Shown here in pieces: positions 1-64,000 of a stretch of DNA of 64,000 bases. The notes under the pieces were generated by a model. That model was not told where the DNA came from, ran no database searches, and was given only the letters and a program-made list of their open reading frames with translations. The stretch comes from Microlunatus panaciterrae (lineage in GTDB: Bacteria > Actinomycetota > Actinomycetes > Propionibacteriales > Propionibacteriaceae), in contig NZ_JAFBCF010000001.1 of NCBI RefSeq assembly GCF_016907535.1, positions 2,232,001 through 2,296,000 of the forward strand, written 5' to 3'. How positions within the stretch are numbered: position 1 is the first letter of the stretch; each line of letters begins with the position of its first letter. A program made the translations under genes and the position numbers.

Positions 1-85
1 GTCGTTGGACGGGGCGAACACCACTCGGCGGCTGGGGACGTAACCAGGTCCCGCGGGCAGCGGGTACGGGGCGTACCCGCTCGCG

Positions 86-316
86 TCAGTGGAACTGGGG
101 AACGATCAGGTAGATGCCGAACAGCACCAGCAGGCCGGCCAGCGCGATGAAGGTGTAGCCGAACCCGAGGACAGCGGCCGAGGTCTCGCCCTGGTTGGCC
201 CGAAGCCGGGCCGCTGAGACGAAGCGGACGCCGAGGGAGAGCAGCAGCACGAAGAGCACGGTCGAGACGACGGAGACGGCCGAGACGACGCCGAGAGCGG
301 TCCAGTCGATCTTCAC
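86..316 (-). CDS. small two-helix membrane protein coupled to PitA
   Basis: A 76-residue protein with two hydrophobic helices, roughly residues 8-30 and 48-73, and a short polar stretch between them. Its GTG start overlaps the pitA stop codon (GTGA), so it is probably translated by coupling to the transporter. No catalytic motif is visible. A small membrane protein next to pitA is also known in mycobacteria, which suggests an accessory or regulatory role for phosphate transport; that role is an inference. The 85 bases before it (1-85) hold no gene I can assign, although a proline/tyrosine-rich frame on the minus strand may be the edge of another gene. Confidence 0.75.
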   Translation of the reverse strand: MKIDWTALGVVSAVSVVSTVLFVLLLSLGVRFVSAARLRANQGETSAAVLGFGYTFIALAGLLVLFGIYLIVPQFH

Positions 317-1521
317 AGCTGCTCCTTCGCGGTGGTCGACTTGGCGCGCTTGTCGGCGTCGCCGAACCGCGGGTCGTTGGCGAAGCTCTTCGCCGCGGCG
401 GAGGCCAGCACCATCACCTCGTGGCTGTCGGTGACGTTGTGGCGGCTGATGACGTGCTTGCGGGAGACGGCCCAGATGGCCACGCAGGCGACGACCAGGA
501 GGACGAGCAGGGCGATCACGCCGCCGATGCCGAGGCCGGAGAGCAGGGCAGCCAGGCCGGCGACCAGCCCCGCACCCGGAAGGGTGAGCAGCCACGCGTA
601 CAGCATCCTGCGGGCGACGCTCCAGCGGACCTCGGCGCCCTTGCGACCGATCCCGGAGCCGAGGATGCTGCCTGTGCTGACGTGGGTGGTGGAGAGGCCG
701 AAGCCGAGGTGGGACGAGGCCAGGATGGTGGCGGTCGAGGCCGCGCCGGCGGCTGAGCCCTGGGGAGTCTCGATCTCGACGATGCCCTTGCCCATGGTGC
801 GCATGATCCGCCAGCCACCCGAGTAGGTGCCCAGCCCGATCGCGAGTCCTGCGGCCAGGATCACCCACCACTGCGGCCCGGTCTGGGCCGGCTGCAGTCC
901 GGCGGCGATCAGTACCAGCGTGATCACGCCCATCGTCTTCTGGCCGTCGGAGGTGCCGTGCGCCAGCGAGACGAGCGAGGCGGTGAAGGCCTGGCCGTAC
1001 TTGAAGCCGGTCTCGCTGTGGGAGCTGGGCGTCTTGCGGGTGACCCGATAGGCCAACCGGGTGGCCAGTGCCGCGGCGATGCCCGCGACCACCGGGGCGA
1101 TCAGGGCCGGCAGCAGTACCTTCGACATCACCACCGAGACGTTGACCGAGGAGAACCCGGCGCCCACGATCACGGCCCCGATGAGGCCACCGAACAGGGC
1201 GTGGGACGAGCTGGACGGGAGGCCCAGCAGCCAGGTCAGCAGGTTCCAGACGATGGCGCCGACCAGGCCCGCCAGGATGATGGGCGCGGTGATCAGGGCC
1301 TCGTCGAAGAATCCGTTGGAGATGGTCTTGGCGACCTCGGTGGACAGACAGGCGCCCACGAGGTTGAGCACGGCGGCGATGATGACCGCGGTGCGGGGCT
1401 TGAGGGCACCGGTGGCGACCGGACCCGCCATCGCGTTGGCGCTGTCGTGGAAGCCGTTGGTGAAGTCGAAGACCAGCGCCACCAGGATGACGGCGATCAC
1501 GACGAACAACAGGGTGGTCAC
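313..1521 (-). CDS. pitA: low-affinity inorganic phosphate transporter, Pit family
   Basis: A 402-residue polytopic membrane protein of the PHO4/Pit family, which imports metal-phosphate complexes by proton symport. The N-terminal family signature FDFTNGFHDSANA lies at residues 18-30. The repeated second signature is seen as a GLSTTHVSTG-type segment in the C-terminal half, and a cytoplasmic loop separates the two halves. The start is GTG, followed by hydrophobic residues and preceded by an A/G-rich segment. It is transcribed together with the overlapping small membrane protein downstream. A candidate PHO box lies about 70 bp upstream, which would place it under PhoP control. Confidence 0.95.
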   Translation of the reverse strand: MTTLLFVVIAVILVALVFDFTNGFHDSANAMAGPVATGALKPRTAVIIAAVLNLVGACLSTEVAKTISNGFFDEALITAPIILAGLVGAIVWNLLTWLLGLPSSSSHALFGGLIGAVIVGAGFSSVNVSVVMSKVLLPALIAPVVAGIAAALATRLAYRVTRKTPSSHSETGFKYGQAFTASLVSLAHGTSDGQKTMGVITLVLIAAGLQPAQTGPQWWVILAAGLAIGLGTYSGGWRIMRTMGKGIVEIETPQGSAAGAASTATILASSHLGFGLSTTHVSTGSILGSGIGRKGAEVRWSVARRMLYAWLLTLPGAGLVAGLAALLSGLGIGGVIALLVLLVVACVAIWAVSRKHVISRHNVTDSHEVMVLASAAAKSFANDPRFGDADKRAKSTTAKEQL

Positions 1522-1591
1522 AAGGTTCCCTAATCCTCAGGCCGAGACACACAGATGTCGGGCAACACCTGCGACAGACGCTATCGTTTAC

Positions 1592-1613
1592 GCCCCTTGA
1601 ACAATAGGTGAAC
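1592..1613 (-). promoter_or_regulatory. candidate PHO box upstream of pitA
   Basis: Read on the minus strand this is GTTCACCTATT followed directly by GTTCAAGGGGC: two 11-base direct repeats, each opening with GTTCA. This spacing and core match the actinobacterial PhoP box, built from 11-bp repeats of the G(G/T)TCAYYYR type. The second repeat matches the consensus less well after GTTCA. The site lies 71-92 bp before the pitA start codon. Confidence 0.55.
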
Positions 1614-1687
1614 GCGCATTCCTGTCAAACTGGCCGTACCAGTTCGGTCGTGGTCTGGTCAAGGACTGGCGCGGGTGCTGAGGCGGA

Positions 1688-1717
1688 TTGGTCCATCGCC
1701 CTCCTAGTCGCTAGACT
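1688..1717 (+). promoter_or_regulatory. probable promoter of tRNA-Arg
   Basis: TTGGTC (1688-1693) and TAGACT (1712-1717) are separated by 18 bases and end 28 bases before the mature tRNA. This is the expected arrangement for a housekeeping sigma-70 promoter driving a tRNA gene. Confidence 0.55.
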
Positions 1718-1745
1718 TTCACGTCGTTGCTCGAAAGAGCGGCAC

Positions 1746-1821
1746 GCACCCGTAGCTCAACGGATAGAGCATCTGACTACGGATCAGAAGGTTGGGAGTT
1801 CGAATCTCTCCGGGTGCGCCA
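1746..1821 (+). tRNA. tRNA-Arg (ACG)
   Basis: The sequence folds as a full cloverleaf. The acceptor stem is GCACCCG/CGGGTGC, the D stem GCTC/GAGC, the anticodon stem TCTGA/TCAGA with loop CTACGGA (anticodon ACG), and the T arm GGGAG-TTCGAAT-CTCTC. The discriminator base is G and CCA is encoded. The length is 76 nt including CCA. Confidence 0.97.
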
Positions 1822-1851
1822 GCGATTTCCCAGCTGAGTCCGCCCGTTGCG

Positions 1852-1872
1852 GCCCTCAACCAAGGGCTTTTC
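1852..1872 (+). terminator. intrinsic terminator after tRNA-Arg
   Basis: The inverted repeat GCCCT/AGGGC (1852-1856 and 1863-1867) is followed at once by TTTT, 30 bases after the tRNA 3' end. Confidence 0.55.
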
Positions 1873-1914
1873 TTCCACCACTGCCCTCCCGTCAGGACCT
1901 GCAGTCGGGTCGCG

Positions 1915-2550
1915 TCACGGGGCGACCCTCCGCGTGAACGTCAGGTGGGTGACGCCGCTGGGCGACGAGACCGCCTCGACGTCGTACGCATCCTCGAGGG
2001 CCTCCAAGCCGTCCCAGATCCGGACGCCACGGCCAAGCACGATCGGGACCTGGACCAGGTGCATGTGGTCGACGAGCCCGGCCGCGAGGAAGTCCCGTAC
2101 GACGCTCGGTCCGCCGCCGATCCGGACGTCCAGGCCATTGGCTGCCTCGCGGGCGGTATCGAGAGCCTCCGCTGGGGCGGCGTTGAGGAAGTGGAACGTG
2201 GTGCCGCCCTCCATCTCGATCGAGGGCCGCGGATGGTGAGTGAGCACGAAGGTCGGGGTGTGAAACGGCGGGTTCGGCCCCCACCAGCCCTTCCACTCCC
2301 GGTCGTCCTGCCAGCCGGGCGGACCGAACTTGTGGGCCCCCATGATCTCGGCGCCGATGCCCTGACTGTGACGCTCGGCGAAGGCGTCGTCGACCCCCGC
2401 GGTTCCACTCGCGTCCCAGAATCGCGTACCGAACATCCACTGATGGAGACGCTGGCCCGCATGGCCGAACGGCGCTTCGGCCGACTGAGGCTCACCGGTG
2501 GCGAAGCCGTCGAGGGAGATGGACAAGTTGTGGATCCGGGTGAGTGACAT
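1915..2550 (-). CDS. dihydrofolate reductase family protein (RibD C-terminal fold)
   Basis: A 211-residue protein of the RibD_C/DHFR-like family of NADPH-dependent reductases, common as stand-alone genes in actinomycetes and mostly without an assigned substrate. Family features are the N-terminal SLDGFATG segment, a central GAHKFGPPGW stretch, the glycine-rich cofactor loop IGGGPSVVRDFLAAGLVD, and a final hydrophobic strand. The ATG start is preceded by GGAGGAG on the minus strand. It is probably a single-gene unit. It is unlikely to be the housekeeping folate enzyme, because it is too divergent and stands alone. Confidence 0.85.
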   Translation of the reverse strand: MSLTRIHNLSISLDGFATGEPQSAEAPFGHAGQRLHQWMFGTRFWDASGTAGVDDAFAERHSQGIGAEIMGAHKFGPPGWQDDREWKGWWGPNPPFHTPTFVLTHHPRPSIEMEGGTTFHFLNAAPAEALDTAREAANGLDVRIGGGPSVVRDFLAAGLVDHMHLVQVPIVLGRGVRIWDGLEALEDAYDVEAVSSPSGVTHLTFTRRVAP

Positions 2551-2691
2551 CCGCGCGCTCCTCCAATGGTGGGTTGCCGTGTAGCAGCGAAGTACGGCGA
2601 CGGTACCGGCTGCTGCGCGTTTCCACCACCGTCCAGCGGCGTCTACCCATCCGTGGATCCGGGTCCACCAGAGCTCTTGCTGCCGCGCGGG

Positions 2692-5600
2692 CTATCCGCC
2701 CGACGCCGCAACCCGGCGGGCCTGTGCATAGAGCGCCTCCTGCCTGCGCTCGTAGTCCTTGACAGCCTGAGGGTGCTCGGCGAGTCGGCGGGACTCGTTG
2801 TACAGGCGGTCCAGGACACCAAGTTGCGCAGTCGCATTGTCATAGCCCTCATCGGTCAGCTCGGCGGTCAGGTCCCAGATCCGCTGAGCAACGGCCGGCA
2901 CCGGCTTCTCTGCCGGATAGGCCGAGTCGCTCACCGGAGTGAACGGCGTGTAATCGGGCTTGGTCGTGAACCAGTCGAGCAGATCGTTGGCGAGAAGGTC
3001 GCCGTAGCCCATCGCCGGCAGATTGAGGATCTCCTCGATCGTCTTGGGGATGGACACGGTCGACGACAGCCGGTGAATGACCGTCTCGTGCTTGACGTAC
3101 GGAGAGATCACCATCGAATACGTGCGGTGCGGGGATACATGGTCGGGGGAACTCTGCCCGTCGTCCTCGGCGAGAAACACCGCAGTCCGCGGCCAGATGG
3201 CGGAGTGGGTGAGATAGTCCAGAATCTGGCCGAGAGCCTTATCGTTGTCGATCACTTCCTGGTCGGGTCGACAGCTGACCGTGCCCGTGGAGCATCCCCC
3301 GGTGTGGTCACCGGGCAGCCACACGTAGGTGAACTGAGGGGCCCGCCCCTGGTCGATCAGGGCCTGGAAGTCGGTGATGAATTCCCGTGCGCGCCGCTGG
3401 TCGCTGATCCGCAGGTTCCAGCCTGGGTAGTGCTCATCAAGGTGGCCGCCGAGCACCTTCAGCGCGGGCAGGGTCTCGCTGTACAGCCCACCGAGGCCGA
3501 CCGTCGGGGAGGTGGTGTCCTGGATGTTGTTGTAGGTGGTGTTGGAGCAGCCAAGTTTGGGGTCATCGGCGCAGTAGTCGCTGAAGGAGCCCTCGTCGTA
3601 ACCGCTGATCCGGATGCTGTCGCCGTAGTCTCTGAATGACCGCTTGCCTCGAGCCATGGCGTTGAAGAGGTAGCCGCGGAGCGGGTAGTCCTCCGGATCC
3701 TGGTTCTTGATATTGGTCAGAGGCCGTGCCCCGCGCTCGAGTTGCGTCTTCTGCTGGAAATCGGTCGACGTGGCGGCGAGCGCAAAGGAATGGCCAGCAT
3801 TGCTCTCTTCTGCATCTGCATAGACATTGTCGCCTACAGCGAACTGCTCAGCGAGCTTACGGGTATTGGGCACATCGGCGGCGTAGCGTGCATATTCGCC
3901 CCCGCCGCCGTTGGCGCCGCGTGCGTTGAGAATCGCGTCGTCACCGAGATAGGTGTCATACGTCTTGTTCTCTCGCAGGATATAGACGACGTGGGTGATC
4001 TTGTGCTGCAGCGTGCTCAGCAAGTGTCGGTCCGGTTTCCGCTGAACCGCCGTGTTCGCATAGACCCGATGGGTCGAGCGCTTGAGGTCAAGCGCCGTGA
4101 GATCCACTTTCTGCACTGACCCGAACATCCAGTTGACTTCCCTGGTGACGCCGTTGACGGGGCCCTGGAACCCGTAAGGGGAACCAGCACCCTTGGCATT
4201 GGTGATGAACAGCGACGCACCGTCCGCCGAAACGGTGACACCCGTGGGGTACCACCCCGTTGGAATGCGTCCCAGGAAACGCGGCTTCTGTGCCCGCCGG
4301 TAAAGGTCGTAAACTGCGACGGAATTGAGACCGGCCTCGGCCACATAGAGGCGACGCTGATCAGGGCTGACCGCGAGCGCATTGGGTTGCAGGCCGAAGA
4401 CCACATGTTCCCGTTGATCCAACGACGAGACGTCTCCGACGGTCGGGGCGGGAAGCGCAACCTTGCGCACGACCCGCTCGCTGTCGGGATCGATGACTGC
4501 GATCCGGTCCTCGTTGGTGTCCGTCACATAGAGCGCGCTTGGACGTCCGTGACCGCCCCTCGCCAGCGCAAGTGCGGAGGGATGAGTTCCACCCACGATG
4601 TGCACGCCGTCGATCGGCCGGGCCAGGCTCAGCGACCCCTGCGCCACCGGTGTGCCGCTGTTGAGGGACAGCACCGAGAGGCTGGAGCTCTTCTCGGGAT
4701 CGGTGACCGGATTGGCAAACAGGTTGGTCGATCCACCGCCGATGTACGGCGTGCCATGGTGCACCTGCCGTTTGCTCGCATTGGTCGTGCCTTCACCGTC
4801 GGCAAAGGAGCGTTGCGTCAAGCCCCAGTTGCTGACAAAGAGCTTGTCTCGGTACAGCTGGGCGGCGTACGGGAAATAACCGACGGGGACCGGAGTTCCT
4901 GCGACCGGTGGCGCCGAGGTGAGGTCGATCGGCGTCACGCTGTTGCCGTTGTTGTTGACGACGTACAGGGTTCGCGCGTCCTTTGAGAGTGTCAGCCAGC
5001 CGGGGGCCGCCATGCCGTAGGTGGCCTGCGTCTTGTCGTTCGGTACCGGGACGGGGATCTGGGTCGGTGTGCCGAGCGTTCCGTCCGCCTGCATCGGGTA
5101 GCGGTACACCACGTCGGCGACGCCGCCGGCCGCGTACAGCGTGTAGCCGTCTGCCGTGGGCACGATGACAAGCCCCAGGAACAGACCCGCAACACCGTCG
5201 CCGTTGGTGCGCCCGTTGAACGTCGAACCCGGATTGGCGGGAGCCAGCCGCTTCGGGACCGGAACGGAGGCCACCAGGGTCATATCCGCCGTCCGGATCA
5301 CGCCCAGGGTGTACAGGCCCCTCGAGACATCGCTGCCCGGCTTCGTGTCGGTGGGCACCACGGACCTGGCAATGTCGGTGGTGTTGCGCTCGTCGTCATT
5401 GCTCGTGACCAGGTAGCGGCCATCCGGGGTCAAGGCGCTGTTCAGTGGGTTCTGGCCCACCTGCACGCTGATCCCGGCCGGGGTGACCCGGCGCCCATTC
5501 GGCAGAGTGGCGTCAAACGAGCTGGGGCTGTCCGGGCCGGCCACTACGCCGGCGCCGGCCGGTGCGCCGAAACGGGCCAGGTAGGCACCAGCGGCATTTC

Positions 5601-5700
5601 GCGACTCGGGAGCTGGCCGAGCAACCGCGGCCGGGGAAATGCCGGCAACCAAGCCGAAGCCCATCAGGCAGATGGTGATGCGGATGATGCGAGTTCTCAC
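2692..5700 (-). CDS. secreted YncE-type beta-propeller fused to a phosphoesterase domain
   Basis: About 1002 residues. A basic start and a hydrophobic run ending in an AVA-type site indicate a Sec signal peptide (about residues 1-30). The first ~560 residues carry repeated propeller motifs such as LTPDGRYLVTSND and VSPDQRRLYVAEAG. The last ~430 residues are a phosphoesterase/AcpA-like domain, with YILRENKTYDTYLGD near its start and EDDGQSSPDHVSPHRT, likely metal ligands, near residue 850. The GTG at 5700 is chosen because AGGAGG lies five bases before it; the ATG at 5715 would contain that ribosome site. It probably releases phosphate outside the cell; the exact substrate is unknown. Confidence 0.88.
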   Translation of the reverse strand: MRTRIIRITICLMGFGLVAGISPAAVARPAPESRNAAGAYLARFGAPAGAGVVAGPDSPSSFDATLPNGRRVTPAGISVQVGQNPLNSALTPDGRYLVTSNDDERNTTDIARSVVPTDTKPGSDVSRGLYTLGVIRTADMTLVASVPVPKRLAPANPGSTFNGRTNGDGVAGLFLGLVIVPTADGYTLYAAGGVADVVYRYPMQADGTLGTPTQIPVPVPNDKTQATYGMAAPGWLTLSKDARTLYVVNNNGNSVTPIDLTSAPPVAGTPVPVGYFPYAAQLYRDKLFVSNWGLTQRSFADGEGTTNASKRQVHHGTPYIGGGSTNLFANPVTDPEKSSSLSVLSLNSGTPVAQGSLSLARPIDGVHIVGGTHPSALALARGGHGRPSALYVTDTNEDRIAVIDPDSERVVRKVALPAPTVGDVSSLDQREHVVFGLQPNALAVSPDQRRLYVAEAGLNSVAVYDLYRRAQKPRFLGRIPTGWYPTGVTVSADGASLFITNAKGAGSPYGFQGPVNGVTREVNWMFGSVQKVDLTALDLKRSTHRVYANTAVQRKPDRHLLSTLQHKITHVVYILRENKTYDTYLGDDAILNARGANGGGGEYARYAADVPNTRKLAEQFAVGDNVYADAEESNAGHSFALAATSTDFQQKTQLERGARPLTNIKNQDPEDYPLRGYLFNAMARGKRSFRDYGDSIRISGYDEGSFSDYCADDPKLGCSNTTYNNIQDTTSPTVGLGGLYSETLPALKVLGGHLDEHYPGWNLRISDQRRAREFITDFQALIDQGRAPQFTYVWLPGDHTGGCSTGTVSCRPDQEVIDNDKALGQILDYLTHSAIWPRTAVFLAEDDGQSSPDHVSPHRTYSMVISPYVKHETVIHRLSSTVSIPKTIEEILNLPAMGYGDLLANDLLDWFTTKPDYTPFTPVSDSAYPAEKPVPAVAQRIWDLTAELTDEGYDNATAQLGVLDRLYNESRRLAEHPQAVKDYERRQEALYAQARRVAASGG

Positions 5701-6136
5701 GGAATCCTCCTGCAATGTGTGCCAGGGCCCGGGAGCCGTCCCGGGGCGGCGCGAATCAGACGTTACGAGGCTGGTCGGTGGCTTGGACCGCCGATCGTCA
5801 TACTCCTTACCGCGATCGAGTCGGAGTCGACAAAGCGGCTCACAATGCAGCAGGTGGGGGCGCAGGCATGAGGTGCGCTGAGGGTTTCCGCTCCTCGTTC
5901 ATTCTCGAATGTGATGACATCTGAGAGGGGCGCAGCGATGATCAATGGCGGACTGTAAGCCCGCAGAAATTCAAGGCGCAACCGGTGCCGTACTCCGGTC
6001 ATATTCAGGACGATGGCACCGGACCAGGGGAGTGTCAAGAAGTGTCCGATATCGAATTTGACGAGTCACTCGCTATCTGGGGACAACGTCAACTGAGTGG
6101 CCCACGGTCAACCGTATCCACGAGGACATCGCCCAC
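5701..6136. other. 436-bp region without a supported gene
   Basis: This lies between two minus-strand genes. It is less GC-rich than its surroundings and probably holds the promoter of the propeller/phosphoesterase gene. Short open frames here, including one at 5763-6038 on the minus strand, lack family signatures and ribosome sites. I saw no clear terminator or repeat. Confidence 0.5.
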
Positions 6137-7351
6137 TCACAACGCCAAGGCTGAAGTGAGGAGGTAGTGGGCGCTACACCAGCTCATGACGATGCTGCCC
6201 AAGGTCAGGGCGGTGATCGCACCAATGCGGGGGACCCGCAGCCGGATCAACGGGATGAGCAGGACGAACGCCGGCAGCAGCTGTCGCGCGTAGACGTTCT
6301 GGTACGTGACGTGAGTCAGGCTCATGACGAGAAGGACGGCGGCATAGACGCTGGCGAAGGCGAGCTTGCGGTCGAACAGGATGAGGCAGAACAACAGCAG
6401 ATACACGATCGAGACGGCGATGTTCAGCGGTATGGATGATCCCGGCCCCGCATTGAACAGCCCCTGCGCGACGCCATGCACATATCCCGCGATGCTGGCG
6501 GTCTGCTGACCCCACTGGCCCTGGACGGTGAAGTAACCGAACACCTCACCGGTCCGGATCCCGACGTAGACCATGAACCCGCCCAGTCCCAGCGTCGACA
6601 CGACTGCACCCACGAATGCACGAACCGGGAAGGGCTCAGCGCTGTTCGGCGCGGCACGCCCACGCGGTGTCGGCTCGTCGCCGGATCGTGCTCGACGCAG
6701 CGCGAGCCACCGTCCGAGCTCCACCAGGAAGTACACCCCGACCATGGCGATCACCGCGACGGCAGACGGGCGCAAGAGGCCGGCGACGAGCGCGCAGACA
6801 CCCGCCCAGACCGGACGCCGGCGGATCAGGCAAAACAGCGCCGCGGCCGCTGCGGCGGTAAACAGGCCCTCTGGGTAACCCATGGTGAGCGCCAGCGAGG
6901 CCGGTGCCATCCCCCACAGCGCGGACAGTGCGATGCCGGCCCAGCGCCCGTACAGGGCGTTCCCGACGGCGAAGATCGCCCACACCGCCAGCAGCCCGCC
7001 GAACCACGACACGGCCAGCAGGGCCTGGCTCGGAGAGAGCGGGCCGATGTCGTCGATGCCGCGTACGAGCCACGGATAGAGCGGGAAGAACGCGAGGTTG
7101 CTCACCCGTGGTCGACCATCGGGAAAGAGGTTGGGGTAGACGTAGCCGCCCTCTGCGAGCCCCAGGTACCACCCGGCGTCCCACCGGGTGACCAGCCAAC
7201 GCAGCCCGCCGGCTTGGTGGTACACGAACGCGACCGTGAGCAGCCGCTGCGTGAGGAAAATCAGGAACACCGGCCACGCCAGCCGGAGATGACGCCCGAT
7301 AGTGCCGAACTGACGCGCGGCGGTGCGCCCCACCGTTCCTGGCACCTGCAC
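6137..7351 (-). CDS. PIG-V-like GT-C mannosyltransferase
   Basis: A 404-residue multispanning protein. The conserved periplasmic-loop motif RWDAGWYLGLAEGGY is at residues 56-70 and FFPLYPWLVR at 88-97; both are typical of PIG-V-like polyprenyl-phosphate-mannose-dependent transferases. About ten hydrophobic helices follow, with a polar loop around residues 215-245. It probably adds mannose from a lipid-linked donor to a cell-envelope glycan or lipid at the outer face of the membrane. It stands alone here. The acceptor cannot be read from the sequence. Confidence 0.82.
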   Translation of the reverse strand: MQVPGTVGRTAARQFGTIGRHLRLAWPVFLIFLTQRLLTVAFVYHQAGGLRWLVTRWDAGWYLGLAEGGYVYPNLFPDGRPRVSNLAFFPLYPWLVRGIDDIGPLSPSQALLAVSWFGGLLAVWAIFAVGNALYGRWAGIALSALWGMAPASLALTMGYPEGLFTAAAAAALFCLIRRRPVWAGVCALVAGLLRPSAVAVIAMVGVYFLVELGRWLALRRARSGDEPTPRGRAAPNSAEPFPVRAFVGAVVSTLGLGGFMVYVGIRTGEVFGYFTVQGQWGQQTASIAGYVHGVAQGLFNAGPGSSIPLNIAVSIVYLLLFCLILFDRKLAFASVYAAVLLVMSLTHVTYQNVYARQLLPAFVLLIPLIRLRVPRIGAITALTLGSIVMSWCSAHYLLTSALAL

Positions 7352-7563
7352 CGCCCTTCCTCGGTTTGGAGTCCCCGAGTGTATCGATCGGCGATGGCGT
7401 CGCGCCCGCAGTTCGCTACGCCGCCGCCAGTGCCGCGCTCACTCTTCTGCGGAGGCCACTGCACGCTCGGCCGCCACCGTGTCGCGGGTAGGGGTGTCCT
7501 TCTGCGACGTTCCCGTTCGTCGGTGGGGTGACTGTACTTCCAGAGAGAGAAGAGTGTGACCAG

Positions 7564-8250
7564 ATGCAGCACAGCAACAGCACGCGCCGACCCAGGCCTC
7601 GCCCGGGTCGAGCCGATCGGGTGATGGCCGGAGCCGCCAAGGCTGAAGTCGCGGCCGAACGTCGTGAACTGGCCGATCTTCTCGCGGGTCTGAGTGCGGA
7701 CGATTGGGACCTGCCCACGCTGTGCTCGGGGTGGCGCGTGCGGGAGGTGGTCGCACACGTGACCATGCCGTACCGCCAGTCAGCCCCCCGATTCGTGTGG
7801 GAGATGGTCAAGTCACGGGGCAACTTCAACGCGATGGCCGACAGATGCGCTCGGTGTGACGCCGCCAGGTTGTCGACGAGCGAGCTCCTGCATGACGTCC
7901 GGGCTCACGCCGAGGACGGGTGGAAGCCACCGGGAGGCGGCTACCAGGGAGCCCTGACGCACGAGGTGGTACACGGACTCGACTGGACGACCGCGCTGGG
8001 GATCCCACGCGACATCTCGGAACAGCGCTTGCACATGGTGCTCGACAATCTGAGCAGCCCCCGACCCAGGAAGTTCTTCGGCGTCGACCTGAGCGACGTC
8101 CAGCTGCGAGCGACGGATATAGATTGGTCCCTGGGCTCGGGGACAGCGGTGCTGGGGGCCGCCCAGGACCTCCTCCTCGTCCTCTGTGGTCGCCAACTTC
8201 CCGTCGGTCGGCTTTCGGGCCCGATCAGCGCGCGCTTCACAGCCCCTTGA
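7564..8250 (+). CDS. maleylpyruvate isomerase-family (DinB-like) protein, mycothiol type
   Basis: A 228-residue protein with the MDMPI_N/DinB-like helical bundle: ELADLLAGLSADDWDLPT, then CSGWRVREVVAHV, which carries the first metal-ligand histidine, and HEVVHGLDW with further histidines in the second half. Family members use mycothiol, the actinobacterial thiol, as cofactor or substrate. The ATG at 7564 follows an AGAGAAGAG stretch; the ATG at 7624 is an alternative that would drop a basic leader. It sits just upstream of the DGPF/ECF pair, so it may belong to the same unit or be a target of that sigma factor. The substrate is unknown. Confidence 0.8.
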   Translation: MQHSNSTRRPRPRPGRADRVMAGAAKAEVAAERRELADLLAGLSADDWDLPTLCSGWRVREVVAHVTMPYRQSAPRFVWEMVKSRGNFNAMADRCARCDAARLSTSELLHDVRAHAEDGWKPPGGGYQGALTHEVVHGLDWTTALGIPRDISEQRLHMVLDNLSSPRPRKFFGVDLSDVQLRATDIDWSLGSGTAVLGAAQDLLLVLCGRQLPVGRLSGPISARFTAP

Positions 8251-8354
8251 GCCCGGCAACCGCCGTCCTTGTCTCACAGCCACCACTCCTGAGGAAGTCT
8301 GATGACCCCCACCATGAACCTCACCCATCCGGTCCGGCAGGGAAAGGAACCCCG

Positions 8355-8681
8355 ATGAAGTACATGCTGTTGCTGTGCGCCGAACCGGAGGTGGCCGAAC
8401 AGCACCTCGAGGAGGGGTGCGGGAGCTGGACCGAGGACATGCGGCGCCGTCGCATTCTGGAGAGCAGCACCGGCTTGCGGCCGCCCAGCGACGCCACCAC
8501 GGTGCGGGCGCGGGATCACCAGGTGTTGCTTGGCGACGGACCCTTCGCGGAGACCAAGGAGCAGATCGGTGGGGTGTGCGTGATCGACTGCGCCGATCTG
8601 GACGAGGCCATCGCGGTGGCCTCCCAACATCCTGTTGCGCGCTACGGGACGATCGAGATCCGCCCCCTTTACACCCCATGA
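8355..8681 (+). CDS. YCII-related DGPF domain protein
   Basis: A 108-residue protein of the YCII superfamily. It has the MKYMLLLC opening strand and the diagnostic GDGPFAETKEQIGG segment around residues 57-70. The start has AAGGAAC upstream. DGPF proteins are the usual neighbours of ECF42-type sigma factors, and here the sigma gene begins 30 bp downstream, so the two are probably co-transcribed. The biochemical role of DGPF proteins is not established; they are small dimeric ferredoxin-like folds. Confidence 0.9.
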   Translation: MKYMLLLCAEPEVAEQHLEEGCGSWTEDMRRRRILESSTGLRPPSDATTVRARDHQVLLGDGPFAETKEQIGGVCVIDCADLDEAIAVASQHPVARYGTIEIRPLYTP

Positions 8682-8711
8682 TCGCGTGTCATCCGTGAGT
8701 CGGTACCTCCC

Positions 8712-9956
8712 GTGACCGGGCAGGTGGAGGCAGCCGCGGTCCGCGCCTTCGCCGAAGAGCGGACCCAGATCGTCGCGACCCTGATTCGCATCACCGGCAA
8801 CTGGGACCTCGCCGAGGACTGCACCCAGGACGCCTTCGCCCAGGCACTGCAGGTCTGGTCGCGGGATGGGATACCGGCGCGACCAGGGGCCTGGCTGACG
8901 ACGACGGCACGCAACCGTGCTGTGGACCTCCTCCGGCGGCAGGCGGTTGGTTCGGGAAAGCTCCGAGAGGTGGCCCTGTTGACCGAGCGCACCAGCGCGG
9001 AGGAGGACCCCGATCTCCCCGACGACCAGCTGAGGCTCATCTTCACCTGCTGCCACCCGGCGCTGGCCCTGGAGTCGCAGGTCGCCCTCGCCCTGCGCAC
9101 CCTCGCCGGGTTGTCGACGGCCGAGATCGCCAAGGCGTTTCTGGTGGCCGAGCCGACGATGGCCAAGCGACTTGTACGGGCGCGACAGAAGATCCGACAC
9201 GCCGGGATCCCCTACCAGGTACCGCCCAGCCACCTGCTGCCCGAACGCCTGCCCGGAGTCCTGTCCGTTCTCTACCTGGTGTTCAACGAAGGCTATGCGG
9301 CTACGGCAGGTGCACTGCTGACGCGCCGCGACCTCAGTGACGAGGCGATCAGGCTTGCGAGACTCCTGGTCGGCCTGATGCCCCACGAGCCCGAAGCGCA
9401 GGGTCTGCTGGCCCTCATGTTGCTGCACGACGCCCGGCGGGTCACCCGGGTCGACGAACGCGGCGAGCTCGTGACGCTCCAAGACCAGGACCGCAGCCGG
9501 TGGAACCAGACCCAGATCGTCGAGGCCACTGGGGTCCTGGACGCGGCGCTTCGCCAGGCGCGGCCCGGCCCATACCAGGTGCAGGCCGCGATCGCGGCGT
9601 GTCATGCGACGGCCGCCGTCGCGGACGACACGGACTGGTCGCAGATTGCGGCCCTCTACGGACGGCTGGCGGAGTTCGTCCCGTCCCCGGTAGTCGAGCT
9701 CAACCGTGCGGTGGCCGTGAGCATGGCCGAGGGCCCCGGAGCCGGCCTCGAGCTGGTCGATGCGCTGCGGTCCTCGCCAGAGCTCGCCGGCTACCACCTG
9801 TTGCCCGCCACCCGCGCTGACCTGCTGCACCGGTTGGGGCGAAGCGCGGAGGCTGCCGCGGCCTATGGCGAGGCTTTGGAACTTGCCCCGAGCGACACCG
9901 AACGGCGATACCTCCAACGGCGGCTGGGGACGGTTACGCCGTCCTCCTCCTGCTAG
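8712..9956 (+). CDS. ECF42-type RNA polymerase sigma factor with C-terminal TPR-like extension
   Basis: A 414-residue protein. The region 2 segment WDLAEDCTQDAFAQAL and the region 4 helix-turn-helix LAGLSTAEIAKAFLVAEPTMAKRLVRARQKI mark an ECF sigma factor. The remaining ~220 residues, beginning with LPGVLSVLYLVFNEGY, form the long helical TPR-like extension (DUF6596 type) that defines the ECF42 group. No anti-sigma gene is nearby, in keeping with this group, where the extension itself modulates activity. The start is GTG. It is paired with the DGPF gene just upstream, and regulation of DGPF genes by ECF42 is known from the group. Confidence 0.93.
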   Translation: MTGQVEAAAVRAFAEERTQIVATLIRITGNWDLAEDCTQDAFAQALQVWSRDGIPARPGAWLTTTARNRAVDLLRRQAVGSGKLREVALLTERTSAEEDPDLPDDQLRLIFTCCHPALALESQVALALRTLAGLSTAEIAKAFLVAEPTMAKRLVRARQKIRHAGIPYQVPPSHLLPERLPGVLSVLYLVFNEGYAATAGALLTRRDLSDEAIRLARLLVGLMPHEPEAQGLLALMLLHDARRVTRVDERGELVTLQDQDRSRWNQTQIVEATGVLDAALRQARPGPYQVQAAIAACHATAAVADDTDWSQIAALYGRLAEFVPSPVVELNRAVAVSMAEGPGAGLELVDALRSSPELAGYHLLPATRADLLHRLGRSAEAAAAYGEALELAPSDTERRYLQRRLGTVTPSSSC

Positions 9957-10067
9957 CGTGACGGTGCGTACTCACTCGTCCGTGCGCACCCCTGGTCTGG
10001 GGAGGCCGCCGTGCCTGGCGGCCGCGACACACCGCTGGACGTATCGACGGAGAGGAAGTCTGCACAG

Positions 10068-10913
10068 ATGCGAGTCGTCGTAACAGGAGGGACCGGACGA
10101 GCCGGGCAGTGGGTTGTTCGTCAGTTGGCTGAGGCGGGTCACGAGGTGGTGAACTTCGATGTCGCTCGTCGACCGGAATTGGAGCTTCCGGGAGAGTTCT
10201 GCCGGGTGGAGCTCGCAGATGCGGGCAGGGTCTACGACGCGCTGTTTCAGTTCCGCCCCGAGGGCATCTGTCATCTCGCCGCGAATCCTGCTCCGAGTGG
10301 CCAAGCGCAGATTGACGTCTTCAACAACAACGTGCTGAGCGCCTACAACATCATGCAGGCGGCTGGTGATCTCGGGGTGTCGCGGGTTGTCTATGCCTCG
10401 AGTGAGATGGCGACCGGACTGCTGACGGAGGGCAAAGTCCCCTCGCAGATCCCCTTCAATGAAGCCGAACGCTACCCCTCGCCGAATGCGTACGCCCTGA
10501 GCAAGTACATGAGCGAGGTGATCGCGGACTCGCTCGCGGTCCGCTACCCGCAGACGGCCTGGGTGGGCCTGCGTATCAACAACGTCATCCCGCCCGATGA
10601 CTACGACCGGTTCGCCGACGAGTGGGAGGACCCGGGACGCAGCAAGGGGAACTTCTGGAGCTACATCGACGCCCGTGATGTGGGGACCGCGTACCGTGCC
10701 GCGTTGGAAGGGACGAGCACCGGTCACGAGGTGTGCCTGATCGCGGCCGCCGATACCCGGGCGAAGCGCGGGCTGCGTGAGCTGATGGCCGAGTTCTACG
10801 ACGGCTACGACCGCTTCGCCCCCGACTTCGACGATTCAAGGTCGGCTTTCGACTGTACGAAGATGCAGACCTTGTTCGGTTGGACTCCGAGCTACAGCTG
10901 GCGCGACCAGTAG
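10068..10913 (+). CDS. NAD(P)-dependent epimerase/dehydratase (extended SDR)
   Basis: A 281-residue extended short-chain dehydrogenase. The nucleotide-binding TGGTGRAGQWV is at residues 7-17. The catalytic YALSK (YxxxK) and the preceding serine in YASSEM are present, as is the late WSYIDARDVG motif common in sugar-nucleotide epimerases. The ATG at 10068 is preceded by GAGAGGAAG. A related gene with the same domain order lies at 61553-62419. The substrate is unknown; a nucleotide sugar or uronate is likely. Confidence 0.87.
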   Translation: MRVVVTGGTGRAGQWVVRQLAEAGHEVVNFDVARRPELELPGEFCRVELADAGRVYDALFQFRPEGICHLAANPAPSGQAQIDVFNNNVLSAYNIMQAAGDLGVSRVVYASSEMATGLLTEGKVPSQIPFNEAERYPSPNAYALSKYMSEVIADSLAVRYPQTAWVGLRINNVIPPDDYDRFADEWEDPGRSKGNFWSYIDARDVGTAYRAALEGTSTGHEVCLIAAADTRAKRGLRELMAEFYDGYDRFAPDFDDSRSAFDCTKMQTLFGWTPSYSWRDQ

Positions 10914-10977
10914 GACACCTCGGCCCGATCGTGCGACACTCCAGAGTGTGTCGTAGCCGATATCGCGGACGCGGGAG

Positions 10978-11028
10978 GCCCTTCGACAGGCTCAGGGCGC
11001 GGGAGACCCTTCGACCGGCTCAGCCCTG
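10978..11028. repeat. two adjacent copies of the CCTGAGCCTGTCGAAGG palindromic element
   Basis: Two imperfect copies in the same orientation, at 10978-11000 (GCCCTTCGACAGGCTCAGGG core) and 11007-11027 (CCCTTCGACCGGCTCAGCCC). Each can fold into a short hairpin. They overlap the 3' end of the ATPase gene and supply its stop codon. Confidence 0.8.
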
Positions 11029-11579
11029 TCCCCGGACTGCAGTAGTGCTTGCGTCAGCGACGCGTAGGTCTCTTCCACCGCCTCAGGCGCACTGCGCACG
11101 ACCACGGCCGATGGTCGAGACTGCAGGATCTCCAGCAGCTGGTCATACATGGCAGCGAGCATCACCTGTCCTCCCTGGACCTCAACGAGCCAGTGGTTGT
11201 GCCTACCCCAAGCGCTGTCGTCCTTACGCGTGTCAAAGCGCGCGATCGATTCCGCCTTCTCGGCAAGGAGCACGACCTCGCGAAAATCGGCGCCTTGGTC
11301 GCGAGCCGTCTTTTCGAAGGCATCGATCTCTTCGAGACGAGCCAGATACTGGGGGAGGATGACGTTGCGTCCGCCGCCGAGATGAGTCGATGCCATCGCC
11401 AAAGCGATCGGTCGCAGGACTTCGTGCGTGTGGTTGTCCGGATCCCGCCAGCCACCCACCAAGCCGTGCAGGCTGTCGATGTCCAGGTTGAGCGTGCCGG
11501 GATGTCTTTCCGCATAGAGAGCCGCGAGCGTGGATTTCCCGATTCCCGGAGGCCCATTGAGGTGAATGAGCGAAGTCAC
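10992..11579 (-). CDS. small P-loop ATPase/kinase-like protein
   Basis: A 195-residue single-domain P-loop protein. Walker A GPPGIGKST is at residues 9-17 and a short Asp-rich strand (LNLDIDSLHG) follows. A helical lid region with HLGGGRNVILPQYLARLEEI is typical of small shikimate/gluconate kinase-like or zeta-toxin-like NTPases. The substrate is not recognisable. The last residues, GDRAEPVEGSPAP, are encoded by the dispersed palindromic repeat, whose second copy supplies the TGA stop, so the native C-terminus may have been replaced. It is a solo gene. Confidence 0.72.
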   Translation of the reverse strand: MTSLIHLNGPPGIGKSTLAALYAERHPGTLNLDIDSLHGLVGGWRDPDNHTHEVLRPIALAMASTHLGGGRNVILPQYLARLEEIDAFEKTARDQGADFREVVLLAEKAESIARFDTRKDDSAWGRHNHWLVEVQGGQVMLAAMYDQLLEILQSRPSAVVVRSAPEAVEETYASLTQALLQSGDRAEPVEGSPAP

Positions 11580-11617
11580 TGGCCGACGCTAGCATCGCCC
11601 GACGAGAACGGCCGCAT

Positions 11618-11860
11618 TCACTCGTGGTACTTCCTGCCCTTGGGGATGGTGAGGGCGATCGAGATGATGGCGATGAGGGCCAGCATCAGGGTGAGCATGA
11701 AGGTCACCAGCCCGGCCTGGCGAACGGCCGCGTCGGTCGACCGAGTGGTGTAGCAGGCCTGGCCGATGCCGAAGAGGGTGTAGGCAATCACGGCGAGGAC
11801 CGTGTACGGACCGACAAGGATGTTGGTCGGCCTCAGGGGAACTGAGCTCCGGGTGGGCAT
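11618..11860 (-). CDS. small hydrophobic protein or transporter C-terminal remnant
   Basis: An 80-codon frame with two strong hydrophobic helices (about residues 16-33 and 46-72) and a basic tail ending in KGRKYHE. Its first codons overlap, in another frame, the truncated M20 peptidase gene, and no ribosome site is visible. It may be the tail of a larger membrane protein joined to the peptidase start by a deletion, or a genuine small membrane protein. Confidence 0.45.
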   Translation of the reverse strand: MPTRSSVPLRPTNILVGPYTVLAVIAYTLFGIGQACYTTRSTDAAVRQAGLVTFMLTLMLALIAIISIALTIPKGRKYHE

Positions 11861-11936
11861 GCAGGTTCTCGTAGAGCTCTTCCTGCCAGCCTCGGGTGGT
11901 CTCGAGAGCGGCCAAGACTTCTTGGCTTCGCGTCAT
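11826..11936 (-). pseudogene. 5' fragment of an M20-family amidohydrolase/peptidase
   Basis: GAGGGGAGG and an ATG open a 37-codon stretch, including LYENLHAHPELSSPEAD, that matches the N-terminus of M20D amidohydrolases (pattern LYxxLHxHPELSxxE). The homology then stops abruptly at the overlap with the hydrophobic frame. The remaining ~350 residues of a normal enzyme are absent, so this is a truncated gene with its translation start intact. Confidence 0.6.
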
Positions 11937-12245
11937 GGCGCGCCTCCCCTCAACAAGGCCATCTTCGCGGCGGACGGCCCTCCTGAGCAGGGCCCATGGC
12001 CCGATCTCACCGGACTTGCGGCCCTGCCGGAGGGACCGTCGCGGCCGTGCAGACCGTACGCACCCCGTGCAGCCCCTGGAGGGCCTGCATGGAACGGCGA
12101 GCGTCTGCACGGTTGCCTCGCATCGCAGGCCGGCGGCTCGGTCCTGCTCGTGTTCGACGTGAGCAGTGCCGAGGCTCTTGCGACCCTCGAGTGTGAGCCG
12201 GCCATGGCGCTGAAGGGGACTAGGCTGCGCCGAGTGCCGGATCCC
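11937..12245. other. 309-bp region without a supported gene
   Basis: This lies between the decayed M20 start and the divergent methyltransferase. It probably contains their promoters. The methyltransferase frame is open through it, but its translation here is unlike the family. I saw no repeat or hairpin of note. Confidence 0.4.
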
Positions 12246-12983
12246 ATGCACTTCGATGCGCACGCGGAGATCTACGACCGCGCCAGACCGCCGTATCCGG
12301 ACGCACTGTGGATCCGACTGCAGGAGCAGGGCTGGCTGCGCCGCGGGACACGGGTGATCGAACTCGGCGCCGGCACCGGACAGGCGACCGGACCGATGCT
12401 GCAGGCCGGCGCCGCGGTCACCGTGGTCGAACCCGGTGAGGCCCTGGCCGACCGGCTGCGCCGGCGTTGGCCCGAAGCTGCGGTGCACGTCGCCACCGCG
12501 GAGTCCATGCCCGTGCCGCCGGCGACGTTCGATCTCGCGGTCGCGGCGACTGCGGTGCACTGGTTCGACCTCGACGTCGTGCTGCCGAAGCTTCATCGCG
12601 CGTTGGTGCCCGGTGGCCACTTCGCCGTCTGGCGAACGGTGTTCGGCGACCCCTCGGTGCCGGTCAGCCCGTTCCGCGAGCGGGTTGCGGCCATCACCGC
12701 GCGCCGTGGGGGCGAGCCGCCGCGACGCGGCCCTGGCGAGCTCGCTACCGAGGGTTGGGCGGCGCAGCTGACCGAGAGCGGGCACTTCGTCACCATCCAC
12801 ATCGAGGAGTTCCACTGGACGGTCGAGTTCCGGACCGATCAGATCCGCGATCTGTTCACCACGTTCAGCAACTGGAGCGCCGCTGAGGTCGAGGAGGCTG
12901 CGCAGGCAGCGGACCAGTTCGGAGGGCGTGTGGTCGAGCACTACCTCACCCCGCTGATCGTGCTCGAGCGTGCCGCAGGGTGA
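12246..12983 (+). CDS. class I SAM-dependent methyltransferase (YcgJ/UbiE-like)
   Basis: A 245-residue protein. FDAHAEIYDRARPPYP opens the family and is followed by motif I VIELGAGTGQATGPML, then VVEPGEALADRLR and a motif IV segment FDLAVAATAVHWFD. The ATG at 12246 is chosen because family members begin at the FDAHAxxYDxxRPxYP segment; an ATG at 12204 in the same frame is possible. The substrate is unknown, a small molecule by family habit. Nearby genes give no pathway context. Confidence 0.83.
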   Translation: MHFDAHAEIYDRARPPYPDALWIRLQEQGWLRRGTRVIELGAGTGQATGPMLQAGAAVTVVEPGEALADRLRRRWPEAAVHVATAESMPVPPATFDLAVAATAVHWFDLDVVLPKLHRALVPGGHFAVWRTVFGDPSVPVSPFRERVAAITARRGGEPPRRGPGELATEGWAAQLTESGHFVTIHIEEFHWTVEFRTDQIRDLFTTFSNWSAAEVEEAAQAADQFGGRVVEHYLTPLIVLERAAG

Positions 12984-13072
12984 CTTCCCCCGTGCTGGCC
13001 AGCCCTTGACCGTCGGGCTCACCGCTGTGCCCACGAGTGGCTGATGCGGGTCCGACCACGTAGCGTCACCGC

Positions 13073-13963
13073 ATGGAGCTGACCTTCTTCGACCAGCCCG
13101 GTTCCTTCCTGGAGCGTGCCGGGGACTACCTGGCAGCCGACCCGCTGATCAACACCGTGGTCGCCAGTGTGACCAGTCGACTCCGCACCGACTGGGCCGA
13201 GGGAGTGCCCCGCGACCCGCACGTGCCCTACTGGTGGCTGGTCGTCACCGACGACTCCGGCCAGATCGTCGGTGCCGGGATGCGGTCGGCACCCGCGCCG
13301 CCCTACCCGATGTATCTGCTGCCGATGCCGGACGAGGCCGCCGTCCAAGTGGCTCGTCAGCTCCACGCGACAGGGGAGTGGAGCCCGGCCGCCAACGGCG
13401 CGCTGCCCGCCGTCCGGCTCTGTATGGATGAGCTCGGCCGGCTGGCCGGCGGCACGCCCCGGACTTCGGAGCACACCCGGCTCTTCGAGCTCGGCGAGCT
13501 GATCATGCCCGACCCGGTGCCGGGCCGGCTGCGGCTGGTCAGCGTCGGCGAGGCGGACCTGGCGGTTCGCTGGGTGAACGCGTTCAGGGCCGCCGCCGAC
13601 GAGCAGTCTGGCCGGCAGCCGCGGAGCGGAGACCTGGGAACGGAGGATCTCGAAAGCATGCTGCGCCGGATCGAGCAGCGGCGGATCTGGTTCTGGGAGG
13701 ACGGCGAGGGTCGGCCGGTGCACCTGACCGGTGCCAACGCGCCGGCGTTCGGGGTGGCCCGGATCGGTCCGGTGTTCACACCGAAAGCACACCGTGGCCA
13801 CGGGTACGCCAGTGCCGCCGTCGCCGCGGTGTCCCGGCACCTGCTCGGCCAGGGAGCCCGGGTCTGCCTCTTCACCGACCAGGCCAACCCCGTGTCCAAC
13901 CGGATCTACCAGGCCCTGGGGTTCCGCCCGGTCGCCGATATGGCCAACCTCGTCATCGGCTGA
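13073..13963 (+). CDS. GNAT family N-acetyltransferase
   Basis: A 296-residue protein with a C-terminal GNAT domain. VARIGPVFTPKAHRGHGYASA carries the acetyl-CoA pyrophosphate loop (RGHGYA). It is followed by the helix LFTDQANPVSNRIYQALGF with the conserved NPxSNxIYxxxGF pattern. The N-terminal ~130 residues resemble a degenerate second GNAT fold. The start ATG lies 90 bp after the preceding methyltransferase. The acceptor substrate is unknown. Confidence 0.87.
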   Translation: MELTFFDQPGSFLERAGDYLAADPLINTVVASVTSRLRTDWAEGVPRDPHVPYWWLVVTDDSGQIVGAGMRSAPAPPYPMYLLPMPDEAAVQVARQLHATGEWSPAANGALPAVRLCMDELGRLAGGTPRTSEHTRLFELGELIMPDPVPGRLRLVSVGEADLAVRWVNAFRAAADEQSGRQPRSGDLGTEDLESMLRRIEQRRIWFWEDGEGRPVHLTGANAPAFGVARIGPVFTPKAHRGHGYASAAVAAVSRHLLGQGARVCLFTDQANPVSNRIYQALGFRPVADMANLVIG

Positions 13964-13975
13964 CTTGGTCCTGGC

Positions 13976-14707
13976 TCACGCCCGTCCAGGGCCGTAGGTG
14001 GAGACATGGCGAACGCTGTCGGCGGTGAACGGCTCGCGCTGCCACCCGCCCCAGCGATCGCGGAGCTCCAGACCGGCCAGCCGGGCCATCAGGTCCAGCT
14101 CGGACGGCCAGGCCAGCCGGCAGGAGATGGGCCTCAACTGCACGCCAGCAGCGTCGAGACGGACATGGCTCTCGTCGAGGATCTGGGTGACCGGGTCATA
14201 ACGGCAGACGTCGAGGGTGACGAAATCCAGCTCCACGTCTTCGGCGTTGACGTAGCTGTTGCTGGCTGTCCAGGCGCTGGGGACCGCAGCCTCAACAAGG
14301 AACAGGCCGTCCTCGTCGAGGTGGCGGGCGGCGTTCTGGAAGCACCGGACCTGGTCGTCCTGGGTCAGCAGGTTGAAGATGGTATTGAAGATCAGGAAAA
14401 CCAGACAGTAGCGACGACCGGTCCCCACGGTGGTCATATCTCCCATCCGGACGTCGATCCTGTCTCCGCCGGGTCGGCTGCGCAGGATGTCGATCATGTC
14501 CGGTGACAGCTCGATGCCGTCAACGGCGACTCCCGCGGCCGCCAACGGGAGGGCGATGCGACCGGACCCGATCGCCAGCTCCAGTGCTCGGCCTCGGGCC
14601 AGCTCTGCCAGCAGCTGAACGGTCTCCCGCTCGTCTCCTCGTGGGCTGTCGTCGTTGTGACGCGCGGCGTCGCCGAGGAAGCTCTTGGCCGGGTCGAAGT
14701 TCTTCAC
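13976..14707 (-). CDS. class I SAM-dependent methyltransferase
   Basis: A 243-residue protein. Motif I is ALELAIGSGRIALPLAAAG, followed by the acidic strand VDGIELSPDMIDILRS, which contacts SAM, and the motif IV region YCLVFLIFNTIFNLLTQDDQ. The start is GTG. It is convergent with the GNAT gene, leaving only 12 bases between them. Family members act on small molecules; no substrate can be inferred. Confidence 0.85.
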   Translation of the reverse strand: MKNFDPAKSFLGDAARHNDDSPRGDERETVQLLAELARGRALELAIGSGRIALPLAAAGVAVDGIELSPDMIDILRSRPGGDRIDVRMGDMTTVGTGRRYCLVFLIFNTIFNLLTQDDQVRCFQNAARHLDEDGLFLVEAAVPSAWTASNSYVNAEDVELDFVTLDVCRYDPVTQILDESHVRLDAAGVQLRPISCRLAWPSELDLMARLAGLELRDRWGGWQREPFTADSVRHVSTYGPGRA

Positions 14708-14862
14708 CCGGTCAGCCTCACCGGTGGTCCGGCGTCAGGCAAGCCCTTTTCGTCTGCGGCTCGCCGTGTCGTCGAGCCCGCTCCCCGCAGGCTCTTGGCA
14801 GGACCATTCCGTTGTGATAGTGCGGATAGCAGCGCGCATTACGCGAACTTGGGGAGGTTGCG

Positions 14863-16524
14863 ATGAGGCGCTTGCTGGTGGCTGCTGGGGTCGTCACCGC
14901 GGGGTTGCTGGTCGGGACCTTGCCCAGCGGAGCTGCACCTTCCCCGTGGCAGGGAAGTACGCCCTTCACGAATGTGGTCGCCAGTCAGCCGACCTCCGGA
15001 GGCGGCTATCCGGTGCCCGCCGGGTCGACGGCGCCGGTGGCCGGCACCTGCCGGCCAGGACCGTACAACGCGAACCACTCGGAGTCCTGGATCGCGGTCA
15101 AACCGGGCACCGAGGACCTGCTCGGTGCGTCCAAGATCTTCTTCGACAAGTACTCTACCTTCTACCTGTTCCATCTCGGCGCCATGACCATGCCCAACGC
15201 GACGCCGACGAAGACGACGCAGGTGCAGGGCTATGACTGCGTGTCGACCGGCAGCCAGGCCATGCCGCCGTCGTGGACGAACAACACCGATCCCAACGTG
15301 GCGTTCGACTCCCAGGGCCGTGCGTACCAGGTCACGCTGCCGTTCAACGCCTACTGGGACGGCACGAAGCTCCATCCGGACGGCGCAATCGACCTGTCGT
15401 ACTCCGATGACCTGGGCCGCACCTGGCTGAAGGGCAACGGCGGTCAGGACCTGGAGCAGTCGCCCAACGCCTCGGCGAAGCAGTTGGGCCATGTCGAGGA
15501 CAAGCAGTGGGTCGCCGTCAACGCTCTGCCCGGCAGCCCGTACCGCGACCATGTGTATGCGATGTGGTCGGTGTTCAACAACAACACCACCAAGATCCGC
15601 ATCGCCGTCTCGCGTGACCGGGGCCAGACGTTCGCCAAGGCGGTGACGATGACCGCTCCGTCGCAGACCGGGCCGTCGAACACGTACGTCTATCCGTCCG
15701 TCGACGCGGCGGGCAACCTCTACGTCGCGTTCGCGTCCTTCCCCATGAACCGCAACCGGGGGCCGGTGACGATCTTCGTCACCCGATCCACCGATGACGG
15801 CGTGAGCTTCTCCCCGTTCGTCGCGGCCGCCACCGTGGGTACGCTTCCGACCGCTGAACTTCCCAACACGACCTTCCGTGACGGGATCACCGAGAGCTTT
15901 GCGGCCAGCCCTACCCATGCCGGCCACCTGTACCTCACGTATGAAGACTGGGTCGGCACGCAGATGGACGTGAAGTTCACCCAGTCGACCGACGGCGGGC
16001 TGACCTGGTCAGATCCGACACTCGTCAACGACAACAGCGATGCCGGCGTAGCCACCGACCAGTTCCAGCCGTCGGTCGCCGCCGGGCCGGAGGGCGCGGT
16101 GGCCGTGGCCTTCTACGACCGCCGCGCCGCCTGTCCCAACGACCCGAGCGTGCTCGCCGCGGACGTCGGACGAACCAACTTCTGCATCGCCACCTCGCTT
16201 CAGGCGTACAAGGACACCGGGTCGGGCGCCAAGCCGGTAGCGTCGAACACCCGCATCTCAGACTTCACCTGGGATCCGATGAACCCGGCCCAGCATCTTG
16301 ACGGGATCGGGCAGATGGCCTGCGCCGGTCACAGCGACCCGTGCACGAGCGGGGCCCTCATCGGCGACTACTTCGGTCTGGCCATCTCCGGTCGGGCGGT
16401 CTACGGGCTGTTCGTGTCGACGCACTACCCGTCGAGCGTCATCGCCGATGAGGGTGGCCCGATCTATTACCAGCAACAGGTCCTCGCCACGGTTGCCAGG
16501 TCCGACATCGCCCGCGACTACTGA
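14863..16524 (+). CDS. secreted sialidase-like (Asp-box) protein
   Basis: A 553-residue protein with a clear signal peptide, a basic start and hydrophobic core ending at SGAAPS around residue 27. At least four Asp-box motifs (SxDxGxxW/F) are present: SDDLGRTWL, SRDRGQTFA, STDDGVSFS and STDGGLTWS. These point to a sialidase-like beta-propeller. Conserved sialidase arginines cannot be assigned with confidence, so enzymatic sialidase activity is not shown; the fold also serves in glycan binding. GGGAGG-type sequence precedes the ATG. Confidence 0.85.
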   Translation: MRRLLVAAGVVTAGLLVGTLPSGAAPSPWQGSTPFTNVVASQPTSGGGYPVPAGSTAPVAGTCRPGPYNANHSESWIAVKPGTEDLLGASKIFFDKYSTFYLFHLGAMTMPNATPTKTTQVQGYDCVSTGSQAMPPSWTNNTDPNVAFDSQGRAYQVTLPFNAYWDGTKLHPDGAIDLSYSDDLGRTWLKGNGGQDLEQSPNASAKQLGHVEDKQWVAVNALPGSPYRDHVYAMWSVFNNNTTKIRIAVSRDRGQTFAKAVTMTAPSQTGPSNTYVYPSVDAAGNLYVAFASFPMNRNRGPVTIFVTRSTDDGVSFSPFVAAATVGTLPTAELPNTTFRDGITESFAASPTHAGHLYLTYEDWVGTQMDVKFTQSTDGGLTWSDPTLVNDNSDAGVATDQFQPSVAAGPEGAVAVAFYDRRAACPNDPSVLAADVGRTNFCIATSLQAYKDTGSGAKPVASNTRISDFTWDPMNPAQHLDGIGQMACAGHSDPCTSGALIGDYFGLAISGRAVYGLFVSTHYPSSVIADEGGPIYYQQQVLATVARSDIARDY

Positions 16525-16564
16525 GCATCAGTTTCGCGCGAGCTGCAGCGCACAGAGAACGTGA

Positions 16565-16996
16565 TCATGCTGTCGGCGTGAGGATCGCCATCGGTAGCTG
16601 CCGCTTGACCTTCGCCTGGTAGTCGGCGAAGAAGGGGGCATGGGTCAGCAGCCGGGGCCACAGCGCCTCCCGCTGATCGGCGTCGGCGATGGCCACCGTG
16701 ACCTCGATCCGTCGACGTCCGACCTCGATCTCTGCCCGATCCGCTCGCCTCAGGTTGAGGAACCACTGCGGCTCGGCAGGAGCGCCACCGGCCGACCCGG
16801 TGACGATGAAGCGGCCTTCGTCTTCGAAGTAGGAGACAGGGGTTGTGCGCGTCCTTCCCGTCTTGCGGCCGGCAACGCTGAGCAACAACACCGGTATGCC
16901 GCGGACCTTGCCCATCAATCGCCCGCCGGACGCTCGGTACACGCGGATGTGAAGTTCGGCAAAGGCACGCATCAAGGCATGCTGAACATCGGCCAT
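16565..16996 (-). CDS. deazaflavin (F420)-dependent nitroreductase family protein
   Basis: A 143-residue split-barrel protein of the DDN/FDOR-A type. The segments LLLSVAGRKTGRTRTTPVSY and GGAPAEPQWFLNLR are characteristic of this family, which uses reduced F420 to reduce quinones or nitro compounds. The final segment with LWPRLLTHAPFFADYQ is also typical. It starts at an ATG with GAGAGGACG upstream on the minus strand. Physiological substrate unknown. Confidence 0.9.
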   Translation of the reverse strand: MADVQHALMRAFAELHIRVYRASGGRLMGKVRGIPVLLLSVAGRKTGRTRTTPVSYFEDEGRFIVTGSAGGAPAEPQWFLNLRRADRAEIEVGRRRIEVTVAIADADQREALWPRLLTHAPFFADYQAKVKRQLPMAILTPTA

Positions 16997-17036
16997 GGTG
17001 TGTCGTCCTCTCGTGATCGTGGTCGTCGTTCGGGTG

Positions 17037-17873
17037 TCAACGGGGCCAGCCCGCCCCCGGAACTCGTACGGTTGCGGTCAGGATCCGACCCGTCCGAGAG
17101 CCGGGTGTCATCGCGTCGGGCCATGCTGCGGCGGTGACGAAGAGGGTCCTACCGTCGGGACCACCGAGCATGCAGGCGAAGCAGCCCAGTTCGGAGTTCA
17201 GCTGCTGAAGGACCTCGCCGCCTTCGGCGACCCGGACACAACGCTGTCCCGGCACCTCGGCGAACCACACCGCGCCCTCGGCGTCGAAACAGATCCCGTC
17301 CGGCGCCGCCTGTTCCAGGGCGGCCCAGGTGCGCTGGTTGCTGAGCGTCGCGTCCGCCTGGATATCGAAGGCGGTGAGCCTGCTGGCGTACGACTCGGCG
17401 ACCACCAGTGTCGAGCCGTCGGGGGAGATGGCCATCCCGTTGGGAAAGACCAACCCGTCGGCCACCAGTCGAGCCTCGCCGTTGGGAGTGACGACGGCCA
17501 GCAGACCTGGCCGGAACTCCCCGCCCGGGAAGTCGAAGTTGACGTTGTTCACATAGGCATTGCCGTGGCGGTCGATGACGATGTCGTTCCAGGCCTTGTC
17601 GGACAGCTGGCTGAGGTCGGCGTAGGGAGCGAGCCGGCCGTCAGCCGCCCTAACCAGGAGCTGCTGCCCAGCCGTGACAACGAGCCTCCCGTCAGGCAGC
17701 CGGTCGAGGCAGAACGGCATCGCAGGCACGTCGGCAACGACGTCGCGCTGGCCGTCAGGAGTCACGGACAGCACCTGCCGGGCACCCCAGTCGGAGAACA
17801 CCAGCCGATCGTCATGCCAGCGCGGTGACTCGACCAGGGCGAGGTCGGCCACGAGGGTCATGAACTGGGACAC
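17037..17873 (-). CDS. SMP-30/gluconolactonase-like beta-propeller
   Basis: A 278-residue six-bladed propeller of the SMP-30/gluconolactonase/LRE family, calcium- or zinc-dependent lactonases. Visible features are ESPRWHDDRLVFSD at the first blade (metal-ligand Glu), WNDIVIDRHGNAYVNN, FPNGMAISPDGSTLVVAES and GRTLFVT. The GTG start is favoured over the ATG four codons later because AGGAGG lies four bases before it. It is a single gene; the natural lactone is unknown. Confidence 0.87.
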   Translation of the reverse strand: MSQFMTLVADLALVESPRWHDDRLVFSDWGARQVLSVTPDGQRDVVADVPAMPFCLDRLPDGRLVVTAGQQLLVRAADGRLAPYADLSQLSDKAWNDIVIDRHGNAYVNNVNFDFPGGEFRPGLLAVVTPNGEARLVADGLVFPNGMAISPDGSTLVVAESYASRLTAFDIQADATLSNQRTWAALEQAAPDGICFDAEGAVWFAEVPGQRCVRVAEGGEVLQQLNSELGCFACMLGGPDGRTLFVTAAAWPDAMTPGSRTGRILTATVRVPGAGWPR

Positions 17874-18090
17874 CGCGCCTCCTTGCCGAGCACCATCGGC
17901 GCTCGCCCCCTTCGGACATAGCTGATCATGCCACGTTCACGCGCGTTGCTGAGCGGTTGCGTTGAGCCGAAGGATGTGGGCGTTTGAGGTCGCACAATCG
18001 GGGAACGTCTGCAATTGGTTGAAGATGTGCGGTTCTCGAGGTCGGTATCGCGCCGGGTGCGCCTGGGAGGTCGCGCACTGAGGGGGACCC

Positions 18091-19560
18091 GTGGCCACAG
18101 TTGCGACGCCGGAGAAGGGGGCTGAACCGCCCGATTTGCCTCCGGTCAGGAGTCCCCTCCGCGGGGGCAGGGGCACGCTGGTCGTGGTCGGCCTGCTCTT
18201 TCTCGTGGTGCAGCTGGTGCTGGTGCCGCGACCCCTGGGGCTTGCCACGGATGAAGCGACCTACCTGGCCATGGTCGACCCGTCGGTGCCGGAGCTGTAC
18301 TGGTCCTCGTCCCGGGCGTGGGGGGTTCCGGTGCTCGCAGCCCCGATTGCCGTCTTCTCTCCCGGTCTGGGGGTCATCCGGCTCTACTTCAGCGTCCTCT
18401 CGAGCTGCCTACTGATCCTCGCCTTCTGGCCCTGGCTGCGCATCCTGCATCCGGCCGTCGCTCCGCTGGCGGCCCTGTTGTTCTCGACGACATGGTTCAC
18501 CGTGTGGTTCGGACCCTTGGTCATGCCCAACCTGTACGTCGCACTGTTCGCTGTGGCGGTGATCGGGCTGTTCCTGCGCTGCGTACAGGACCCGAGGTGG
18601 TGGCGAGCGGCCCTGGTTGCGACTGCCGCGGCATTGGTCGCCCTGGTCAGGCCCACGGACAGCGTCCTGGTGATCGTGCCCATCTTCGTCTGTGCTCTGG
18701 TGGTGCCGCGACTTCGCCGTCTCGGCGCACTCGGCGCCGTCGCCGTCGGCGAGCTCCTCGGCTGGTTGCCCTGGGTCATGGAGGCCTACGCGCGGTTCGG
18801 AGGGCCTCTGGCGAGACTGAGATCGGGCGAGAGCGCCGGGCCCGGTGGGCTCCACGTGAGCCTGGCCAATGTGCAGATCTACCCGCGTCTCCTCGATGGC
18901 ATCCCCACCTACTGTTGTCAACGCGGGTCGCTCGCGGACGCGGGGCCACTGCCACTGCTGCCGACTCTCTGGCTGGTCGCCATACCGATGGTGTCCGCGG
19001 TGGGGCTCCTCCTCGCCGCTCGACAGCGCCGGCTGCCAGAGCTGCTGCTGGTCTGCGTTCCGGCGGGTCTGCTCGCGGCCTTCTACCTGCTGCTGCCGTC
19101 CTTCACCGCGCTGCGCTTTCTGCTGCCGGTGTTCGCTCTGCTGTCGTTGGCGGTTGCCGGGGCATTGGTCAGCATGATCCAGCTCAGCCAGGGCAAGAGG
19201 CGGAAGGCCGTGGCCGCGGTCATCGCTGTCGGGCTGGTCGCGCACGTCGGTCCGATGCTCTACAAGGCGGACGGCATGCTGCACAGGATGGGAACGGTGC
19301 GGACGCCGGCCATCAGGATCGCCGCCGCGATCCGACCCCTGATCGGGGGGCGACCCTGCCTTCTGGTGGGCGCCGCGCCCCAAGCGCTCGGCTACTACCT
19401 CGGCTGTGAGGTACAGACGGTGCGGCGGCCCTCGAGGCGTCCACCAGCCCGAGTCCGAAGCGCGACGGCTCGAGGCCTGGTCAGGGTGGCGGTCCTGCGC
19501 AAGGCTCCACCGCCCGGCAGTTACCTGGACGACGAGCGGGACGAGTCCATCCCCGCCTGA
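18091..19560 (+). CDS. multispanning GT-C glycosyltransferase (glycan cassette gene 1)
   Basis: A 489-residue membrane protein with about eleven helices. The early luminal-loop acidic pair is in GLATDEATYLAMVDPSVP (around residues 50-67), the position of the catalytic acidic residue in GT39/ArnT-like enzymes. A polar cysteine-containing C-terminal region follows the last helix. The GTG start follows GAGGGGG. It is the first gene of a same-strand run of five carbohydrate genes and probably uses a polyprenyl-phosphate sugar made by the next gene. The acceptor is unknown. Confidence 0.75.
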   Translation: MATVATPEKGAEPPDLPPVRSPLRGGRGTLVVVGLLFLVVQLVLVPRPLGLATDEATYLAMVDPSVPELYWSSSRAWGVPVLAAPIAVFSPGLGVIRLYFSVLSSCLLILAFWPWLRILHPAVAPLAALLFSTTWFTVWFGPLVMPNLYVALFAVAVIGLFLRCVQDPRWWRAALVATAAALVALVRPTDSVLVIVPIFVCALVVPRLRRLGALGAVAVGELLGWLPWVMEAYARFGGPLARLRSGESAGPGGLHVSLANVQIYPRLLDGIPTYCCQRGSLADAGPLPLLPTLWLVAIPMVSAVGLLLAARQRRLPELLLVCVPAGLLAAFYLLLPSFTALRFLLPVFALLSLAVAGALVSMIQLSQGKRRKAVAAVIAVGLVAHVGPMLYKADGMLHRMGTVRTPAIRIAAAIRPLIGGRPCLLVGAAPQALGYYLGCEVQTVRRPSRRPPARVRSATARGLVRVAVLRKAPPPGSYLDDERDESIPA

Positions 19561-19670
19561 TGTGGCCACGCCACCATCGTCCGCCGAGCCTCCAATCCGT
19601 CCCACCCTTCGGGTCTGGGCCCTCCCTGACCCGATCCCACTCGTACCTGTGAAAGGCCACGTGGCTTGCT

Positions 19671-20501
19671 ATGTCACTACCTGCTGCCGACCTCGGCTCC
19701 TTGACGATCATCGTCCCGACGAGGAACGAGTCTGACAACGTCGCACCTCTGCTTGCCCGCTTGTCGAGCAGCCTGCCGTCGCCCGCGACGGTGCTGTTCG
19801 TCGACGACAGTGACGACGAGACACCGCTCGTGGTTGAGCAGGCCGGCCGTCGAGGCTATCCGGGCCTGGACGTGCAGCTCCTGCATCGACAGGGGGAACA
19901 GCGCCGCGGGGGCCTTGGGGGCGCCGTCCTGGCAGGCCTCGCCCGGACCGACACGACCTGGGTGTGTGTCATGGACGGTGATCTTCAGCACCCACCCGAG
20001 TGCGTGGCCTCGCTGCTGACGGCCGCCGTGGACGGGAGTGCCGACCTGGTGGTCGGCAGCCGCTACGTCCGCGGCGGCCGGAACGAGGGCCTCGGCGTGC
20101 TGAGAACCGCCGTCTCCTGGGGATCGACGGTATTGGCCAAGGCGGTCTTCCCCCATCGACTTCGTGACATCCGCGACCCGATGAGCGGCTTCTTCCTGTT
20201 CCGCCGTGAGGCGCTGACGGAGCCCATGACGCCTCGCGGGTTCAAGATCCTGTTGGAGATCGCCGTTCGTCACCCTGACCTGGTGCGCTGCGAGGTCCCG
20301 TTCGTCTTCGTCGAGCGAAGCGCAGGTACGTCGAAGGGAACCCTCAAGGAAGGGTTCCGCTATCTGCGACTGCTCGTCGACATGCGGCTCAGCCTGCGTG
20401 CTCGGCCGGCACCGTCGCAGGTCACCTCAGCGGTCGAGCTCGGCTGGGGAGTGCCAGTACCCGAGCGGCAGTCCGCAGCCGGACCGTCAGCGGAGGGCTG
20501 A
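19671..20501 (+). CDS. GT2 polyprenol-phosphate sugar synthase (DPM1-like)
   Basis: A 276-residue GT-A glycosyltransferase. It opens with LTIIVPTRNESDNVAPLL (nucleotide-binding fold) and continues with FVDDSDDET, the metal-binding VMDGDLQHPPE (DxD-type), and MSGFFLFRREAL. This is the arrangement of dolichol/polyprenol monophosphomannose synthases. It would provide the lipid-linked sugar for the GT-C enzymes on either side. It has no C-terminal membrane helices. It ends six bases before the next gene. Confidence 0.87.
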   Translation: MSLPAADLGSLTIIVPTRNESDNVAPLLARLSSSLPSPATVLFVDDSDDETPLVVEQAGRRGYPGLDVQLLHRQGEQRRGGLGGAVLAGLARTDTTWVCVMDGDLQHPPECVASLLTAAVDGSADLVVGSRYVRGGRNEGLGVLRTAVSWGSTVLAKAVFPHRLRDIRDPMSGFFLFRREALTEPMTPRGFKILLEIAVRHPDLVRCEVPFVFVERSAGTSKGTLKEGFRYLRLLVDMRLSLRARPAPSQVTSAVELGWGVPVPERQSAAGPSAEG

Positions 20502-20507
20502 GCGCAG

Positions 20508-21782
20508 ATGTTGAACACAGTCGTCGTCGTCGCCTACCTGGGAGCGACTGTCATCCTCCTGGTGGTGGCCATCAGCACCCTGACCTGGATGGTCGACTCC
20601 TGGCGCACCCCGGAGTCGATCGCCATGACCCGGTTCCCCGAGCCCGACGAGCCACGACTGTCCTTCTCGCTGCTGGTCCCCGCCCGCGACGAGGAGCAGG
20701 TGCTGCCGCACACCATCTCGCGGCTGCTCGAGTCGGACCATCCCGACTTCGAGGTGATCATCATCGTCGGCGACGACGATCCCGGGACAGCCGGCGTTGC
20801 CGAGCAGATCGCCGCCACAGATGAACGGGTGCGGGTGGCCGTCGACGCGCACCCGGTGAAGAACAAGCCCAAGGCGCTCAACACGGCCTTGCCGCTCTGC
20901 CGAGGTCTTATCGTCGGCGTCTTCGACGCCGAGGACGAGGCGTCCCCAGCGCTGCTCCGGCACGTGGATGCCTGCTTCCGTTCCACCCAGGCGCATGTCG
21001 TGCAGGGCGGCGTGCAGCTGATGAACTTCCAGTCCTCCTGGTGGTCGCTGCGCAACGTGCTGGAGTATTTCTTCTGGTTCTCCTCGCGGCTCCACCTGCA
21101 TGCACGCAAGCGTTTCATCCCGCTGGGTGGCAACACCGTCTTCGTCCGCACCGACCTGTTGCGGAAGGCGAAGGGCTGGGACCCGGACTGCCTGGCGGAG
21201 GACTGCGAGCTGGGAGTCCGGCTGTCCAGCTGGGGCGCTCGTGTCGCCGTCGCGTACAGCCCGGAGCTCACCACGCGCGAGGAGACCCCACCGACGCTGA
21301 AGGGCCTGTTCAAGCAGCGCACGCGCTGGAGCCAGGGTTTTCTGCAGGTCCTTCGCAAGGGCGAGTGGCGCAGGCTTCCCACCCGGCGGCAGAAGCTGAT
21401 GGCGGCGTATCTGCTCGTCATGCCCTTCCTGCAGGCGTTCTCCGGAGCACTGGTGCCAGTAGCGCTGGTGTCGATGTTCCTGCTGAAGGCACCCGACCTG
21501 GCGGTGATGGCGACCTTCGCACCGCTGCTGCCCACCGTCGCCACGGTGGCCGTGGAGGTGGTGGGTCTGCACGAGTTCGGGCGTGCCTTCGACGAGAAGG
21601 TGCGGCTGCGCGACTACGTCAAGCTGGTTCTCGGAACGCTGCCCTACCAGCTCATCCTCGCCGCGGCGGCGATGCGCGCCTCCGCGCGTGAGCTGCAGGG
21701 GGTCCGGACCTGGGAGAAGACGAGCCACGTCGGTGCCCATCGACCTGTCCACGTCACCGATCAGCAGGAGTCAGTGCTGTGA
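20508..21782 (+). CDS. membrane-bound processive-type GT2 glycosyltransferase
   Basis: A 424-residue protein: one N-terminal helix (residues 2-27), a cytosolic GT2 domain and three or four C-terminal helices. Catalytic signatures are FDAEDEASP (DxD), AEDCELGVRL (ED of the TED motif) and QRTRWSQGFLQV, the QxxRW motif typical of polymer-forming transferases. It resembles the cellulose/hyaluronan synthase architecture and so may elongate a polysaccharide. Its stop overlaps the next start (GTGA), which implies translational coupling. Confidence 0.87.
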   Translation: MLNTVVVVAYLGATVILLVVAISTLTWMVDSWRTPESIAMTRFPEPDEPRLSFSLLVPARDEEQVLPHTISRLLESDHPDFEVIIIVGDDDPGTAGVAEQIAATDERVRVAVDAHPVKNKPKALNTALPLCRGLIVGVFDAEDEASPALLRHVDACFRSTQAHVVQGGVQLMNFQSSWWSLRNVLEYFFWFSSRLHLHARKRFIPLGGNTVFVRTDLLRKAKGWDPDCLAEDCELGVRLSSWGARVAVAYSPELTTREETPPTLKGLFKQRTRWSQGFLQVLRKGEWRRLPTRRQKLMAAYLLVMPFLQAFSGALVPVALVSMFLLKAPDLAVMATFAPLLPTVATVAVEVVGLHEFGRAFDEKVRLRDYVKLVLGTLPYQLILAAAAMRASARELQGVRTWEKTSHVGAHRPVHVTDQQESVL

Positions 21783-23506
21783 GCCTCCGAACAGAACTGC
21801 CTCCGCTCGATCTCGAGCTTGATCTCGAGGCGCTCGAACGTGCAGTCAGGCCGACGCCGGCCGAGCGGCTGCAACGCCTGCGTGAGCGCCTGGTGGACCG
21901 GCTGCGCCGCGACTGGCTGGACCTGACCCTGCTCTCGACCCTGTTCGTCGTGGCGGCCGTCGTGCATGCCCGAGGCATGTACCTGTCGCCGGCGCGCTTC
22001 GATGACGAGGGCACCTACACCGCCTACGCCTGGTCCGTGCCCAACCTGCACCGGCTGGCGCACTACACGTACTGGTATGCGCATCCGCCGCTGGGGCAGT
22101 TGCAGATGGCGTTCTACAACGTGGTGACCGACGCCTTCGAACGGCTGCCGTACGCCGTCGCCACGGGCCGTGAGTTCATGCTGGTGTGCAAGCTGATCTC
22201 GGTGGTGCTGTTGTTCCGGCTGGCTCGTCGGCTCCAGTTCGGCCGTGCCACGACGACGCTTGCGGTGATCATGTTCTCGCTGAGCCCGCTGGCGGTCTAC
22301 TTCCAGCGGACCGCGCTGCTGGACAACCTGGTGACGCCCTGGTTGTTGGCGGCCTTCTTCTTCGCCGCCTCACCGAGACGCTCGATCCAGGCGGCCGCGG
22401 CGAGTGCAACCTGCTTCGCGATCGCTGTGCTGACCAAGGAGACCGCGCTGTTGTTCATGCCCGCGCTCCTGCTGCTCTTCTGGCAGCGCACCGACCAGCG
22501 CAACCGCAAGTTCACCGTGACCATGTACATGATGGTGGTATCCCTGCTGGGGCTGATGTATCCGCTGTACGCTCAGATCAAGAACGAGCTCTGGGCTGGG
22601 CCGGGCCACGTCAGCCTGCAGTGGGCGATCCAGTGGCAGCTGTTCGACCGGGTCGGCAGCGGAAGCATCTTCGACCCCGCCAGCACCGCCCACAAGGTCG
22701 TCACCACCTGGCTGGGCCTCGACCACTGGTCCTGTCTGGCCTGCCTCGTCGCCATCGTTCCCGGCCTGCTGCTCCGTCGCACCCGGGCGTTCGCCGTCGC
22801 CTTCGCGATCCAGGTGAGCAGCCTGCTGCGCAACGGCTATCTGCCGTACCCGTTCATCATCGCGATGATCCCGTTTGCGGCGCTCACCTTCGCCGGTGTG
22901 ATCGACATCCTGTGGAAGTGGTCGAGAGTGTCGGAGCGGCTCCCTCGGCATGCCTGGCCGGTCGACCGGCTCCGGGCCGTGGCCAGCATCACCCTCCATA
23001 TCGGCACCCGTCTGCTGGTCGCCGGCACCGTGGTCGCGCTCTCCCTGGTGGTGTCCGGGCCCTGGCGGTACGGGCTCGAGGACCTGTGGACGAGCAACCG
23101 GGACGCCGGCAAGGCGGCCGCGCTGTCCTGGCTCAAGAGCAACGTCGACCATGAGGACACCCTCGTTGTCGATGACGCCTTCTGGGTCGACCTGGTCCGT
23201 TCCGGGCATCCCCGCAAGAAGGTCATCTGGTTCACCAAGCTCGATGTGGACAAGGATGTTGCATTGCCGGCCAGTCAGCCGTGGCGCACCATCGACTTCA
23301 TCGCGCTGGACCGGCAGGACGCCTTGTCGCTGCACCTCAACGACGACCTGACCCCGAGCCGCGACACCAAGAACCAGTTCCCAACCCTGGCCAAGGCCAT
23401 CGAGAATGGCCGGATCGTGGCGAGCTTCGGAGCGCCCGAGGACCGGGCGACGATCTGGCGGGTGTCGCCCCCGGCGCCGCCGATCGCTGCCAGAGAGAAG
23501 CGTTGA
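21779..23506 (+). CDS. GT39-like dolichyl-phosphate-mannose protein mannosyltransferase family
   Basis: A 575-residue protein with an N-terminal charged segment, ten or more helices and a ~110-residue extracytoplasmic tail. The first loop contains RFDDEGTYTAYAW, with the DDE typical of GT39/GT83 catalytic loops, and the second loop AHPPLGQLQM carries the conserved HPPLG. It should transfer a lipid-linked sugar outside the membrane. It is translationally coupled to the GT2 gene and overlaps the next gene by one base. Confidence 0.85.
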   Translation: MSLRTELPPLDLELDLEALERAVRPTPAERLQRLRERLVDRLRRDWLDLTLLSTLFVVAAVVHARGMYLSPARFDDEGTYTAYAWSVPNLHRLAHYTYWYAHPPLGQLQMAFYNVVTDAFERLPYAVATGREFMLVCKLISVVLLFRLARRLQFGRATTTLAVIMFSLSPLAVYFQRTALLDNLVTPWLLAAFFFAASPRRSIQAAAASATCFAIAVLTKETALLFMPALLLLFWQRTDQRNRKFTVTMYMMVVSLLGLMYPLYAQIKNELWAGPGHVSLQWAIQWQLFDRVGSGSIFDPASTAHKVVTTWLGLDHWSCLACLVAIVPGLLLRRTRAFAVAFAIQVSSLLRNGYLPYPFIIAMIPFAALTFAGVIDILWKWSRVSERLPRHAWPVDRLRAVASITLHIGTRLLVAGTVVALSLVVSGPWRYGLEDLWTSNRDAGKAAALSWLKSNVDHEDTLVVDDAFWVDLVRSGHPRKKVIWFTKLDVDKDVALPASQPWRTIDFIALDRQDALSLHLNDDLTPSRDTKNQFPTLAKAIENGRIVASFGAPEDRATIWRVSPPAPPIAAREKR

Positions 23507-24747
23507 TGGGCCAGCAGCTGGCCGGGCTCAGCCGCACCGCCGAGCCACCGGCAACGCTGTCCCGCCACCCCCGCCGGCGCAGGCTGATCGCGGCCGGCGC
23601 GGCCCTGTCCCTGATCGCCGGCCTTGCCACCTTCCTCGTCAGCAGCAACTCCAGCCCGGACTGTGTCGACTCGCCGGTCACTGCCCAGGCGCTGTCCGAC
23701 CTGGGCGGCTACGTCGACTGGCTGCACAAGAACAAGGTGCGCGGCTACGTCGGCGAGGTCGGCTGGCCGTCGGGGCCGGACGCGCGCGACTGGAATGAGG
23801 TGGCTTCCCACTGGTACGACGCCGCTGACCGCGACGGCCTCTGGGTCACCGCCTGGGCGGCGGGGAAGTGGTGGCCGGATTCGTACCAACTGACGGTCTA
23901 TCGACTCACTGGAGCGCGCGAACCGGCGGACGCCGGTGCCCAGGCCGCAGTCGTGGAGGCACACGCCGACGTGTCCGGCGCGCTGCGCGGAGTCGACCTG
24001 CCGAGCGGCGCGTTCGCTTCCGGACCTGAGGGCCCGAGCACCTACAGCGGCACCACACCGGGACGCTACGGCCGGGACTACTACTACGAGGACGCCGCTG
24101 ATCTTCGCCAGGTCGCCAAGACCGGTGCCGACGTCGTGCGGATCTCGGTCACCTGGGAGCGGCTGCAGCACCAGCCGGGCGGTCCCCTCGACCAGACCGA
24201 GCTGGAACGGGTGCGGGCGACCCTGCGAGCGGCGGAGACCGTCGGTCTCGGTGTGGTGCTGGACCTGCACAACTACGGCGACTACTGGGTGGCTGACGGC
24301 TCGGGACACCGCCGGCTGACCCTGGGCACCCCTGACCTTCCCGATGACCAGTTCGCTGACCTGTGGCGCCAGCTGAGTACCGCCTTGCGCGACTCCACCG
24401 CGATCATCGGATACGGGCTGATGAATGAGCCGACCAACCTGGCCGCCGATCCGACCGAAGGGGCCCACCGTTGGCAGGTGGCCTCGCAGGCCGCTGTCCA
24501 GGCGATCCGGCAGACCGGTGATCATCGCACCGTCTTCGTCACCGGCTACGGCGGGGCGTCACCGAGCCAATGGGTCCGCTACCACCCCCGGGCGTGGATC
24601 GACGACCCGGCCGACCAGGTCCGGTATGAGACCCATCAGTACTTCGACACCGATCGCACCGGTCGCTACACCCGAACCTTCAGGGAGGAGACCCTGCGAG
24701 CGCGCGGGTCTGGCTTCGGGACCTTCTGCCCTGCGACGAAACAATGA
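23506..24747 (+). CDS. membrane-anchored GH5-type glycoside hydrolase with permuted motif order
   Basis: A 413-residue protein: basic N-terminus, one signal-anchor helix (residues 27-46), then a soluble region. GH5-type motifs occur in an unusual order. RGYVGEVGWPSG with candidate nucleophile Glu84 and GLWVTAWAAG (residues 79-120) come first; they normally end the barrel. They are followed by GVDLPSGAF (162-170), RISVTWERLQ (212-221), DLHNYG (253-258), GLMNEP with acid/base Glu308, and HQYFD (377-381). The C-terminus ends where a normal enzyme would continue to the nucleophile strand. This suggests a circularly permuted TIM barrel. It ends the five-gene glycan cassette, where it may trim or release the product. 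Confidence 0.78.
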   Translation: MGQQLAGLSRTAEPPATLSRHPRRRRLIAAGAALSLIAGLATFLVSSNSSPDCVDSPVTAQALSDLGGYVDWLHKNKVRGYVGEVGWPSGPDARDWNEVASHWYDAADRDGLWVTAWAAGKWWPDSYQLTVYRLTGAREPADAGAQAAVVEAHADVSGALRGVDLPSGAFASGPEGPSTYSGTTPGRYGRDYYYEDAADLRQVAKTGADVVRISVTWERLQHQPGGPLDQTELERVRATLRAAETVGLGVVLDLHNYGDYWVADGSGHRRLTLGTPDLPDDQFADLWRQLSTALRDSTAIIGYGLMNEPTNLAADPTEGAHRWQVASQAAVQAIRQTGDHRTVFVTGYGGASPSQWVRYHPRAWIDDPADQVRYETHQYFDTDRTGRYTRTFREETLRARGSGFGTFCPATKQ

Positions 24748-24778
24748 GCGTCGTCAGCAAGAGGGCCGGTCGGCCACC

Positions 24779-25132
24779 TCAGTGATCGACGCCGTCGACC
24801 CGCGCCGTCTGGTCGGCGACGTGTGCAGCCGGGTCTGGTCCGACGTCGTCCTCCGGCATCACCCCGGCAGGCTGTCGCCGCACGAAGACCGCATCCCGGC
24901 GGGTCAACCGGAAGTGGTGGGTGTGGCCGAACTCATCCTCCAGGTCGCCCTGGAGGCCGACCAGCGTCCCACGCCATCGGCTCCGGGTCGGAACCATCGA
25001 GGTGATGCGTCCCTGCACAGGCTCCTTGGCGATCATGCCGGAGCGGGACTGGTACAGGCCCATGAAGCAGATCACATCACCAGGACCGAGGTCGGGAAGA
25101 TCCGCGGGATCGAAACCCTCAGGCGCGGTCAC
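24779..25132 (-). CDS. hypothetical 117-residue protein
   Basis: Not recognised. A GTG-started frame with an acidic N-terminus (PEGFDPADLPDLGPGDV), a central beta-rich part and a basic-acidic tail. It contains one cysteine and no membrane segment. It converges with the GH5-type gene and is divergent from the alpha/beta hydrolase. Codon use is like its neighbours, which favours a real gene, but no ribosome site is clear. Confidence 0.5.
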   Translation of the reverse strand: MTAPEGFDPADLPDLGPGDVICFMGLYQSRSGMIAKEPVQGRITSMVPTRSRWRGTLVGLQGDLEDEFGHTHHFRLTRRDAVFVRRQPAGVMPEDDVGPDPAAHVADQTARVDGVDH

Positions 25133-25262
25133 GGTGAGCCCATGCGTCGGGAGTTTGCCTCATTGACGCAGTTTACATCCGCCCGGTCAGCGCGCAGGCT
25201 TACAGACGTGCCGACGATCGGCCACCCTTCCAAGATCAGCACGCGAGAGGACCTTGTACGCC

Positions 25263-26096
25263 ATGACCAGCACCTCCCACACCCTGACCGTTCCCGGAGC
25301 CAGCATCCACTACGAGCTGCGCGGAGCCGGGCCACTGCTTGCCATGATCGGTGCCCCGATGGGCAGCTCAGGTTTCGCGGCGCTGGCCGAGGCGATGGCC
25401 TCGGACTTCACCGTACTGACCTATGACCCGCGAGGCAGCGAACGCAGCACGGTGACCGATCGGACCGCGGCGACCACGCCCGAGCTGCTGGCCGACGACG
25501 TCCACCGAGTGCTGGCAGCGGTCACCGACGAGCCGGTCGCGGTGCTGGGCAGCAGCGGCGGCGCTGTCACCGGGCTGGCCCTGGTCACCGCCCATCCGGA
25601 GCAGGTCAGCGTCCTGGTCGCGCACGAGCCGCCGGTGCTCACCCTGTTGAGCAACGCGGCGGAGGAGCTGGCCACGGTGGAGGACATCTACCAGACGTAT
25701 CTGCGTGCCGGCAGCGACGCCGCGATGCGGCAGTTCCTGCTGTCGATCGGTGTGCTGGGCGAGGAGGGCTCGCGCCAGTTCGCGGCCAGCCCGGAGCCCG
25801 AGCCGGTGCCGGCCCCGGAGATCCCGCAGTCGGACAACGACTTCTTCTATGCCAACCAGATCCGAGCCACCACCGCCTTCCGGCCGGACTTGGCGGCCCT
25901 GCAGGCGGCCCCGACCAGGATCGTGGTCGGGGTCGGAGCGACGTCCGCCGGTCAGCTCGCGCATCGGACCGGAGCCGCGCTGGCCGAGCAGCTGGGTCAG
26001 GTGGCCACCGAGTTTCCCGGTGATCATGGGGGTTTCGCCGGTGAGACGCCGGCCTTCGCGGCGCGGCTGCGTGAGGTACTGCGGGCGAACGTCTAG
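25263..26096 (+). CDS. alpha/beta hydrolase
   Basis: A 277-residue alpha/beta hydrolase. The oxyanion segment is GAPMGSSGF, the nucleophile elbow is GSSGG (variant of GxSxG), and the late PGDHGGF carries the catalytic histidine. YDPRGSERS in the early region is typical. The ATG at 25263 is chosen; a TTG three codons earlier sits closer to GAGAGG and cannot be excluded. Substrate unknown. Confidence 0.85.
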   Translation: MTSTSHTLTVPGASIHYELRGAGPLLAMIGAPMGSSGFAALAEAMASDFTVLTYDPRGSERSTVTDRTAATTPELLADDVHRVLAAVTDEPVAVLGSSGGAVTGLALVTAHPEQVSVLVAHEPPVLTLLSNAAEELATVEDIYQTYLRAGSDAAMRQFLLSIGVLGEEGSRQFAASPEPEPVPAPEIPQSDNDFFYANQIRATTAFRPDLAALQAAPTRIVVGVGATSAGQLAHRTGAALAEQLGQVATEFPGDHGGFAGETPAFAARLREVLRANV

Positions 26097-26113
26097 GCGG
26101 GTCCCAAGCTGCC

Positions 26114-26168
26114 GAGTGGCAGCATGTGGCGCTCCAAACGCCGAATATGGAGCCACACGCTGCCGCTC
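26114..26168. terminator. large hairpin between convergent genes
   Basis: A long inverted repeat: arms of about 21-23 bases (26114-26136 and 26148-26168) with an 11-base loop. The right arm is TGGAGCCACACGCTGCCGCT with one further base, and the left arm pairs with it almost throughout. It lies between the convergent hydrolase and enolase-superfamily genes, so it probably terminates both directions. Confidence 0.7.
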
Positions 26169-26179
26169 GAACCTACCGA

Positions 26180-27286
26180 CTAACGGACCCGGAAGGACTC
26201 CGCCACCTCGGGCAGCCAGGTCAACCCGTTGCCGACGACGTCGTCGGAGAGGGCGAGTGAACCATGGTCGGGTGCGGTGGCGCCGGCGAAGAACTGTCGT
26301 TCGATCCGGACGTGATCATGGAACCATTCGAGATGACGCAGGTTGGGGACGGCGGCGAGCACCGGGGCGTGCAGGTACGGCGCGCAATGGCCGGAGATGT
26401 CAAGGTTGTACGCCGCCGCCACAGCGGCGATCCGCAGCAGCTCGGTGATCCCCCCGCAGCGGCTGACGTCGACCTGTACGCAGTCGAGCGCGCCGGCGCT
26501 GCAGAGGCGCTGGAAGTAGACCAGGTCATAGCCGTATTCGCCGGCGGCGACGTCAGCCCGGGTCCGCCCGCGGACGGATCTGAGTCCGTCGAGGTCGTCG
26601 GAGGACACCGGCTCCTCGAACCAGCCCACATCCAGCGCGTCAAGCGTCGACGCCACCCGGACGGCCTGACCGACGTTGTAGCCACCGTTCGCGTCGACAT
26701 AGAGCTCGACGTCGTCACCGATCAGCTGGCGCGCCTGCCGCACCCGGTCGAGGTCGCGGCTCTCGTTGCCACCCCAGGATTCACCGATCTTGATCTTGAC
26801 CCGGCTCATCCCCTCGCCCTCGGTCCATCGCCGGAGCTGGCAGGCCAGTTGATCGTCGTCGTAGCTGGTGAAGCCGCCCGACCCGTAGAGGGGGACCGCG
26901 GACCGGGCAGCGCCCAGCAGCCGATGCAGAGGCACCCCCAGGGCGCGTGCCTTCAGGTCCCACAGGGCGCAGTCGACCGCGGACAACGCCATGGACCCGA
27001 TCCCCGGCCGGCCGATGTTGCGCAGTCGGGCGACCATCGCCGACCAGGCTCCGACCACCTCCAGGGCCGACCGGCCGACGACCAGCGGCGCCAGCGTCTC
27101 CCGCACGAGCGCCGCGGTCGCGCCGGCCCCGTAGGTCCACCCGGTCCCGACCAGGTCGTCACTGTGAACCTGGACCAGCACCATCGTCGTCTCGCTCCAG
27201 CTGAACGTGCCGTCGGCCTCAGGTGCGTCGGTCGGCACCGTGTAGGCGGAGACCTCCACCTGCCGGATGCGGTCGGGTCCGCTCAT
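26180..27286 (-). CDS. enolase-superfamily (mandelate racemase/muconate lactonizing) enzyme
   Basis: A 368-residue protein with the two-domain MR/MLE architecture. Metal ligands appear in DANGGYNV, FEEPVSSDD and AAGEYGYD. A KIKIG motif supplies the lysine base on strand 2, and a late SGHCAPYLHAP gives the histidine typical of mandelate-racemase-like acid-sugar dehydratases. It probably dehydrates or epimerises a sugar acid. It is the last gene of a seven-gene minus-strand unit, 18 bases after the TPP enzyme. The substrate is unknown. Confidence 0.87.
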   Translation of the reverse strand: MSGPDRIRQVEVSAYTVPTDAPEADGTFSWSETTMVLVQVHSDDLVGTGWTYGAGATAALVRETLAPLVVGRSALEVVGAWSAMVARLRNIGRPGIGSMALSAVDCALWDLKARALGVPLHRLLGAARSAVPLYGSGGFTSYDDDQLACQLRRWTEGEGMSRVKIKIGESWGGNESRDLDRVRQARQLIGDDVELYVDANGGYNVGQAVRVASTLDALDVGWFEEPVSSDDLDGLRSVRGRTRADVAAGEYGYDLVYFQRLCSAGALDCVQVDVSRCGGITELLRIAAVAAAYNLDISGHCAPYLHAPVLAAVPNLRHLEWFHDHVRIERQFFAGATAPDHGSLALSDDVVGNGLTWLPEVAESFRVR

Positions 27287-27304
27287 GTCACCTCCGCTCC
27301 AGCG

Positions 27305-29110
27305 TCAGGAGTCTCCACGGCCGGGCAGCACATCCTGCAGCTTGGTCTTGAAGCCCTCCTTGACCACGTCCAGCCGGTCCGAGTCACCACGGACCAGCGA
27401 CTCGAGAGACTTGATCATCTGGTCCCAGGTCGCGTGCGGCGGGATCGGAGGGATGGCCGGGTCGGTCCTGAACTCGATCAGACAGGGGCGCTGGGCCGCG
27501 ATCGCCTCGTCCCAGGAGGCTCCCACCCGTTCCGGGTCGTCGACGGCGATGCCGTCCAGGCCGATGCTACGGGCGAAGCCGGCGTAGTCGAAGTCGGGCA
27601 GCTGCTGGGACGGCAGGAACTGCGGCGAGCCGCCCATCGCCCGCAGCTCCCAGGTGACCTGGTTGAGGTCGTTGTTGTGCAGCACTGCGATCACCAACCG
27701 TGGGTCGGCCCAATCCCGCCAGTACTTGGCGATCGTGATCAACTCGTTGATGCCGTTCATCTGCATGGCGCCGTCACCCACCAGCGCGTACGCCGGCCGA
27801 TCGGGATGGGCGTACTTCGACCCGATGGCGTACGGCACGCCGCAGCCCATTGTCGCCAGCGTCCCGGACAGGGTTCCGCGCATCCGGCCGCGCATCCGCA
27901 CGTGCCGGGCATACCAGTTGGTCCCCGAGCCGGAGTCTGCGCTGATCATGGCGTCGTCGGGCAGTCGCGGCGACAGTTCGGAGAAGACCTGCTCGGGGTT
28001 CAGGGGGTCGGCGGACACCTGGGCGCGACGAGCCATCACGTCCCACCAGCGGCTGACGTTCGACTCCACCGTGTCGCGCCAGGACCGGTCCTGCTGTCGG
28101 CGCAGCAGCGGGATGAGCGCCCGAAGGGTCGCCGCCGAGTCGCCCACCAGGTTGACCTCGAACGGGTAGCGAAGGCCCACCATCGTCGGGTCGACGTCGA
28201 TCTGCACAGCGCGTACCTTCGGTTCGGTGCCGTCGAAGCCCGGTAGGAACTGCGTGTAGGGGAAGTTGGAGCCGACCACCAGCAGGGTGTCGCAGTCCGT
28301 CATCAGCTCGTAGGACGGCCGGGTGCCGAGCAGGCCGATCGACCCGGTCACCCAGCTCAGCTCGTCGGAGAGCACGTCCTTGCCCAGCAATGCCTTGGCG
28401 ACCCCGGCGCCCAACAGCTCAGCGAGCTCGGTCACCTCCTCGGCGGCTGCCCGGGCGCCCTGACCGACGAGGATCGCCACCTTGCTGCCGGCATTGAGCA
28501 CCTCGGCGGCCCGCTGCAGGTCCGCCGGGTCGGGCACCGGCGACGACCAGGTCTGGTCGAGGCTGGACGGCACCATCTTGAACGCATGCTCGGGTGGCGT
28601 GTACTCCAGTTCCTGGACGTCGGAGGGGATGATCACCGCGGTCACGGTCCGCTGGCTGCTGGCGATCCGCAGGGCCCGGTCCAGCACGTTCGGCAGCTGC
28701 TCGGGGACCGTCACCATCTGGCAGTACTGACTGGCCACGTCCTTGTAGAGACTGAGCAGGTCGACCTCCTGCTGGTACGAGCCGCCCATCGCGGAGCGGG
28801 CGGTCTGACCGACGATGGCGACGACGCCGACGTGGTCCAGCTTGGCGTCGTAGAGGCCGTTCAGCAGGTGAATCGCGCCAGGACCGCTGGTCGCGGTGCA
28901 GACTCCGACTCTGCCGCTGAACTTGGCGTAGCCGGTGGCGGCGAAGGCGGCCATCTCCTCGTGCCGCGCCTGGATGAAGGGCGGCTGGTTGTCGGCGCGC
29001 TGCCAGGCTGCCAGCAACCCGTTGATCCCGTCACCCGCATAGCCGAAGACCTGCTGCACGTTCCATTCGCGCAGACGCTGCAGGACGTAGTCGCCAACGG
29101 TTCCACTCAT
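27305..29110 (-). CDS. thiamine-diphosphate enzyme, pyruvate oxidase/acetolactate synthase family
   Basis: A 601-residue three-domain TPP enzyme. The Pyr domain has the catalytic Glu in ARHEEMAAFAATGYAK and GVCTATSGPG. The middle domain has the ILVGQGARAA segment. The PP domain has the TPP-binding GDGAMQMNGINELIT...HNN pattern. It resembles PoxB-like pyruvate oxidases and acetolactate synthases; no regulatory subunit gene is present. Its ATG overlaps the stop of the FAD/Fe-S gene (ATGA). Coupling to a lactate/glycolate-type dehydrogenase suggests it handles the 2-oxo acid product. Confidence 0.88.
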   Translation of the reverse strand: MSGTVGDYVLQRLREWNVQQVFGYAGDGINGLLAAWQRADNQPPFIQARHEEMAAFAATGYAKFSGRVGVCTATSGPGAIHLLNGLYDAKLDHVGVVAIVGQTARSAMGGSYQQEVDLLSLYKDVASQYCQMVTVPEQLPNVLDRALRIASSQRTVTAVIIPSDVQELEYTPPEHAFKMVPSSLDQTWSSPVPDPADLQRAAEVLNAGSKVAILVGQGARAAAEEVTELAELLGAGVAKALLGKDVLSDELSWVTGSIGLLGTRPSYELMTDCDTLLVVGSNFPYTQFLPGFDGTEPKVRAVQIDVDPTMVGLRYPFEVNLVGDSAATLRALIPLLRRQQDRSWRDTVESNVSRWWDVMARRAQVSADPLNPEQVFSELSPRLPDDAMISADSGSGTNWYARHVRMRGRMRGTLSGTLATMGCGVPYAIGSKYAHPDRPAYALVGDGAMQMNGINELITIAKYWRDWADPRLVIAVLHNNDLNQVTWELRAMGGSPQFLPSQQLPDFDYAGFARSIGLDGIAVDDPERVGASWDEAIAAQRPCLIEFRTDPAIPPIPPHATWDQMIKSLESLVRGDSDRLDVVKEGFKTKLQDVLPGRGDS

Positions 29111-32100
29111 GATCGCTCCTCTGCTGGTTCGGATGATGTTCCGCCTGTCGGTCCGCTCGTGCTCGATGGTCGCTCGGCCATCAGCTGCTCCGGCCGCTCA
29201 CCACCCCATGCGTTCCCTTCCAACCCTGCGGCTAACAGCTCGGCGAGATGCACCGCGGTACGCCCGGTGTCACCCTGCTCGATCTGGGTTCGGCAGCTGA
29301 ACCCGTCGGCCAGGATGACGGTCCGCTGATCCGCGGCGCGCACCCGTGGCAGCAAGACGCGCTCGCCGGCCGCCCTGGAGACCGCATAGTGGCCGGCCTC
29401 GAAACCGAAGTTGCCGGCCAGCCCGCAACATCCCGACGGCAGCGTCTTCGCCTCGATGCCGGCGCGCCGCATCACGTCCGTCTCGGCGTCGGTGCCGAGA
29501 ACGGCGTGCTGGTGGCAATGGGTCTGCACCAGAGCGTTCACCGGGATCTGAGGCGGCTCCCAGTCGGGCGCGCGCTCGGTCAGCAGCTCGGCGAGCGTAC
29601 GGGTCTGCTTCGACAGCCGGCGCATGTCCTCGTCGCCGTCCAGCAGCTCGGGCCCGTCCGCCCTGAACATGGCGGTGCATGACGGCTCGAGACCGATGAC
29701 CGGGACGCCGGCCCTGATCTCCTTCCGCAGCACACGCAGCGTGCGTTGCAGCACCCGCCGGGCAACGCCCAGCTGTCCGGTGGACACCCAGGTCAGGCCA
29801 CAGCAGACCGGCTCCCGGGGGACCCGTACCTCGAAGCCGGCGTCCTCCAGCACCTGCACAGCCGCCCGGGCCACGCCCGGATGGAAGGCGTTGCTGAAGG
29901 TGTCCGGCCACAGCAACACCGGCCCGCGGGACCCGCCGCCAGCGGTCCGGGTGCGATTGCGCCACCAACGGGTGAACGGCTCGGCAGCGAAGGCCGGCAG
30001 CTCACGCTCCGGGGCGATGCCACCGGCCTTCTTGATCAGCCCGGACAGGCCAGGCGCATGGGTGACGCGGTTGACGAGTCCCGGCGCCCGGCCGGCCAGG
30101 GCTGCCCACAGCGGGAGCCAGCCCATCGAATAGTGCGCCATCGGTCGGATCCGGTGCTCGTAGTGGTGGGCCAGGAACTCCGCCTTGTAGGTCGCCATGT
30201 CCACATTGACCGGACAGTCGGACTTGCAGCCTTTGCAGGCGAAGCAGAGGTCGAGGGCGTCTCGGACCTCGGTCGAGCGCCAGCCGTCAGTGATCGACTC
30301 GCCCCGGATCATCTCGAACAGCAGCCGGGCCCGCCCGCGGGTGGAGTGCTCCTCCTGCCGGGTCACCATGTACGAGGGGCACATCACCTGGTCTTCACTG
30401 GAGCTGTTGCGACAGTTGCCGATGCCGACACAACGCAGCGCAGCCTTGGAGAACCTGTGCTCGTCGCGGGGGTAGGAGAAGTAGGTGGCCGGCTCGGCGT
30501 GGCTGTAGTCGGGGCCCAGCCGCAGCTGGCGGTCCAGCGGATTGGCCAGCACCACCTTGCCGGGGTTCATCTTGTTCTTCGGGTCGAGGAGGCCCTTCAC
30601 CTCGGTGAACAGCCCGACGATCTCGGTGCCGAACATCTTGGTCAGCAGCTCGCCGCGAGCCTGCCCGTCTCCGTGCTCACCCGACAGCGAGCCGCCGTAG
30701 GAGATCACCAGGTCGGAGGCCTTTTCCAGGAAGGCTCGAAAGTGCCTGACGCCGTCGGCTGTCCGAAGTTCGAACGGGATCCTGGTGTGCACGCACCCCT
30801 GGCCGAAGTGCCCGTACAGGGCGGTCGTGTTCCGGTCGAAGCCGAAGTCGTCCAGCAGCCGGCGGAGATCACGGAGATAGTCACCGAGACGCTCGGGCGG
30901 GACGGCCGAGTCCTCCCAGCCCTCCCAGTTCTCGTGCCCGCCGATGGGGTGGGCGGTCGCGCCGAGCCCCGCCTCCCGAAGCTCGCTCAGCCGCTCCTCT
31001 CCCGCTGGATCGTCGAGAAAGGTCATCTGCGGCGCGTGCTCGCGGCCCGCGAGGTCGTCCATCAGCGCTCTCGCCCGGTCGTCCGCCTCCTGTTGGGTGT
31101 CACCGGCGAACTGCACCATCAGCCAGCCGCTGCCCTGCGGAAGCTCGTCCAGCGCGGTGCCCGCCAGCTGTGCCCGCGTCTCCAGCTCCAGCAGCACCTG
31201 GTCCAGCCCCTCGAGCTGCCACGGCCGGTGCTTGACGATCGCCTCGACCGCATCCCCGGCGGCGGCGATATCCGGGTAGCCCAGCACCACCATGGCTTTC
31301 GCGGTCGGCACCTGGACCAGGTCCAGCTCGGCCTGCAGGACCGTGACGAGGGTGCCCTCGGAGCCGACCAGCGCGCGGGCGAGATCGAAACCGCTCTCGG
31401 GCAGCAGCGAGTCGAGGTTGTAGCCGGACACCCGCCTGGGAATGTCCGGGTAGCGGGTCCGGATCTGGGCCAGATGGGAGTCGCGGAGTCGCCGCAAGCC
31501 GGTGTAGATCTCAGCCTTGCGGCCGCCCTCGGCAACGATGGCGGCGTATTCGTCGTCGGACGTCGGCCCGACCCACATCCGCTCCCCGTCATAGGTCAGC
31601 ACCTCGAGTCGGCGCACGTTGTCCACCGTCTTGCCGTACGCCTGGGCCGTGGCTCCACAGGAGTTGTTGCCGATCATGCCGCCGATCGTGCAGCTGCGGT
31701 GCGTTGACGGCTTGGGCCCGAACATCAGCCCGTATCCACTGAGCTGCCGATTGAGGTCATCCAGAGCGATCCCCGGTTCCACTACACAGGTGCGGGCCGC
31801 CGCGTCGACCGAGACCAGCCGGCGGCAGTGTCGAGTCCAGTCGATGACGACGGCGACGTTGGTGCTCTGACCGGCGAGACTGGTGCCGCCGCCGCGGGAG
31901 AGAACCGGCACGTCACGGCGGCTGCAGACCCGGATGGCCGCCACCGCGGCGTCGATCGTCCGTGGCGTGACCACGCCGATCGGCAGCTGGCGGTAGTTGG
32001 AGGAGTCCATGGCGTACGCCGCCCTGGTGCCGAGGTCGAAGTCCACCTCGCCGTCGACCTGCGCCCGGAGCTCGGCCGGCAGCGAGGGGGAGATCTCCAC

Positions 32101-32124
32101 TGCCACGCTCGTGTTGCTCGTCAT
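29107..32124 (-). CDS. FAD-linked oxidase and Fe-S fusion protein (D-lactate/glycolate dehydrogenase type)
   Basis: A 1005-residue fusion. An FAD_binding_4 domain carries VLSRGGGTSLAGQSTN, and an FAD-oxidase C-terminal domain includes SGEHGDGQARG. A two-cluster ferredoxin-like part follows (CVGIGNCRNSS...MCPSYM and CFACKGCKSDCP). Last comes a GlpC-like region with two CCG motifs (VCCGLTW and SGCCGLAGNFG). This GlcD-GlpC layout oxidises 2-hydroxy acids such as D-lactate and passes electrons through Fe-S centres. The ATG at 32124 overlaps the stop of the preceding small gene, and its stop overlaps the next start. Confidence 0.92.
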   Translation of the reverse strand: MTSNTSVAVEISPSLPAELRAQVDGEVDFDLGTRAAYAMDSSNYRQLPIGVVTPRTIDAAVAAIRVCSRRDVPVLSRGGGTSLAGQSTNVAVVIDWTRHCRRLVSVDAAARTCVVEPGIALDDLNRQLSGYGLMFGPKPSTHRSCTIGGMIGNNSCGATAQAYGKTVDNVRRLEVLTYDGERMWVGPTSDDEYAAIVAEGGRKAEIYTGLRRLRDSHLAQIRTRYPDIPRRVSGYNLDSLLPESGFDLARALVGSEGTLVTVLQAELDLVQVPTAKAMVVLGYPDIAAAGDAVEAIVKHRPWQLEGLDQVLLELETRAQLAGTALDELPQGSGWLMVQFAGDTQQEADDRARALMDDLAGREHAPQMTFLDDPAGEERLSELREAGLGATAHPIGGHENWEGWEDSAVPPERLGDYLRDLRRLLDDFGFDRNTTALYGHFGQGCVHTRIPFELRTADGVRHFRAFLEKASDLVISYGGSLSGEHGDGQARGELLTKMFGTEIVGLFTEVKGLLDPKNKMNPGKVVLANPLDRQLRLGPDYSHAEPATYFSYPRDEHRFSKAALRCVGIGNCRNSSSEDQVMCPSYMVTRQEEHSTRGRARLLFEMIRGESITDGWRSTEVRDALDLCFACKGCKSDCPVNVDMATYKAEFLAHHYEHRIRPMAHYSMGWLPLWAALAGRAPGLVNRVTHAPGLSGLIKKAGGIAPERELPAFAAEPFTRWWRNRTRTAGGGSRGPVLLWPDTFSNAFHPGVARAAVQVLEDAGFEVRVPREPVCCGLTWVSTGQLGVARRVLQRTLRVLRKEIRAGVPVIGLEPSCTAMFRADGPELLDGDEDMRRLSKQTRTLAELLTERAPDWEPPQIPVNALVQTHCHQHAVLGTDAETDVMRRAGIEAKTLPSGCCGLAGNFGFEAGHYAVSRAAGERVLLPRVRAADQRTVILADGFSCRTQIEQGDTGRTAVHLAELLAAGLEGNAWGGERPEQLMAERPSSTSGPTGGTSSEPAEERS

Positions 32125-32402
32125 GACGGGTGGGCGGCAGAGGGGTTGCTGAACTGGTCGCGGGGGACCAACCCGTTGGCCACCACATAGAGGCGGTCGC
32201 GGGAGATCTCCTCGGCGACCATCTCGATCCATTGCGGAGGCGGGCTCGGCACCTGCCGGTCCGTCAGCTCGCGCTTCAGCGCCTGTTGGATGACACCGAT
32301 CGCCGCACCGCCATGGCTTTCGAGCACATCGATGATGATCTGCTGCTGGGCGGCATAGACGTCGTTGTTCTCCCCTGCCGGGCTGGGTGCCCCTTCCTCC
32401 AT
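32121..32402 (-). CDS. 93-residue hypothetical protein in the MarR-linked operon
   Basis: Not recognised. The ATG at 32402 is preceded by AAAGGAG. An acidic start is followed by a helix YAAQQQIIIDVLESHGGAAI and an amphipathic segment ending in WIEMVAEEISRDRLYVV. Length and pattern suggest a small helical soluble protein. Its stop overlaps the start of the FAD/Fe-S gene (ATGA), so the two are translationally coupled and it may be a partner of that enzyme. Confidence 0.72.
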   Translation of the reverse strand: MEEGAPSPAGENNDVYAAQQQIIIDVLESHGGAAIGVIQQALKRELTDRQVPSPPPQWIEMVAEEISRDRLYVVANGLVPRDQFSNPSAAHPS

Positions 32403-32440
32403 CTCTGCTCCTTTTCTCGGTGGCCTTTGCTCGGTGATGA

Positions 32441-34219
32441 CTATTCGGCAGCGTGTCCCAGGCGCTGACTGCACTCGAGCATCAGCGCGTGGACGAAGGC
32501 TTGCGGCAGGTTGCCGCGGAGCTGGCGCTCGCGGACGTCGAACTCCTCGGCGAACAGGCCCGGGGGCCCGCAGGCCGCCCGCTGTCGCTCGAACCAGCGG
32601 AACGACTCGGTCAGGTGGCCGGCGTCGAGCTCCGCCAGGCAGACGGCGAAACCGCACATCAGGAATGCGTTTTCGACCTGGCCGAGGCGTTGCCCGTCCT
32701 CGGCGTACCGGTAGACGTAACCGTCCTCGACCAGCTGATGGCGCACCGCCTTCAGAGTTGCCCTACTGCGTGGGTCGGCAGAGCTCAACGCACCGCGCAC
32801 GGGTGGCAGCAGCAGCGCCGCGTCCACCCCCGGATGATCCGGGCGCTGCATCCAGGCCCCGTTGGAACCGAGACAGCGCCGTGAGGTCTCGGCCAGGATC
32901 GTGTCGGCCAGTGTGCTCGTCCGTGCGGCGTCGGAGCGCGAGACCTGTCGGGCGATCACGCGGAGGCCCGCGACGCAGGCCAGTCGCGAATGGGTCCACC
33001 ACGCGTCGTCGAGCTCCCAGATCCCGGCGTCCGGGTCATCCCATCGGCGCTCGATCAGGTCGATCACGAGCCGCACCGCCCGCTGATCGTCGGAGGTCAG
33101 GTGGTCGTGACGTCCAGCGGTCGCGAAGAGCTGCAGGATCTCGCCCAGGCCGTCGAGCTGGAACTGGCCGCGCACCCAGTTGCCGACGATGTCCTTGCCG
33201 CCCGGGTAGCCCGGCAGGCCGAGGTCCGTCTCGTCCGGAGGCAGCCGGCCGTCGACACGATAGGCGGGGGCCAGGCGGTCACCGTGCTCGAGCACTCGCG
33301 CGGTCGTGAACGCCACCGCCTCGTCCAGCAGCGGATCCGGGGTGTCGACGCCGACCGCGACACCGGCATAGGCCTGGTCGCGCAACCACACGTAGCGGTA
33401 GTCGTAGTTGCGGCCCGCCTCGGCGCGCTCCGGCAGCCCCATCGTGGCGGCCGCCACCATCCCGCCGCCGGGAACGGTCAGACCTCGAAGAAGGGCGTAG
33501 GCATGCCGGCTGTCGCGCGGGGCGGCGGACCGGTCGAAGGTGGGTACCGCTGCGTGCCAGTGACGTTCGGTGCTCTCCCAGGCCCGGTCGGCCCGGACGG
33601 GTTCGGCCAGCGGCCGGTCACTGATCTCGAGCACCAGGTCATGGTGGCCGCCGGGTGGGACGCTCAGCCTCAGTCGAAGTGTGCCGTCGGCGCCGGCGCG
33701 GGCATCCGCGGCGCCGGACCAGCGACAACGCAGTCCGCCGACCCGGATGTCCCAGACGCCGTCCGAGTCGGCCCGCACCTCCATCGGGTCGCTGCGACCG
33801 AAATCGGCCCTGAGGTCGAGGACGATGTCGACGGTGGCGGGCTCGTCGGCCGCCTCGATCCGGCGGAGCAGGGCCAGGCGGTCGGGGTGGCCCGGGTAGG
33901 CCAGCGCCTCCCGGCACTCGATCACGGTCGAGCTCGTCACCCAGTGGCTGCGCCAGATCAGCGAACCGGGTTCGTAGGACCCGCCCCAGACGAAGGGATC
34001 GGCCGGGGTCACGGCATAGGTCCCGCGCCCCCCGACAAGACTGGCGAACACGGCGGGGGAGTCCCACCGGGGCGCGCACAGCCAGCCGACATCGCCGCGA
34101 GGGCCGATAACCGCTCCCCGGTAGCCGTCGGCGACGACCGCATACTCCCGAAGGACGTGCGGGGGGAAGGCCAGGGCTGTCGACCCGGCGGGGCCTCCCC
34201 GCTCACCGTCACCGGTCAT
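32441..34219 (-). CDS. GH15 glucoamylase/trehalase-like glycoside hydrolase
   Basis: A 592-residue protein: an N-terminal super-sandwich domain (to about residue 230) and an (alpha/alpha)6 barrel. Barrel signatures are NYDYRYVWLRDQAY, a general-acid region GIWELDDAWWTHSRLACV and a base region GLFAEEFDVRERQLRGNLPQAF, as in GH15 glucoamylase and mycobacterial-type trehalase. No signal peptide is visible, so it is probably cytosolic and acts on trehalose, maltose or glycogen-derived glucans. The ATG at 34219 overlaps the previous stop (ATGA). Confidence 0.9.
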   Translation of the reverse strand: MTGDGERGGPAGSTALAFPPHVLREYAVVADGYRGAVIGPRGDVGWLCAPRWDSPAVFASLVGGRGTYAVTPADPFVWGGSYEPGSLIWRSHWVTSSTVIECREALAYPGHPDRLALLRRIEAADEPATVDIVLDLRADFGRSDPMEVRADSDGVWDIRVGGLRCRWSGAADARAGADGTLRLRLSVPPGGHHDLVLEISDRPLAEPVRADRAWESTERHWHAAVPTFDRSAAPRDSRHAYALLRGLTVPGGGMVAAATMGLPERAEAGRNYDYRYVWLRDQAYAGVAVGVDTPDPLLDEAVAFTTARVLEHGDRLAPAYRVDGRLPPDETDLGLPGYPGGKDIVGNWVRGQFQLDGLGEILQLFATAGRHDHLTSDDQRAVRLVIDLIERRWDDPDAGIWELDDAWWTHSRLACVAGLRVIARQVSRSDAARTSTLADTILAETSRRCLGSNGAWMQRPDHPGVDAALLLPPVRGALSSADPRSRATLKAVRHQLVEDGYVYRYAEDGQRLGQVENAFLMCGFAVCLAELDAGHLTESFRWFERQRAACGPPGLFAEEFDVRERQLRGNLPQAFVHALMLECSQRLGHAAE

Positions 34220-34596
34220 CGGGCCCCGGCCTGCCCGGAGACGCTCTGCACACCCGTCAAGCCAGCGCTTGCTGCGGCCACGGCTGCGCTGACGATCGCC
34301 GGCCGGCGGCGGCCGGGATCCAGCGCGGCGAGGACAACCATGCTCACGGCGTGGGTCACATCGACGGCAACCCACAGCCGCTGCAGCCGGGCCGGCGCCA
34401 GCGCCTGCAGGGCACCCTGCGCCAGGTGCCGGCAGCCGAGCACACGGATGGCCCGCTGTTCCGCCTTTGTTGGTGAGTCACCGGCCACCAGGCGCCACAG
34501 CTCGGGGCCTCTGAGCAGGAGTAGGCCCCCCCACTCGGCCGCCCCGAGGCCGATCATCCGCGTCGGCGTCAAACTCTGCCTGCGGTCGGTGGTCAT
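34216..34596 (-). CDS. 126-residue small membrane-associated protein
   Basis: A protein with two or three short hydrophobic segments (GLGAAEWGGLLLL, VSMVVLAALDPG, IVSAAVAAASAGL) separated by basic residues. It is reminiscent of small DUF4267-like membrane proteins, but I cannot assign a family. The start ATG overlaps the SDR stop and its stop overlaps the GH15 start, so it lies between two coupled enzymes. Confidence 0.65.
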   Translation of the reverse strand: MTTDRRQSLTPTRMIGLGAAEWGGLLLLRGPELWRLVAGDSPTKAEQRAIRVLGCRHLAQGALQALAPARLQRLWVAVDVTHAVSMVVLAALDPGRRRPAIVSAAVAAASAGLTGVQSVSGQAGAR

Positions 34597-35600
34597 CGGC
34601 GCACCAGCCGCGCCAACATCAACCCGGCAGCGGCTGCCACCACACCGGCCTTCGCCAGCGGCTTGTAGTGGTGGGCCACCCATAGCTGGGGGCTTCGGGC
34701 CTTGGCCACCGCATCGAAGGCTCCGTGCGCGCCGAAGTCCCGGCCGTCCGGACCGTCGGCGGGCTCCCACAGGTTGGCCGGCTGGTCGGGGTCCTTCGGC
34801 TCCGACGTCTGCTGCGCGTTGAAGCCGGTCTTCGCCAGGTAGCGGTCCAACAGCCCGGGGACCACCGCATTGGCGGCCAGCGTCGCGACCGTGCTGGCGC
34901 CGACCCAGTATTCGCGACGCTGAGGATGGTCGGCGGCGAAGGCGACGGCTCGGGCGGCCACCCCCGGCTGGTAGATCGGCGGCACCGGCTGGGCGTGCCG
35001 GGGCAGCTTGGACAGCACCCAGGAGAACTGGGGGGTGTTCACGGCCGGCATCTGCACCATGGTCACGCGCACATTGCTGTTCTCGTGCATCAGCTCGCAG
35101 CGCAGCGACTCATGGAAACCCTGGATGGCATGCTTGGCGCCGCAGTAGGCCGTCTGCAGGGGAATCCCCCGGTAGGCGAGCGCCGAGCCGACCTGCACGA
35201 TGGTGCCCTGATCGCGCTCGCGCATCCGCTTCAGGACGGCCATGGTGGTGTAGACGTAACCGAGGTAGCTGACCTCGGTGACCCGGCGGTACTCCGCCGG
35301 CTCGATCTCGGCGAAGCGGGCGAAGACCGAGGTGAAGGCCACATTCACCCAGACGTCGATCGGTCCGAGCTCCGCCTCGATCCTCTCGACGGCCTTCTCG
35401 ACCTGGTCAACCTCGGCAACGTCGACGGGCAGCACCAGGGCCCGGACGCCGAGCGCTCGGACCTCCTCTGCCGCGGCCTCTAGCCCCTTCTCGCCGCGGG
35501 CCAGCAGCGCAACGTGATCTCCGCGTTGGGCGAACTCACGTACGACGGCACGACCGATACCTCCGCTCGCTCCGGTGACGGCAACAACGCGACCTGTCAT
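34593..35600 (-). CDS. short-chain dehydrogenase/reductase
   Basis: A 335-residue classical SDR with a C-terminal extension that ends in a hydrophobic helix (GVVAAAAGLMLARLV), possibly a membrane anchor. Cofactor motif TGASGGIG is near residue 9; the active-site YCGAKHA (YxxxK) and the preceding serine in VGSALAYRG are present. Basic residues after the glycine motif are consistent with NADP use. The ATG at 35600 is chosen since GAGGGAG lies six bases upstream; the GTG at 35606 is too close to it. It is the first gene of the seven-gene unit. Confidence 0.86.
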   Translation of the reverse strand: MTGRVVAVTGASGGIGRAVVREFAQRGDHVALLARGEKGLEAAAEEVRALGVRALVLPVDVAEVDQVEKAVERIEAELGPIDVWVNVAFTSVFARFAEIEPAEYRRVTEVSYLGYVYTTMAVLKRMRERDQGTIVQVGSALAYRGIPLQTAYCGAKHAIQGFHESLRCELMHENSNVRVTMVQMPAVNTPQFSWVLSKLPRHAQPVPPIYQPGVAARAVAFAADHPQRREYWVGASTVATLAANAVVPGLLDRYLAKTGFNAQQTSEPKDPDQPANLWEPADGPDGRDFGAHGAFDAVAKARSPQLWVAHHYKPLAKAGVVAAAAGLMLARLVRR

Positions 35601-35650
35601 CTGCACTCCCTCGTTGGTGGATCTTCATGTTCTTGGGGGTCTTTGATTCA

Positions 35651-35682
35651 TGTATACGCGCATCCATTGCGTTAACGCAATG
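35651..35682 (-). promoter_or_regulatory. operon promoter overlapped by an 18-bp MarR-type operator
   Basis: A perfect palindrome CATTGCGTTAACGCAATG spans 35665-35682, between divergent SDR and marR genes. On the minus strand a weak -35-like TTGCGT (35675-35680) lies 18 bases from TATACA (35651-35656). The palindrome covers the -35 element, so a dimeric repressor bound here would block the operon promoter; it also ends 11 bases before the marR start codon. Confidence 0.65.
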
Positions 35683-35693
35683 ATTGCGCCAGA

Positions 35694-36176
35694 ATGTTTG
35701 CTGTGAGTACCCCTTCCGGCACCACGAGAACCACTCCCCACGAGCTCGATGCGGTCATGCGGGCGTCCCGGGTGATCTCCGGAATCGTGGCCGAGTCGGT
35801 CGCCCAGACCGGGGACGCGGTGACCATGCCTCAACTCCGGGTGCTGGTCCTGGTCGGCACCCGGAGCGCTGTGAATACGAGCGCCGTGGCGGCCGAGCTG
35901 GACATCCACCCGTCCAACGCGAGCAGGTTGTGCGACCGGCTGGTGCAGGCCGGGTTGCTGGACCGTCGGGAGTCGTCCACCGACCGGCGTCACGTCGTCC
36001 TGTCCCTGACGTCGGCGGGCTCCGAACTGGTGTCCTCGGTGATGGACCACCGGCGCGAGGCCTTCAGGCGGATCCTCGACCGGATGCAGCCTCGGGAGCG
36101 GGAACAGCTGCGGTCGGCGCTCGACCGCTTTGCCGAGCTCTCCGGGGAGCCGCCGGAGGACGCTGCCGGCTGGTGA
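35694..36176 (+). CDS. MarR family transcriptional regulator
   Basis: A 160-residue winged-helix protein. The recognition helix region is VAAELDIHPSNASRLCDRLVQAGLL and the wing is RRESSTDRRHVVLSLT; both fit the MarR consensus (DxRxxxLxLT). It is divergent from the seven-gene operon and separated from it by a palindrome, the standard arrangement for autoregulation and control of the neighbour. The ATG at 35694 has no clear ribosome site; a GTG at 35703 is an alternative, and a leaderless transcript is possible. The ligand is unknown. Confidence 0.9.
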   Translation: MFAVSTPSGTTRTTPHELDAVMRASRVISGIVAESVAQTGDAVTMPQLRVLVLVGTRSAVNTSAVAAELDIHPSNASRLCDRLVQAGLLDRRESSTDRRHVVLSLTSAGSELVSSVMDHRREAFRRILDRMQPREREQLRSALDRFAELSGEPPEDAAGW

Positions 36177-36274
36177 GGCCTGACGGCAACATCGTGCAAC
36201 TGATTGACCCGAGCCTTCGGGTGCGGCCAGAGTCGTCCACGGTGACCATCCGGAACCAGGAGTCAGAGGAGTAG
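36173..36274 (+). pseudogene. C-terminal remnant of a glyoxalase/VOC protein
   Basis: A 33-codon frame opening with GTG over the marR stop and reading RPDGNIVQLIDPSLRV. PDGNxVxLID is the final strand of VOC/glyoxalase-family proteins. Nothing of the ~100 preceding residues of such a domain is present, so this looks like the tail of a lost gene fused behind marR. It ends seven bases before the Gfo/Idh start. Confidence 0.5.
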
Positions 36275-36280
36275 TGCGGA

Positions 36281-37447
36281 ATGGCGGAGAAGGTACGGCT
36301 CGGCATCATCGGTCTGGGCACACAGGGTTCGATGTACGCGAGGTTCATCACGGACGGCCTGGTGCCCAATATGGAAATCGGCGCCTTGTGCGACATCGAC
36401 CCGGCCAAGAAGGACGTCGCCGCCGAGAACTATCCCGATGCGCCGTTCTACGACGACTACATCGCGATGCTGGAAAGCGGTGATGTCGACGCCGTCGTGA
36501 CCTGTGTGCCGCACTACCTGCACCCCGAGATGGGCATCGAGACGCTGCGGCACAACCTGCACGCCCTGGTGGAGAAGCCGGCCGGTGTCTACACCAAGCA
36601 GGTCAAGGAGCTGAACGCCTTCGCCGAGACGAAGCCGGACCTCACCTTCGGCATCATGTTCAACCAGCGGAACAACCCGCTGTATCGCCGGATCAAGGAG
36701 ATCGTTGACGCCGGTGAGATCGGTGCCATCCGACGCACCAACTGGATCATCACCACCTGGTGGCGGCCGCAGGGCTACTACAACCAGAGTGAATGGCGTG
36801 CCACCTGGGGTGGCGAGGGCGGCGGCGTGCTGGTCAACCAGGCTCCGCACCAGCTGGACCTGTGGCAGTGGATCTGCGGTGTCCCGCGGTCGGTCTACTC
36901 CAAGGTCGCCTACGGCTTCCGTCGGGACATCGCTGTGGAGGACGAGGTCACCGCGGTGGTCGACTACGGTGACGGAGCGACCGGCGTCTTCGTGACCGCG
37001 ACCCACGACCTGATCGGCACCGACCGGTTCGAGATCCTGGGCGACCAGGGCAAGATCGTGGTGGAAGGCAGCAAGACCGCGACCGTCACCCGACTGAAGC
37101 GCCCCGAACGTGAGCTCAGCGACGGCCTCAGCCTCGAGGATGTCCGCAAGCTGTTCAAGGGCGAGGTGAACACGGCCGACTACTACGAGCAGGAAGTGAT
37201 CGAGTTCGAATCCGCCTGGGGCGGCCAGCACGCCGGCGTACTCGAGAACTTCGCCGCCAACATCCTGGACGGGACGCCGCTGCTGGCGCCCGGTTCCGAC
37301 GGCATCAACGGAGTCCGGCTGGCCAACGCCATCCATCTGTCCAGCTGGACCGGCAGGGAGGTCCCGCTCGACTTCGACGAGGACGAGTACCTTGCCGAGC
37401 TGAACAAGCGGATCGCCGAAGAGGCGAAGTTCGAGCAGCGCAACTGA
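36281..37447 (+). CDS. Gfo/Idh/MocA family oxidoreductase
   Basis: A 388-residue NAD(P)-dependent oxidoreductase. Rossmann motif GIIGLGTQGSMYA is at residues 9-21, the diagnostic EKPAG around residues 97-101, and GGVLVNQAPHQLDLWQW holds the catalytic histidine region. Family members oxidise inositols, sugars or their derivatives. GGAGTCAGAGGAG precedes the ATG. A transporter, aldo-keto reductase and inositol-phosphatase-family gene follow beyond TetR, which supports a polyol or sugar pathway; the exact substrate is open. Confidence 0.9.
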   Translation: MAEKVRLGIIGLGTQGSMYARFITDGLVPNMEIGALCDIDPAKKDVAAENYPDAPFYDDYIAMLESGDVDAVVTCVPHYLHPEMGIETLRHNLHALVEKPAGVYTKQVKELNAFAETKPDLTFGIMFNQRNNPLYRRIKEIVDAGEIGAIRRTNWIITTWWRPQGYYNQSEWRATWGGEGGGVLVNQAPHQLDLWQWICGVPRSVYSKVAYGFRRDIAVEDEVTAVVDYGDGATGVFVTATHDLIGTDRFEILGDQGKIVVEGSKTATVTRLKRPERELSDGLSLEDVRKLFKGEVNTADYYEQEVIEFESAWGGQHAGVLENFAANILDGTPLLAPGSDGINGVRLANAIHLSSWTGREVPLDFDEDEYLAELNKRIAEEAKFEQRN

Positions 37448-37461
37448 CCGACGTAGCGGGG

Positions 37462-37583
37462 ACTATGCGCTCTGAGCTTGTCGAAGCGTCCTTCGGGGAG
37501 TACGCGCTCTGAGCCTGTCGAAGAGCCCTTCGGGGAGTACGCGCTCTGAGCCTGTCGAAGAGCCCTTCGACAAGCTCAGGGCG
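37462..37583. repeat. tandem array of the CTGAGCCTGTCGAAG element
   Basis: Three head-to-tail units of about 37 bases (starting near 37462, 37502 and 37539) built on GCGCTCTGAGCCTGTCGAAG and CCCTTCGGGGAGT. The array ends in an inverted arm CTTCGACAAGCTCAGGGCGC. The units lie between the convergent Gfo/Idh and tetR genes and can form several hairpins, so they may also act as a terminator. Confidence 0.85.
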
Positions 37584-37603
37584 CTTGGGGGGTCAGGGCG
37601 CGT

Positions 37604-38260
37604 TCAGGGTTGCGCAGGCTGATCGAGACCGCAGGACGTCAGCAGGCGGGGAAGCAGCAGCACCATCTCGGCCTCCAGATGCTTGGCTGCGGTGTCATCC
37701 CCGGCCAGTTGACGCCGCTGCGCCTGATGGAACAGCCCGTCGATGACGGCGTAGGCGGTCTCGGGTGAGAACAGGACACGGTCGCGGGACAGCTCCGCAT
37801 ACCGGTCCACGATCCGCCAGATCATCCGCTGAAGACTCTGGTCGATGTCTCGGACGTCGGCGCTGAACGCAGGGTCGAAGAGGCTCTGGTTGCGCAGGTC
37901 GTACCAGAGCCGATGCATGGTGGCGTCTTCGCGCAGGGTGACCGCGAGACCACCGGCGAAACCGTCCCTGAGCTCGTCCGCAGTAGCGGCTCCGGCCAGG
38001 ATGTCGTCGTAGCGGGCAACGCACTGCGTCTTGTAGCGACGCACGCAGAAGGTGATCAGATCGGCCTTGTCGGTGAAGTAGTAGTGCAGCACACCATGGG
38101 AGAACTCCGAGTTCTGGGCGATCTCGCGCAGGCTCGTCCTGGCATAGCCCAGTTCGGCCAACGTCTGCAGCGCCGCGTCGGCCAGCTCGGCTCGCCGTTC
38201 GGCGAACTTGTCGACCCTGCGACGAGAGACGCGGTCCTCGTTCTTGGTCGAGACCTCCAC
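37604..38260 (-). CDS. TetR family transcriptional regulator
   Basis: A 218-residue regulator. The N-terminal helix-turn-helix is TLAELGYARTSLREIAQNSEFSHGVLHYYFTDK, matching the TetR pattern (TSLREIA...LYYHF-like). The C-terminal ligand domain is rich in charged helices. The GTG at 38260 is chosen because AAGGAG lies seven bases before it. It is divergent from the MFS transporter, its likely target, with a promoter-containing interval between them. Confidence 0.9.
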   Translation of the reverse strand: MEVSTKNEDRVSRRRVDKFAERRAELADAALQTLAELGYARTSLREIAQNSEFSHGVLHYYFTDKADLITFCVRRYKTQCVARYDDILAGAATADELRDGFAGGLAVTLREDATMHRLWYDLRNQSLFDPAFSADVRDIDQSLQRMIWRIVDRYAELSRDRVLFSPETAYAVIDGLFHQAQRRQLAGDDTAAKHLEAEMVLLLPRLLTSCGLDQPAQP

Positions 38261-38711
38261 GCTACGACTCCTTGATCCTGGTCCGCCCCCGCGAACCCTG
38301 GTCGCAATATAGCGGGTGCCGACACTCGGTGAGTTGATCTTGACCATCGGGCAGGATTCGCTTGACGTGCGTCCAAGGTAATTTTGACGACTGTCCAGAT
38401 TCCGCTAGTGTTTCGGGCACGGACATCCGTGTCCCACGAGCGTCGAGGCTGCTCGGTCCCCCCCGACCCGAAGCCTGACTCGCGGAGCTCGGCCGATCTC
38501 CCCCGGGTCGGCCGAGCCGGGACGCTCTCCCCCGGATGATCACCACCTTCTGCCGCCAGTGCTGGCGATGTTTCGGCGTCGAGGAAGCGGGGTACGATCC
38601 CTCCGGCCTGCGGAGAGCCACTGGATCAGCGCCGTTGCGGCGTCGACGACCAGCCGGCGAGCCAGGGACTCCTCACAACGCCATCCACGTTGTCGCCGTC
38701 GAGGAGGATGA
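38261..38711. other. 451-bp regulatory interval between tetR and the MFS gene
   Basis: No gene is supported here. It contains a candidate promoter (listed separately) and a short inverted repeat GACG-TG-CGTC at 38363-38372 that could be a TetR site. The remaining ~300 bases before the MFS gene show no hairpin or coding signature I trust and may be a long 5' leader. Confidence 0.45.
38384..38411 (+). promoter_or_regulatory. candidate promoter toward the MFS transporter
   Basis: TTGACG (38384-38389) and TAGTGT (38406-38411) are separated by 16 bases. The region is locally AT-rich (GGTAATTTTGACG). It lies 300 bases upstream of the MFS start, so the leader would be long. Confidence 0.4.
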
Positions 38712-40202
38712 ATGTCTGCGGGTGTCGAAACCGGACGGATCACCACTGACATACCGGCTCGGATGGACCGGTTGCCCTGGGCGCGCTTCCACTGGTTGAT
38801 CGTGATCGGCCTGGGCACCGTCTGGATTCTGGACGGGCTCGAAGTGACCATCGTCGGATCCATGTCGGAGGCGCTCAAACCCGCCGGCACCGGTTTGGGG
38901 ATGAGCAACTTCGACATCGGTCTGGCGGGCGCCGTCTACGTCGCGGGAGCCTGCACCGGTGCCCTGTTCTTCGGCCAGCTGACCGACAGGTTCGGCCGGA
39001 AGAAGCTCTTCATCCTGACCTTGCTGATCTACACCGCTGCAACGGTCCTGACGGCGTTCTCGATGAACCCGACCTGGTACTTCGTCTGTCGGTTTCTGAC
39101 CGGTGCTGGGATCGGCGGGGAGTACGCCGCGATCAACTCCGCCATCGACGAGCTCATCCCCGCCAGATACCGGGGCCGGGTCGACGTCGCGATCAACGGG
39201 TCCTTCTGGGTCGGTGCAGCGGGTGGCGCCCTGCTCACCATCCCGTTGCTCGACCCGACCGTTCTCGATCCCAAGATCGGCTGGCGGCTCGCCTTCGGCC
39301 TCGGCGCCGTGCTGGCGCTGGCCGTACTGCTGGTCCGACGCCACGTCCCGGAGAGTCCGCGCTGGCTGTTCATCCATGGGCGCGAGGAGGAGGGTGAGCG
39401 GATCGTCCAGGACATCGAGAAGCGGGTTCACGAGGACAGCGGCAGGGAGCTGCCCTCCGTGTCCGAGACGATCACCATCCGGCAGCGCAAGTCGATCGGC
39501 ATCGGTCTGATCGCCAGGACCGTATTCACGATGTACCCGAAGCGCACCGTGCTCTGCTTCTCCCTGTTCGTCGGCCAGGCCTTCCTCTACAACGCCTTCT
39601 TCTTCACCTATGGCGACACGCTGACGACGTTCCTCGATGTGAAGCAGACTGGCTGGTACATCGCGGCATTCGCGGTCAGCAACTTCGCCGGCGCACTTCT
39701 ACTGGGCCATTTCTTCGACTCCGTCGGACGCGTCAAGATGATCGCCGGGACCTACATCCTGTCGGGAGTCCTGCTCGGCATCACCGGCTTCTTCCTCGGC
39801 TCGGTGACGGCCGTGAGTCTGACCTTGATCGGAGCGATCATCTTCTTCTTCGCCTCCGCTGGGGCCAGTGCGGCCTACCTGACCGCGAGCGAGGTCTTCC
39901 CGATGGAGACCCGGGCTCTGTGCATCGCCTTCTTCTACGCCATCGGGACGGCCGCAGGTGGCATCGCCGGCCCGTTGCTGTTCGGCAAGCTGATCGAGGA
40001 TGCGTCCGGCAGCGGCGACATCAGCAAGATCGCGATCGGCTACTTCATCGGGTCGGCGCTGATGATCGTCGGCGGCGTCGTGGAGATCATCCTCGGGGTG
40101 AAGGCGGAGGGCCAGTCGCTGGAGAGCATCGCGACCCCGCTGACCGCCGAGGACGATGCCGAGCCGGCCGGCGGCCGGGAGTGGGAGGCCGTCCCGTCAT
40201 GA
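38712..40202 (+). CDS. MFS transporter, sugar/metabolite:H+ symporter type
   Basis: A 496-residue twelve-helix major facilitator. Signatures include DRFGRKKLF after helix 2, RFLTGAGIGGEYAAINSAIDEL (helix 4 motif of the MHS/sugar-porter groups), PESPRWLFIHGR after helix 6 and FDSVGRVKM in the second half. GAGGAGGAT precedes the ATG. It is likely controlled by the divergent TetR. Its stop overlaps the start of the next small gene (ATGA). The substrate may be a sugar, polyol or carboxylate. Confidence 0.92.
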   Translation: MSAGVETGRITTDIPARMDRLPWARFHWLIVIGLGTVWILDGLEVTIVGSMSEALKPAGTGLGMSNFDIGLAGAVYVAGACTGALFFGQLTDRFGRKKLFILTLLIYTAATVLTAFSMNPTWYFVCRFLTGAGIGGEYAAINSAIDELIPARYRGRVDVAINGSFWVGAAGGALLTIPLLDPTVLDPKIGWRLAFGLGAVLALAVLLVRRHVPESPRWLFIHGREEEGERIVQDIEKRVHEDSGRELPSVSETITIRQRKSIGIGLIARTVFTMYPKRTVLCFSLFVGQAFLYNAFFFTYGDTLTTFLDVKQTGWYIAAFAVSNFAGALLLGHFFDSVGRVKMIAGTYILSGVLLGITGFFLGSVTAVSLTLIGAIIFFFASAGASAAYLTASEVFPMETRALCIAFFYAIGTAAGGIAGPLLFGKLIEDASGSGDISKIAIGYFIGSALMIVGGVVEIILGVKAEGQSLESIATPLTAEDDAEPAGGREWEAVPS

Positions 40203-40438
40203 CACCGATGCCCCCACCGAAGCCGTCGACGGAAACCGCACGGGACCGCCACGTCTTCCACGAGATGGGTCAGATCCTTCGGGCGCTCAAGGCGGAAGGC
40301 CCGTTGACGCCGGACGAGCTCGCGAAGGCCGTAGGCGCCGCCTACTGGGAGCCCCACCGCTTCGACCGAGCGCTGGCCTTCGCGGTGGCCGACGGCCTGG
40401 TGGTCCGGACGGCCGACGGCGGGCTGCGGGTCAGCTGA
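40199..40438 (+). CDS. 79-residue putative winged-helix-like protein
   Basis: A small protein translationally coupled to the transporter by ATGA overlap. After a proline-rich start it has HEMGQILRALKAEGPLTPDELAKAVGA followed by RFDRALAFAVADGLVVRTADGGLRV. This is the helix-turn-helix plus wing pattern of minimal winged-helix domains. A DNA-binding or regulatory role is an inference from that pattern. Confidence 0.65.
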   Translation: MTPMPPPKPSTETARDRHVFHEMGQILRALKAEGPLTPDELAKAVGAAYWEPHRFDRALAFAVADGLVVRTADGGLRVS

Positions 40439-40507
40439 GACCGCGGTCGCCGCACAGATCGACATTTCCCGGACCCCCCGGTGAAATCGTTCCCTGGAAG
40501 GAGCAAG

Positions 40508-41374
40508 ATGGGTCCCATGATCCCTACACAGACGTTCGGCCGGACAGGCCACGACAGCACCCGCATCATCTTCGGCGCTGCGGCGCTCGGTTCCGTTACG
40601 CAGGCCGAAGCCGACCAGACCCTCGAGCTGATCCGCCAGCACGGGATCAACCACATCGACACGGCGGCGAGCTACGGTGACGCCGAGGTGCGTCTCGGCC
40701 CGTTCATCGAGCAGCACCGAAACGACTACTTCCTGGCCACCAAGACCGGCGAGCGGTCGTACCAGGCGGCCTACGACGAGATCCGTCAGTCGCTGGAGAA
40801 GATGCGGACCGACCACGTCGACCTGATCCAGCTCCACAACCTCGTCGACGAGGCGGAGTGGCAGACCGCCTTCGCCAGCGGTGGTGCGCTCGAGGCGGCG
40901 GTGCAGGCCCGCGACGAGGGACTCGTGAAGTACATCGGTGTCACCGGTCACGGTGTGACCGTGGCGTCCCAGCACCTGCGTTCGCTGGAGCAGTTCGACT
41001 TCGACTCGGTCCTGTTGCCCTACAACTTCCCGATGTCACAGAACACCCAGTACATGGACGACTTCAACGCCCTGGCCGAGGTCTGTCAGAGCCGCAACGT
41101 GGCGATGCAGACGATCAAGTCGATCACCAAGGCTCCCTGGGGCGACAAGGAGCAGGACGCTTCCACCTGGTACGAGCCGTTGCGCGACCAGGAGGCCATC
41201 GACACAGCCGTGCACTGGGTGCTCGGCCGGCCCGGCATCTACCTCAACACTGTGGGTGACATCCACATCTTGCCGAAGGTCCTCGACGCGGCCGAGCGCT
41301 TCAGCGACCGGCCGTCTGAGGAGGACATGCGGACGCTGGCCGAGCGCTGGGACATGGCGCCGCTGTTCGTCTGA
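40508..41374 (+). CDS. aldo/keto reductase
   Basis: A 288-residue AKR-family protein. The catalytic tetrad regions are seen in [10 protein letters not shown] (Asp and Tyr), FLATKTGER (Lys) and [10 protein letters not shown] (His). GVTGHG follows the sixth strand. GGAAGGAG lies a few bases before the ATG at 40508; an ATG at 40517 is possible. Family members interconvert carbonyls and alcohols with NADPH. It sits with transporter and polyol-related genes, suggesting sugar or polyol use. Confidence 0.9.
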
Positions 41375-41417
41375 TGCTGAGCAGATCCCGAGCCGAGGCG
41401 CAGCGGGGGGGCGCGTC

Positions 41418-42206
41418 GTGACCCTCGACGACGCAGCTCTCGCTACCCAGCTGGTGCGGGCTGCCGGAGCGCTGGCAGCCCGCATGCTCGCCGAGGGTCT
41501 GGAGACCCAGCACAAGACGTCGGTCTCGGACGTGGTCTCGGCCGCAGACTTCGCGGCCGAGAAGCTGATCGTGGATCGCCTCGCCGACGAGCGACCCGGC
41601 GACGGGTTGGTCGGTGAGGAGGGGGCTCGCCGGTCCGGAGACCGCACCTGGTACATCGACCCGGTGGACGGGACCTACAACTTCCTGTCCGGCATCCCGG
41701 TGTGGTGCTCCGCGCTCGGCCTCGTCGATGGCGAAGGCCCGGTCCTGGGGGCTGTCTATCATCCGTCGATGGATGAGCTGTGGCTCGGCGGCCGTGACCT
41801 GCCGACCACCTGCAACGGACAGCCGGTGCCGCAGCTCGACCCGCGGCCGCTGGCCGAGCTGTCCCTCGCCAGCTATCTCCACCCGGCACGGATGGGTCGC
41901 GACGAGCTGCGGCAGCCCTGGCTGTCGGCCCTGTCCGGGGCCGCCACGATGCGCTCACTCGGATCTGGCTCGGTCGAGTTGGCGTCCGTCGCGGCTGGAC
42001 GGCTCGGCGCATTCCTGCAGGCCGGCCCTAGCCCCTGGGACTGGTTCCCCGGGGTGGCACTGGTTCGGGCGGCCGGCGGCGTGGCGGAGGTCATCGAGCA
42101 CCGCGGCCAGTCCTGGCACGTGGCCGGCAATCCGCAGGCGGTCGAGGACATCCGCTCTGCGCTGCTGTCCGGCTGCTGCGACCGCCCGCCGGGCCCGCGG
42201 CAGTAG
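41418..42206 (+). CDS. inositol monophosphatase family protein
   Basis: A 262-residue protein. Metal-binding motifs of the lithium-sensitive phosphatase superfamily are present: GEEGARR, the DPVDGTYNFLSGIP motif, and WDWFPGVALVRAAGG (WDxxxGxxLVxxAGG). The fold opens with a helical segment. The GTG start lies 43 bases after the aldo/keto reductase. The substrate could be inositol phosphate, histidinol phosphate or another sugar phosphate; the locus favours a polyol phosphate. Confidence 0.9.
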   Translation: MTLDDAALATQLVRAAGALAARMLAEGLETQHKTSVSDVVSAADFAAEKLIVDRLADERPGDGLVGEEGARRSGDRTWYIDPVDGTYNFLSGIPVWCSALGLVDGEGPVLGAVYHPSMDELWLGGRDLPTTCNGQPVPQLDPRPLAELSLASYLHPARMGRDELRQPWLSALSGAATMRSLGSGSVELASVAAGRLGAFLQAGPSPWDWFPGVALVRAAGGVAEVIEHRGQSWHVAGNPQAVEDIRSALLSGCCDRPPGPRQ

Positions 42207-42273
42207 GCCCTTTGGCGGGACAAGTTCGCTGGTCTGGCAGACGCAGGCCAAGGGAAGCGACACACTCGTTGCT

Positions 42274-43881
42274 GTGGCAACCCACGAGGTGACGAACCAG
42301 GTTCCGCCGCTGGTGGACTACGACGCGGCGGCGACCGACCGGCCGTTGCAGGAGGGTCTGGGCCGACTCGGTGGGGCGGCGCTGGCCGGGGGCCTGGCTG
42401 GACTCGGCCGCCGTGTCGGGGATCCTGAGGTGCAGCGCTGGGCGGCGGAAGCCAACACCTGGCCGCCCGTGCTGCGCACCCACGACCGTTATGGGCATCG
42501 GCTGGACGAGGTGGACTTCCACCCCGCCTGGCATCGGCTGATGGAGGTGGCCGTCGCCGAAGGACTGCATGGAGCACCTTGGGCAGCGACGACGGAGCAC
42601 CCGCATCTGCGGCGCGCGGCCGGCTTCTACCTCTGGAGCCAGGCCGAGGCAGGTCACGGGTGCCCGATCTCGATGACCTACGCGGTCGTGCCCGCTCTGC
42701 GGCACGCACCCCAGCTGGCCGCCGCGTATGCACCAGGGCTGACCTCGACCGTCTACGATCCGGGTCTGCGTGATCCGGCGACCAAACGGGGTCTGCTGGC
42801 CGGAATGGGGATGACCGAGAAGCAGGGCGGCTCAGATGTCCGGGCCAACACGACCCGCGCCGTCGCGAGTGCCGACGGCAGCTATCGGCTGACCGGCCAC
42901 AAGTGGTTCTGCTCGGCGCCGATGTGTGACGTCTTCCTGGTCCTCGCCCAGATCGAGGGCGCCGGACTGTCCTGCTTCTGCGTGCCGCGGGTGCTGCCGG
43001 GCGGCGAGCGCAACATCTTCCGGCTGCAGCGGCTCAAGGACAAGCTGGGCAACCGGTCCAACGCCTCCGCCGAGGTGGAGTTCGACGGCACGGTGGGATG
43101 GCTGGTCGGCGAGCCGGGACGTGGGGTGTCGACGATCCTCGAGATGGTCACCATGACCAGGCTGGACTGCGTCATCGGCTCAGCCGCGGGCCAGCGGGCG
43201 GCACTGGTGCAGGCAGTGCACCATGCCCGGCACCGGGCCGCGTTCGGTGCCGTACTGGTCGACCAGCCGCTGATGCGGATGGTGCTCACCGACCTGGCCC
43301 TCGAGGTCGAGGCCGCCTCCGCGTTGATGCTCAGGCTCGCCGCTGCCGTCGATGCTGGCGACCAGGCGTTTCTGCGGCTGGCGCTGGCGGCCGCCAAGTT
43401 CTGGATCTGCAAGCGGTCGCCGACGGTGGTTGGCGAGGCGCTCGAATGCCTGGGCGGCAACGGGTATGTGGAGGAGTCCGGCCTGCCGCGGCTGTTCCGG
43501 GAGTCGCCGCTGAACTCCATCTGGGAGGGGTCGGGCAACGTCATCTGCCTCGATGTGCTGCGGGCCCTCGGACGTGAGCCGGACGCTGTGCAGTCCGTGC
43601 TGGACGAGCTCGAGGCGGCCCGCGGCGGTGATGATCACTACGACCGGGCCCTGGACCGGCTGAAGATCACCATCGGCAGCGCCGACCCGGCCAACGGCCG
43701 CCGGGTGGCAGCAGCCCTGGCCCTCGCGTTGCAGGGGTCGCTGCTGATCCGGTTCGCGCCGGCGCCCGTCGCAGACGCGTTCTGCGCCAGCCGTCTTGGC
43801 GGTGACTGGGGGCACACGCTCGGCACCCTCCCGGCCGGAGTCGATGCAGCAGCGATCCTGGACCGGGCCGTCGCCGGATAG
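42274..43881 (+). CDS. AidB-type acyl-CoA dehydrogenase
   Basis: A 535-residue protein, longer than ordinary acyl-CoA dehydrogenases (~390) and matching the AidB group. Features are GMGMTEKQGGSDVRANTT (FAD-binding strand region), LTGHKWFCSAP, RFxxLKDKLGNRSNASAEVEF and a C-terminal ALECLGGNGYVEES...RESPLNSIWEGSGNV, which is diagnostic of this group. AidB-like proteins bind FAD and are linked to alkylation stress in enterobacteria. GTG at 42274 is the likely start; the ribosome site is weak. Confidence 0.9.
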   Translation: MATHEVTNQVPPLVDYDAAATDRPLQEGLGRLGGAALAGGLAGLGRRVGDPEVQRWAAEANTWPPVLRTHDRYGHRLDEVDFHPAWHRLMEVAVAEGLHGAPWAATTEHPHLRRAAGFYLWSQAEAGHGCPISMTYAVVPALRHAPQLAAAYAPGLTSTVYDPGLRDPATKRGLLAGMGMTEKQGGSDVRANTTRAVASADGSYRLTGHKWFCSAPMCDVFLVLAQIEGAGLSCFCVPRVLPGGERNIFRLQRLKDKLGNRSNASAEVEFDGTVGWLVGEPGRGVSTILEMVTMTRLDCVIGSAAGQRAALVQAVHHARHRAAFGAVLVDQPLMRMVLTDLALEVEAASALMLRLAAAVDAGDQAFLRLALAAAKFWICKRSPTVVGEALECLGGNGYVEESGLPRLFRESPLNSIWEGSGNVICLDVLRALGREPDAVQSVLDELEAARGGDDHYDRALDRLKITIGSADPANGRRVAAALALALQGSLLIRFAPAPVADAFCASRLGGDWGHTLGTLPAGVDAAAILDRAVAG

Positions 43882-44000
43882 GTACCCCACCGCCGGTTGC
43901 TAGAGTGCTGGGACAGCAGCCCGCGGTATGAGGAGTCGCATGAGGTCCAGCAAGGCGGGTCCGCCGGCCGCGATGGCCCTGACGCGATGACACTGTCGCG

Positions 44001-46517
44001 ATGACACTGACCGACCTCCTCCCCACGACCCCGGACCCGGACGCGATCTTCGACGCCTTCACCGGTTGGGCGACTGGTCGCGGCCTGCCACCGTACCCGG
44101 CGCAGACCGAGGCGCTGATCGAGATCGTCTCCGGGTCCAACGTCATCCTGTCCACCCCGACCGGCTCGGGGAAGAGCCTGGTCGCCACCGGGCAGCACTT
44201 CGCCACCCTGGCCACCGGCGGCCGTACCTTCTACACCGCGCCGATCAAGGCGCTCGTCTCGGAGAAGTTCTTCGCCGCAGTCGAGATCTTCGGACACGAG
44301 AAGGTGGGCATGATGACCGGCGATGCGTCGGTCAACTCCGGGGCGCCGGTCATCTGTTGCACGGCGGAGATCCTGGCCAACCTGGCACTGCGGCAGGGGC
44401 CGGACGCTGATGTCGCGTCAGTCGTGATGGACGAGTTCCACTACTACGCCGATCCGGACCGCGGCTGGGCCTGGCAGGTGCCCCTGATCGAGCTGCCCAG
44501 GGCGCAGTTCCTGCTGATGTCGGCCACCCTCGGCGACGTCACCCGGTTCGAGCGTGACCTGACCCGACGCACCGGCCGCTCGACCGCGGTGGTGACCTCC
44601 GTCGAACGACCCGTGCCGCTGCACTACGAATACGTCACCAGCACCCTGCACGAGACCATCGAGGAGCGGCTCAGCACCCACCAGGCACCGATCTACGTTG
44701 TGCACTTCAGTCGCGCGGCCGCGGTGGAGCAGGCCCAGAACCTGATGAGCCTGAAGGTGACCACCCGTGAGGAGAAGGATGCGATCGCCGACCTGATCGG
44801 CGGCTTCCGGTTCACCGCCGGCTTCGGCCGCACGCTGACCAGGCTGGTACGCAGCGGCATCGGTGTCCATCACGCCGGGATGTTGCCCAAGTACCGCAGG
44901 CTGGTCGAGCTGTTGGCCCAGGCCGGGCTGCTCAAGATCATCTGCGGCACCGACACGCTCGGAGTCGGCATCAACGTCCCGATCCGTACGGTGTTGATGA
45001 CCAGCCTCAGCAAGTACGACGGGGTCAGGGCTCGGCTGCTGACGGCACGCGAATTCCATCAGATCGCTGGTCGTGCCGGCCGAGCCGGGTATGACTCGTC
45101 CGGCACCGTCATCGTGCAGGCACCCGACCACGTGGTCGCCAACGAGAAGGCGCTGGCCAAGGCGGGTGACGATCCGAAGAAGCGGCGCAAGGTGGTGCGC
45201 AAGAAGCCACCCGAGGGCACTGTCGGATACGGCCTCCCCACCTTCGAGCGGCTGGTGGCGGCCGAGCCGGAGGAGCTGACCTCCAGCTTCGCCGTCAGCC
45301 ACTCGATGCTGCTCAACGTGATCAACCGTCCAGGTGACTGCTTCGACGCGATGAGACACCTGCTGACCAGCAATGACGAGCCCAAGGCCCGGCAGTTGAA
45401 GCACATCCGTCGTGCCGTGGCCATCTACCGGGGACTGCTCGCCACGGGCGTCGTGGAGCAGCTCGCCCACCCCGACGAGCTGGGTCGGTCCGCCCGTCTG
45501 ACGGTGGACCTGCAGCCGGACTTCGCGCTCAACCAGCCGCTGTCGCCGTTCGCGCTGGCGGCGGTGGAGTTGCTGGACCGGACCTCCGAAACCTACGCCC
45601 TGGACGTGCTCTCGGTGATCGAGTCCACACTGGAGGACCCACGGCCGATCCTGTCAGCACAACGCTCGAAGGCGAAGGGCGAGGCGGTGCAGGCGATGAA
45701 GGCCGAAGGGCTGGAATACGACGAGCGGATGGAGCTGCTGGAGGAGATCACCTACCCGAAGCCGCTCGAGGAGCTGTTGCGGCACGCCTTCACGGTCTAC
45801 GCCCAGGGCCATCCCTGGGTGCGTGACTATGAGCTCTCGCCCAAGTCGGTGGCGCGCGAGCTGTCCGAGCAGGCGATGACCTTCGTCGAGTACGTCTCCT
45901 GGTACGGGCTGGCGCGCTCGGAGGGGCTGGTGCTGCGCTATCTGGCCGACGCCTACAAGGCGCTGCGGCAGTCGGTGCCTGAGGAGGCCCGGACCGAGGA
46001 GCTGACCGACCTGATCGCCTGGCTCGGCGAGCTGGTCCGGCAGGTCGACTCCAGCCTGCTGGACGAGTGGGAGCAACTGCGCAACCCGACCGCGTCCGTG
46101 GAGGCCCCGCTGGGCACCGGGAGTGTGCTCGACCAGCGCCCCGCCCCGGTGACGAGTAACACCCGTGCCTTCCGGGTGCTGGTGCGCAATGCGTTGTTTC
46201 GCAGGGTCGAGCTCGCAGCCCGCCGCCGGTATGCCGAACTGGCGGAGCTCGATGCCGAGGCCGGCTGGGACGCCGAGGCCTGGGCTGCCGCACTCGAGCC
46301 GTACTTCGCTGAGCATCACGGCATCCTCACCGGGGCGAACGCGCGCGGTCCGGCGTTGTTGATCATCGACATCCTGCCCGATCGGTGGGTGGTCAGACAG
46401 ATCATCGACGATCCTGCCGGCGATCACGACTGGGGCATCGGTGCCGAAGTGGATCTGGCCGCCAGCGATGAGCAGGGCGCGGCGGTGATCACGGTGACCA
46501 GCGTCGACCAGCTCTGA
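44001..46517 (+). CDS. Ski2/Mtr4-like DEAD/DEAH helicase with DUF3516 C-terminus
   Basis: An 838-residue superfamily 2 helicase. Motif I is STPTGSGKS (residues 51-59), motif II MDEFHYY (DEFH box), motif III SATLG, and motif VI HQIAGRAGRAGY. The second RecA domain contains GVGINVPIRTV. The C-terminal ~370 residues correspond to DUF3516, found fused to this helicase type in actinobacteria. It is presumably an RNA helicase. Just before the ATG the sequence repeats the CGATGACACTG segment, a small local duplication. Confidence 0.93.
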   Translation: MTLTDLLPTTPDPDAIFDAFTGWATGRGLPPYPAQTEALIEIVSGSNVILSTPTGSGKSLVATGQHFATLATGGRTFYTAPIKALVSEKFFAAVEIFGHEKVGMMTGDASVNSGAPVICCTAEILANLALRQGPDADVASVVMDEFHYYADPDRGWAWQVPLIELPRAQFLLMSATLGDVTRFERDLTRRTGRSTAVVTSVERPVPLHYEYVTSTLHETIEERLSTHQAPIYVVHFSRAAAVEQAQNLMSLKVTTREEKDAIADLIGGFRFTAGFGRTLTRLVRSGIGVHHAGMLPKYRRLVELLAQAGLLKIICGTDTLGVGINVPIRTVLMTSLSKYDGVRARLLTAREFHQIAGRAGRAGYDSSGTVIVQAPDHVVANEKALAKAGDDPKKRRKVVRKKPPEGTVGYGLPTFERLVAAEPEELTSSFAVSHSMLLNVINRPGDCFDAMRHLLTSNDEPKARQLKHIRRAVAIYRGLLATGVVEQLAHPDELGRSARLTVDLQPDFALNQPLSPFALAAVELLDRTSETYALDVLSVIESTLEDPRPILSAQRSKAKGEAVQAMKAEGLEYDERMELLEEITYPKPLEELLRHAFTVYAQGHPWVRDYELSPKSVARELSEQAMTFVEYVSWYGLARSEGLVLRYLADAYKALRQSVPEEARTEELTDLIAWLGELVRQVDSSLLDEWEQLRNPTASVEAPLGTGSVLDQRPAPVTSNTRAFRVLVRNALFRRVELAARRRYAELAELDAEAGWDAEAWAAALEPYFAEHHGILTGANARGPALLIIDILPDRWVVRQIIDDPAGDHDWGIGAEVDLAASDEQGAAVITVTSVDQL

Positions 46518-46979
46518 CTAGCTCACCGGATGGGTGCGATCGACTCGCGGACCCGCCCCGATGATCCCGGATGACTGGTGCGCCCGACGGTAGGACAGCC
46601 AACCCAGAAGCATCACCAGCAGGCCGTAGCCGACGCAGGCAGGCTGCATCCAGGAATAGACGCGGACGATCATGATCTCGATCGCGATCCAGCCGACCAA
46701 GGCGGTCCCGGCGAGCATCATGACCTGGTCGGCGAAGCGATACCCGGCCCAGGAGGTGAGCGCGGCCGCCGTCATCGGCAGCCCCACTGCGACGGTCAGG
46801 GCAAGCCCCGCCAGCACCGGGCTGCCGAGCGGGACCCGGTCCATGATCGTCTCCTGAAGCGGGCCGAAGTCGATGCCACCGCCGATCAGGCCGACGGCGC
46901 CGGCGAAGCCGCCGATGGCCATCAGCGCGGCGACGACGGCGTTGGTGCGCTGCAAAGTGCGTCTCGTCATTCTCATCAT
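46518..46979 (-). CDS. four-helix membrane protein, unknown function
   Basis: A 153-residue protein with four hydrophobic segments, separated by short loops. The start is uncertain: GGAGAGGGG fits the ATG at 46979, while ATGs at 46985 and 46976 are also in frame. It ends at the helicase stop, convergent, and is divergent from the SGNH hydrolase. No domain is recognised. Confidence 0.65.
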   Translation of the reverse strand: MMRMTRRTLQRTNAVVAALMAIGGFAGAVGLIGGGIDFGPLQETIMDRVPLGSPVLAGLALTVAVGLPMTAAALTSWAGYRFADQVMMLAGTALVGWIAIEIMIVRVYSWMQPACVGYGLLVMLLGWLSYRRAHQSSGIIGAGPRVDRTHPVS

Positions 46980-47177
46980 GCACATCCCCTCTCCACCACC
47001 ATCGTGGTCGCGGCGCGGACTGCCCGGCCAGAGGACGAAGGTCCCCCGTGGGTGCCGGCCATCACGATCCATTAACGGTGTCGCAGCGAATGAGCGCGTG
47101 CCCCGCAGCCCAAGTACTGTTTCGTCGAACGTCTCGCGGCTGGGCGGGACCCGACCGAACCGGGATTGACTGGGTTG

Positions 47178-48326
47178 ATGCGACGCCGACGTTGGATCTG
47201 GGTGCCGATCCTTGCGGCACTCGTCATCAGCGTTGTCGGCTATGCCCATGCCCGACCGGCGACCGGCTCCCAGCAGGTGGCTGCCCCGTCGGTGATGGTC
47301 GTCGGCGACTCGATCAGCCAGGGCAGTGCCGGTGATTGGACCTGGCGATACCGGTTCGCCACCCAACTGGCAGCCGATGGTACGCAGGTCAGCATGGTCG
47401 GCCCGCGGAACTACCTCTACGACCACATCCACCGCGAACAGGGTGACACGCACTACGCCGACGCCCACTTCGACCGCGACCACGATGCCACCTGGGGCCG
47501 GCGACTGGAGGACGAGGCGACGACCATTCGCGGAGAGGTCAGGACGGCCCAGCCCGACTATCTGCTGCTGCTGATGGGCATCAACGACATGATGTCCGGC
47601 CACCGGTCGGCCGCACAGACGGAACAGAGCCTTCGCTCGTCCATAGCTGAGGCGCGGGCCGGTCGGCCGACGGTGAAGTTCGTCCTCGGGACCCTGCCAC
47701 CCAACACCCGCAACGCGGAGGTCCCCGCGATCGCCGCTCGGCGGGTGGAGTACAACGAGCGACTGCGGGTCGTGGCCAAGGAACTCACGACGGGAAGGTC
47801 GCCGATCCGGGTGGCCGACGTCGCCACCGGCATCGACCCCCGGACGGACCTCTGGGACGGCCTGCACCCCAATGCGCGCGGTGAGGTGAAGATCGCTGCG
47901 GCCTTCGTCGACGCCATGGCCGGGTACGGCGTCGGGCATCGCTACCCACGTCCGCTGGTGCTGCCGGCGATCGGTCCCACCCAGCCGCCGCGTCTGAGTG
48001 TGGTATCCGCGGTCGGGGTCGTCCGCTTCAGCTGGACCGTGACGCCGGGCGCGACCGGGTACCGGCTGTGGGTGCGGGACCTCACCGCCGGCGAGACGTC
48101 CTTCAGGCCTCTGGGGAACCTGATCGGCGTCAAGCAGAACACCTGGGTCGTCACCGCACTGGCCGACGGCGCCGAGTACGAGTTCAAACTGCAGCCGGTC
48201 AAGGGGACCGCGGCCGGTGTCGCGTCCAATGTCGTCGTCGGCACCCCGCTCCCGGCGCCGGACCGGCCGCAGACCTACGCCTCGGCCCAGCCCCACTACG
48301 GCGTCCCGCTGGCCAGCCTTGCCTAG
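47178..48326 (+). CDS. secreted SGNH/GDSL hydrolase with C-terminal Fn3-like domain
   Basis: A 382-residue protein with a signal sequence (basic MRRRR, hydrophobic core to about residue 26). The SGNH catalytic serine is in VVGDSISQG (Ser45), the block III motif is LMGINDMM and the triad Asp-His is in DLWDGLHPN. The last ~100 residues (WTVTPGATGYRLWVRDL..., ending VVVGTPL) form a fibronectin type III-like domain. It probably removes acyl groups from an extracellular glycan or lipid. The ATG at 47178 is favoured over the upstream TTG. Confidence 0.9.
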   Translation: MRRRRWIWVPILAALVISVVGYAHARPATGSQQVAAPSVMVVGDSISQGSAGDWTWRYRFATQLAADGTQVSMVGPRNYLYDHIHREQGDTHYADAHFDRDHDATWGRRLEDEATTIRGEVRTAQPDYLLLLMGINDMMSGHRSAAQTEQSLRSSIAEARAGRPTVKFVLGTLPPNTRNAEVPAIAARRVEYNERLRVVAKELTTGRSPIRVADVATGIDPRTDLWDGLHPNARGEVKIAAAFVDAMAGYGVGHRYPRPLVLPAIGPTQPPRLSVVSAVGVVRFSWTVTPGATGYRLWVRDLTAGETSFRPLGNLIGVKQNTWVVTALADGAEYEFKLQPVKGTAAGVASNVVVGTPLPAPDRPQTYASAQPHYGVPLASLA

Positions 48327-48331
48327 AGCCG

Positions 48332-48931
48332 TCAGTCGCCGATCCTTGGTTGGCCATCCTCGGCCGGAGGGTCCTCGTACAGCCAGTCGAGGGAGTCGAG
48401 TCGGCTGTTCACCGCGGCTGTCGGTCGACCGCTGAGCTTCTGGTCTGCAGCGACGACGCCGGCGACCAGGAAAGCGCCCTTGCCGAGTGCCAGGGTGTGC
48501 TGTCCCGCCTTGTAGCTGAGCGCGTGGATGTCCACCGACGGTCCCTGCTCCACTCCCAGCGCGTCACGCAACACCGGCTCGAGCCCGCCACGGGCGTCGG
48601 CGTAGGTGTCGACCTCCAGACTGGGCGGCTGGAGCCAGCCGGGATCGGGATCGCGGAAGTAGCCGACCAGCACCTGCGCCGGCTCGAACAGGGTGAAGTC
48701 GATGCTGACCTCACGGGCGGCCGCGTCCGCCCGAGACATTCGGATCCCCTCCAGTCGTGCCAGTCCGGGCGCCACCCGCGACAGCGTCGACCCGGTGTCC
48801 GTCAGCACGTTCTCGCCCGGCCTCAGCCGGAACATCTCCACCCCCTGCCCGGACGCTGTGAACCGCACCGGACGGAGGCTCGGCGCCGGGGCGGCAGCGG
48901 GCGACCCGGGCACGGGACGTCGGGTCGCTAG
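48332..48931 (-). pseudogene. C-terminal part of the IS-interrupted glycoside-hydrolase-like gene
   Basis: A frame of 200 codons that joins exactly, at the CTAG site, to the 721 codons found beyond the insertion element. The translation has an Ala/Pro-rich linker and then a beta-sandwich-like region (ARLEGIRMSRADAA, VGYFRDPDPGWLQPPS) with a final WLYEDPPAED tail. Without the upstream half it has a GTG at 48913 but no ribosome site, so it is probably not made as a stable protein. Confidence 0.8.
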
Positions 48932-48952
48932 GTGTGATGTCCAGGGAGGTTG
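48932..48952 (+). repeat. left terminal inverted repeat of the IS481 element
   Basis: Begins GTGTGATGTCCAG right after the CTAG duplication and pairs with the right end, with two mismatches in 21 bases. Confidence 0.85.
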
Positions 48953-49047
48953 TATCGCCGGGGATCGGTGAGCCTGCCTGACAGACGAAGGCCTCCGGTT
49001 GTGAAGTGGAGCTGTCTAGTTCACCGCTTCGCTGACCGGAGGCCCTC

Positions 49048-50043
49048 GTGTCCCACGCTAACGCTGCCCTCACCCCCCGCGCCCGTTTACGGCTCGCCGA
49101 ACTCGTCGTCGACCGCGGCTGGACCTTCGCCGCCGCTGCGAAGATGTTCATGGTCGCGCCTCGCACAGCGAAGAAGTGGGCCGACCGCTATCGGAGCGAA
49201 GGTGCTGCCGGGATGGTCGACCGCAGCTCGCGGCCACATTCGAGCCCGACAAAGACCACGCCGGACGTGGTCCGGCGGATCGTGCGGCTTCGGTGGCGGC
49301 ACCGGCTCGGCCCGGTCCAGATCGCCGGCCGGCTTGGGATGCAGGCCTCCACCGTGCACGCCGTACTGGTGCGTTGTCGGATCAACCGGCTCTGCCATAT
49401 CGACCGGGTCACAGGCGAGCCGCTGCGCCGATACGAACACCCACACCCCGGCTCGCTGATCCACGTCGACGTCACCAAGTTCGGCAACATTCCCGATGGT
49501 GGTGGATGGCGCTACCTCGGCAAGCAGCAAGGAGATCGCAACCGCGCTGCAACCGACACCCAGCGGCGAAGAGGCCCAGTGCGTGGCCCGCTGATCGGCA
49601 CCGCATACGTGCATACCGTCATCGATGACCACTCCCGGATGGCCTACGCCGAGATCTGTGCCGACGAGAAGGCAGCGACGGCGATCGAGGTTCTCCATCG
49701 TGCCGCGGCATGGTTCACAGACCACGGTGTCACCGTCGAGCGTGTGCTGTCCGACAACGGATCGGCCTACAGGTCCCACGCCTGGCGCGACGCCTGCGCC
49801 GAGCTTGGCATCACCCACAAGCGCACACGTCCCTACCGGCCGCAGACCAACGGAAAGATCGAGCGGTTCCACCGCACACTGGCCGACGGGTGGGCCTACG
49901 CCCGGTTCTATGAATCAACCGAGCAACGCAACACCGCCCTGCCCGGCTGGCTCCACTTCTACAATCATCACCGAGCCCACTCCGCCATCGGAGGCAAGCC
50001 GCCAGTCACCCGGCTGACCAACCTCGCTGGACATCACAGCTAG
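49048..50043 (+). CDS. IS481-family transposase
   Basis: A 331-residue DDE transposase. An N-terminal helix-turn-helix (FAAAAKMFMVAPRTAKKWADRY) is followed by an rve integrase core: Asp141 in IHVDVTKFG, Asp236 in LSDNGSAYRS and Glu272 in NGKIERFHRT. The spacing between the last two is 35 residues, the DD35E pattern of the family. GTG start with CGGAGG upstream. The TAG stop lies in the right-hand CTAG target duplication, outside the element, so the element has no stop codon of its own at this position. Confidence 0.95.
   Translation: MSHANAALTPRARLRLAELVVDRGWTFAAAAKMFMVAPRTAKKWADRYRSEGAAGMVDRSSRPHSSPTKTTPDVVRRIVRLRWRHRLGPVQIAGRLGMQASTVHAVLVRCRINRLCHIDRVTGEPLRRYEHPHPGSLIHVDVTKFGNIPDGGGWRYLGKQQGDRNRAATDTQRRRGPVRGPLIGTAYVHTVIDDHSRMAYAEICADEKAATAIEVLHRAAAWFTDHGVTVERVLSDNGSAYRSHAWRDACAELGITHKRTRPYRPQTNGKIERFHRTLADGWAYARFYESTEQRNTALPGWLHFYNHHRAHSAIGGKPPVTRLTNLAGHHS
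50019..50039 (-). repeat. right terminal inverted repeat of the IS481 element
   Basis: CAACCTCGCTGGACATCACA plus one base; it is the complement of the left end and overlaps the last codons of the transposase gene. Confidence 0.85.
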
Positions 50044-52206
50044 GCGTTCGACATTCGCCGCGAGATTGGCGAGCTCACGCTCATAACGAGGCAGACACTG
50101 TCGCCAGTGGCCGAAGGCAGCACCGTCCGCGAACGGGACGCGCCGCTGCGGAGTGCGCATGCTGTTGGCGTACCGGTACGTCGCCTCAGTGATGTCGGTG
50201 AGCCTGCGGTAGTGCCCGACGCTGGCCTCGGCCAGGTCCACCGCCCGACGCAGGCGGTCGACCGCGGCTGGCTGCGGGTTGTTGGCGGGGCCGGCGCGGT
50301 ACGTCAGGATCTCGATCGCGGCCAGGACCCGCAGAGCGTAGAACTCCGTCAGTTCGGCCAGGGCGCTGGCATCGGAGCGCAGTCGTTGGTACTCCGCCCG
50401 GTTGCACCGCACCTCCGGGTCGCCCTGGGTGAGCATCTCGACGGCACGGCCGGCAAAGTGCCGGGTGTCCCTGATCACGTCCAGCGGAGTCTCGCCGATG
50501 TGCTCCTCTCCCGCCAGCTCCCGCTCGACGAAGCTGTCGATCCGCTCGCCGTTCGGGGCATGCGATTCCCAGAGATCGGGCCAGGGGCGGTGGGCCTCGG
50601 CATTGGTCAGCTGGCTCATCGTCATCCCCAGGCTGAGGGTCTGCCGGTTGCCCTCGGTGATGCCGAAGCGGCGTACCAGCCGTGGTGCGATCTGGCCCAT
50701 GGCCTCGTACGCCTGGAGTGCGGCATCGCCGGCCTTGAGACTGCCGAACTGATCACCCAGACGCCTCGACCAGTAGCCGCGCTCAGCTTCGGCGTCACGA
50801 TCGGCCCTCCAGGCGTAACGGTGCCAGGCCTCGTACCAGATCCAGTCGCGGTCGAGCTGTCTGAGCGGCGGCTGCACCTGGTCGGGAGACCAGGGCCAAT
50901 CCCAGTAGAACAACGGGTAGAGGTGCAGACCGTTGGCCCCCAGGCGGTGCTTGATGGCCTGCACGCTGCGTTGGATGAACGACACCGCGCCATAACGGAA
51001 CGGCTCGAGGTTGGCGAGGATGTGCACATTGACGATGTGCACGCTGTCGAGCGAGGACAGGTAGCGGTGCTGTTGCTGCCAGGGGCCGCGCGGATTCCAG
51101 GTGGTCAGCGACTCGCCGTTGTACTTGGCTTCGGTGAACAACCGCGGGTAGCGCTCACGGGCAGCTTCCACCACGGGTTGGGGATCGATCGCATGCCCGC
51201 GCAGGATCACGGGTGGCCGTTCGCTGATCCCGCCGGCGGTGAGGCCATCCTCCACTCCCGGCAGGATCGTGTCGACGAACCACTCCGTGCCGTAGAGGTC
51301 CCCCTGCAGCACCTCGCCCAGGCAGACGTACAGCCCGACGTTGGGATAGCTCGCCACGAAGGCCGCGATCGAGGCACGGGTGTAGGCACTGGTCAGCTCG
51401 GTCGGTCGAGGTTGGCGCAGCGGAATGCCATGGTGCTGGGCGAACGGCAGCGGGATGTGAATGTTGTAGAACTTCATCACGATCCAGATCCCTCTGCGGT
51501 CCGCCTCGGTGGTCAGCCAGTGCAGCGCCTCGCGGTTGGTGGTGAGCTCGTCGTCGGTGACCTCCTGCGCCTCCGGGAACTCCGGCAGCTGGACGAAGGA
51601 GGAGAACGGGTGCCCGCTCCAGAGATAGATGACGTTCGCGCGTTGCTCGAGCAGGCGATCCAGCAGATCCGCCCAGAGCTGACGGTCATAGAACCAGGGA
51701 AAACGCTGCGGAGTGATCGGATACTCGTACGCCTGGCGGGGTGGCTCGACCGTGGTCTTCTGCAACCCGATCGCCGGGCCCCGCAGTGCCAGATCCGGGG
51801 TCTCACCACGATCGAGGTCCCACGGGATCTCCCTCTCGCACTCGAGCAGACGGGCCAGTTCCTGGCAGCCGTACAACACGCCGGTGTCGTTGCCGCCGGT
51901 CACGACCAGCAGCCGACCCGGCAGCATCGACAGGTAGTAGCCGTCCTCTCCGGGTGCGCCGGTGTTGTAGAGCAGAACGTCGCGCTCTTCCAGCTCCGCG
52001 ATCAGGGGCGACGCACCGCGAGCACCGACGAGGATCCGCAGCTCCTGATCGGCGGACGTCTCGCACCGATCGTGCTCGGCGGCCTGGACCGCCACCCCGC
52101 TGCCCTCCAACGCTCGGCTGAGCAGCTCGATGCCGTACCGGATGCGGGCCGACGGGTGGGGGTCGGCCGCGATGGAGCAGGCCGTGAGGGCGGTGTCCCG
52201 GGTCAT
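50040..52206 (-). pseudogene. N-terminal part of a glycoside-hydrolase-like gene broken by the IS
   Basis: The first 721 codons of a gene whose uninterrupted form would encode 920 residues. The first ~130 residues resemble the zincin-like N-terminal domain of GH20/GH67 enzymes (LLVVTGGNDTGVLYGCQELARLL). A TIM-barrel-like region follows (LLEQRANVIYLWSGHPFS, VGLYVCLGEVLQGDLYGTEWF, LHLYPLFYWDWPWSPDQ), as in alpha-glucuronidase-type families. The frame now runs into IS sequence (VMSSEVGQP) until a stop inside the element. The substrate is unknown. It starts 21 bases after the PNPOx-family gene, probably in one operon. Confidence 0.8.
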
Positions 52207-52227
52207 GGCAGTGGGCCCGACGCCGGG

Positions 52228-52785
52228 TCAGCTCGGGTCGAAGTCGTACGCGGGCAGCCCGTCGATGCTGGTTCGGTTCTTCTGCCGGCGGTAGGCCGCG
52301 ACACCCTCGGGTCCCTTGCGCTCCATGTGAGCCGGCAGCAGGTCCCGCTCGCCGACGTAGTCCAGCAGCGGCACCCCGTAACCGCAGGAGTCGGAGACCC
52401 GCTCGACGTCCACGACCACCACTGCGCGGGCGCCACGCTGCTCGCTGAACAGGGCGGAGAGGGCGGGGAACTCCGCGTCGTACAGGGTGACGATGCGTCC
52501 ATGGCCGTGCAGTCGCACGACGTTGGGCGGCCCGTCGAAGGCGCAGAACATCAGCGTGATGCGGCCGTTCTCCCGCAGATGGGCGATCGTCTCCGCACCA
52601 CTCGCTGTGATGTCGAGGTAGGCGACGGTGTGATCATCGAGGATCGTGAACGTGCCGCCGATGCCCTTCGGTGAAAGGTTGACGTGTCCGTCCGACCCAC
52701 TGGGAGCCGTGGCCACAAAGAACACGTGCTGTCGTTCGATGAACTCCCGCAGCCGGCCGTCGATCCGATCATGTACTTTTCCCAC
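52228..52785 (-). CDS. pyridoxamine 5'-phosphate oxidase family (FMN/F420 split barrel) protein
   Basis: A 185-residue split-barrel protein. Visible elements are FIERQHVFFVATAPSGSDG near the N-terminus, HVNLSPKGIGGTFTILDD, and ARAVVVVDVERVSDSCGYGVP, a late strand common in this group of actinobacterial PNPOx-like proteins. The cofactor may be FMN or F420. The start is GTG. It lies upstream of the broken glycoside-hydrolase gene, 21 bases away. Confidence 0.87.
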   Translation of the reverse strand: MGKVHDRIDGRLREFIERQHVFFVATAPSGSDGHVNLSPKGIGGTFTILDDHTVAYLDITASGAETIAHLRENGRITLMFCAFDGPPNVVRLHGHGRIVTLYDAEFPALSALFSEQRGARAVVVVDVERVSDSCGYGVPLLDYVGERDLLPAHMERKGPEGVAAYRRQKNRTSIDGLPAYDFDPS

Positions 52786-52986
52786 CCGGTCAACCTATGC
52801 CGTCCCCTGGCACGCGGGGAGTCCCTTCTCACGCCTGGACCTTGTCAGGTTGTGATCAAGGTGTTCCACAGCCCCGGGCTCGAGCAGCCGAGTCATGACC
52901 CGTCTGGCGACCGGTCCGCGGACTAGGCTTGATCTGCCGGTCGGGCGGAGCGCGCGCCGACCTGAGGGGAGACGGAGGGAAATGCC

Positions 52987-53280
52987 ATGGGGTGGGCCAT
53001 GTTGGCCGTGGTGGTCGTGATCGTGGCCGCGCTGGCCGCCCTCGTCGTGGTCCTCACCCGGAACGGGTCGAACGTCTATCGGCGGACTCACCGGGTGGCG
53101 TCCTCGTCCCAGCGGGAACAACCCACGATGGCGTCGGCGTCCGGCCCGGTGGTCGGAGCTCGCTCGGCGATGCCGGGAGCCGCCTCGGCCGCCTCGCCGC
53201 CCGCCGCTGAGGAGAGCTGGGACGATCTTATCGTGCCGCCCGAGCATCCGGCCGGGCACCGGCCCGCTGGCGAGGCCTAG
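52987..53280 (+). CDS. small single-pass membrane protein
   Basis: A 97-residue protein: one N-terminal helix (residues 2-24), then an Arg-rich stop-transfer segment and a low-complexity Ala/Ser/Pro region ending in EESWDDLIVPPEHPAGH. GGAGACGGAGGG lies a few bases before the ATG. It is not recognised as a family; the tail could be cytoplasmic. Confidence 0.65.
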   Translation: MGWAMLAVVVVIVAALAALVVVLTRNGSNVYRRTHRVASSSQREQPTMASASGPVVGARSAMPGAASAASPPAAEESWDDLIVPPEHPAGHRPAGEA

Positions 53281-53296
53281 GGAATGGCCGTATCCG

Positions 53297-53434
53297 GTGG
53301 CTGTCGGCACCTTGTTCGTGGTGATCATGATCCGCGCCAACGCCACCTATCGGCTCGGGCGAGCCACCATCCGCTGGTCGTTCCTGTACGCCACCTTCGG
53401 ACTGGTCACTCTCGAGGTGGGGCTTCGGCTGTAG
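53297..53434 (+). pseudogene. remnant resembling a DedA-family membrane protein
   Basis: A 45-codon frame, VAVGTLFVVIMIRANATYRLGRA and then a second hydrophobic stretch WSFLYATFGLVTLEVGL. The LFVxxMIRANATYxLGR pattern resembles the start of DedA/SNARE-associated membrane proteins, whose usual length is ~200 residues. The middle of the gene appears deleted. A short genuine ORF cannot be ruled out. Confidence 0.4.
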
Positions 53435-53437
53435 GCG

Positions 53438-53569
53438 GTGTCACGACCGACGGCCCTTGTGGTCCTGGCAGCACTCGTGCTCGCATTGATGGCGTACGTC
53501 GTCTTCCAGTTGCGGCACCGGACGAAGGAGATTGCTGATGAACCCCACGAACTGGCAGCTCGCCGTTGA
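53438..53569 (+). CDS. possible 43-residue membrane microprotein
   Basis: GTG-started frame with a hydrophobic helix TALVVLAALVLALMAYVVF followed by a charged tail RHRTKEIADEPHE. It overlaps the start of the VOC gene by 32 bases. It could instead be part of the decayed region before it. No ribosome site is clear. Confidence 0.35.
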   Translation: MSRPTALVVLAALVLALMAYVVFQLRHRTKEIADEPHELAARR

Positions 53570-53957
53570 CGCGGTGGATGCCCATACGCTGGCGGACTTC
53601 TGGGCCGAAGCGCTGCACTATGAGCTCGAGGACAACACGGCCGTGATCGAACGCGTGGTCGCCGATGGTCGCGCCACCCTGGACGCGACCTTCGTGCGCC
53701 CCGACGGCATCCGGTCCTGGCGCGGTTTCGAGGCCATCCGCGGCGACGGCCGTCGCATCCTGTTCCACACCGTGCCGGAGCCCAAGACGGTCAAGAACCG
53801 GTGGCACATCGATCTGAACGTCGGCCACGAGCAGATGGCGGCCGAAGTGCAGCGGCTGATCGCGCTCGGAGCGAGCCAGCTGCGCGAGGTGCACGAGGAA
53901 GGCGGCCACTTTGTCGTGATGATCGACCCCGAGGACAACGAGTTCTGCGTGCAGTGA
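53538..53957 (+). CDS. VOC/glyoxalase-like domain protein
   Basis: A 139-residue protein with two beta-alpha-beta-beta-beta modules. WQLAVDAVDAHTLADFWAEALHY opens the first module; RWHIDLNVGHEQMAAEVQRLIALGA opens the second, which closes with VVMIDPEDNEFCV. His and Glu ligand positions of glyoxalase-like metal sites are present in the second module (RWHID, DPEDNEF). GAAGGAG precedes the ATG. Substrate unknown. Confidence 0.85.
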   Translation: MNPTNWQLAVDAVDAHTLADFWAEALHYELEDNTAVIERVVADGRATLDATFVRPDGIRSWRGFEAIRGDGRRILFHTVPEPKTVKNRWHIDLNVGHEQMAAEVQRLIALGASQLREVHEEGGHFVVMIDPEDNEFCVQ

Positions 53958-53970
53958 CTCCCTCACCCTC

Positions 53971-54146
53971 GCGCCCTGAGCCTGTCGAAGGCTCGGGTGC
54001 AAGAAAGGGACCACTCATCGGCCTCGGGCAGGAAGGCTCAGCCTTGTGGCGAGGCGGCATCCCCAGCGAGTGGTCGATTTCTTGCACGGCGCGGCCCTTC
54101 GACAGGCTCAGGGCACGGTGGCGCCCTTCGACAGGCTCAGGGCGCG
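53971..54146. repeat. inverted-repeat composite element containing three palindromic units
   Basis: The left arm GCCCTGAGCCTGTCGAAGG (about 53972-53990) leads into GTGCAAGAAAGGGACCACTC. The right part carries the complement of the same two blocks in reverse order (GAGTGGTCGATTTCTTGCAC near 54069-54088, then GCCCTTCGACAGGCTCAGGG at 54094-54113). One further copy follows at 54121-54146. The structure can fold back on itself and resembles a MITE-like element. It fills the interval between the VOC and menB genes. Confidence 0.75.
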
Positions 54147-54159
54147 TTAACTTTGGGCG

Positions 54160-55068
54160 GTGAGCAACTCGACCGAGACACCGTTCGATCCGCAGCTGTG
54201 GGCCCCGGTGCCCGGCTTCGACTTCACCGACATCAGCTACCACCGAGCGGTGGAGGCCCCGGTGGTCCGGATCGCGTTCAACCGCCCCGAGGTCCGCAAC
54301 GCCTTCCGCCCACACACCGTCGACGAGCTCTACCGGGCACTGGACCATGCGCGGATGTCCTCCGATGTGGGCTGTGTCCTGCTGACCGGCAACGGCCCTT
54401 CGCCCAAGGACGGCGGCTGGGCCTTCTGCAGCGGCGGCGACCAGCGGATCCGGGGTCGAGCCGGCTACCAGTACGCCGAGGGTGAGGACGCAGCCTCGGT
54501 CGACCCCGCCGCGCTCGGTCGGCTGCACATTCTGGAGGTGCAGCGGCTGATCAGGTTCATGCCCAAGGTGGTGATTGCACTGGTCAACGGCTGGGCGGCC
54601 GGCGGCGGGCACAGCCTTCACGTGGTCTGCGACCTGACCCTGGCCAGCGCCGAGCACGCCCGCTTCAAGCAGACCGACGCCGATGTGGGCAGCTTCGACG
54701 GCGGGTTCGGGTCGGCGTACCTCGCGCGCCAGGTCGGCCAGAAGTTCGCCCGGGAGATCTTCTTCCTCGGTGACGTCTACGACGCCGAGGCCGGGCACCG
54801 GATGGGCATGGTCAACGCTGTCGTGCCGCATGCGGACCTGGAGCTCACCGGTCTCGAGTGGGGCCGGAGGATCTGCGCCAAGAGCCCGACCGCGCAGCGC
54901 ATGCTGAAGTTCGCCTTCAACGCCATCGACGACGGCCTCATCGGCCAGCAGGTGTTCGCCGGGGAGACCACCAGGCTCGCCTACATGACGGACGAGGCGG
55001 TGGAGGGCCGGGACTCCTTCCTGGAGAAGCGGGCTCCCGACTGGTCGAAGTTCCCCTACTACTACTGA
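54160..55068 (+). CDS. menB: 1,4-dihydroxy-2-naphthoyl-CoA synthase
   Basis: A 302-residue crotonase-fold enzyme of menaquinone biosynthesis. It cyclises O-succinylbenzoyl-CoA. The CoA/oxyanion segment FCSGGDQRIRGRAGYQY is diagnostic for MenB. WAAGGGHSLHVVCDLTLAS, the TDADVGSFDGGFGSAYLAR active-site region and the C-terminal WSKFPYYY are also conserved. GTG start. It is convergent with upp, without other men genes in the window. Confidence 0.96.
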   Translation: MSNSTETPFDPQLWAPVPGFDFTDISYHRAVEAPVVRIAFNRPEVRNAFRPHTVDELYRALDHARMSSDVGCVLLTGNGPSPKDGGWAFCSGGDQRIRGRAGYQYAEGEDAASVDPAALGRLHILEVQRLIRFMPKVVIALVNGWAAGGGHSLHVVCDLTLASAEHARFKQTDADVGSFDGGFGSAYLARQVGQKFAREIFFLGDVYDAEAGHRMGMVNAVVPHADLELTGLEWGRRICAKSPTAQRMLKFAFNAIDDGLIGQQVFAGETTRLAYMTDEAVEGRDSFLEKRAPDWSKFPYYY

Positions 55069-55094
55069 ACGACAGACGGCGGTCCGAGCCGAGT

Positions 55095-55114
55095 GACTGT
55101 CCGTGCCGACAGTC
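55095..55114. terminator. hairpin between convergent menB and upp
   Basis: GACTGTC and GACAGTC form a perfect 7-bp stem around a six-base loop, between the two stop codons. No T-run follows on either strand, so its termination role is tentative. Confidence 0.4.
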
Positions 55115-55116
55115 GC

Positions 55117-55758
55117 CTAGCCCGCGACGCCGTAGAGCCGGTCACCGGCGTCGCCGAGGCCCGGCACGATGTAGCCGACCTCGTTGAGCCGCTCGTCGAC
55201 GGCGGCGACCACCAGCGTGCAGGGGACCGCCAGGTCCTCCAGCAGGTGGCGCAGCCGATCGATGCCTTCCGGTGCGGCCAGCAGACAGATGCAGGTGATG
55301 TGGTCGGCGCCGCGGTCGACCAGGAACTTGACCGCGGCGGCGAGTGTGCCGCCGGTGGCCAGCATCGGGTCCAGCACGTAGCACTGCCGCCCGGACAGGT
55401 CGTCGGGCAGCCGCTCCGCGTAGGTGGAGGCCTCCAGGGTGCGTTCGTTGCGGACCATCCCGACGAACCCCACCTCGGCCGTCGGGATCAGCCGGGTCAT
55501 GCCCTCGAGCATCCCCAGCCCGGCCCGCAGGATCGGCACGACCAACGGTCGCGGAGGCGACAGCTTGACGCCGGCGCAGCTGGCCACCGGTGTCTGCACC
55601 GTCTGGGGTGAGACCCGGACCTCGCGGGTGGCCTCGTACGCCAGCAGCGTCACCAGCTCCTCGGTCAGGCGCCGGAAGGTCGGTGAGTCCGTCCGTTGGT
55701 CGCGGAGCGTGGTCAGCTTGTGCGCGACGAGCGGGTGGTCGACGATGCGTAGTTCCAC
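55117..55758 (-). CDS. upp: uracil phosphoribosyltransferase
   Basis: A 213-residue type I phosphoribosyltransferase that makes UMP from uracil and [19 protein letters not shown] and the PRPP loop [15 protein letters not shown] (with the acidic-DPMLATG motif specific for Upp) are present, as is the C-terminal uracil-binding [13 protein letters not shown]. The GTG at 55758 starts at [10 protein letters not shown], the family's usual N-terminus. Upstream the minus strand has the near-tandem GGTGCATAAGGTGCATAG, of unknown meaning. Confidence 0.96.
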
Positions 55759-55934
55759 GCTATGCACCTTATGCACCCGTCGGACGTCGTGCACCCCTCG
55801 AACCCGGTACGCCCCTTGAACCCAGTGCGCGATCGGGCAGACTTGGATATCCGTGTCGTACCTGGAGTCAAACTCTGACACCATAGGCAGGGCAGAGCGC
55901 GGCACGGTGGGCAGGGCAACGGAGGAAGAGGGTC

Positions 55935-56609
55935 ATGGCGGGATTCGACGACGACGAGTACGAGTCGTTCGATCTGGACGGTTCGACCGCGCGGAAGAAC
56001 CCGGCTGCGGCCGCAACCGATGACGAGGACACCGAAGACGAGGACCTCGAGGACGACGACAACGACGATGACGACGATGATGACGACGACGATGATGACG
56101 ACGACTTCGAAGATGATCTTGACGATGCCGCCGAGGACGAGATCGACTATGTGATCGCGGTCTACCGCGAGGACGGGCAAGTGGTCGCCCAGGCGCTGTC
56201 GAAGGACCTGGCCAACGATCTCGAAGAACTGGTCGTGCAGCTGCGGCGGCTGCCCGGAGACGCCGGTGCGATCGGCTTGGTCAGCCTGGTCGAGGAGGTC
56301 TTCGTGATCGTCCGGGTGCGTGGCCGCCACGTGCAGGTGCTGCTGTCCGATGGCGCTGCCGCTGCCGACTGGCCGATTGCCCACGACGTCGCCGACTTCC
56401 TCGGGGCTGAGATCCCGGACACTGAGGACGACACCGAGCCGATGGGTGACCTGGGGATCTTCAGCGACCTCGGGGTCAGCGACTTCGACATGACCGCCAC
56501 CTGCGAGAACCTCGACCTCGGCAGCGACCAGATGCTGTCCGAGCTGGCCGACAAGATCAATGTCGGGCCGCAGTTCCGCCGGGTCGCCGAAGCGGCTTTC
56601 CGGTCCTGA
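55935..56609 (+). CDS. TadA-associated acidic protein
   Basis: A 224-residue protein found next to tadA in actinobacteria (tRNA adenosine deaminase-associated protein). The first ~70 residues are extremely acidic, with an almost unbroken Asp run around residues 41-56. The DNA there is a (GAC/GAT)n tract. The remaining region has DEIDYVIAVYREDGQVVAQAL and a conserved globular part ending NVGPQFRRVAEAAF. It ends six bases before tadA. Function not established. Confidence 0.85.
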   Translation: MAGFDDDEYESFDLDGSTARKNPAAAATDDEDTEDEDLEDDDNDDDDDDDDDDDDDDFEDDLDDAAEDEIDYVIAVYREDGQVVAQALSKDLANDLEELVVQLRRLPGDAGAIGLVSLVEEVFVIVRVRGRHVQVLLSDGAAAADWPIAHDVADFLGAEIPDTEDDTEPMGDLGIFSDLGVSDFDMTATCENLDLGSDQMLSELADKINVGPQFRRVAEAAFRS

Positions 56610-56615
56610 CCGCCG

Positions 56616-57092
56616 GTGGCCAACCAGTGGTCGCCCCCCATGCAGCTGGCCCTCGAGCAGGCGCGGCTGGCCGAGTCGCACGGTGACGTCCCCATCGGAG
56701 CGGTACTGCTCGACCCAGCCGGGGCGGTGGTGGCGGCTGCCGGCAACGAGCGCGAGCTGACCGGTGACCCGACCGCGCACGCCGAGATCCTCGCGCTCCG
56801 CCGCGCCGCTGCTGTCACCGGCAGCTGGCGGCTGGACGACCACACCCTCGTCGTCACCCTCGAACCGTGCACCATGTGCGCCGGCGCGCTCGTGCTGGCC
56901 CGGGTGGGGACGCTCGTGTTCGGTGCCTACGACCCGAAGGCCGGTGCGGTGGCCTCGCTCTGGGACGTGGTCCGGGACCCGAGGTTGAACCACCGGGTCA
57001 CCGTTGTGGGAGGCATCGAGGAGGAGGCCTGCGGCGCCGTGCTGCGCCGGTTCTTCGGCGCTCGCCGTGACGGCGGCCCCGCAGGGCTCTGA
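56616..57092 (+). CDS. tadA: tRNA-specific adenosine deaminase
   Basis: A 158-residue zinc deaminase that converts the wobble adenosine of tRNA-Arg(ACG) to inosine; such a tRNA-Arg(ACG) is encoded in this window. The zinc ligands are in TAHAEIL (His, with catalytic Glu) and EPCTMCAGAL (two Cys). GTG start, six bases after its acidic partner, so the two are co-transcribed. Following it is a tRNA-Ser gene. Confidence 0.94.
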   Translation: MANQWSPPMQLALEQARLAESHGDVPIGAVLLDPAGAVVAAAGNERELTGDPTAHAEILALRRAAAVTGSWRLDDHTLVVTLEPCTMCAGALVLARVGTLVFGAYDPKAGAVASLWDVVRDPRLNHRVTVVGGIEEEACGAVLRRFFGARRDGGPAGL

Positions 57093-57140
57093 GTCGGCTC
57101 GATTGGCCCCAGCCGCGACAGTTCGGGTAATCTCTCCCGC

Positions 57141-57225
57141 GGTGGCGTGTCTGAGCGGCCTAAAGAGCGCGCCTCGAAAGCGCGTGAGGGTAAAACCTCC
57201 GAGGGTTCAAATCCCTCCGCCACCG
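57141..57225 (+). tRNA. tRNA-Ser (CGA)
   Basis: Class II tRNA of 85 nt. Acceptor GGTGGCG/CGCCACC, anticodon stem CGCGC/GCGCG with loop CTCGAAA (anticodon CGA), a long variable arm TGAGGGTAAAACCTCC, and T arm GAGGG-TTCAAAT-CCCTC. The discriminator base is G; CCA is not encoded (GCA follows). Confidence 0.97.
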
Positions 57226-57259
57226 CAGTGCCGAGCTCCCGGTAGGGGCCCACGGCCAC

Positions 57260-57293
57260 ACCAGGTCCGCCTGATCGCTCAGGCGGACCTGGT
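57260..57293 (+). terminator. strong hairpin downstream of tRNA-Ser
   Basis: A perfect 15-bp stem, ACCAGGTCCGCCTGA with its complement, closes on the tetraloop TCGC. It lies 34 bases after the tRNA. Only a short GATTTCC follows, so the stem strength must do most of the work. Confidence 0.7.
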
Positions 57294-57393
57294 GATTTCC
57301 GCCCTCGGACGCCTGCCCCGTTCCCGGCCGTCTGTGAAAAACTAGGCCCGACACCGCTCAAACGCATGCCCTCGGGTGGCGGGAAGTAGGCAG

Positions 57394-58893
57394 ATGATCA
57401 ATCTCGACGGCATTCTCCTGGTGGGTGCCGTCGTCATGATCGCCGCCATCGTCGCCGCCCGGATCGGCGCCCGGATCGGGCTTCCCTCGCTGCTGCTGTT
57501 CCTCGGTCTCGGCATGGCGCTCGGTGACTCAGGCTTCGGATTCGCCTTCAATGACGCGGATGTCGCCCGCGCGCTCGGCTTCGGTGCGCTGGTGTTGATC
57601 TTGGCCGAGGGGGGGCTGACGACCCGGTGGAAGGACATCAGGCCGTCGGTCGGCATCGCCGGCGCACTGGCCACGGTCGGCATCGGGATCAGCGTGGGAC
57701 TGATGACCCTGTTCTGTCATTACGTCCTCGGCCTGGACCTGTGGCTCTCGGTGCTGCTTGGCGCGGTGACGTCGCCGACCGACGCTGCGGCCGTGTTCTC
57801 TGTGCTGCGCAACGTCGGGTTGCCCCACCGGGTGCGCGGGGCGCTGGAGGCCGAGTCCGGGCTGAACGATGCGCCGACGGTCCTGCTGGTCGTGCTGGCG
57901 AGCTCGGCGGCCCTCGGTGAGCCGACCAAGGGCGGCGTCGGCGGCTTGATCGGCCTGATCGCTCTCGAGCTCACCCTCGGCCTGCTGATCGGCGTCGCCC
58001 TCGGCTGGATCGGGGTGGTCATCCTGCGCTCGGTGGCACTGCCTTCCTCCGGGCTCTACCCGCTCGCTGCGCTCGTCTGGACCGTCTTCTCCTACGCGAT
58101 CGCCGCCACGCTGCACACCAGCGGCTTCGCTGCCGTCTACGTCTGCGCTCTGATGCTGGGTAATGCCCAGCTGCCCCACCGGGGCGCCACCCGGTCGTTC
58201 GTCGAAGGGATCGGCTGGATCGCCCAGATCGGCCTGTTCGTCATGCTGGGGATGCTGGCGACCCCCGACCGGCTGACCTGGAAGGTGGCCCTGACCGCGC
58301 TGGCGGCGGGGGCCTTCCTGACCGTGGTTGCCCGCCCGGTGTCGGTGTTGAGCACGGCCAGTTGGTTCAAGGTGCCGTGGCGGCACCAGGTCTTCCTGTC
58401 CTGGGGAGGCCTGCGCGGCGCAGTGCCGATCGTCGTCGCCACCATCCCGCTGTCGGTCAACGTTCCGGGTGCGACGGCGCTCTTCGACGTGGTGCTCGTG
58501 TTCGTCATCGTGTTCACCGTCCTGCAGGCGCCCACGCTGCCATTGGCTGCTCGGTTGCTCGGCCTGTCCAAGGGTGAGGACACCGCCGAGCTGGACGTGG
58601 AGGTGGCGCCGTTGGAACGCATCTCGGCCGAGCTGCTGCAGGTGCGTGTGCCGTCGGGGTCGCGGCTCAGCGGTCTCGAGATCGGAGAGCTGAGGCTGCC
58701 GAAGAACACACTGGTGTCGTTGATCATCCGCGAAGGCAATCCCTCCGTACCGGGCCATCAGGACCGGATCAAGGCCGGCGACGAGCTGCTGATCGTGACT
58801 CCGTCCGACATCAGAGCCGATACCGAGGACCGTATCCGGGCGCTCAGCAAGGGTGGCCGGCTGGCGAAATGGCGGGGCCAGCGGGGCGACTGA
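57394..58893 (+). CDS. potassium/proton antiporter, CPA1 family with TrkA_C domain
   Basis: A 499-residue protein. Twelve or so helices form a CPA1/NhaP2-type exchanger. TSPTDAAAVFSVLRN and EALEAESGLNDAPTVLLVV supply the conserved ion-binding Asp residues. WGGLRGAVPIVVA is the late GLRGAVP motif. The last ~90 residues, with LQVRVPSGSRLSGLEIGELRLPKNTLVSLIIREG, form a TrkA_C ligand-binding domain. This layout matches K+/H+ antiporters of the CvrA/YcgO group. The ATG at 57394 or a GTG 6 codons earlier may be used. Confidence 0.9.
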   Translation: MINLDGILLVGAVVMIAAIVAARIGARIGLPSLLLFLGLGMALGDSGFGFAFNDADVARALGFGALVLILAEGGLTTRWKDIRPSVGIAGALATVGIGISVGLMTLFCHYVLGLDLWLSVLLGAVTSPTDAAAVFSVLRNVGLPHRVRGALEAESGLNDAPTVLLVVLASSAALGEPTKGGVGGLIGLIALELTLGLLIGVALGWIGVVILRSVALPSSGLYPLAALVWTVFSYAIAATLHTSGFAAVYVCALMLGNAQLPHRGATRSFVEGIGWIAQIGLFVMLGMLATPDRLTWKVALTALAAGAFLTVVARPVSVLSTASWFKVPWRHQVFLSWGGLRGAVPIVVATIPLSVNVPGATALFDVVLVFVIVFTVLQAPTLPLAARLLGLSKGEDTAELDVEVAPLERISAELLQVRVPSGSRLSGLEIGELRLPKNTLVSLIIREGNPSVPGHQDRIKAGDELLIVTPSDIRADTEDRIRALSKGGRLAKWRGQRGD

Positions 58894-58914
58894 GCCTCAG
58901 CTCCAGCTGATCGC

Positions 58915-59442
58915 TCAGCCACCCACCGCGGGCGACGGGCTCTTGCTCGCGGGCAGACAGACGGTCTGGCTCTTCACCGCGATGCTCGTCTTCGCCTTGC
59001 TGTTGAACCCGGCGTACTTGTTGCCGACCAGGACGTCGACGGTGTGGTCGGCGCGCTTGTCAGCCTTGACACTGGCTGACTTAAAGAAGCTCTTCACCAA
59101 CAGCACCTCTGGGTTCTTCGCGTTGGCCCCGATGATCACTGTCTTGGACACCGCCTGCTCGGTGTTCGACACCTTGGCGACCTTGAACTCCTTGGCCCGC
59201 ATGGCTCGCGCGATGTCCCCGGCCAGTCCACGCTTGTTGCCACCGTTGAAGATGTTCACCGTCACCTGGCTGGACCGGAGCCGGCCCTTGTCCACCGACG
59301 TGTTGACGCAGGGCTTCGCCGCCGGTGGCGGGGTGGGTGCGATCACGTTCTGCCAACCCCACCAGGCTCCGTAACAGAGCACCGCCAGCAGAGCGAGCAA
59401 CGTCAGCGGTGTCCGGACGATCCGAAAGACACGACCTATCAC
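58915..59442 (-). CDS. LytR C-terminal domain protein, membrane-anchored
   Basis: A 175-residue protein: an N-terminal helix (residues 12-32) and a single extracytoplasmic LytR_C domain. That domain is seen as SQVTVNIFNGGNKRGLAGDIARAM and VIIGANAKNPEVLLVKSFF. No LytR-Cps2A-Psr catalytic domain is present. Stand-alone LytR_C proteins are common in actinobacteria near this region. The role in the cell wall is inferred. Confidence 0.85.
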   Translation of the reverse strand: MIGRVFRIVRTPLTLLALLAVLCYGAWWGWQNVIAPTPPPAAKPCVNTSVDKGRLRSSQVTVNIFNGGNKRGLAGDIARAMRAKEFKVAKVSNTEQAVSKTVIIGANAKNPEVLLVKSFFKSASVKADKRADHTVDVLVGNKYAGFNSKAKTSIAVKSQTVCLPASKSPSPAVGG

Positions 59443-59494
59443 CGACCGACCCTCCCTTGGGTGTACCGAATCGGTAGCCTACCCGGCCGCATGC

Positions 59495-59788
59495 TTACTT
59501 GAGATCAAGCACGCGGGCGTGCATGGTCTGGCGCTGCTGCAGGGCCGCGCGGAGGGCCCGATGCAGGCCGTCCTCCAGATACAGCTCACCGCGCCACGAG
59601 ACCACGTGGGCGAAAAGGTCGCCATAGAAGGTGGAGTCCTCCTCCAGCAGGGCCTCGAGGTCCAGCGTCCGTTTGGTGGTGACGAGCTGGTCCAAACGCA
59701 CCTGGTGGGGCGCAATGGCAGCCCACTGCTTCTGCACGTAGCCATGGTCTGGGTACGGGCGTACGTCACCAACGCGCTTGAAAATCAC
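59495..59788 (-). CDS. conserved actinobacterial 97-residue protein
   Basis: A small soluble protein starting MIFKRVGDVRPYPDHG, then VRLDQLVTTKRTLDLEALLEEDSTFYGDLFAHVV and ending LYLEDGLHRALRAALQQRQTMHARVL. This is a widely conserved actinobacterial family, often labelled VapB-like, without proven function. The start is GTG. It lies upstream of the LytR_C gene on the same strand, probably in one operon. No toxin partner is nearby, which argues against a toxin-antitoxin pair. Confidence 0.8.
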   Translation of the reverse strand: MIFKRVGDVRPYPDHGYVQKQWAAIAPHQVRLDQLVTTKRTLDLEALLEEDSTFYGDLFAHVVSWRGELYLEDGLHRALRAALQQRQTMHARVLDLK

Positions 59789-59895
59789 TGTGTCACTCTA
59801 GTCAACGTTGCCGCTCATCTGTGAACACGGCCACGTTACGATTTGAACGCGGGTCGGGGTTCACTGCACAGCGGCGATATGCAACGCTGGCCGCC

Positions 59896-61497
59896 ATGAC
59901 GGATGAAGCGGTCGGCGCAGAGGGCAGGGCCGCCGAGGTTCAGAGCATTGCCGACGGCTACACCTTCGACGAGCCGGCGATCGAGCTGGGCGTACTGATG
60001 GAGGATGACGCATCCGTGCCGACGGCCAAGATCCGGATCCCGCTGGCGATGCTCAACCGGCACGGCCTGGTGGCGGGTGCCACCGGCACCGGCAAGACCA
60101 AAACGCTGCAGCTGATGGCCGAGCAGATCTCCGCCGCTGGGGTGCCGGTCTTCGCAGCCGACATCAAGGGTGACCTGTCCGGCATCGCCTCGCCCGGCCA
60201 GCCGAATGAGAAGCTGCTGGCGCGGACCCAGAAGATCGGCCAGGACTGGCAGCCGACGGCGTGTCCGACCGAGTTCTTCGCCCTTGGCGGGCAGGGCCTG
60301 GGGATCCCGCTGCGCGCCACCATGAGCTCGTTCGGACCGGTGCTGCTGTCCAAGGTGCTGGGCCTCAACGACGTCCAGGAGTCGTCGCTCGGCCTGGTGT
60401 TCCACTATGCCGACCTGCAGGGCCTGCCGCTGCTGGACCTGGCCGATCTGCAGGCCGTGCTGCAGCATCTGACCAGTGACGAGGGCAAGGCGGAACTCAA
60501 GGGCATCGGCGGCCTGTCCGCAGCGACGGTCGGGGTGATCCTGAGGTCGCTGATCACATTCTCCGACCAGGGCGCGGAGGCCTTCTTCGGCGAGCCGGAG
60601 TTCGACACCGCTGACTTCCTCCGGGTCACCAGGGACGGGCGCGGAGTGGTGTCGCTGCTCGAGCTGCCCAACCTGCAGGACCGGCCGGCCGTGTTCTCCA
60701 CCTTCCTGATGTGGCTGCTCGCCGACCTGTTCCACGACCTGCCCGAGGTCGGCGACATCGACAAGCCGAAACTGGTCTTCTTCTTCGACGAAGCGCATCT
60801 GCTGTTCAAGGACGCCTCCAAGGCCTTCCTCGACGCCATCGCCCAGACCGTGAGGCTGATCAGGTCCAAGGGGGTGGGTGTCTTCTTCGTCACCCAGACG
60901 CCCAAGGATGTTCCGGACGACGTGCTGGCGCAGCTCGGGTCGCGAGTCCAGCACCAGTTGCGGGCGCACACCCCGAACGACGCCAAGGCGCTCCGGCAGA
61001 CTGTGGCGACGTTCCCCCACTCGCACTACGACCTGGCCGAGACGCTGCAACAGCTGGGGATCGGCGAGGCGATCGTCACCGTGATGGACCCGGACGGCGC
61101 TCCGACACCGGTGGCCTGGACGCGGATGCGTGCGCCCCAGTCGCTGATGGCGCCGACACCCGAGGACCAGCTCCGCACCGGCATCGCCGTCTCGGCCCTG
61201 ATGGCCCGCTACGGCCAGCCGATCGACCGTCAGTCTGCCCGCGAGATGCTGGCAGCCAGGCTCGAAGCCGGGGCCCGGGCGGCCGAGGCGGAGGCCGAGG
61301 CCGACGAACGGGCCCGACAGGACCGAGAGCCGTCGGCGCCGAGGTCGCAACAGCGAAGCCCGAGGACGACGCGCAGCAGACCGCAGAAGGGGATCGTCGA
61401 GGAGGTCGTCGGGTCGACTGCCTTCCGGCAGCTGGCGCGTACGGCGACCCGGGAGATCTTCCGGGGACTGTTCGGCACCGCCCGGCGTCGGCGCTGA
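59896..61497 (+). CDS. HerA-like ATPase (DUF853 family)
   Basis: A 533-residue HerA/VirB4-like P-loop ATPase. Walker A VAGATGTGKTKTLQLM is at about residues 57-72 and Walker B is KLVFFFDEAHLLF. The segments ADIKGDLSGIASPG and FVTQTPKDVPDDVLAQLGSRVQHQLRAHTP are typical of DUF853. The C-terminus is a charged coiled region rich in Ala/Glu/Arg. No NurA nuclease gene is adjacent. The ATG at 59896 is chosen over upstream codons for the conventional TDEAV start. It probably forms a hexameric DNA translocase; the function is unproven. Confidence 0.88.
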   Translation: MTDEAVGAEGRAAEVQSIADGYTFDEPAIELGVLMEDDASVPTAKIRIPLAMLNRHGLVAGATGTGKTKTLQLMAEQISAAGVPVFAADIKGDLSGIASPGQPNEKLLARTQKIGQDWQPTACPTEFFALGGQGLGIPLRATMSSFGPVLLSKVLGLNDVQESSLGLVFHYADLQGLPLLDLADLQAVLQHLTSDEGKAELKGIGGLSAATVGVILRSLITFSDQGAEAFFGEPEFDTADFLRVTRDGRGVVSLLELPNLQDRPAVFSTFLMWLLADLFHDLPEVGDIDKPKLVFFFDEAHLLFKDASKAFLDAIAQTVRLIRSKGVGVFFVTQTPKDVPDDVLAQLGSRVQHQLRAHTPNDAKALRQTVATFPHSHYDLAETLQQLGIGEAIVTVMDPDGAPTPVAWTRMRAPQSLMAPTPEDQLRTGIAVSALMARYGQPIDRQSAREMLAARLEAGARAAEAEAEADERARQDREPSAPRSQQRSPRTTRSRPQKGIVEEVVGSTAFRQLARTATREIFRGLFGTARRRR

Positions 61498-61552
61498 CCT
61501 CGGTGGTCCACCGCAGCAGCTGATCAAGACGAGCAGGAACGAGGAGAGACTG

Positions 61553-62419
61553 ATGGAGAGAGTGTTGGTGACCGGTGGTTGCGGTCGGCTCGGCCGGGCG
61601 GTGGTGGCCGAGCTGGTGGCTGCGGACTATCCGGTCACGGTGGTGGATCGCGTGCCGCGGCCGGACTGGCTTCCGGACAGCATCCCGCAGATCCAGCTGG
61701 ACAGTCGCGATGTCGGGCAGGTGGCCGGCGCCCTGCGCGGCTGTGACGCCGTGATCAACCTCGGTGCGATCCCGCGGCCCTGGTTGCACCCGGACGAGGT
61801 GGTCTTCACCAACAACACCTCCGCCACCTTCGCGGTGCTGCAGGCGGCCGCGCTGCTGGGGATCAAGCGGGTGGCGCATGCCTCCAGCGCCTCCGCCTAC
61901 GGCACGCCGTACTCGCCGCAGCACAGCCACGCCCGCTACGTGCCGGTGGACGAGGACCATCCGCTGGTCAACTCCGACCCGTACGGACTGTCCAAGGAGG
62001 TGGACGAGCGGACTGCGGAGATGTTCTGTCGGCGTGAGGGCATGTCGATCGCGTGTCTGCGGTTCCACTGGGTGTCCGAGCGGGAGGAGCAGCTCGCCGC
62101 GGCCGAACGCTGCCGGACCAGCCCGGACCTTGATCATGAGCTGCGCAACCTGTGGTCCTACATCGACATCCGTGACGCTGCCCGAGCCTGCCGGCTGGCC
62201 ATTGAAGCAGCGAAGGAGAAGCCGTACGGTTTCGCACCGCTGAACATCGTTGCAGCCGACACCCTGTCCGAGGTGCCGACCGAGGAACTGATCCGCCGGC
62301 ATGCGCCGGACATCGAGATCAGGTCAGCCCTGCCCGGTCACCGTGGCAACTTCGCCATCGACCGGGCCGAGAAGATCATCGGCTGGCGCCCGTTGCACTC
62401 GTGGCGTGACCCTGAGTGA
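61553..62419 (+). CDS. NAD(P)-dependent epimerase/dehydratase (extended SDR)
   Basis: A 288-residue extended SDR. TGGCGRLGRAVV is the cofactor motif, with AHASSASAYG and YGLSK as the Ser-Tyr-Lys active site, and RNLWSYIDIRDAARAC as the late conserved block. The C-terminal WRPLHSWRDPE matches the WTPSYSWRDQ end of the paralogue at 10068, which suggests the same subfamily. GAGGAGAG precedes the ATG. The substrate is unknown. Confidence 0.88.
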   Translation: MERVLVTGGCGRLGRAVVAELVAADYPVTVVDRVPRPDWLPDSIPQIQLDSRDVGQVAGALRGCDAVINLGAIPRPWLHPDEVVFTNNTSATFAVLQAAALLGIKRVAHASSASAYGTPYSPQHSHARYVPVDEDHPLVNSDPYGLSKEVDERTAEMFCRREGMSIACLRFHWVSEREEQLAAAERCRTSPDLDHELRNLWSYIDIRDAARACRLAIEAAKEKPYGFAPLNIVAADTLSEVPTEELIRRHAPDIEIRSALPGHRGNFAIDRAEKIIGWRPLHSWRDPE

Positions 62420-62450
62420 GCCAGCCGGCCTGCGCACCGGCCGCTGAGAC

Positions 62451-62494
62451 CACACATCCCGTCACCGCTTGTTCTGTGGTGACGGGGATGTGTG
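62451..62494 (+). terminator. long hairpin after the epimerase gene
   Basis: CACACATCCCGTCACC pairs with GGTGACGGGGATGTGTG (one bulged G) around an eleven-base loop, 31 bases past the stop codon. It is probably a bidirectional terminator shared with the converging small genes. Confidence 0.7.
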
Positions 62495-62542
62495 GGCTTC
62501 GGGGAGGGTTGTGGGGTGGGGTCATGCCGGTTGGGCGAGAGG

Positions 62543-62680
62543 TCATCCAGCGCGACGAGGCTGGCGAGTCGTCCGAGTGCGGCTCCGGCCCTGCCGACGG
62601 CTCGGCTTGGCGGCGCGGCGCTCGTCCATCGCGTTGAGGAAGGCGGCGTAGCCTCCGGCGAGGTTGACGGTGTCGTACAT
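62543..62680 (-). CDS. 45-residue microprotein
   Basis: Starts MYDTVNLAGGYAAFLNAMD and ends in a very basic tail (Arg/Lys-rich from residue 20). AAAGGA lies eight bases before the ATG. The tail suggests nucleic-acid or membrane binding; no family is recognised. It follows the gene at 62763 on the same strand, and the two TGACGTCA sites lie in the gap. Confidence 0.55.
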   Translation of the reverse strand: MYDTVNLAGGYAAFLNAMDERRAAKPSRRQGRSRTRTTRQPRRAG

Positions 62681-62720
62681 GGTGGTGTCCTTTCAGTGTG
62701 CTGATGCAGGGTGGTGGGTA

Positions 62721-62738
62721 TGACGTCATGTGACGTCA
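62721..62738. promoter_or_regulatory. pair of TGACGTCA palindromes between two small genes
   Basis: TGACGTCA at 62721-62728 and again at 62731-62738, two bases apart. A similar pair (TGACATCA/TGACGTCA, three bases apart) lies in the upstream promoter at 63067-63085. These are candidate operators for one dimeric regulator. Confidence 0.55.
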
Positions 62739-62762
62739 CGGTGTGTCGTGCGGTGCGGGTGG

Positions 62763-63002
62763 TCAGGCCGGCGACTTGACCGGTGCTGCTCGCCAGAGTC
62801 GCGCCAGGCGAGGCAAACGGAGCCGGCGGGAGTCGGCAGCTGCCGGCGCCCGATCGGCCAGAGCCTGAAGCAGGGCGGAACGCTCGGCCGCAAGCGCGCT
62901 GAGGTTCGGTCCCTGAGTGAGGCCGTGGGTGTGGGGATCAGCGACAAGAGCGTCGCGAACGGCCCACTGGTTGAGGTCAAGGACCTCGCTGGAGCGATAC
63001 AT
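62763..63002 (-). CDS. 79-residue protein, unknown
   Basis: Starts MYRSSEVLDLNQWAVRDALVADPHTHGLTQGP, then a helical segment LSALAAERSALLQALADRAP and a basic end LRLPRLARLWRAAP. AAGGAGAAGG precedes the ATG. No membrane segment. It is preceded by a promoter that holds the TGACGTCA sites, so it is likely regulated and co-expressed with the 45-residue gene that follows. Confidence 0.65.
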   Translation of the reverse strand: MYRSSEVLDLNQWAVRDALVADPHTHGLTQGPNLSALAAERSALLQALADRAPAAADSRRLRLPRLARLWRAAPVKSPA

Positions 63003-63062
63003 GTCGCCTTCTCCTTGGATGTGATGAGGTTGAGCTGTGCGGTGTGGTGTCGCGGTGACACC

Positions 63063-63092
63063 ACTATGACATCACAATGACGTCATAGTCAA
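63063..63092 (-). promoter_or_regulatory. promoter with TGACGTCA operators in the spacer
   Basis: Minus-strand TTGACT (63087-63092) and CATAGT (63063-63068) are 18 bases apart. The spacer contains TGACGTCA and the variant TGATGTCA (minus-strand reading). The whole span TATGAC...GTCATA is nearly palindromic. Occupancy would block RNA polymerase. Confidence 0.6.
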
Positions 63093-63641
63093 GCAGGTTG
63101 GCGTCAGCAAAATGGCAGGGTGGGTGAGGCGGGACGCAGGGTTGTCTGAGGCAGGACGTCTTCGACTCCGGGCGCCGCGCCCGAGAACTTATGGGCGTGC
63201 CTGACTCCGGTCGCAGCCGAAGGGGTTGACGAGGGTAGGCGGCTCCGCCGGATGGGGGCCTGGCGTCGCCGAAGAGGTCAGAGCGTGCCCTGAGCCTGTC
63301 GAAGGGAGGTCAGCGACGCACGATGCCCGAGACGGTGCCGCTGAGGTCCTCGACGAGGGCAGCGGCGGCCGGAAGAGCGGCCTCCGCGCCAACTGGGCTG
63401 TTGGTGAACGTGATCAAGGGGAAGGCACCTCCTCTCCGGTAGCTGTCGGCCCCGATGATCGAACGCCATCAGGGCGGTGATGATCAGCTGTGACGATCAT
63501 CGGGCCCGAACCACTCGGGCGTTCACCAGCGTACGCAGGGCGATCCAGGGCGGACCACTGATTTATCGCGCCGATGATCACGTCTGGGGCCCGTGCGGAA
63601 CCGGTTCTGCACAGAAGTGTGCGGAGTTATGCGTCGTGCGG
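63093..63641. other. 549-bp region with one repeat copy and no firm gene
   Basis: One copy of the dispersed element GCCCTGAGCCTGTCGAAGGG sits at 63287-63306. A 35-codon minus-strand frame at 63310-63417 has AGGAGG ten bases before a TTG, but no other support. A near-palindrome GTGCGGAACCGGTTCTGCAC at 63593-63612 could mark the end of the fabH transcript or an operator. Nothing else is recognisable. Confidence 0.5.
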
Positions 63642-64000
63642 TCAGCCGCTCTGGGCGCCGACCGCGGTCGGGCTTGGCCGGCTGCGGCGCGGGGTGCGGA
63701 CCACCTGCCCGGCGTAGGCGAAGCCGCCGCCGAAGCCGTACAGCAGCACCGGCACATCGGCCGGCAGCTCGCCCGCCTGCCACAGCTTGGAGAAGGCCAT
63801 CGGGATGCTCGCTGCGGAGGTGTTGCCGGACTCGCTGATGTCGGTCGCGACGATCGCGTTCTCCATCCCCAGTTGACGGGCGAGCGGCTCGATGATCCGG
63901 CGGTTGGCCTGGTGCGCCACCAGGGCGCGGATGTCGGCCAGCTGGTAGCCGGCGGTCTGCACCGTGGCCCGGGCGATGTCGGCCGCCTCGCTGATGGCCC
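63642..64000 (-). CDS. fabH: 3-oxoacyl-ACP synthase III family protein (C-terminal part)
   Basis: The last ~119 residues of a KAS III-type enzyme; the gene runs past the window edge. The catalytic His is in VAHQANRRIIEPLARQLGM, the catalytic Asn in ESGNTSAASIPMAF, and the closing GFGGGFAYAGQVV is conserved. The C-terminus carries an additional Arg/Pro/Ser tail (RTPRRSRPSPTAVGAQSG). It initiates fatty acid synthesis by condensing an acyl-CoA with malonyl-ACP; a paralogous role cannot be excluded from the fragment. Confidence 0.88.
   Translation of the reverse strand, partial: AISEAADIARATVQTAGYQLADIRALVAHQANRRIIEPLARQLGMENAIVATDISESGNTSAASIPMAFSKLWQAGELPADVPVLLYGFGGGFAYAGQVVRTPRRSRPSPTAVGAQSG

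Follow-up and report, generated by a model that had tools for sequence, protein, structure and literature searches.

A GH5-type barrel with a natural circular permutation in Actinomycetota, supported by sequence order, conservation and a predicted fold

GH5 is among the largest and best-studied glycoside hydrolase families, and to our knowledge all descriptions of it give a single strand order. The acid/base residue usually comes ahead of the nucleophile, an order that is customary in GH5 but that the family definition does not formally require. The closest described relatives of the protein reported here, which we name cpGH5, are the GH5 endo-1,4-beta-glucanases of the Cel5A/RBcel1 type (GH5_5; structures 5hpc, 4w7u, 4lx4 and 4ee9). 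They share with cpGH5 the PF00150 domain, the catalytic Glu pair, the His and Tyr of strand 6, and the WERLQ, NEP and EAHQYFD motifs. They differ in that cpGH5 has strands 7-8 and the nucleophile first, with the chain cut in the loop between strand 6 and helix 6 and the old termini joined. The best PDB matches were Cel5A enzymes and RBcel1, a comparison made without subfamily models or other-subfamily outgroups; RBcel1 itself has been assigned to GH5_5 (PMC8900817). A permuted glycoside hydrolase barrel is already known in the GH70 glucansucrases relative to GH13 (PMC11299179, PMC4919382). As in cpGH5, the catalytic (beta/alpha)8 barrel of a glycoside hydrolase lineage has there been circularly permuted in nature, but GH70 belongs to a different family, works on alpha-glucans and represents an independent event. 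The third comparison is BcsZ (GH8), an endoglucanase whose gene lies beside the GT2 synthase in cellulose operons and which acts on the product of that synthase (PMC5070118). The placement of an endoglucanase gene with a GT2 synthase is common to both cases, whereas GH8 has an unrelated fold, and the cpGH5 locus adds PMT-type and DPM-type transferases and makes an unknown polymer. No description of a naturally permuted GH5 enzyme turned up in the open literature; subscription papers and CAZy pages were outside the scope of that search, and prior notice is possible.

The window is a stretch of 64,000 nucleotides from Microlunatus panaciterrae, and all coordinates without a locus name refer to it. 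The gene and the parts of its product are as follows.

23506..24747, + strand: cpGH5, the circularly permuted GH5 enzyme, 413 aa, ATG start
23584..23640, + strand: residues 27-45, a hydrophobic stretch that follows RRRR and is a signal anchor or a signal peptide, from a reading of the sequence
23662..23664, + strand: Cys53, directly ahead of the first barrel helix
23674..23853, + strand: the moved piece, with helix 6 (57-75), strand 7 (79-86), helix 7 (93-109) and strand 8 (113-116)
23755..23757, + strand: Glu84, expected nucleophile, strand 7; aligns with GFLGEFA / GFLGEYG of solved Cel5A
23905..23985, + strand: last helix and short new linker from old C-terminus to old N-terminus, residues 134-160
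23986..24642, + strand: barrel strands 1-6, residues 161-379, from the PF00150 match and the model strands
24427..24429, + strand: Glu308, expected acid/base, in NEP, strand 4
24634..24642, + strand: His377 and Tyr379 of HQYFD, strand 6
24727..24729, + strand: Cys408, close to the C-terminus, possible disulfide partner of Cys53 across the seam

A first-pass annotation of this DNA had proposed a circularly permuted GH5 barrel from the order of its motifs, and the motifs lie where it placed them. The nucleophile motif GEVG (with Glu84) and TAWAAG (115-120) precede GVDLPSGAF (162-170), WERLQ (217-221), DLHNYG (253-258) and NEP (307-309). As had also been noticed, the chain stops soon after HQYFD (377-381): it ends 32 residues later, at the stop codon (24745-24747), and nothing of the barrel remains 3' of it. 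The same annotation had the new N-terminus fused to a membrane anchor. An anchor is likely, given the hydrophobic residues 27-45 after RRRR, but a cleaved signal peptide is also possible; the helix that AlphaFold2 places at 22-34 has low confidence. No sigma-70-like promoter or terminator was found between 23400 and 25200.

Pfam PF00150 matches residues 185-389 of cpGH5 (E 2.6e-34, 119 bits against a cut-off of 23.5) and covers profile positions 16-205 of 272, that is, GH5 without its last third. The last third is found at the other end of the protein. Among solved structures, Cel5A of Xanthomonas (5hpc, 4w7u, 5hnn) and Cel5A of Pseudomonas stutzeri (4lx4) match best. For the three best-scoring chains (5hpc, 4w7u and 5hnn), query residues 180-387 match chain residues 35-234 and query residues 49-133 match chain residues 234-315, so that the two pieces abut at a single chain residue, 234, which is the pattern that a circular permutation predicts. 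The N-terminal piece on its own matches the C-terminal part of the solved Cel5A enzymes with i-Evalues of 1.2e-4 to 1.8e-4, a match beyond chance. We classified 21 distinct proteins as permuted, against at least 17 conventional relatives in the same data; the profile, the alignment and the invariance counts use 20 of the permuted proteins, as the 21st (at locus L080) was classified later. The profile of the permuted family finds 4lx4 at 5e-69, again with the pieces swapped, and the second piece alone at 1.6e-4. A conventional-order profile, built only from the 17 conventional relatives, was scored against the 20 permuted proteins both in their natural order and re-ordered. In the window protein, the N-terminal piece corresponds to model positions 219-287 (4.8e-16) and residues 182-396 to positions 12-211. 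All 20 behave alike: the N-terminal piece falls inside model positions 199-305 and the second piece inside 2-215, with the seam near position 210-220 of 320, and re-ordering the sequence gives a single continuous match with a higher score. In each of the 20, the two pieces are homologous to one protein, are swapped and tile it once, which meets the criterion for a circular permutation. The usual GH5 order is not met in cpGH5, where nucleophile 84 precedes acid/base 308.

The window protein has all eight GH5 active-site residues (two Glu, Arg, His, Asn, His, Tyr and Trp). Glu84, Glu308 and His377 are invariant in the 20 aligned permuted sequences, and Arg212, Asn307 and Tyr379 are nearly so. 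In RBcel1 the catalytic set comprises Glu135, Tyr201 and Glu245, with Glu245 as the nucleophile and Glu135 as the acid/base (PMC8900817). Since Glu84 and Glu308 align with Glu245 and Glu135, activity is expected, and it has not been shown: both the activity and the substrate of cpGH5 are inferred, without activity data. cpGH5 would be an exported retaining beta-glycanase of the GH5 type. Some members of the family need not be active, as one (P0002) has Gln in place of the DLHN His and another (L057) has REP in place of NEP.

The cpGH5 gene is the last in a row of glycosyltransferase genes.

18091-19560: PMT_2-like gene, upstream
19671..20501, + strand: GT2, similar to DPM/polyprenyl-phosphate-sugar synthases
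20508..21782, + strand: GT2b, a GT2 membrane glycosyltransferase with the QxxRW motif as QRTRW (read by eye)
21779..23506, + strand: PMT_2-type membrane glycosyltransferase (second PMT_2 gene)

GT2b and PMT overlap by four bases (GTGA at 21779-21782), and the PMT stop codon and the cpGH5 start codon share one base (TGATG at 23504-23508). The order DPM-like GT2, GT2b, PMT, cpGH5 recurs at two other loci, L018 and L019. A third, L021, has GT2b, PMT and cpGH5 on a contig that starts inside the preceding gene. At these three loci GT2b is 67-71% identical to that of the window and PMT 54-57%. Looser arrangements occur in both Demequina loci, where GT2b and PMT lie 3-6 kb off on the other strand, and in genome G127, where they are near both of its permuted copies. 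Around most permuted members beyond the window's branch the GT2-PMT cassette is absent. Other settings include L063, with a cellulose-synthase-like GT2 1 kb upstream of the permuted GH5, and L073, where the permuted GH5 lies among Wzy_C and GT4 genes. Separately, a gene for a CBM96 and calcineurin-like phosphoesterase protein follows the cassette in L019 (9678-12470) and is common to L021 and L018; it was not found near the window gene.

A role like that of BcsZ calls for coupling with a GT2 synthase gene, and this is met in the window's branch only. There the cpGH5 gene closes a coupled GT2-PMT-GH5 unit, and its product would trim or release the polysaccharide of the neighbouring GT2. By analogy with BcsZ we hold such a biosynthetic role to be probable in the window's branch, with no great assurance, and cleavage of the product is inferred without biochemistry; permuted members outside this branch may have a different role. 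A permuted enzyme of the same fold could instead degrade external polysaccharide or remodel the wall, taking no part in what its neighbours synthesize. This remains possible, if on the unlikely side. The cassette is missing for most members outside the window's branch, several members have Tat-like or plain signal peptides, and one, L080, carries CWB2 repeats; yet the window's branch couples the gene to GT2b and PMT, a coupling conserved in three further genomes, and Wzy_C and GT4 genes lie near L073.

Structure prediction was carried out with AlphaFold2 on the 20-row alignment. For the whole chain the model has pLDDT 86.4 and pTM 0.84; for residues 51-413, pLDDT 91.9 and pTM 0.92, with a single compact domain. 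The barrel strands in the model are 79-86, 113-116, 161-165, 210-216, 249-255, 300-307, 342-346 and 372-379. In chain order these correspond to conventional strands 7-8-1-2-3-4-5-6, all eight in one domain, so that the (beta/alpha)8 barrel required of GH5 is met by prediction. The first-pass annotation had proposed structure prediction as a check on whether residues 55-130 complete the barrel formed by 160-400; in the model, residues 79-86 and 113-116 take the place of the missing strands. Foldseek returns GH5 endoglucanases as the top PDB fold matches, with about 230-260 columns aligned and a target TM of about 0.6. A partial alignment is as expected for a permuted barrel, Foldseek being sequential, and with the rest of the barrel left unaligned the evidence that strands 7-8 close it comes from AlphaFold2. 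A first segment that forms a separate domain is very unlikely, as both the conventional-order profile and the AlphaFold2 model stand against it. The N-terminal piece might instead close the barrel of a second molecule. Such a swapped dimer is not forbidden by the sequence, and the stretch around 121-146 is modelled with lower confidence, but the confident monomer model (pTM 0.92) and the short linker make it very improbable.

In the permuted barrel, the new chain would start in the loop past old strand 6 and run through helix 6, strand 7 (with Glu84) and strand 8. A short linker joining the old termini would lead into strands 1-6, with Glu308, and the chain would end at the same loop where it began. 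The strand-to-helix loops of (beta/alpha)8 barrels form the catalytic face. Because the cut falls in such a loop, between strand 6 and helix 6, both new ends, and the anchor if it is not cleaved, would lie on the cleft side, an orientation that is inferred; with the termini at the catalytic face, an anchor at the N-terminus would keep the active site facing the membrane. Only two Cys occur in the window protein, Cys53 and Cys408, one at each end of the chain. In the 20-row alignment six sequences have Cys at both ends, with none between Trp72 and Tyr388, and 14 have Cys at neither end. L080, the 21st protein, has both, making the pair both-or-neither in 21 of 21. On the tree the pair changes state only about three times, which does not suffice for a test of independent pairs. 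In both AlphaFold2 models DSSP reports isolated bridge residues at 54 and 407, adjoining Cys53 and Cys408 (the bridge partners are not listed), and in the models this fits a contact between the two chain ends. A Cys53-Cys408 disulfide across the seam is inferred, and in some members a disulfide between the end Cys would probably close the seam. We suggest, tentatively and with more doubt than conviction, that the permutation was retained for its effect on the tether. The attachment point would have shifted from the barrel bottom to the catalytic face, with the cleft facing the membrane, where the enzyme would cut the polymer emerging from the GT2 synthase, and the disulfide between the new ends would replace the lost peptide link and stabilise the seam outside the cell.

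The relatives come from several searches. On genome contigs a scan with the single protein gave no match, and a three-row alignment gave 25 loci. The genome-contig scan yielded loci L018-L025, a class-wide genome search yielded two full-length homologues in one genome (G127), and phylum-wide searches added further loci. Named sources are a Pseudonocardiales MAG, Peterkaempfera griseoplana (Streptomycetaceae), two Demequina and a Rubrobacteraceae MAG; others are assigned only to Actinomycetota. According to the whole-genome searches, permuted members occur in at least five class groups of Actinomycetota, the window's class and four others. Of 391 other genomes in the order to which the window belongs, none has a permuted GH5, and the sole match (in G047) is conventional; the gene is on this account a rarity in the window genome and may have been acquired. 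The permuted form was not seen in the plasmids or viral contigs searched.

PF00150 is significant in all 20 aligned permuted members. The other 19 homologues in the alignment stop shortly past the same strand as the window protein, the chain ending 14-33 residues beyond the conserved Tyr388, many at GY or GF. The comparison with homologues that the first-pass annotation had proposed finds the permuted order common to 21 proteins, and no truncated normal-order homologues. A conventional GH5 that lacks its C-terminal part through a pseudogene, frameshift or assembly error, and whose first segment is unrelated or a remnant, would account for a chain that stops where strands 7-8 would come next, and the broken fragment at L042 tells us that decayed copies exist, but this reading is hardly tenable when 21 proteins from many genomes share the order and the stop site, the part that is missing is found in the first segment, and no remainder lies downstream. 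Truncation, frameshift and assembly error are refuted by homologues with intact frames and the permuted order. The permutation proposed at first pass is supported by three separate tests, namely sequence order, conservation in 21 proteins and a confident single-domain model, and we are highly confident that cpGH5 is a GH5 barrel with a natural circular permutation, its closure being predicted by AlphaFold2. The family-wide order, the Cys pair at the chain ends and the membership of a glycosyltransferase cassette go beyond what had been noted.

In the tree of re-ordered sequences, the permuted proteins form one side of a branch with support 100/99. A tree of strands 1-6 alone has no clean permuted clade, with the conventional row L026 joining weakly; one permuted clade is not rejected (AU p 0.248). 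As the strands 1-6 tree is unclean, a single origin is likely and unproven. Most likely the permuted order would have arisen once in Actinomycetota and then been kept. The simplest route, by inference, would be a tandem duplication followed by loss of the outer parts; a redundant intermediate, with the strand 7-8 piece at both ends, was not seen among the fetched loci.

As Pfam covers strands 1-6 only, standard annotation reads the permuted proteins as incomplete cellulases. A permutation shared by a family of at least 21 members amounts to an experiment by nature on the benefits of permuting a barrel, and it provides ready-made permuted enzymes; the seam Cys pair and the catalytic-face anchor lead to direct, testable predictions.

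Several loci have features of their own. L042 (7887-8189, an Acidimicrobiales MAG) holds a lone conserved permuted N-terminal piece, with a signal peptide and GYVGEVGWP, after which the frame is lost; it is probably a decayed copy of a permuted GH5. Contig G127:C206 has two diverged permuted GH5 genes (L013/L023 and L017/L027) about 14 kb apart, one of them lipoprotein-like (LLTGAC), with a GT2 gene beside each copy. Five permuted members beyond the window's branch (L025, L048, L054, L055 and L058) have twin-arginine-like starts such as RRRF, RRGF and RREF, which, read by eye, suggest export as a folded protein. In L080 (1348-3648) the permuted GH5 is followed by three C-terminal CWB2 wall-binding repeats, with a Cys at each barrel end. 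Finally, L062 (4413-6362, viral contig IMGVR_UViG_3300043313_001323) encodes a conventional GH5 with an insert of about 150 aa right past the NEP strand, which splits its profile match into model positions 2-136 and 136-300.
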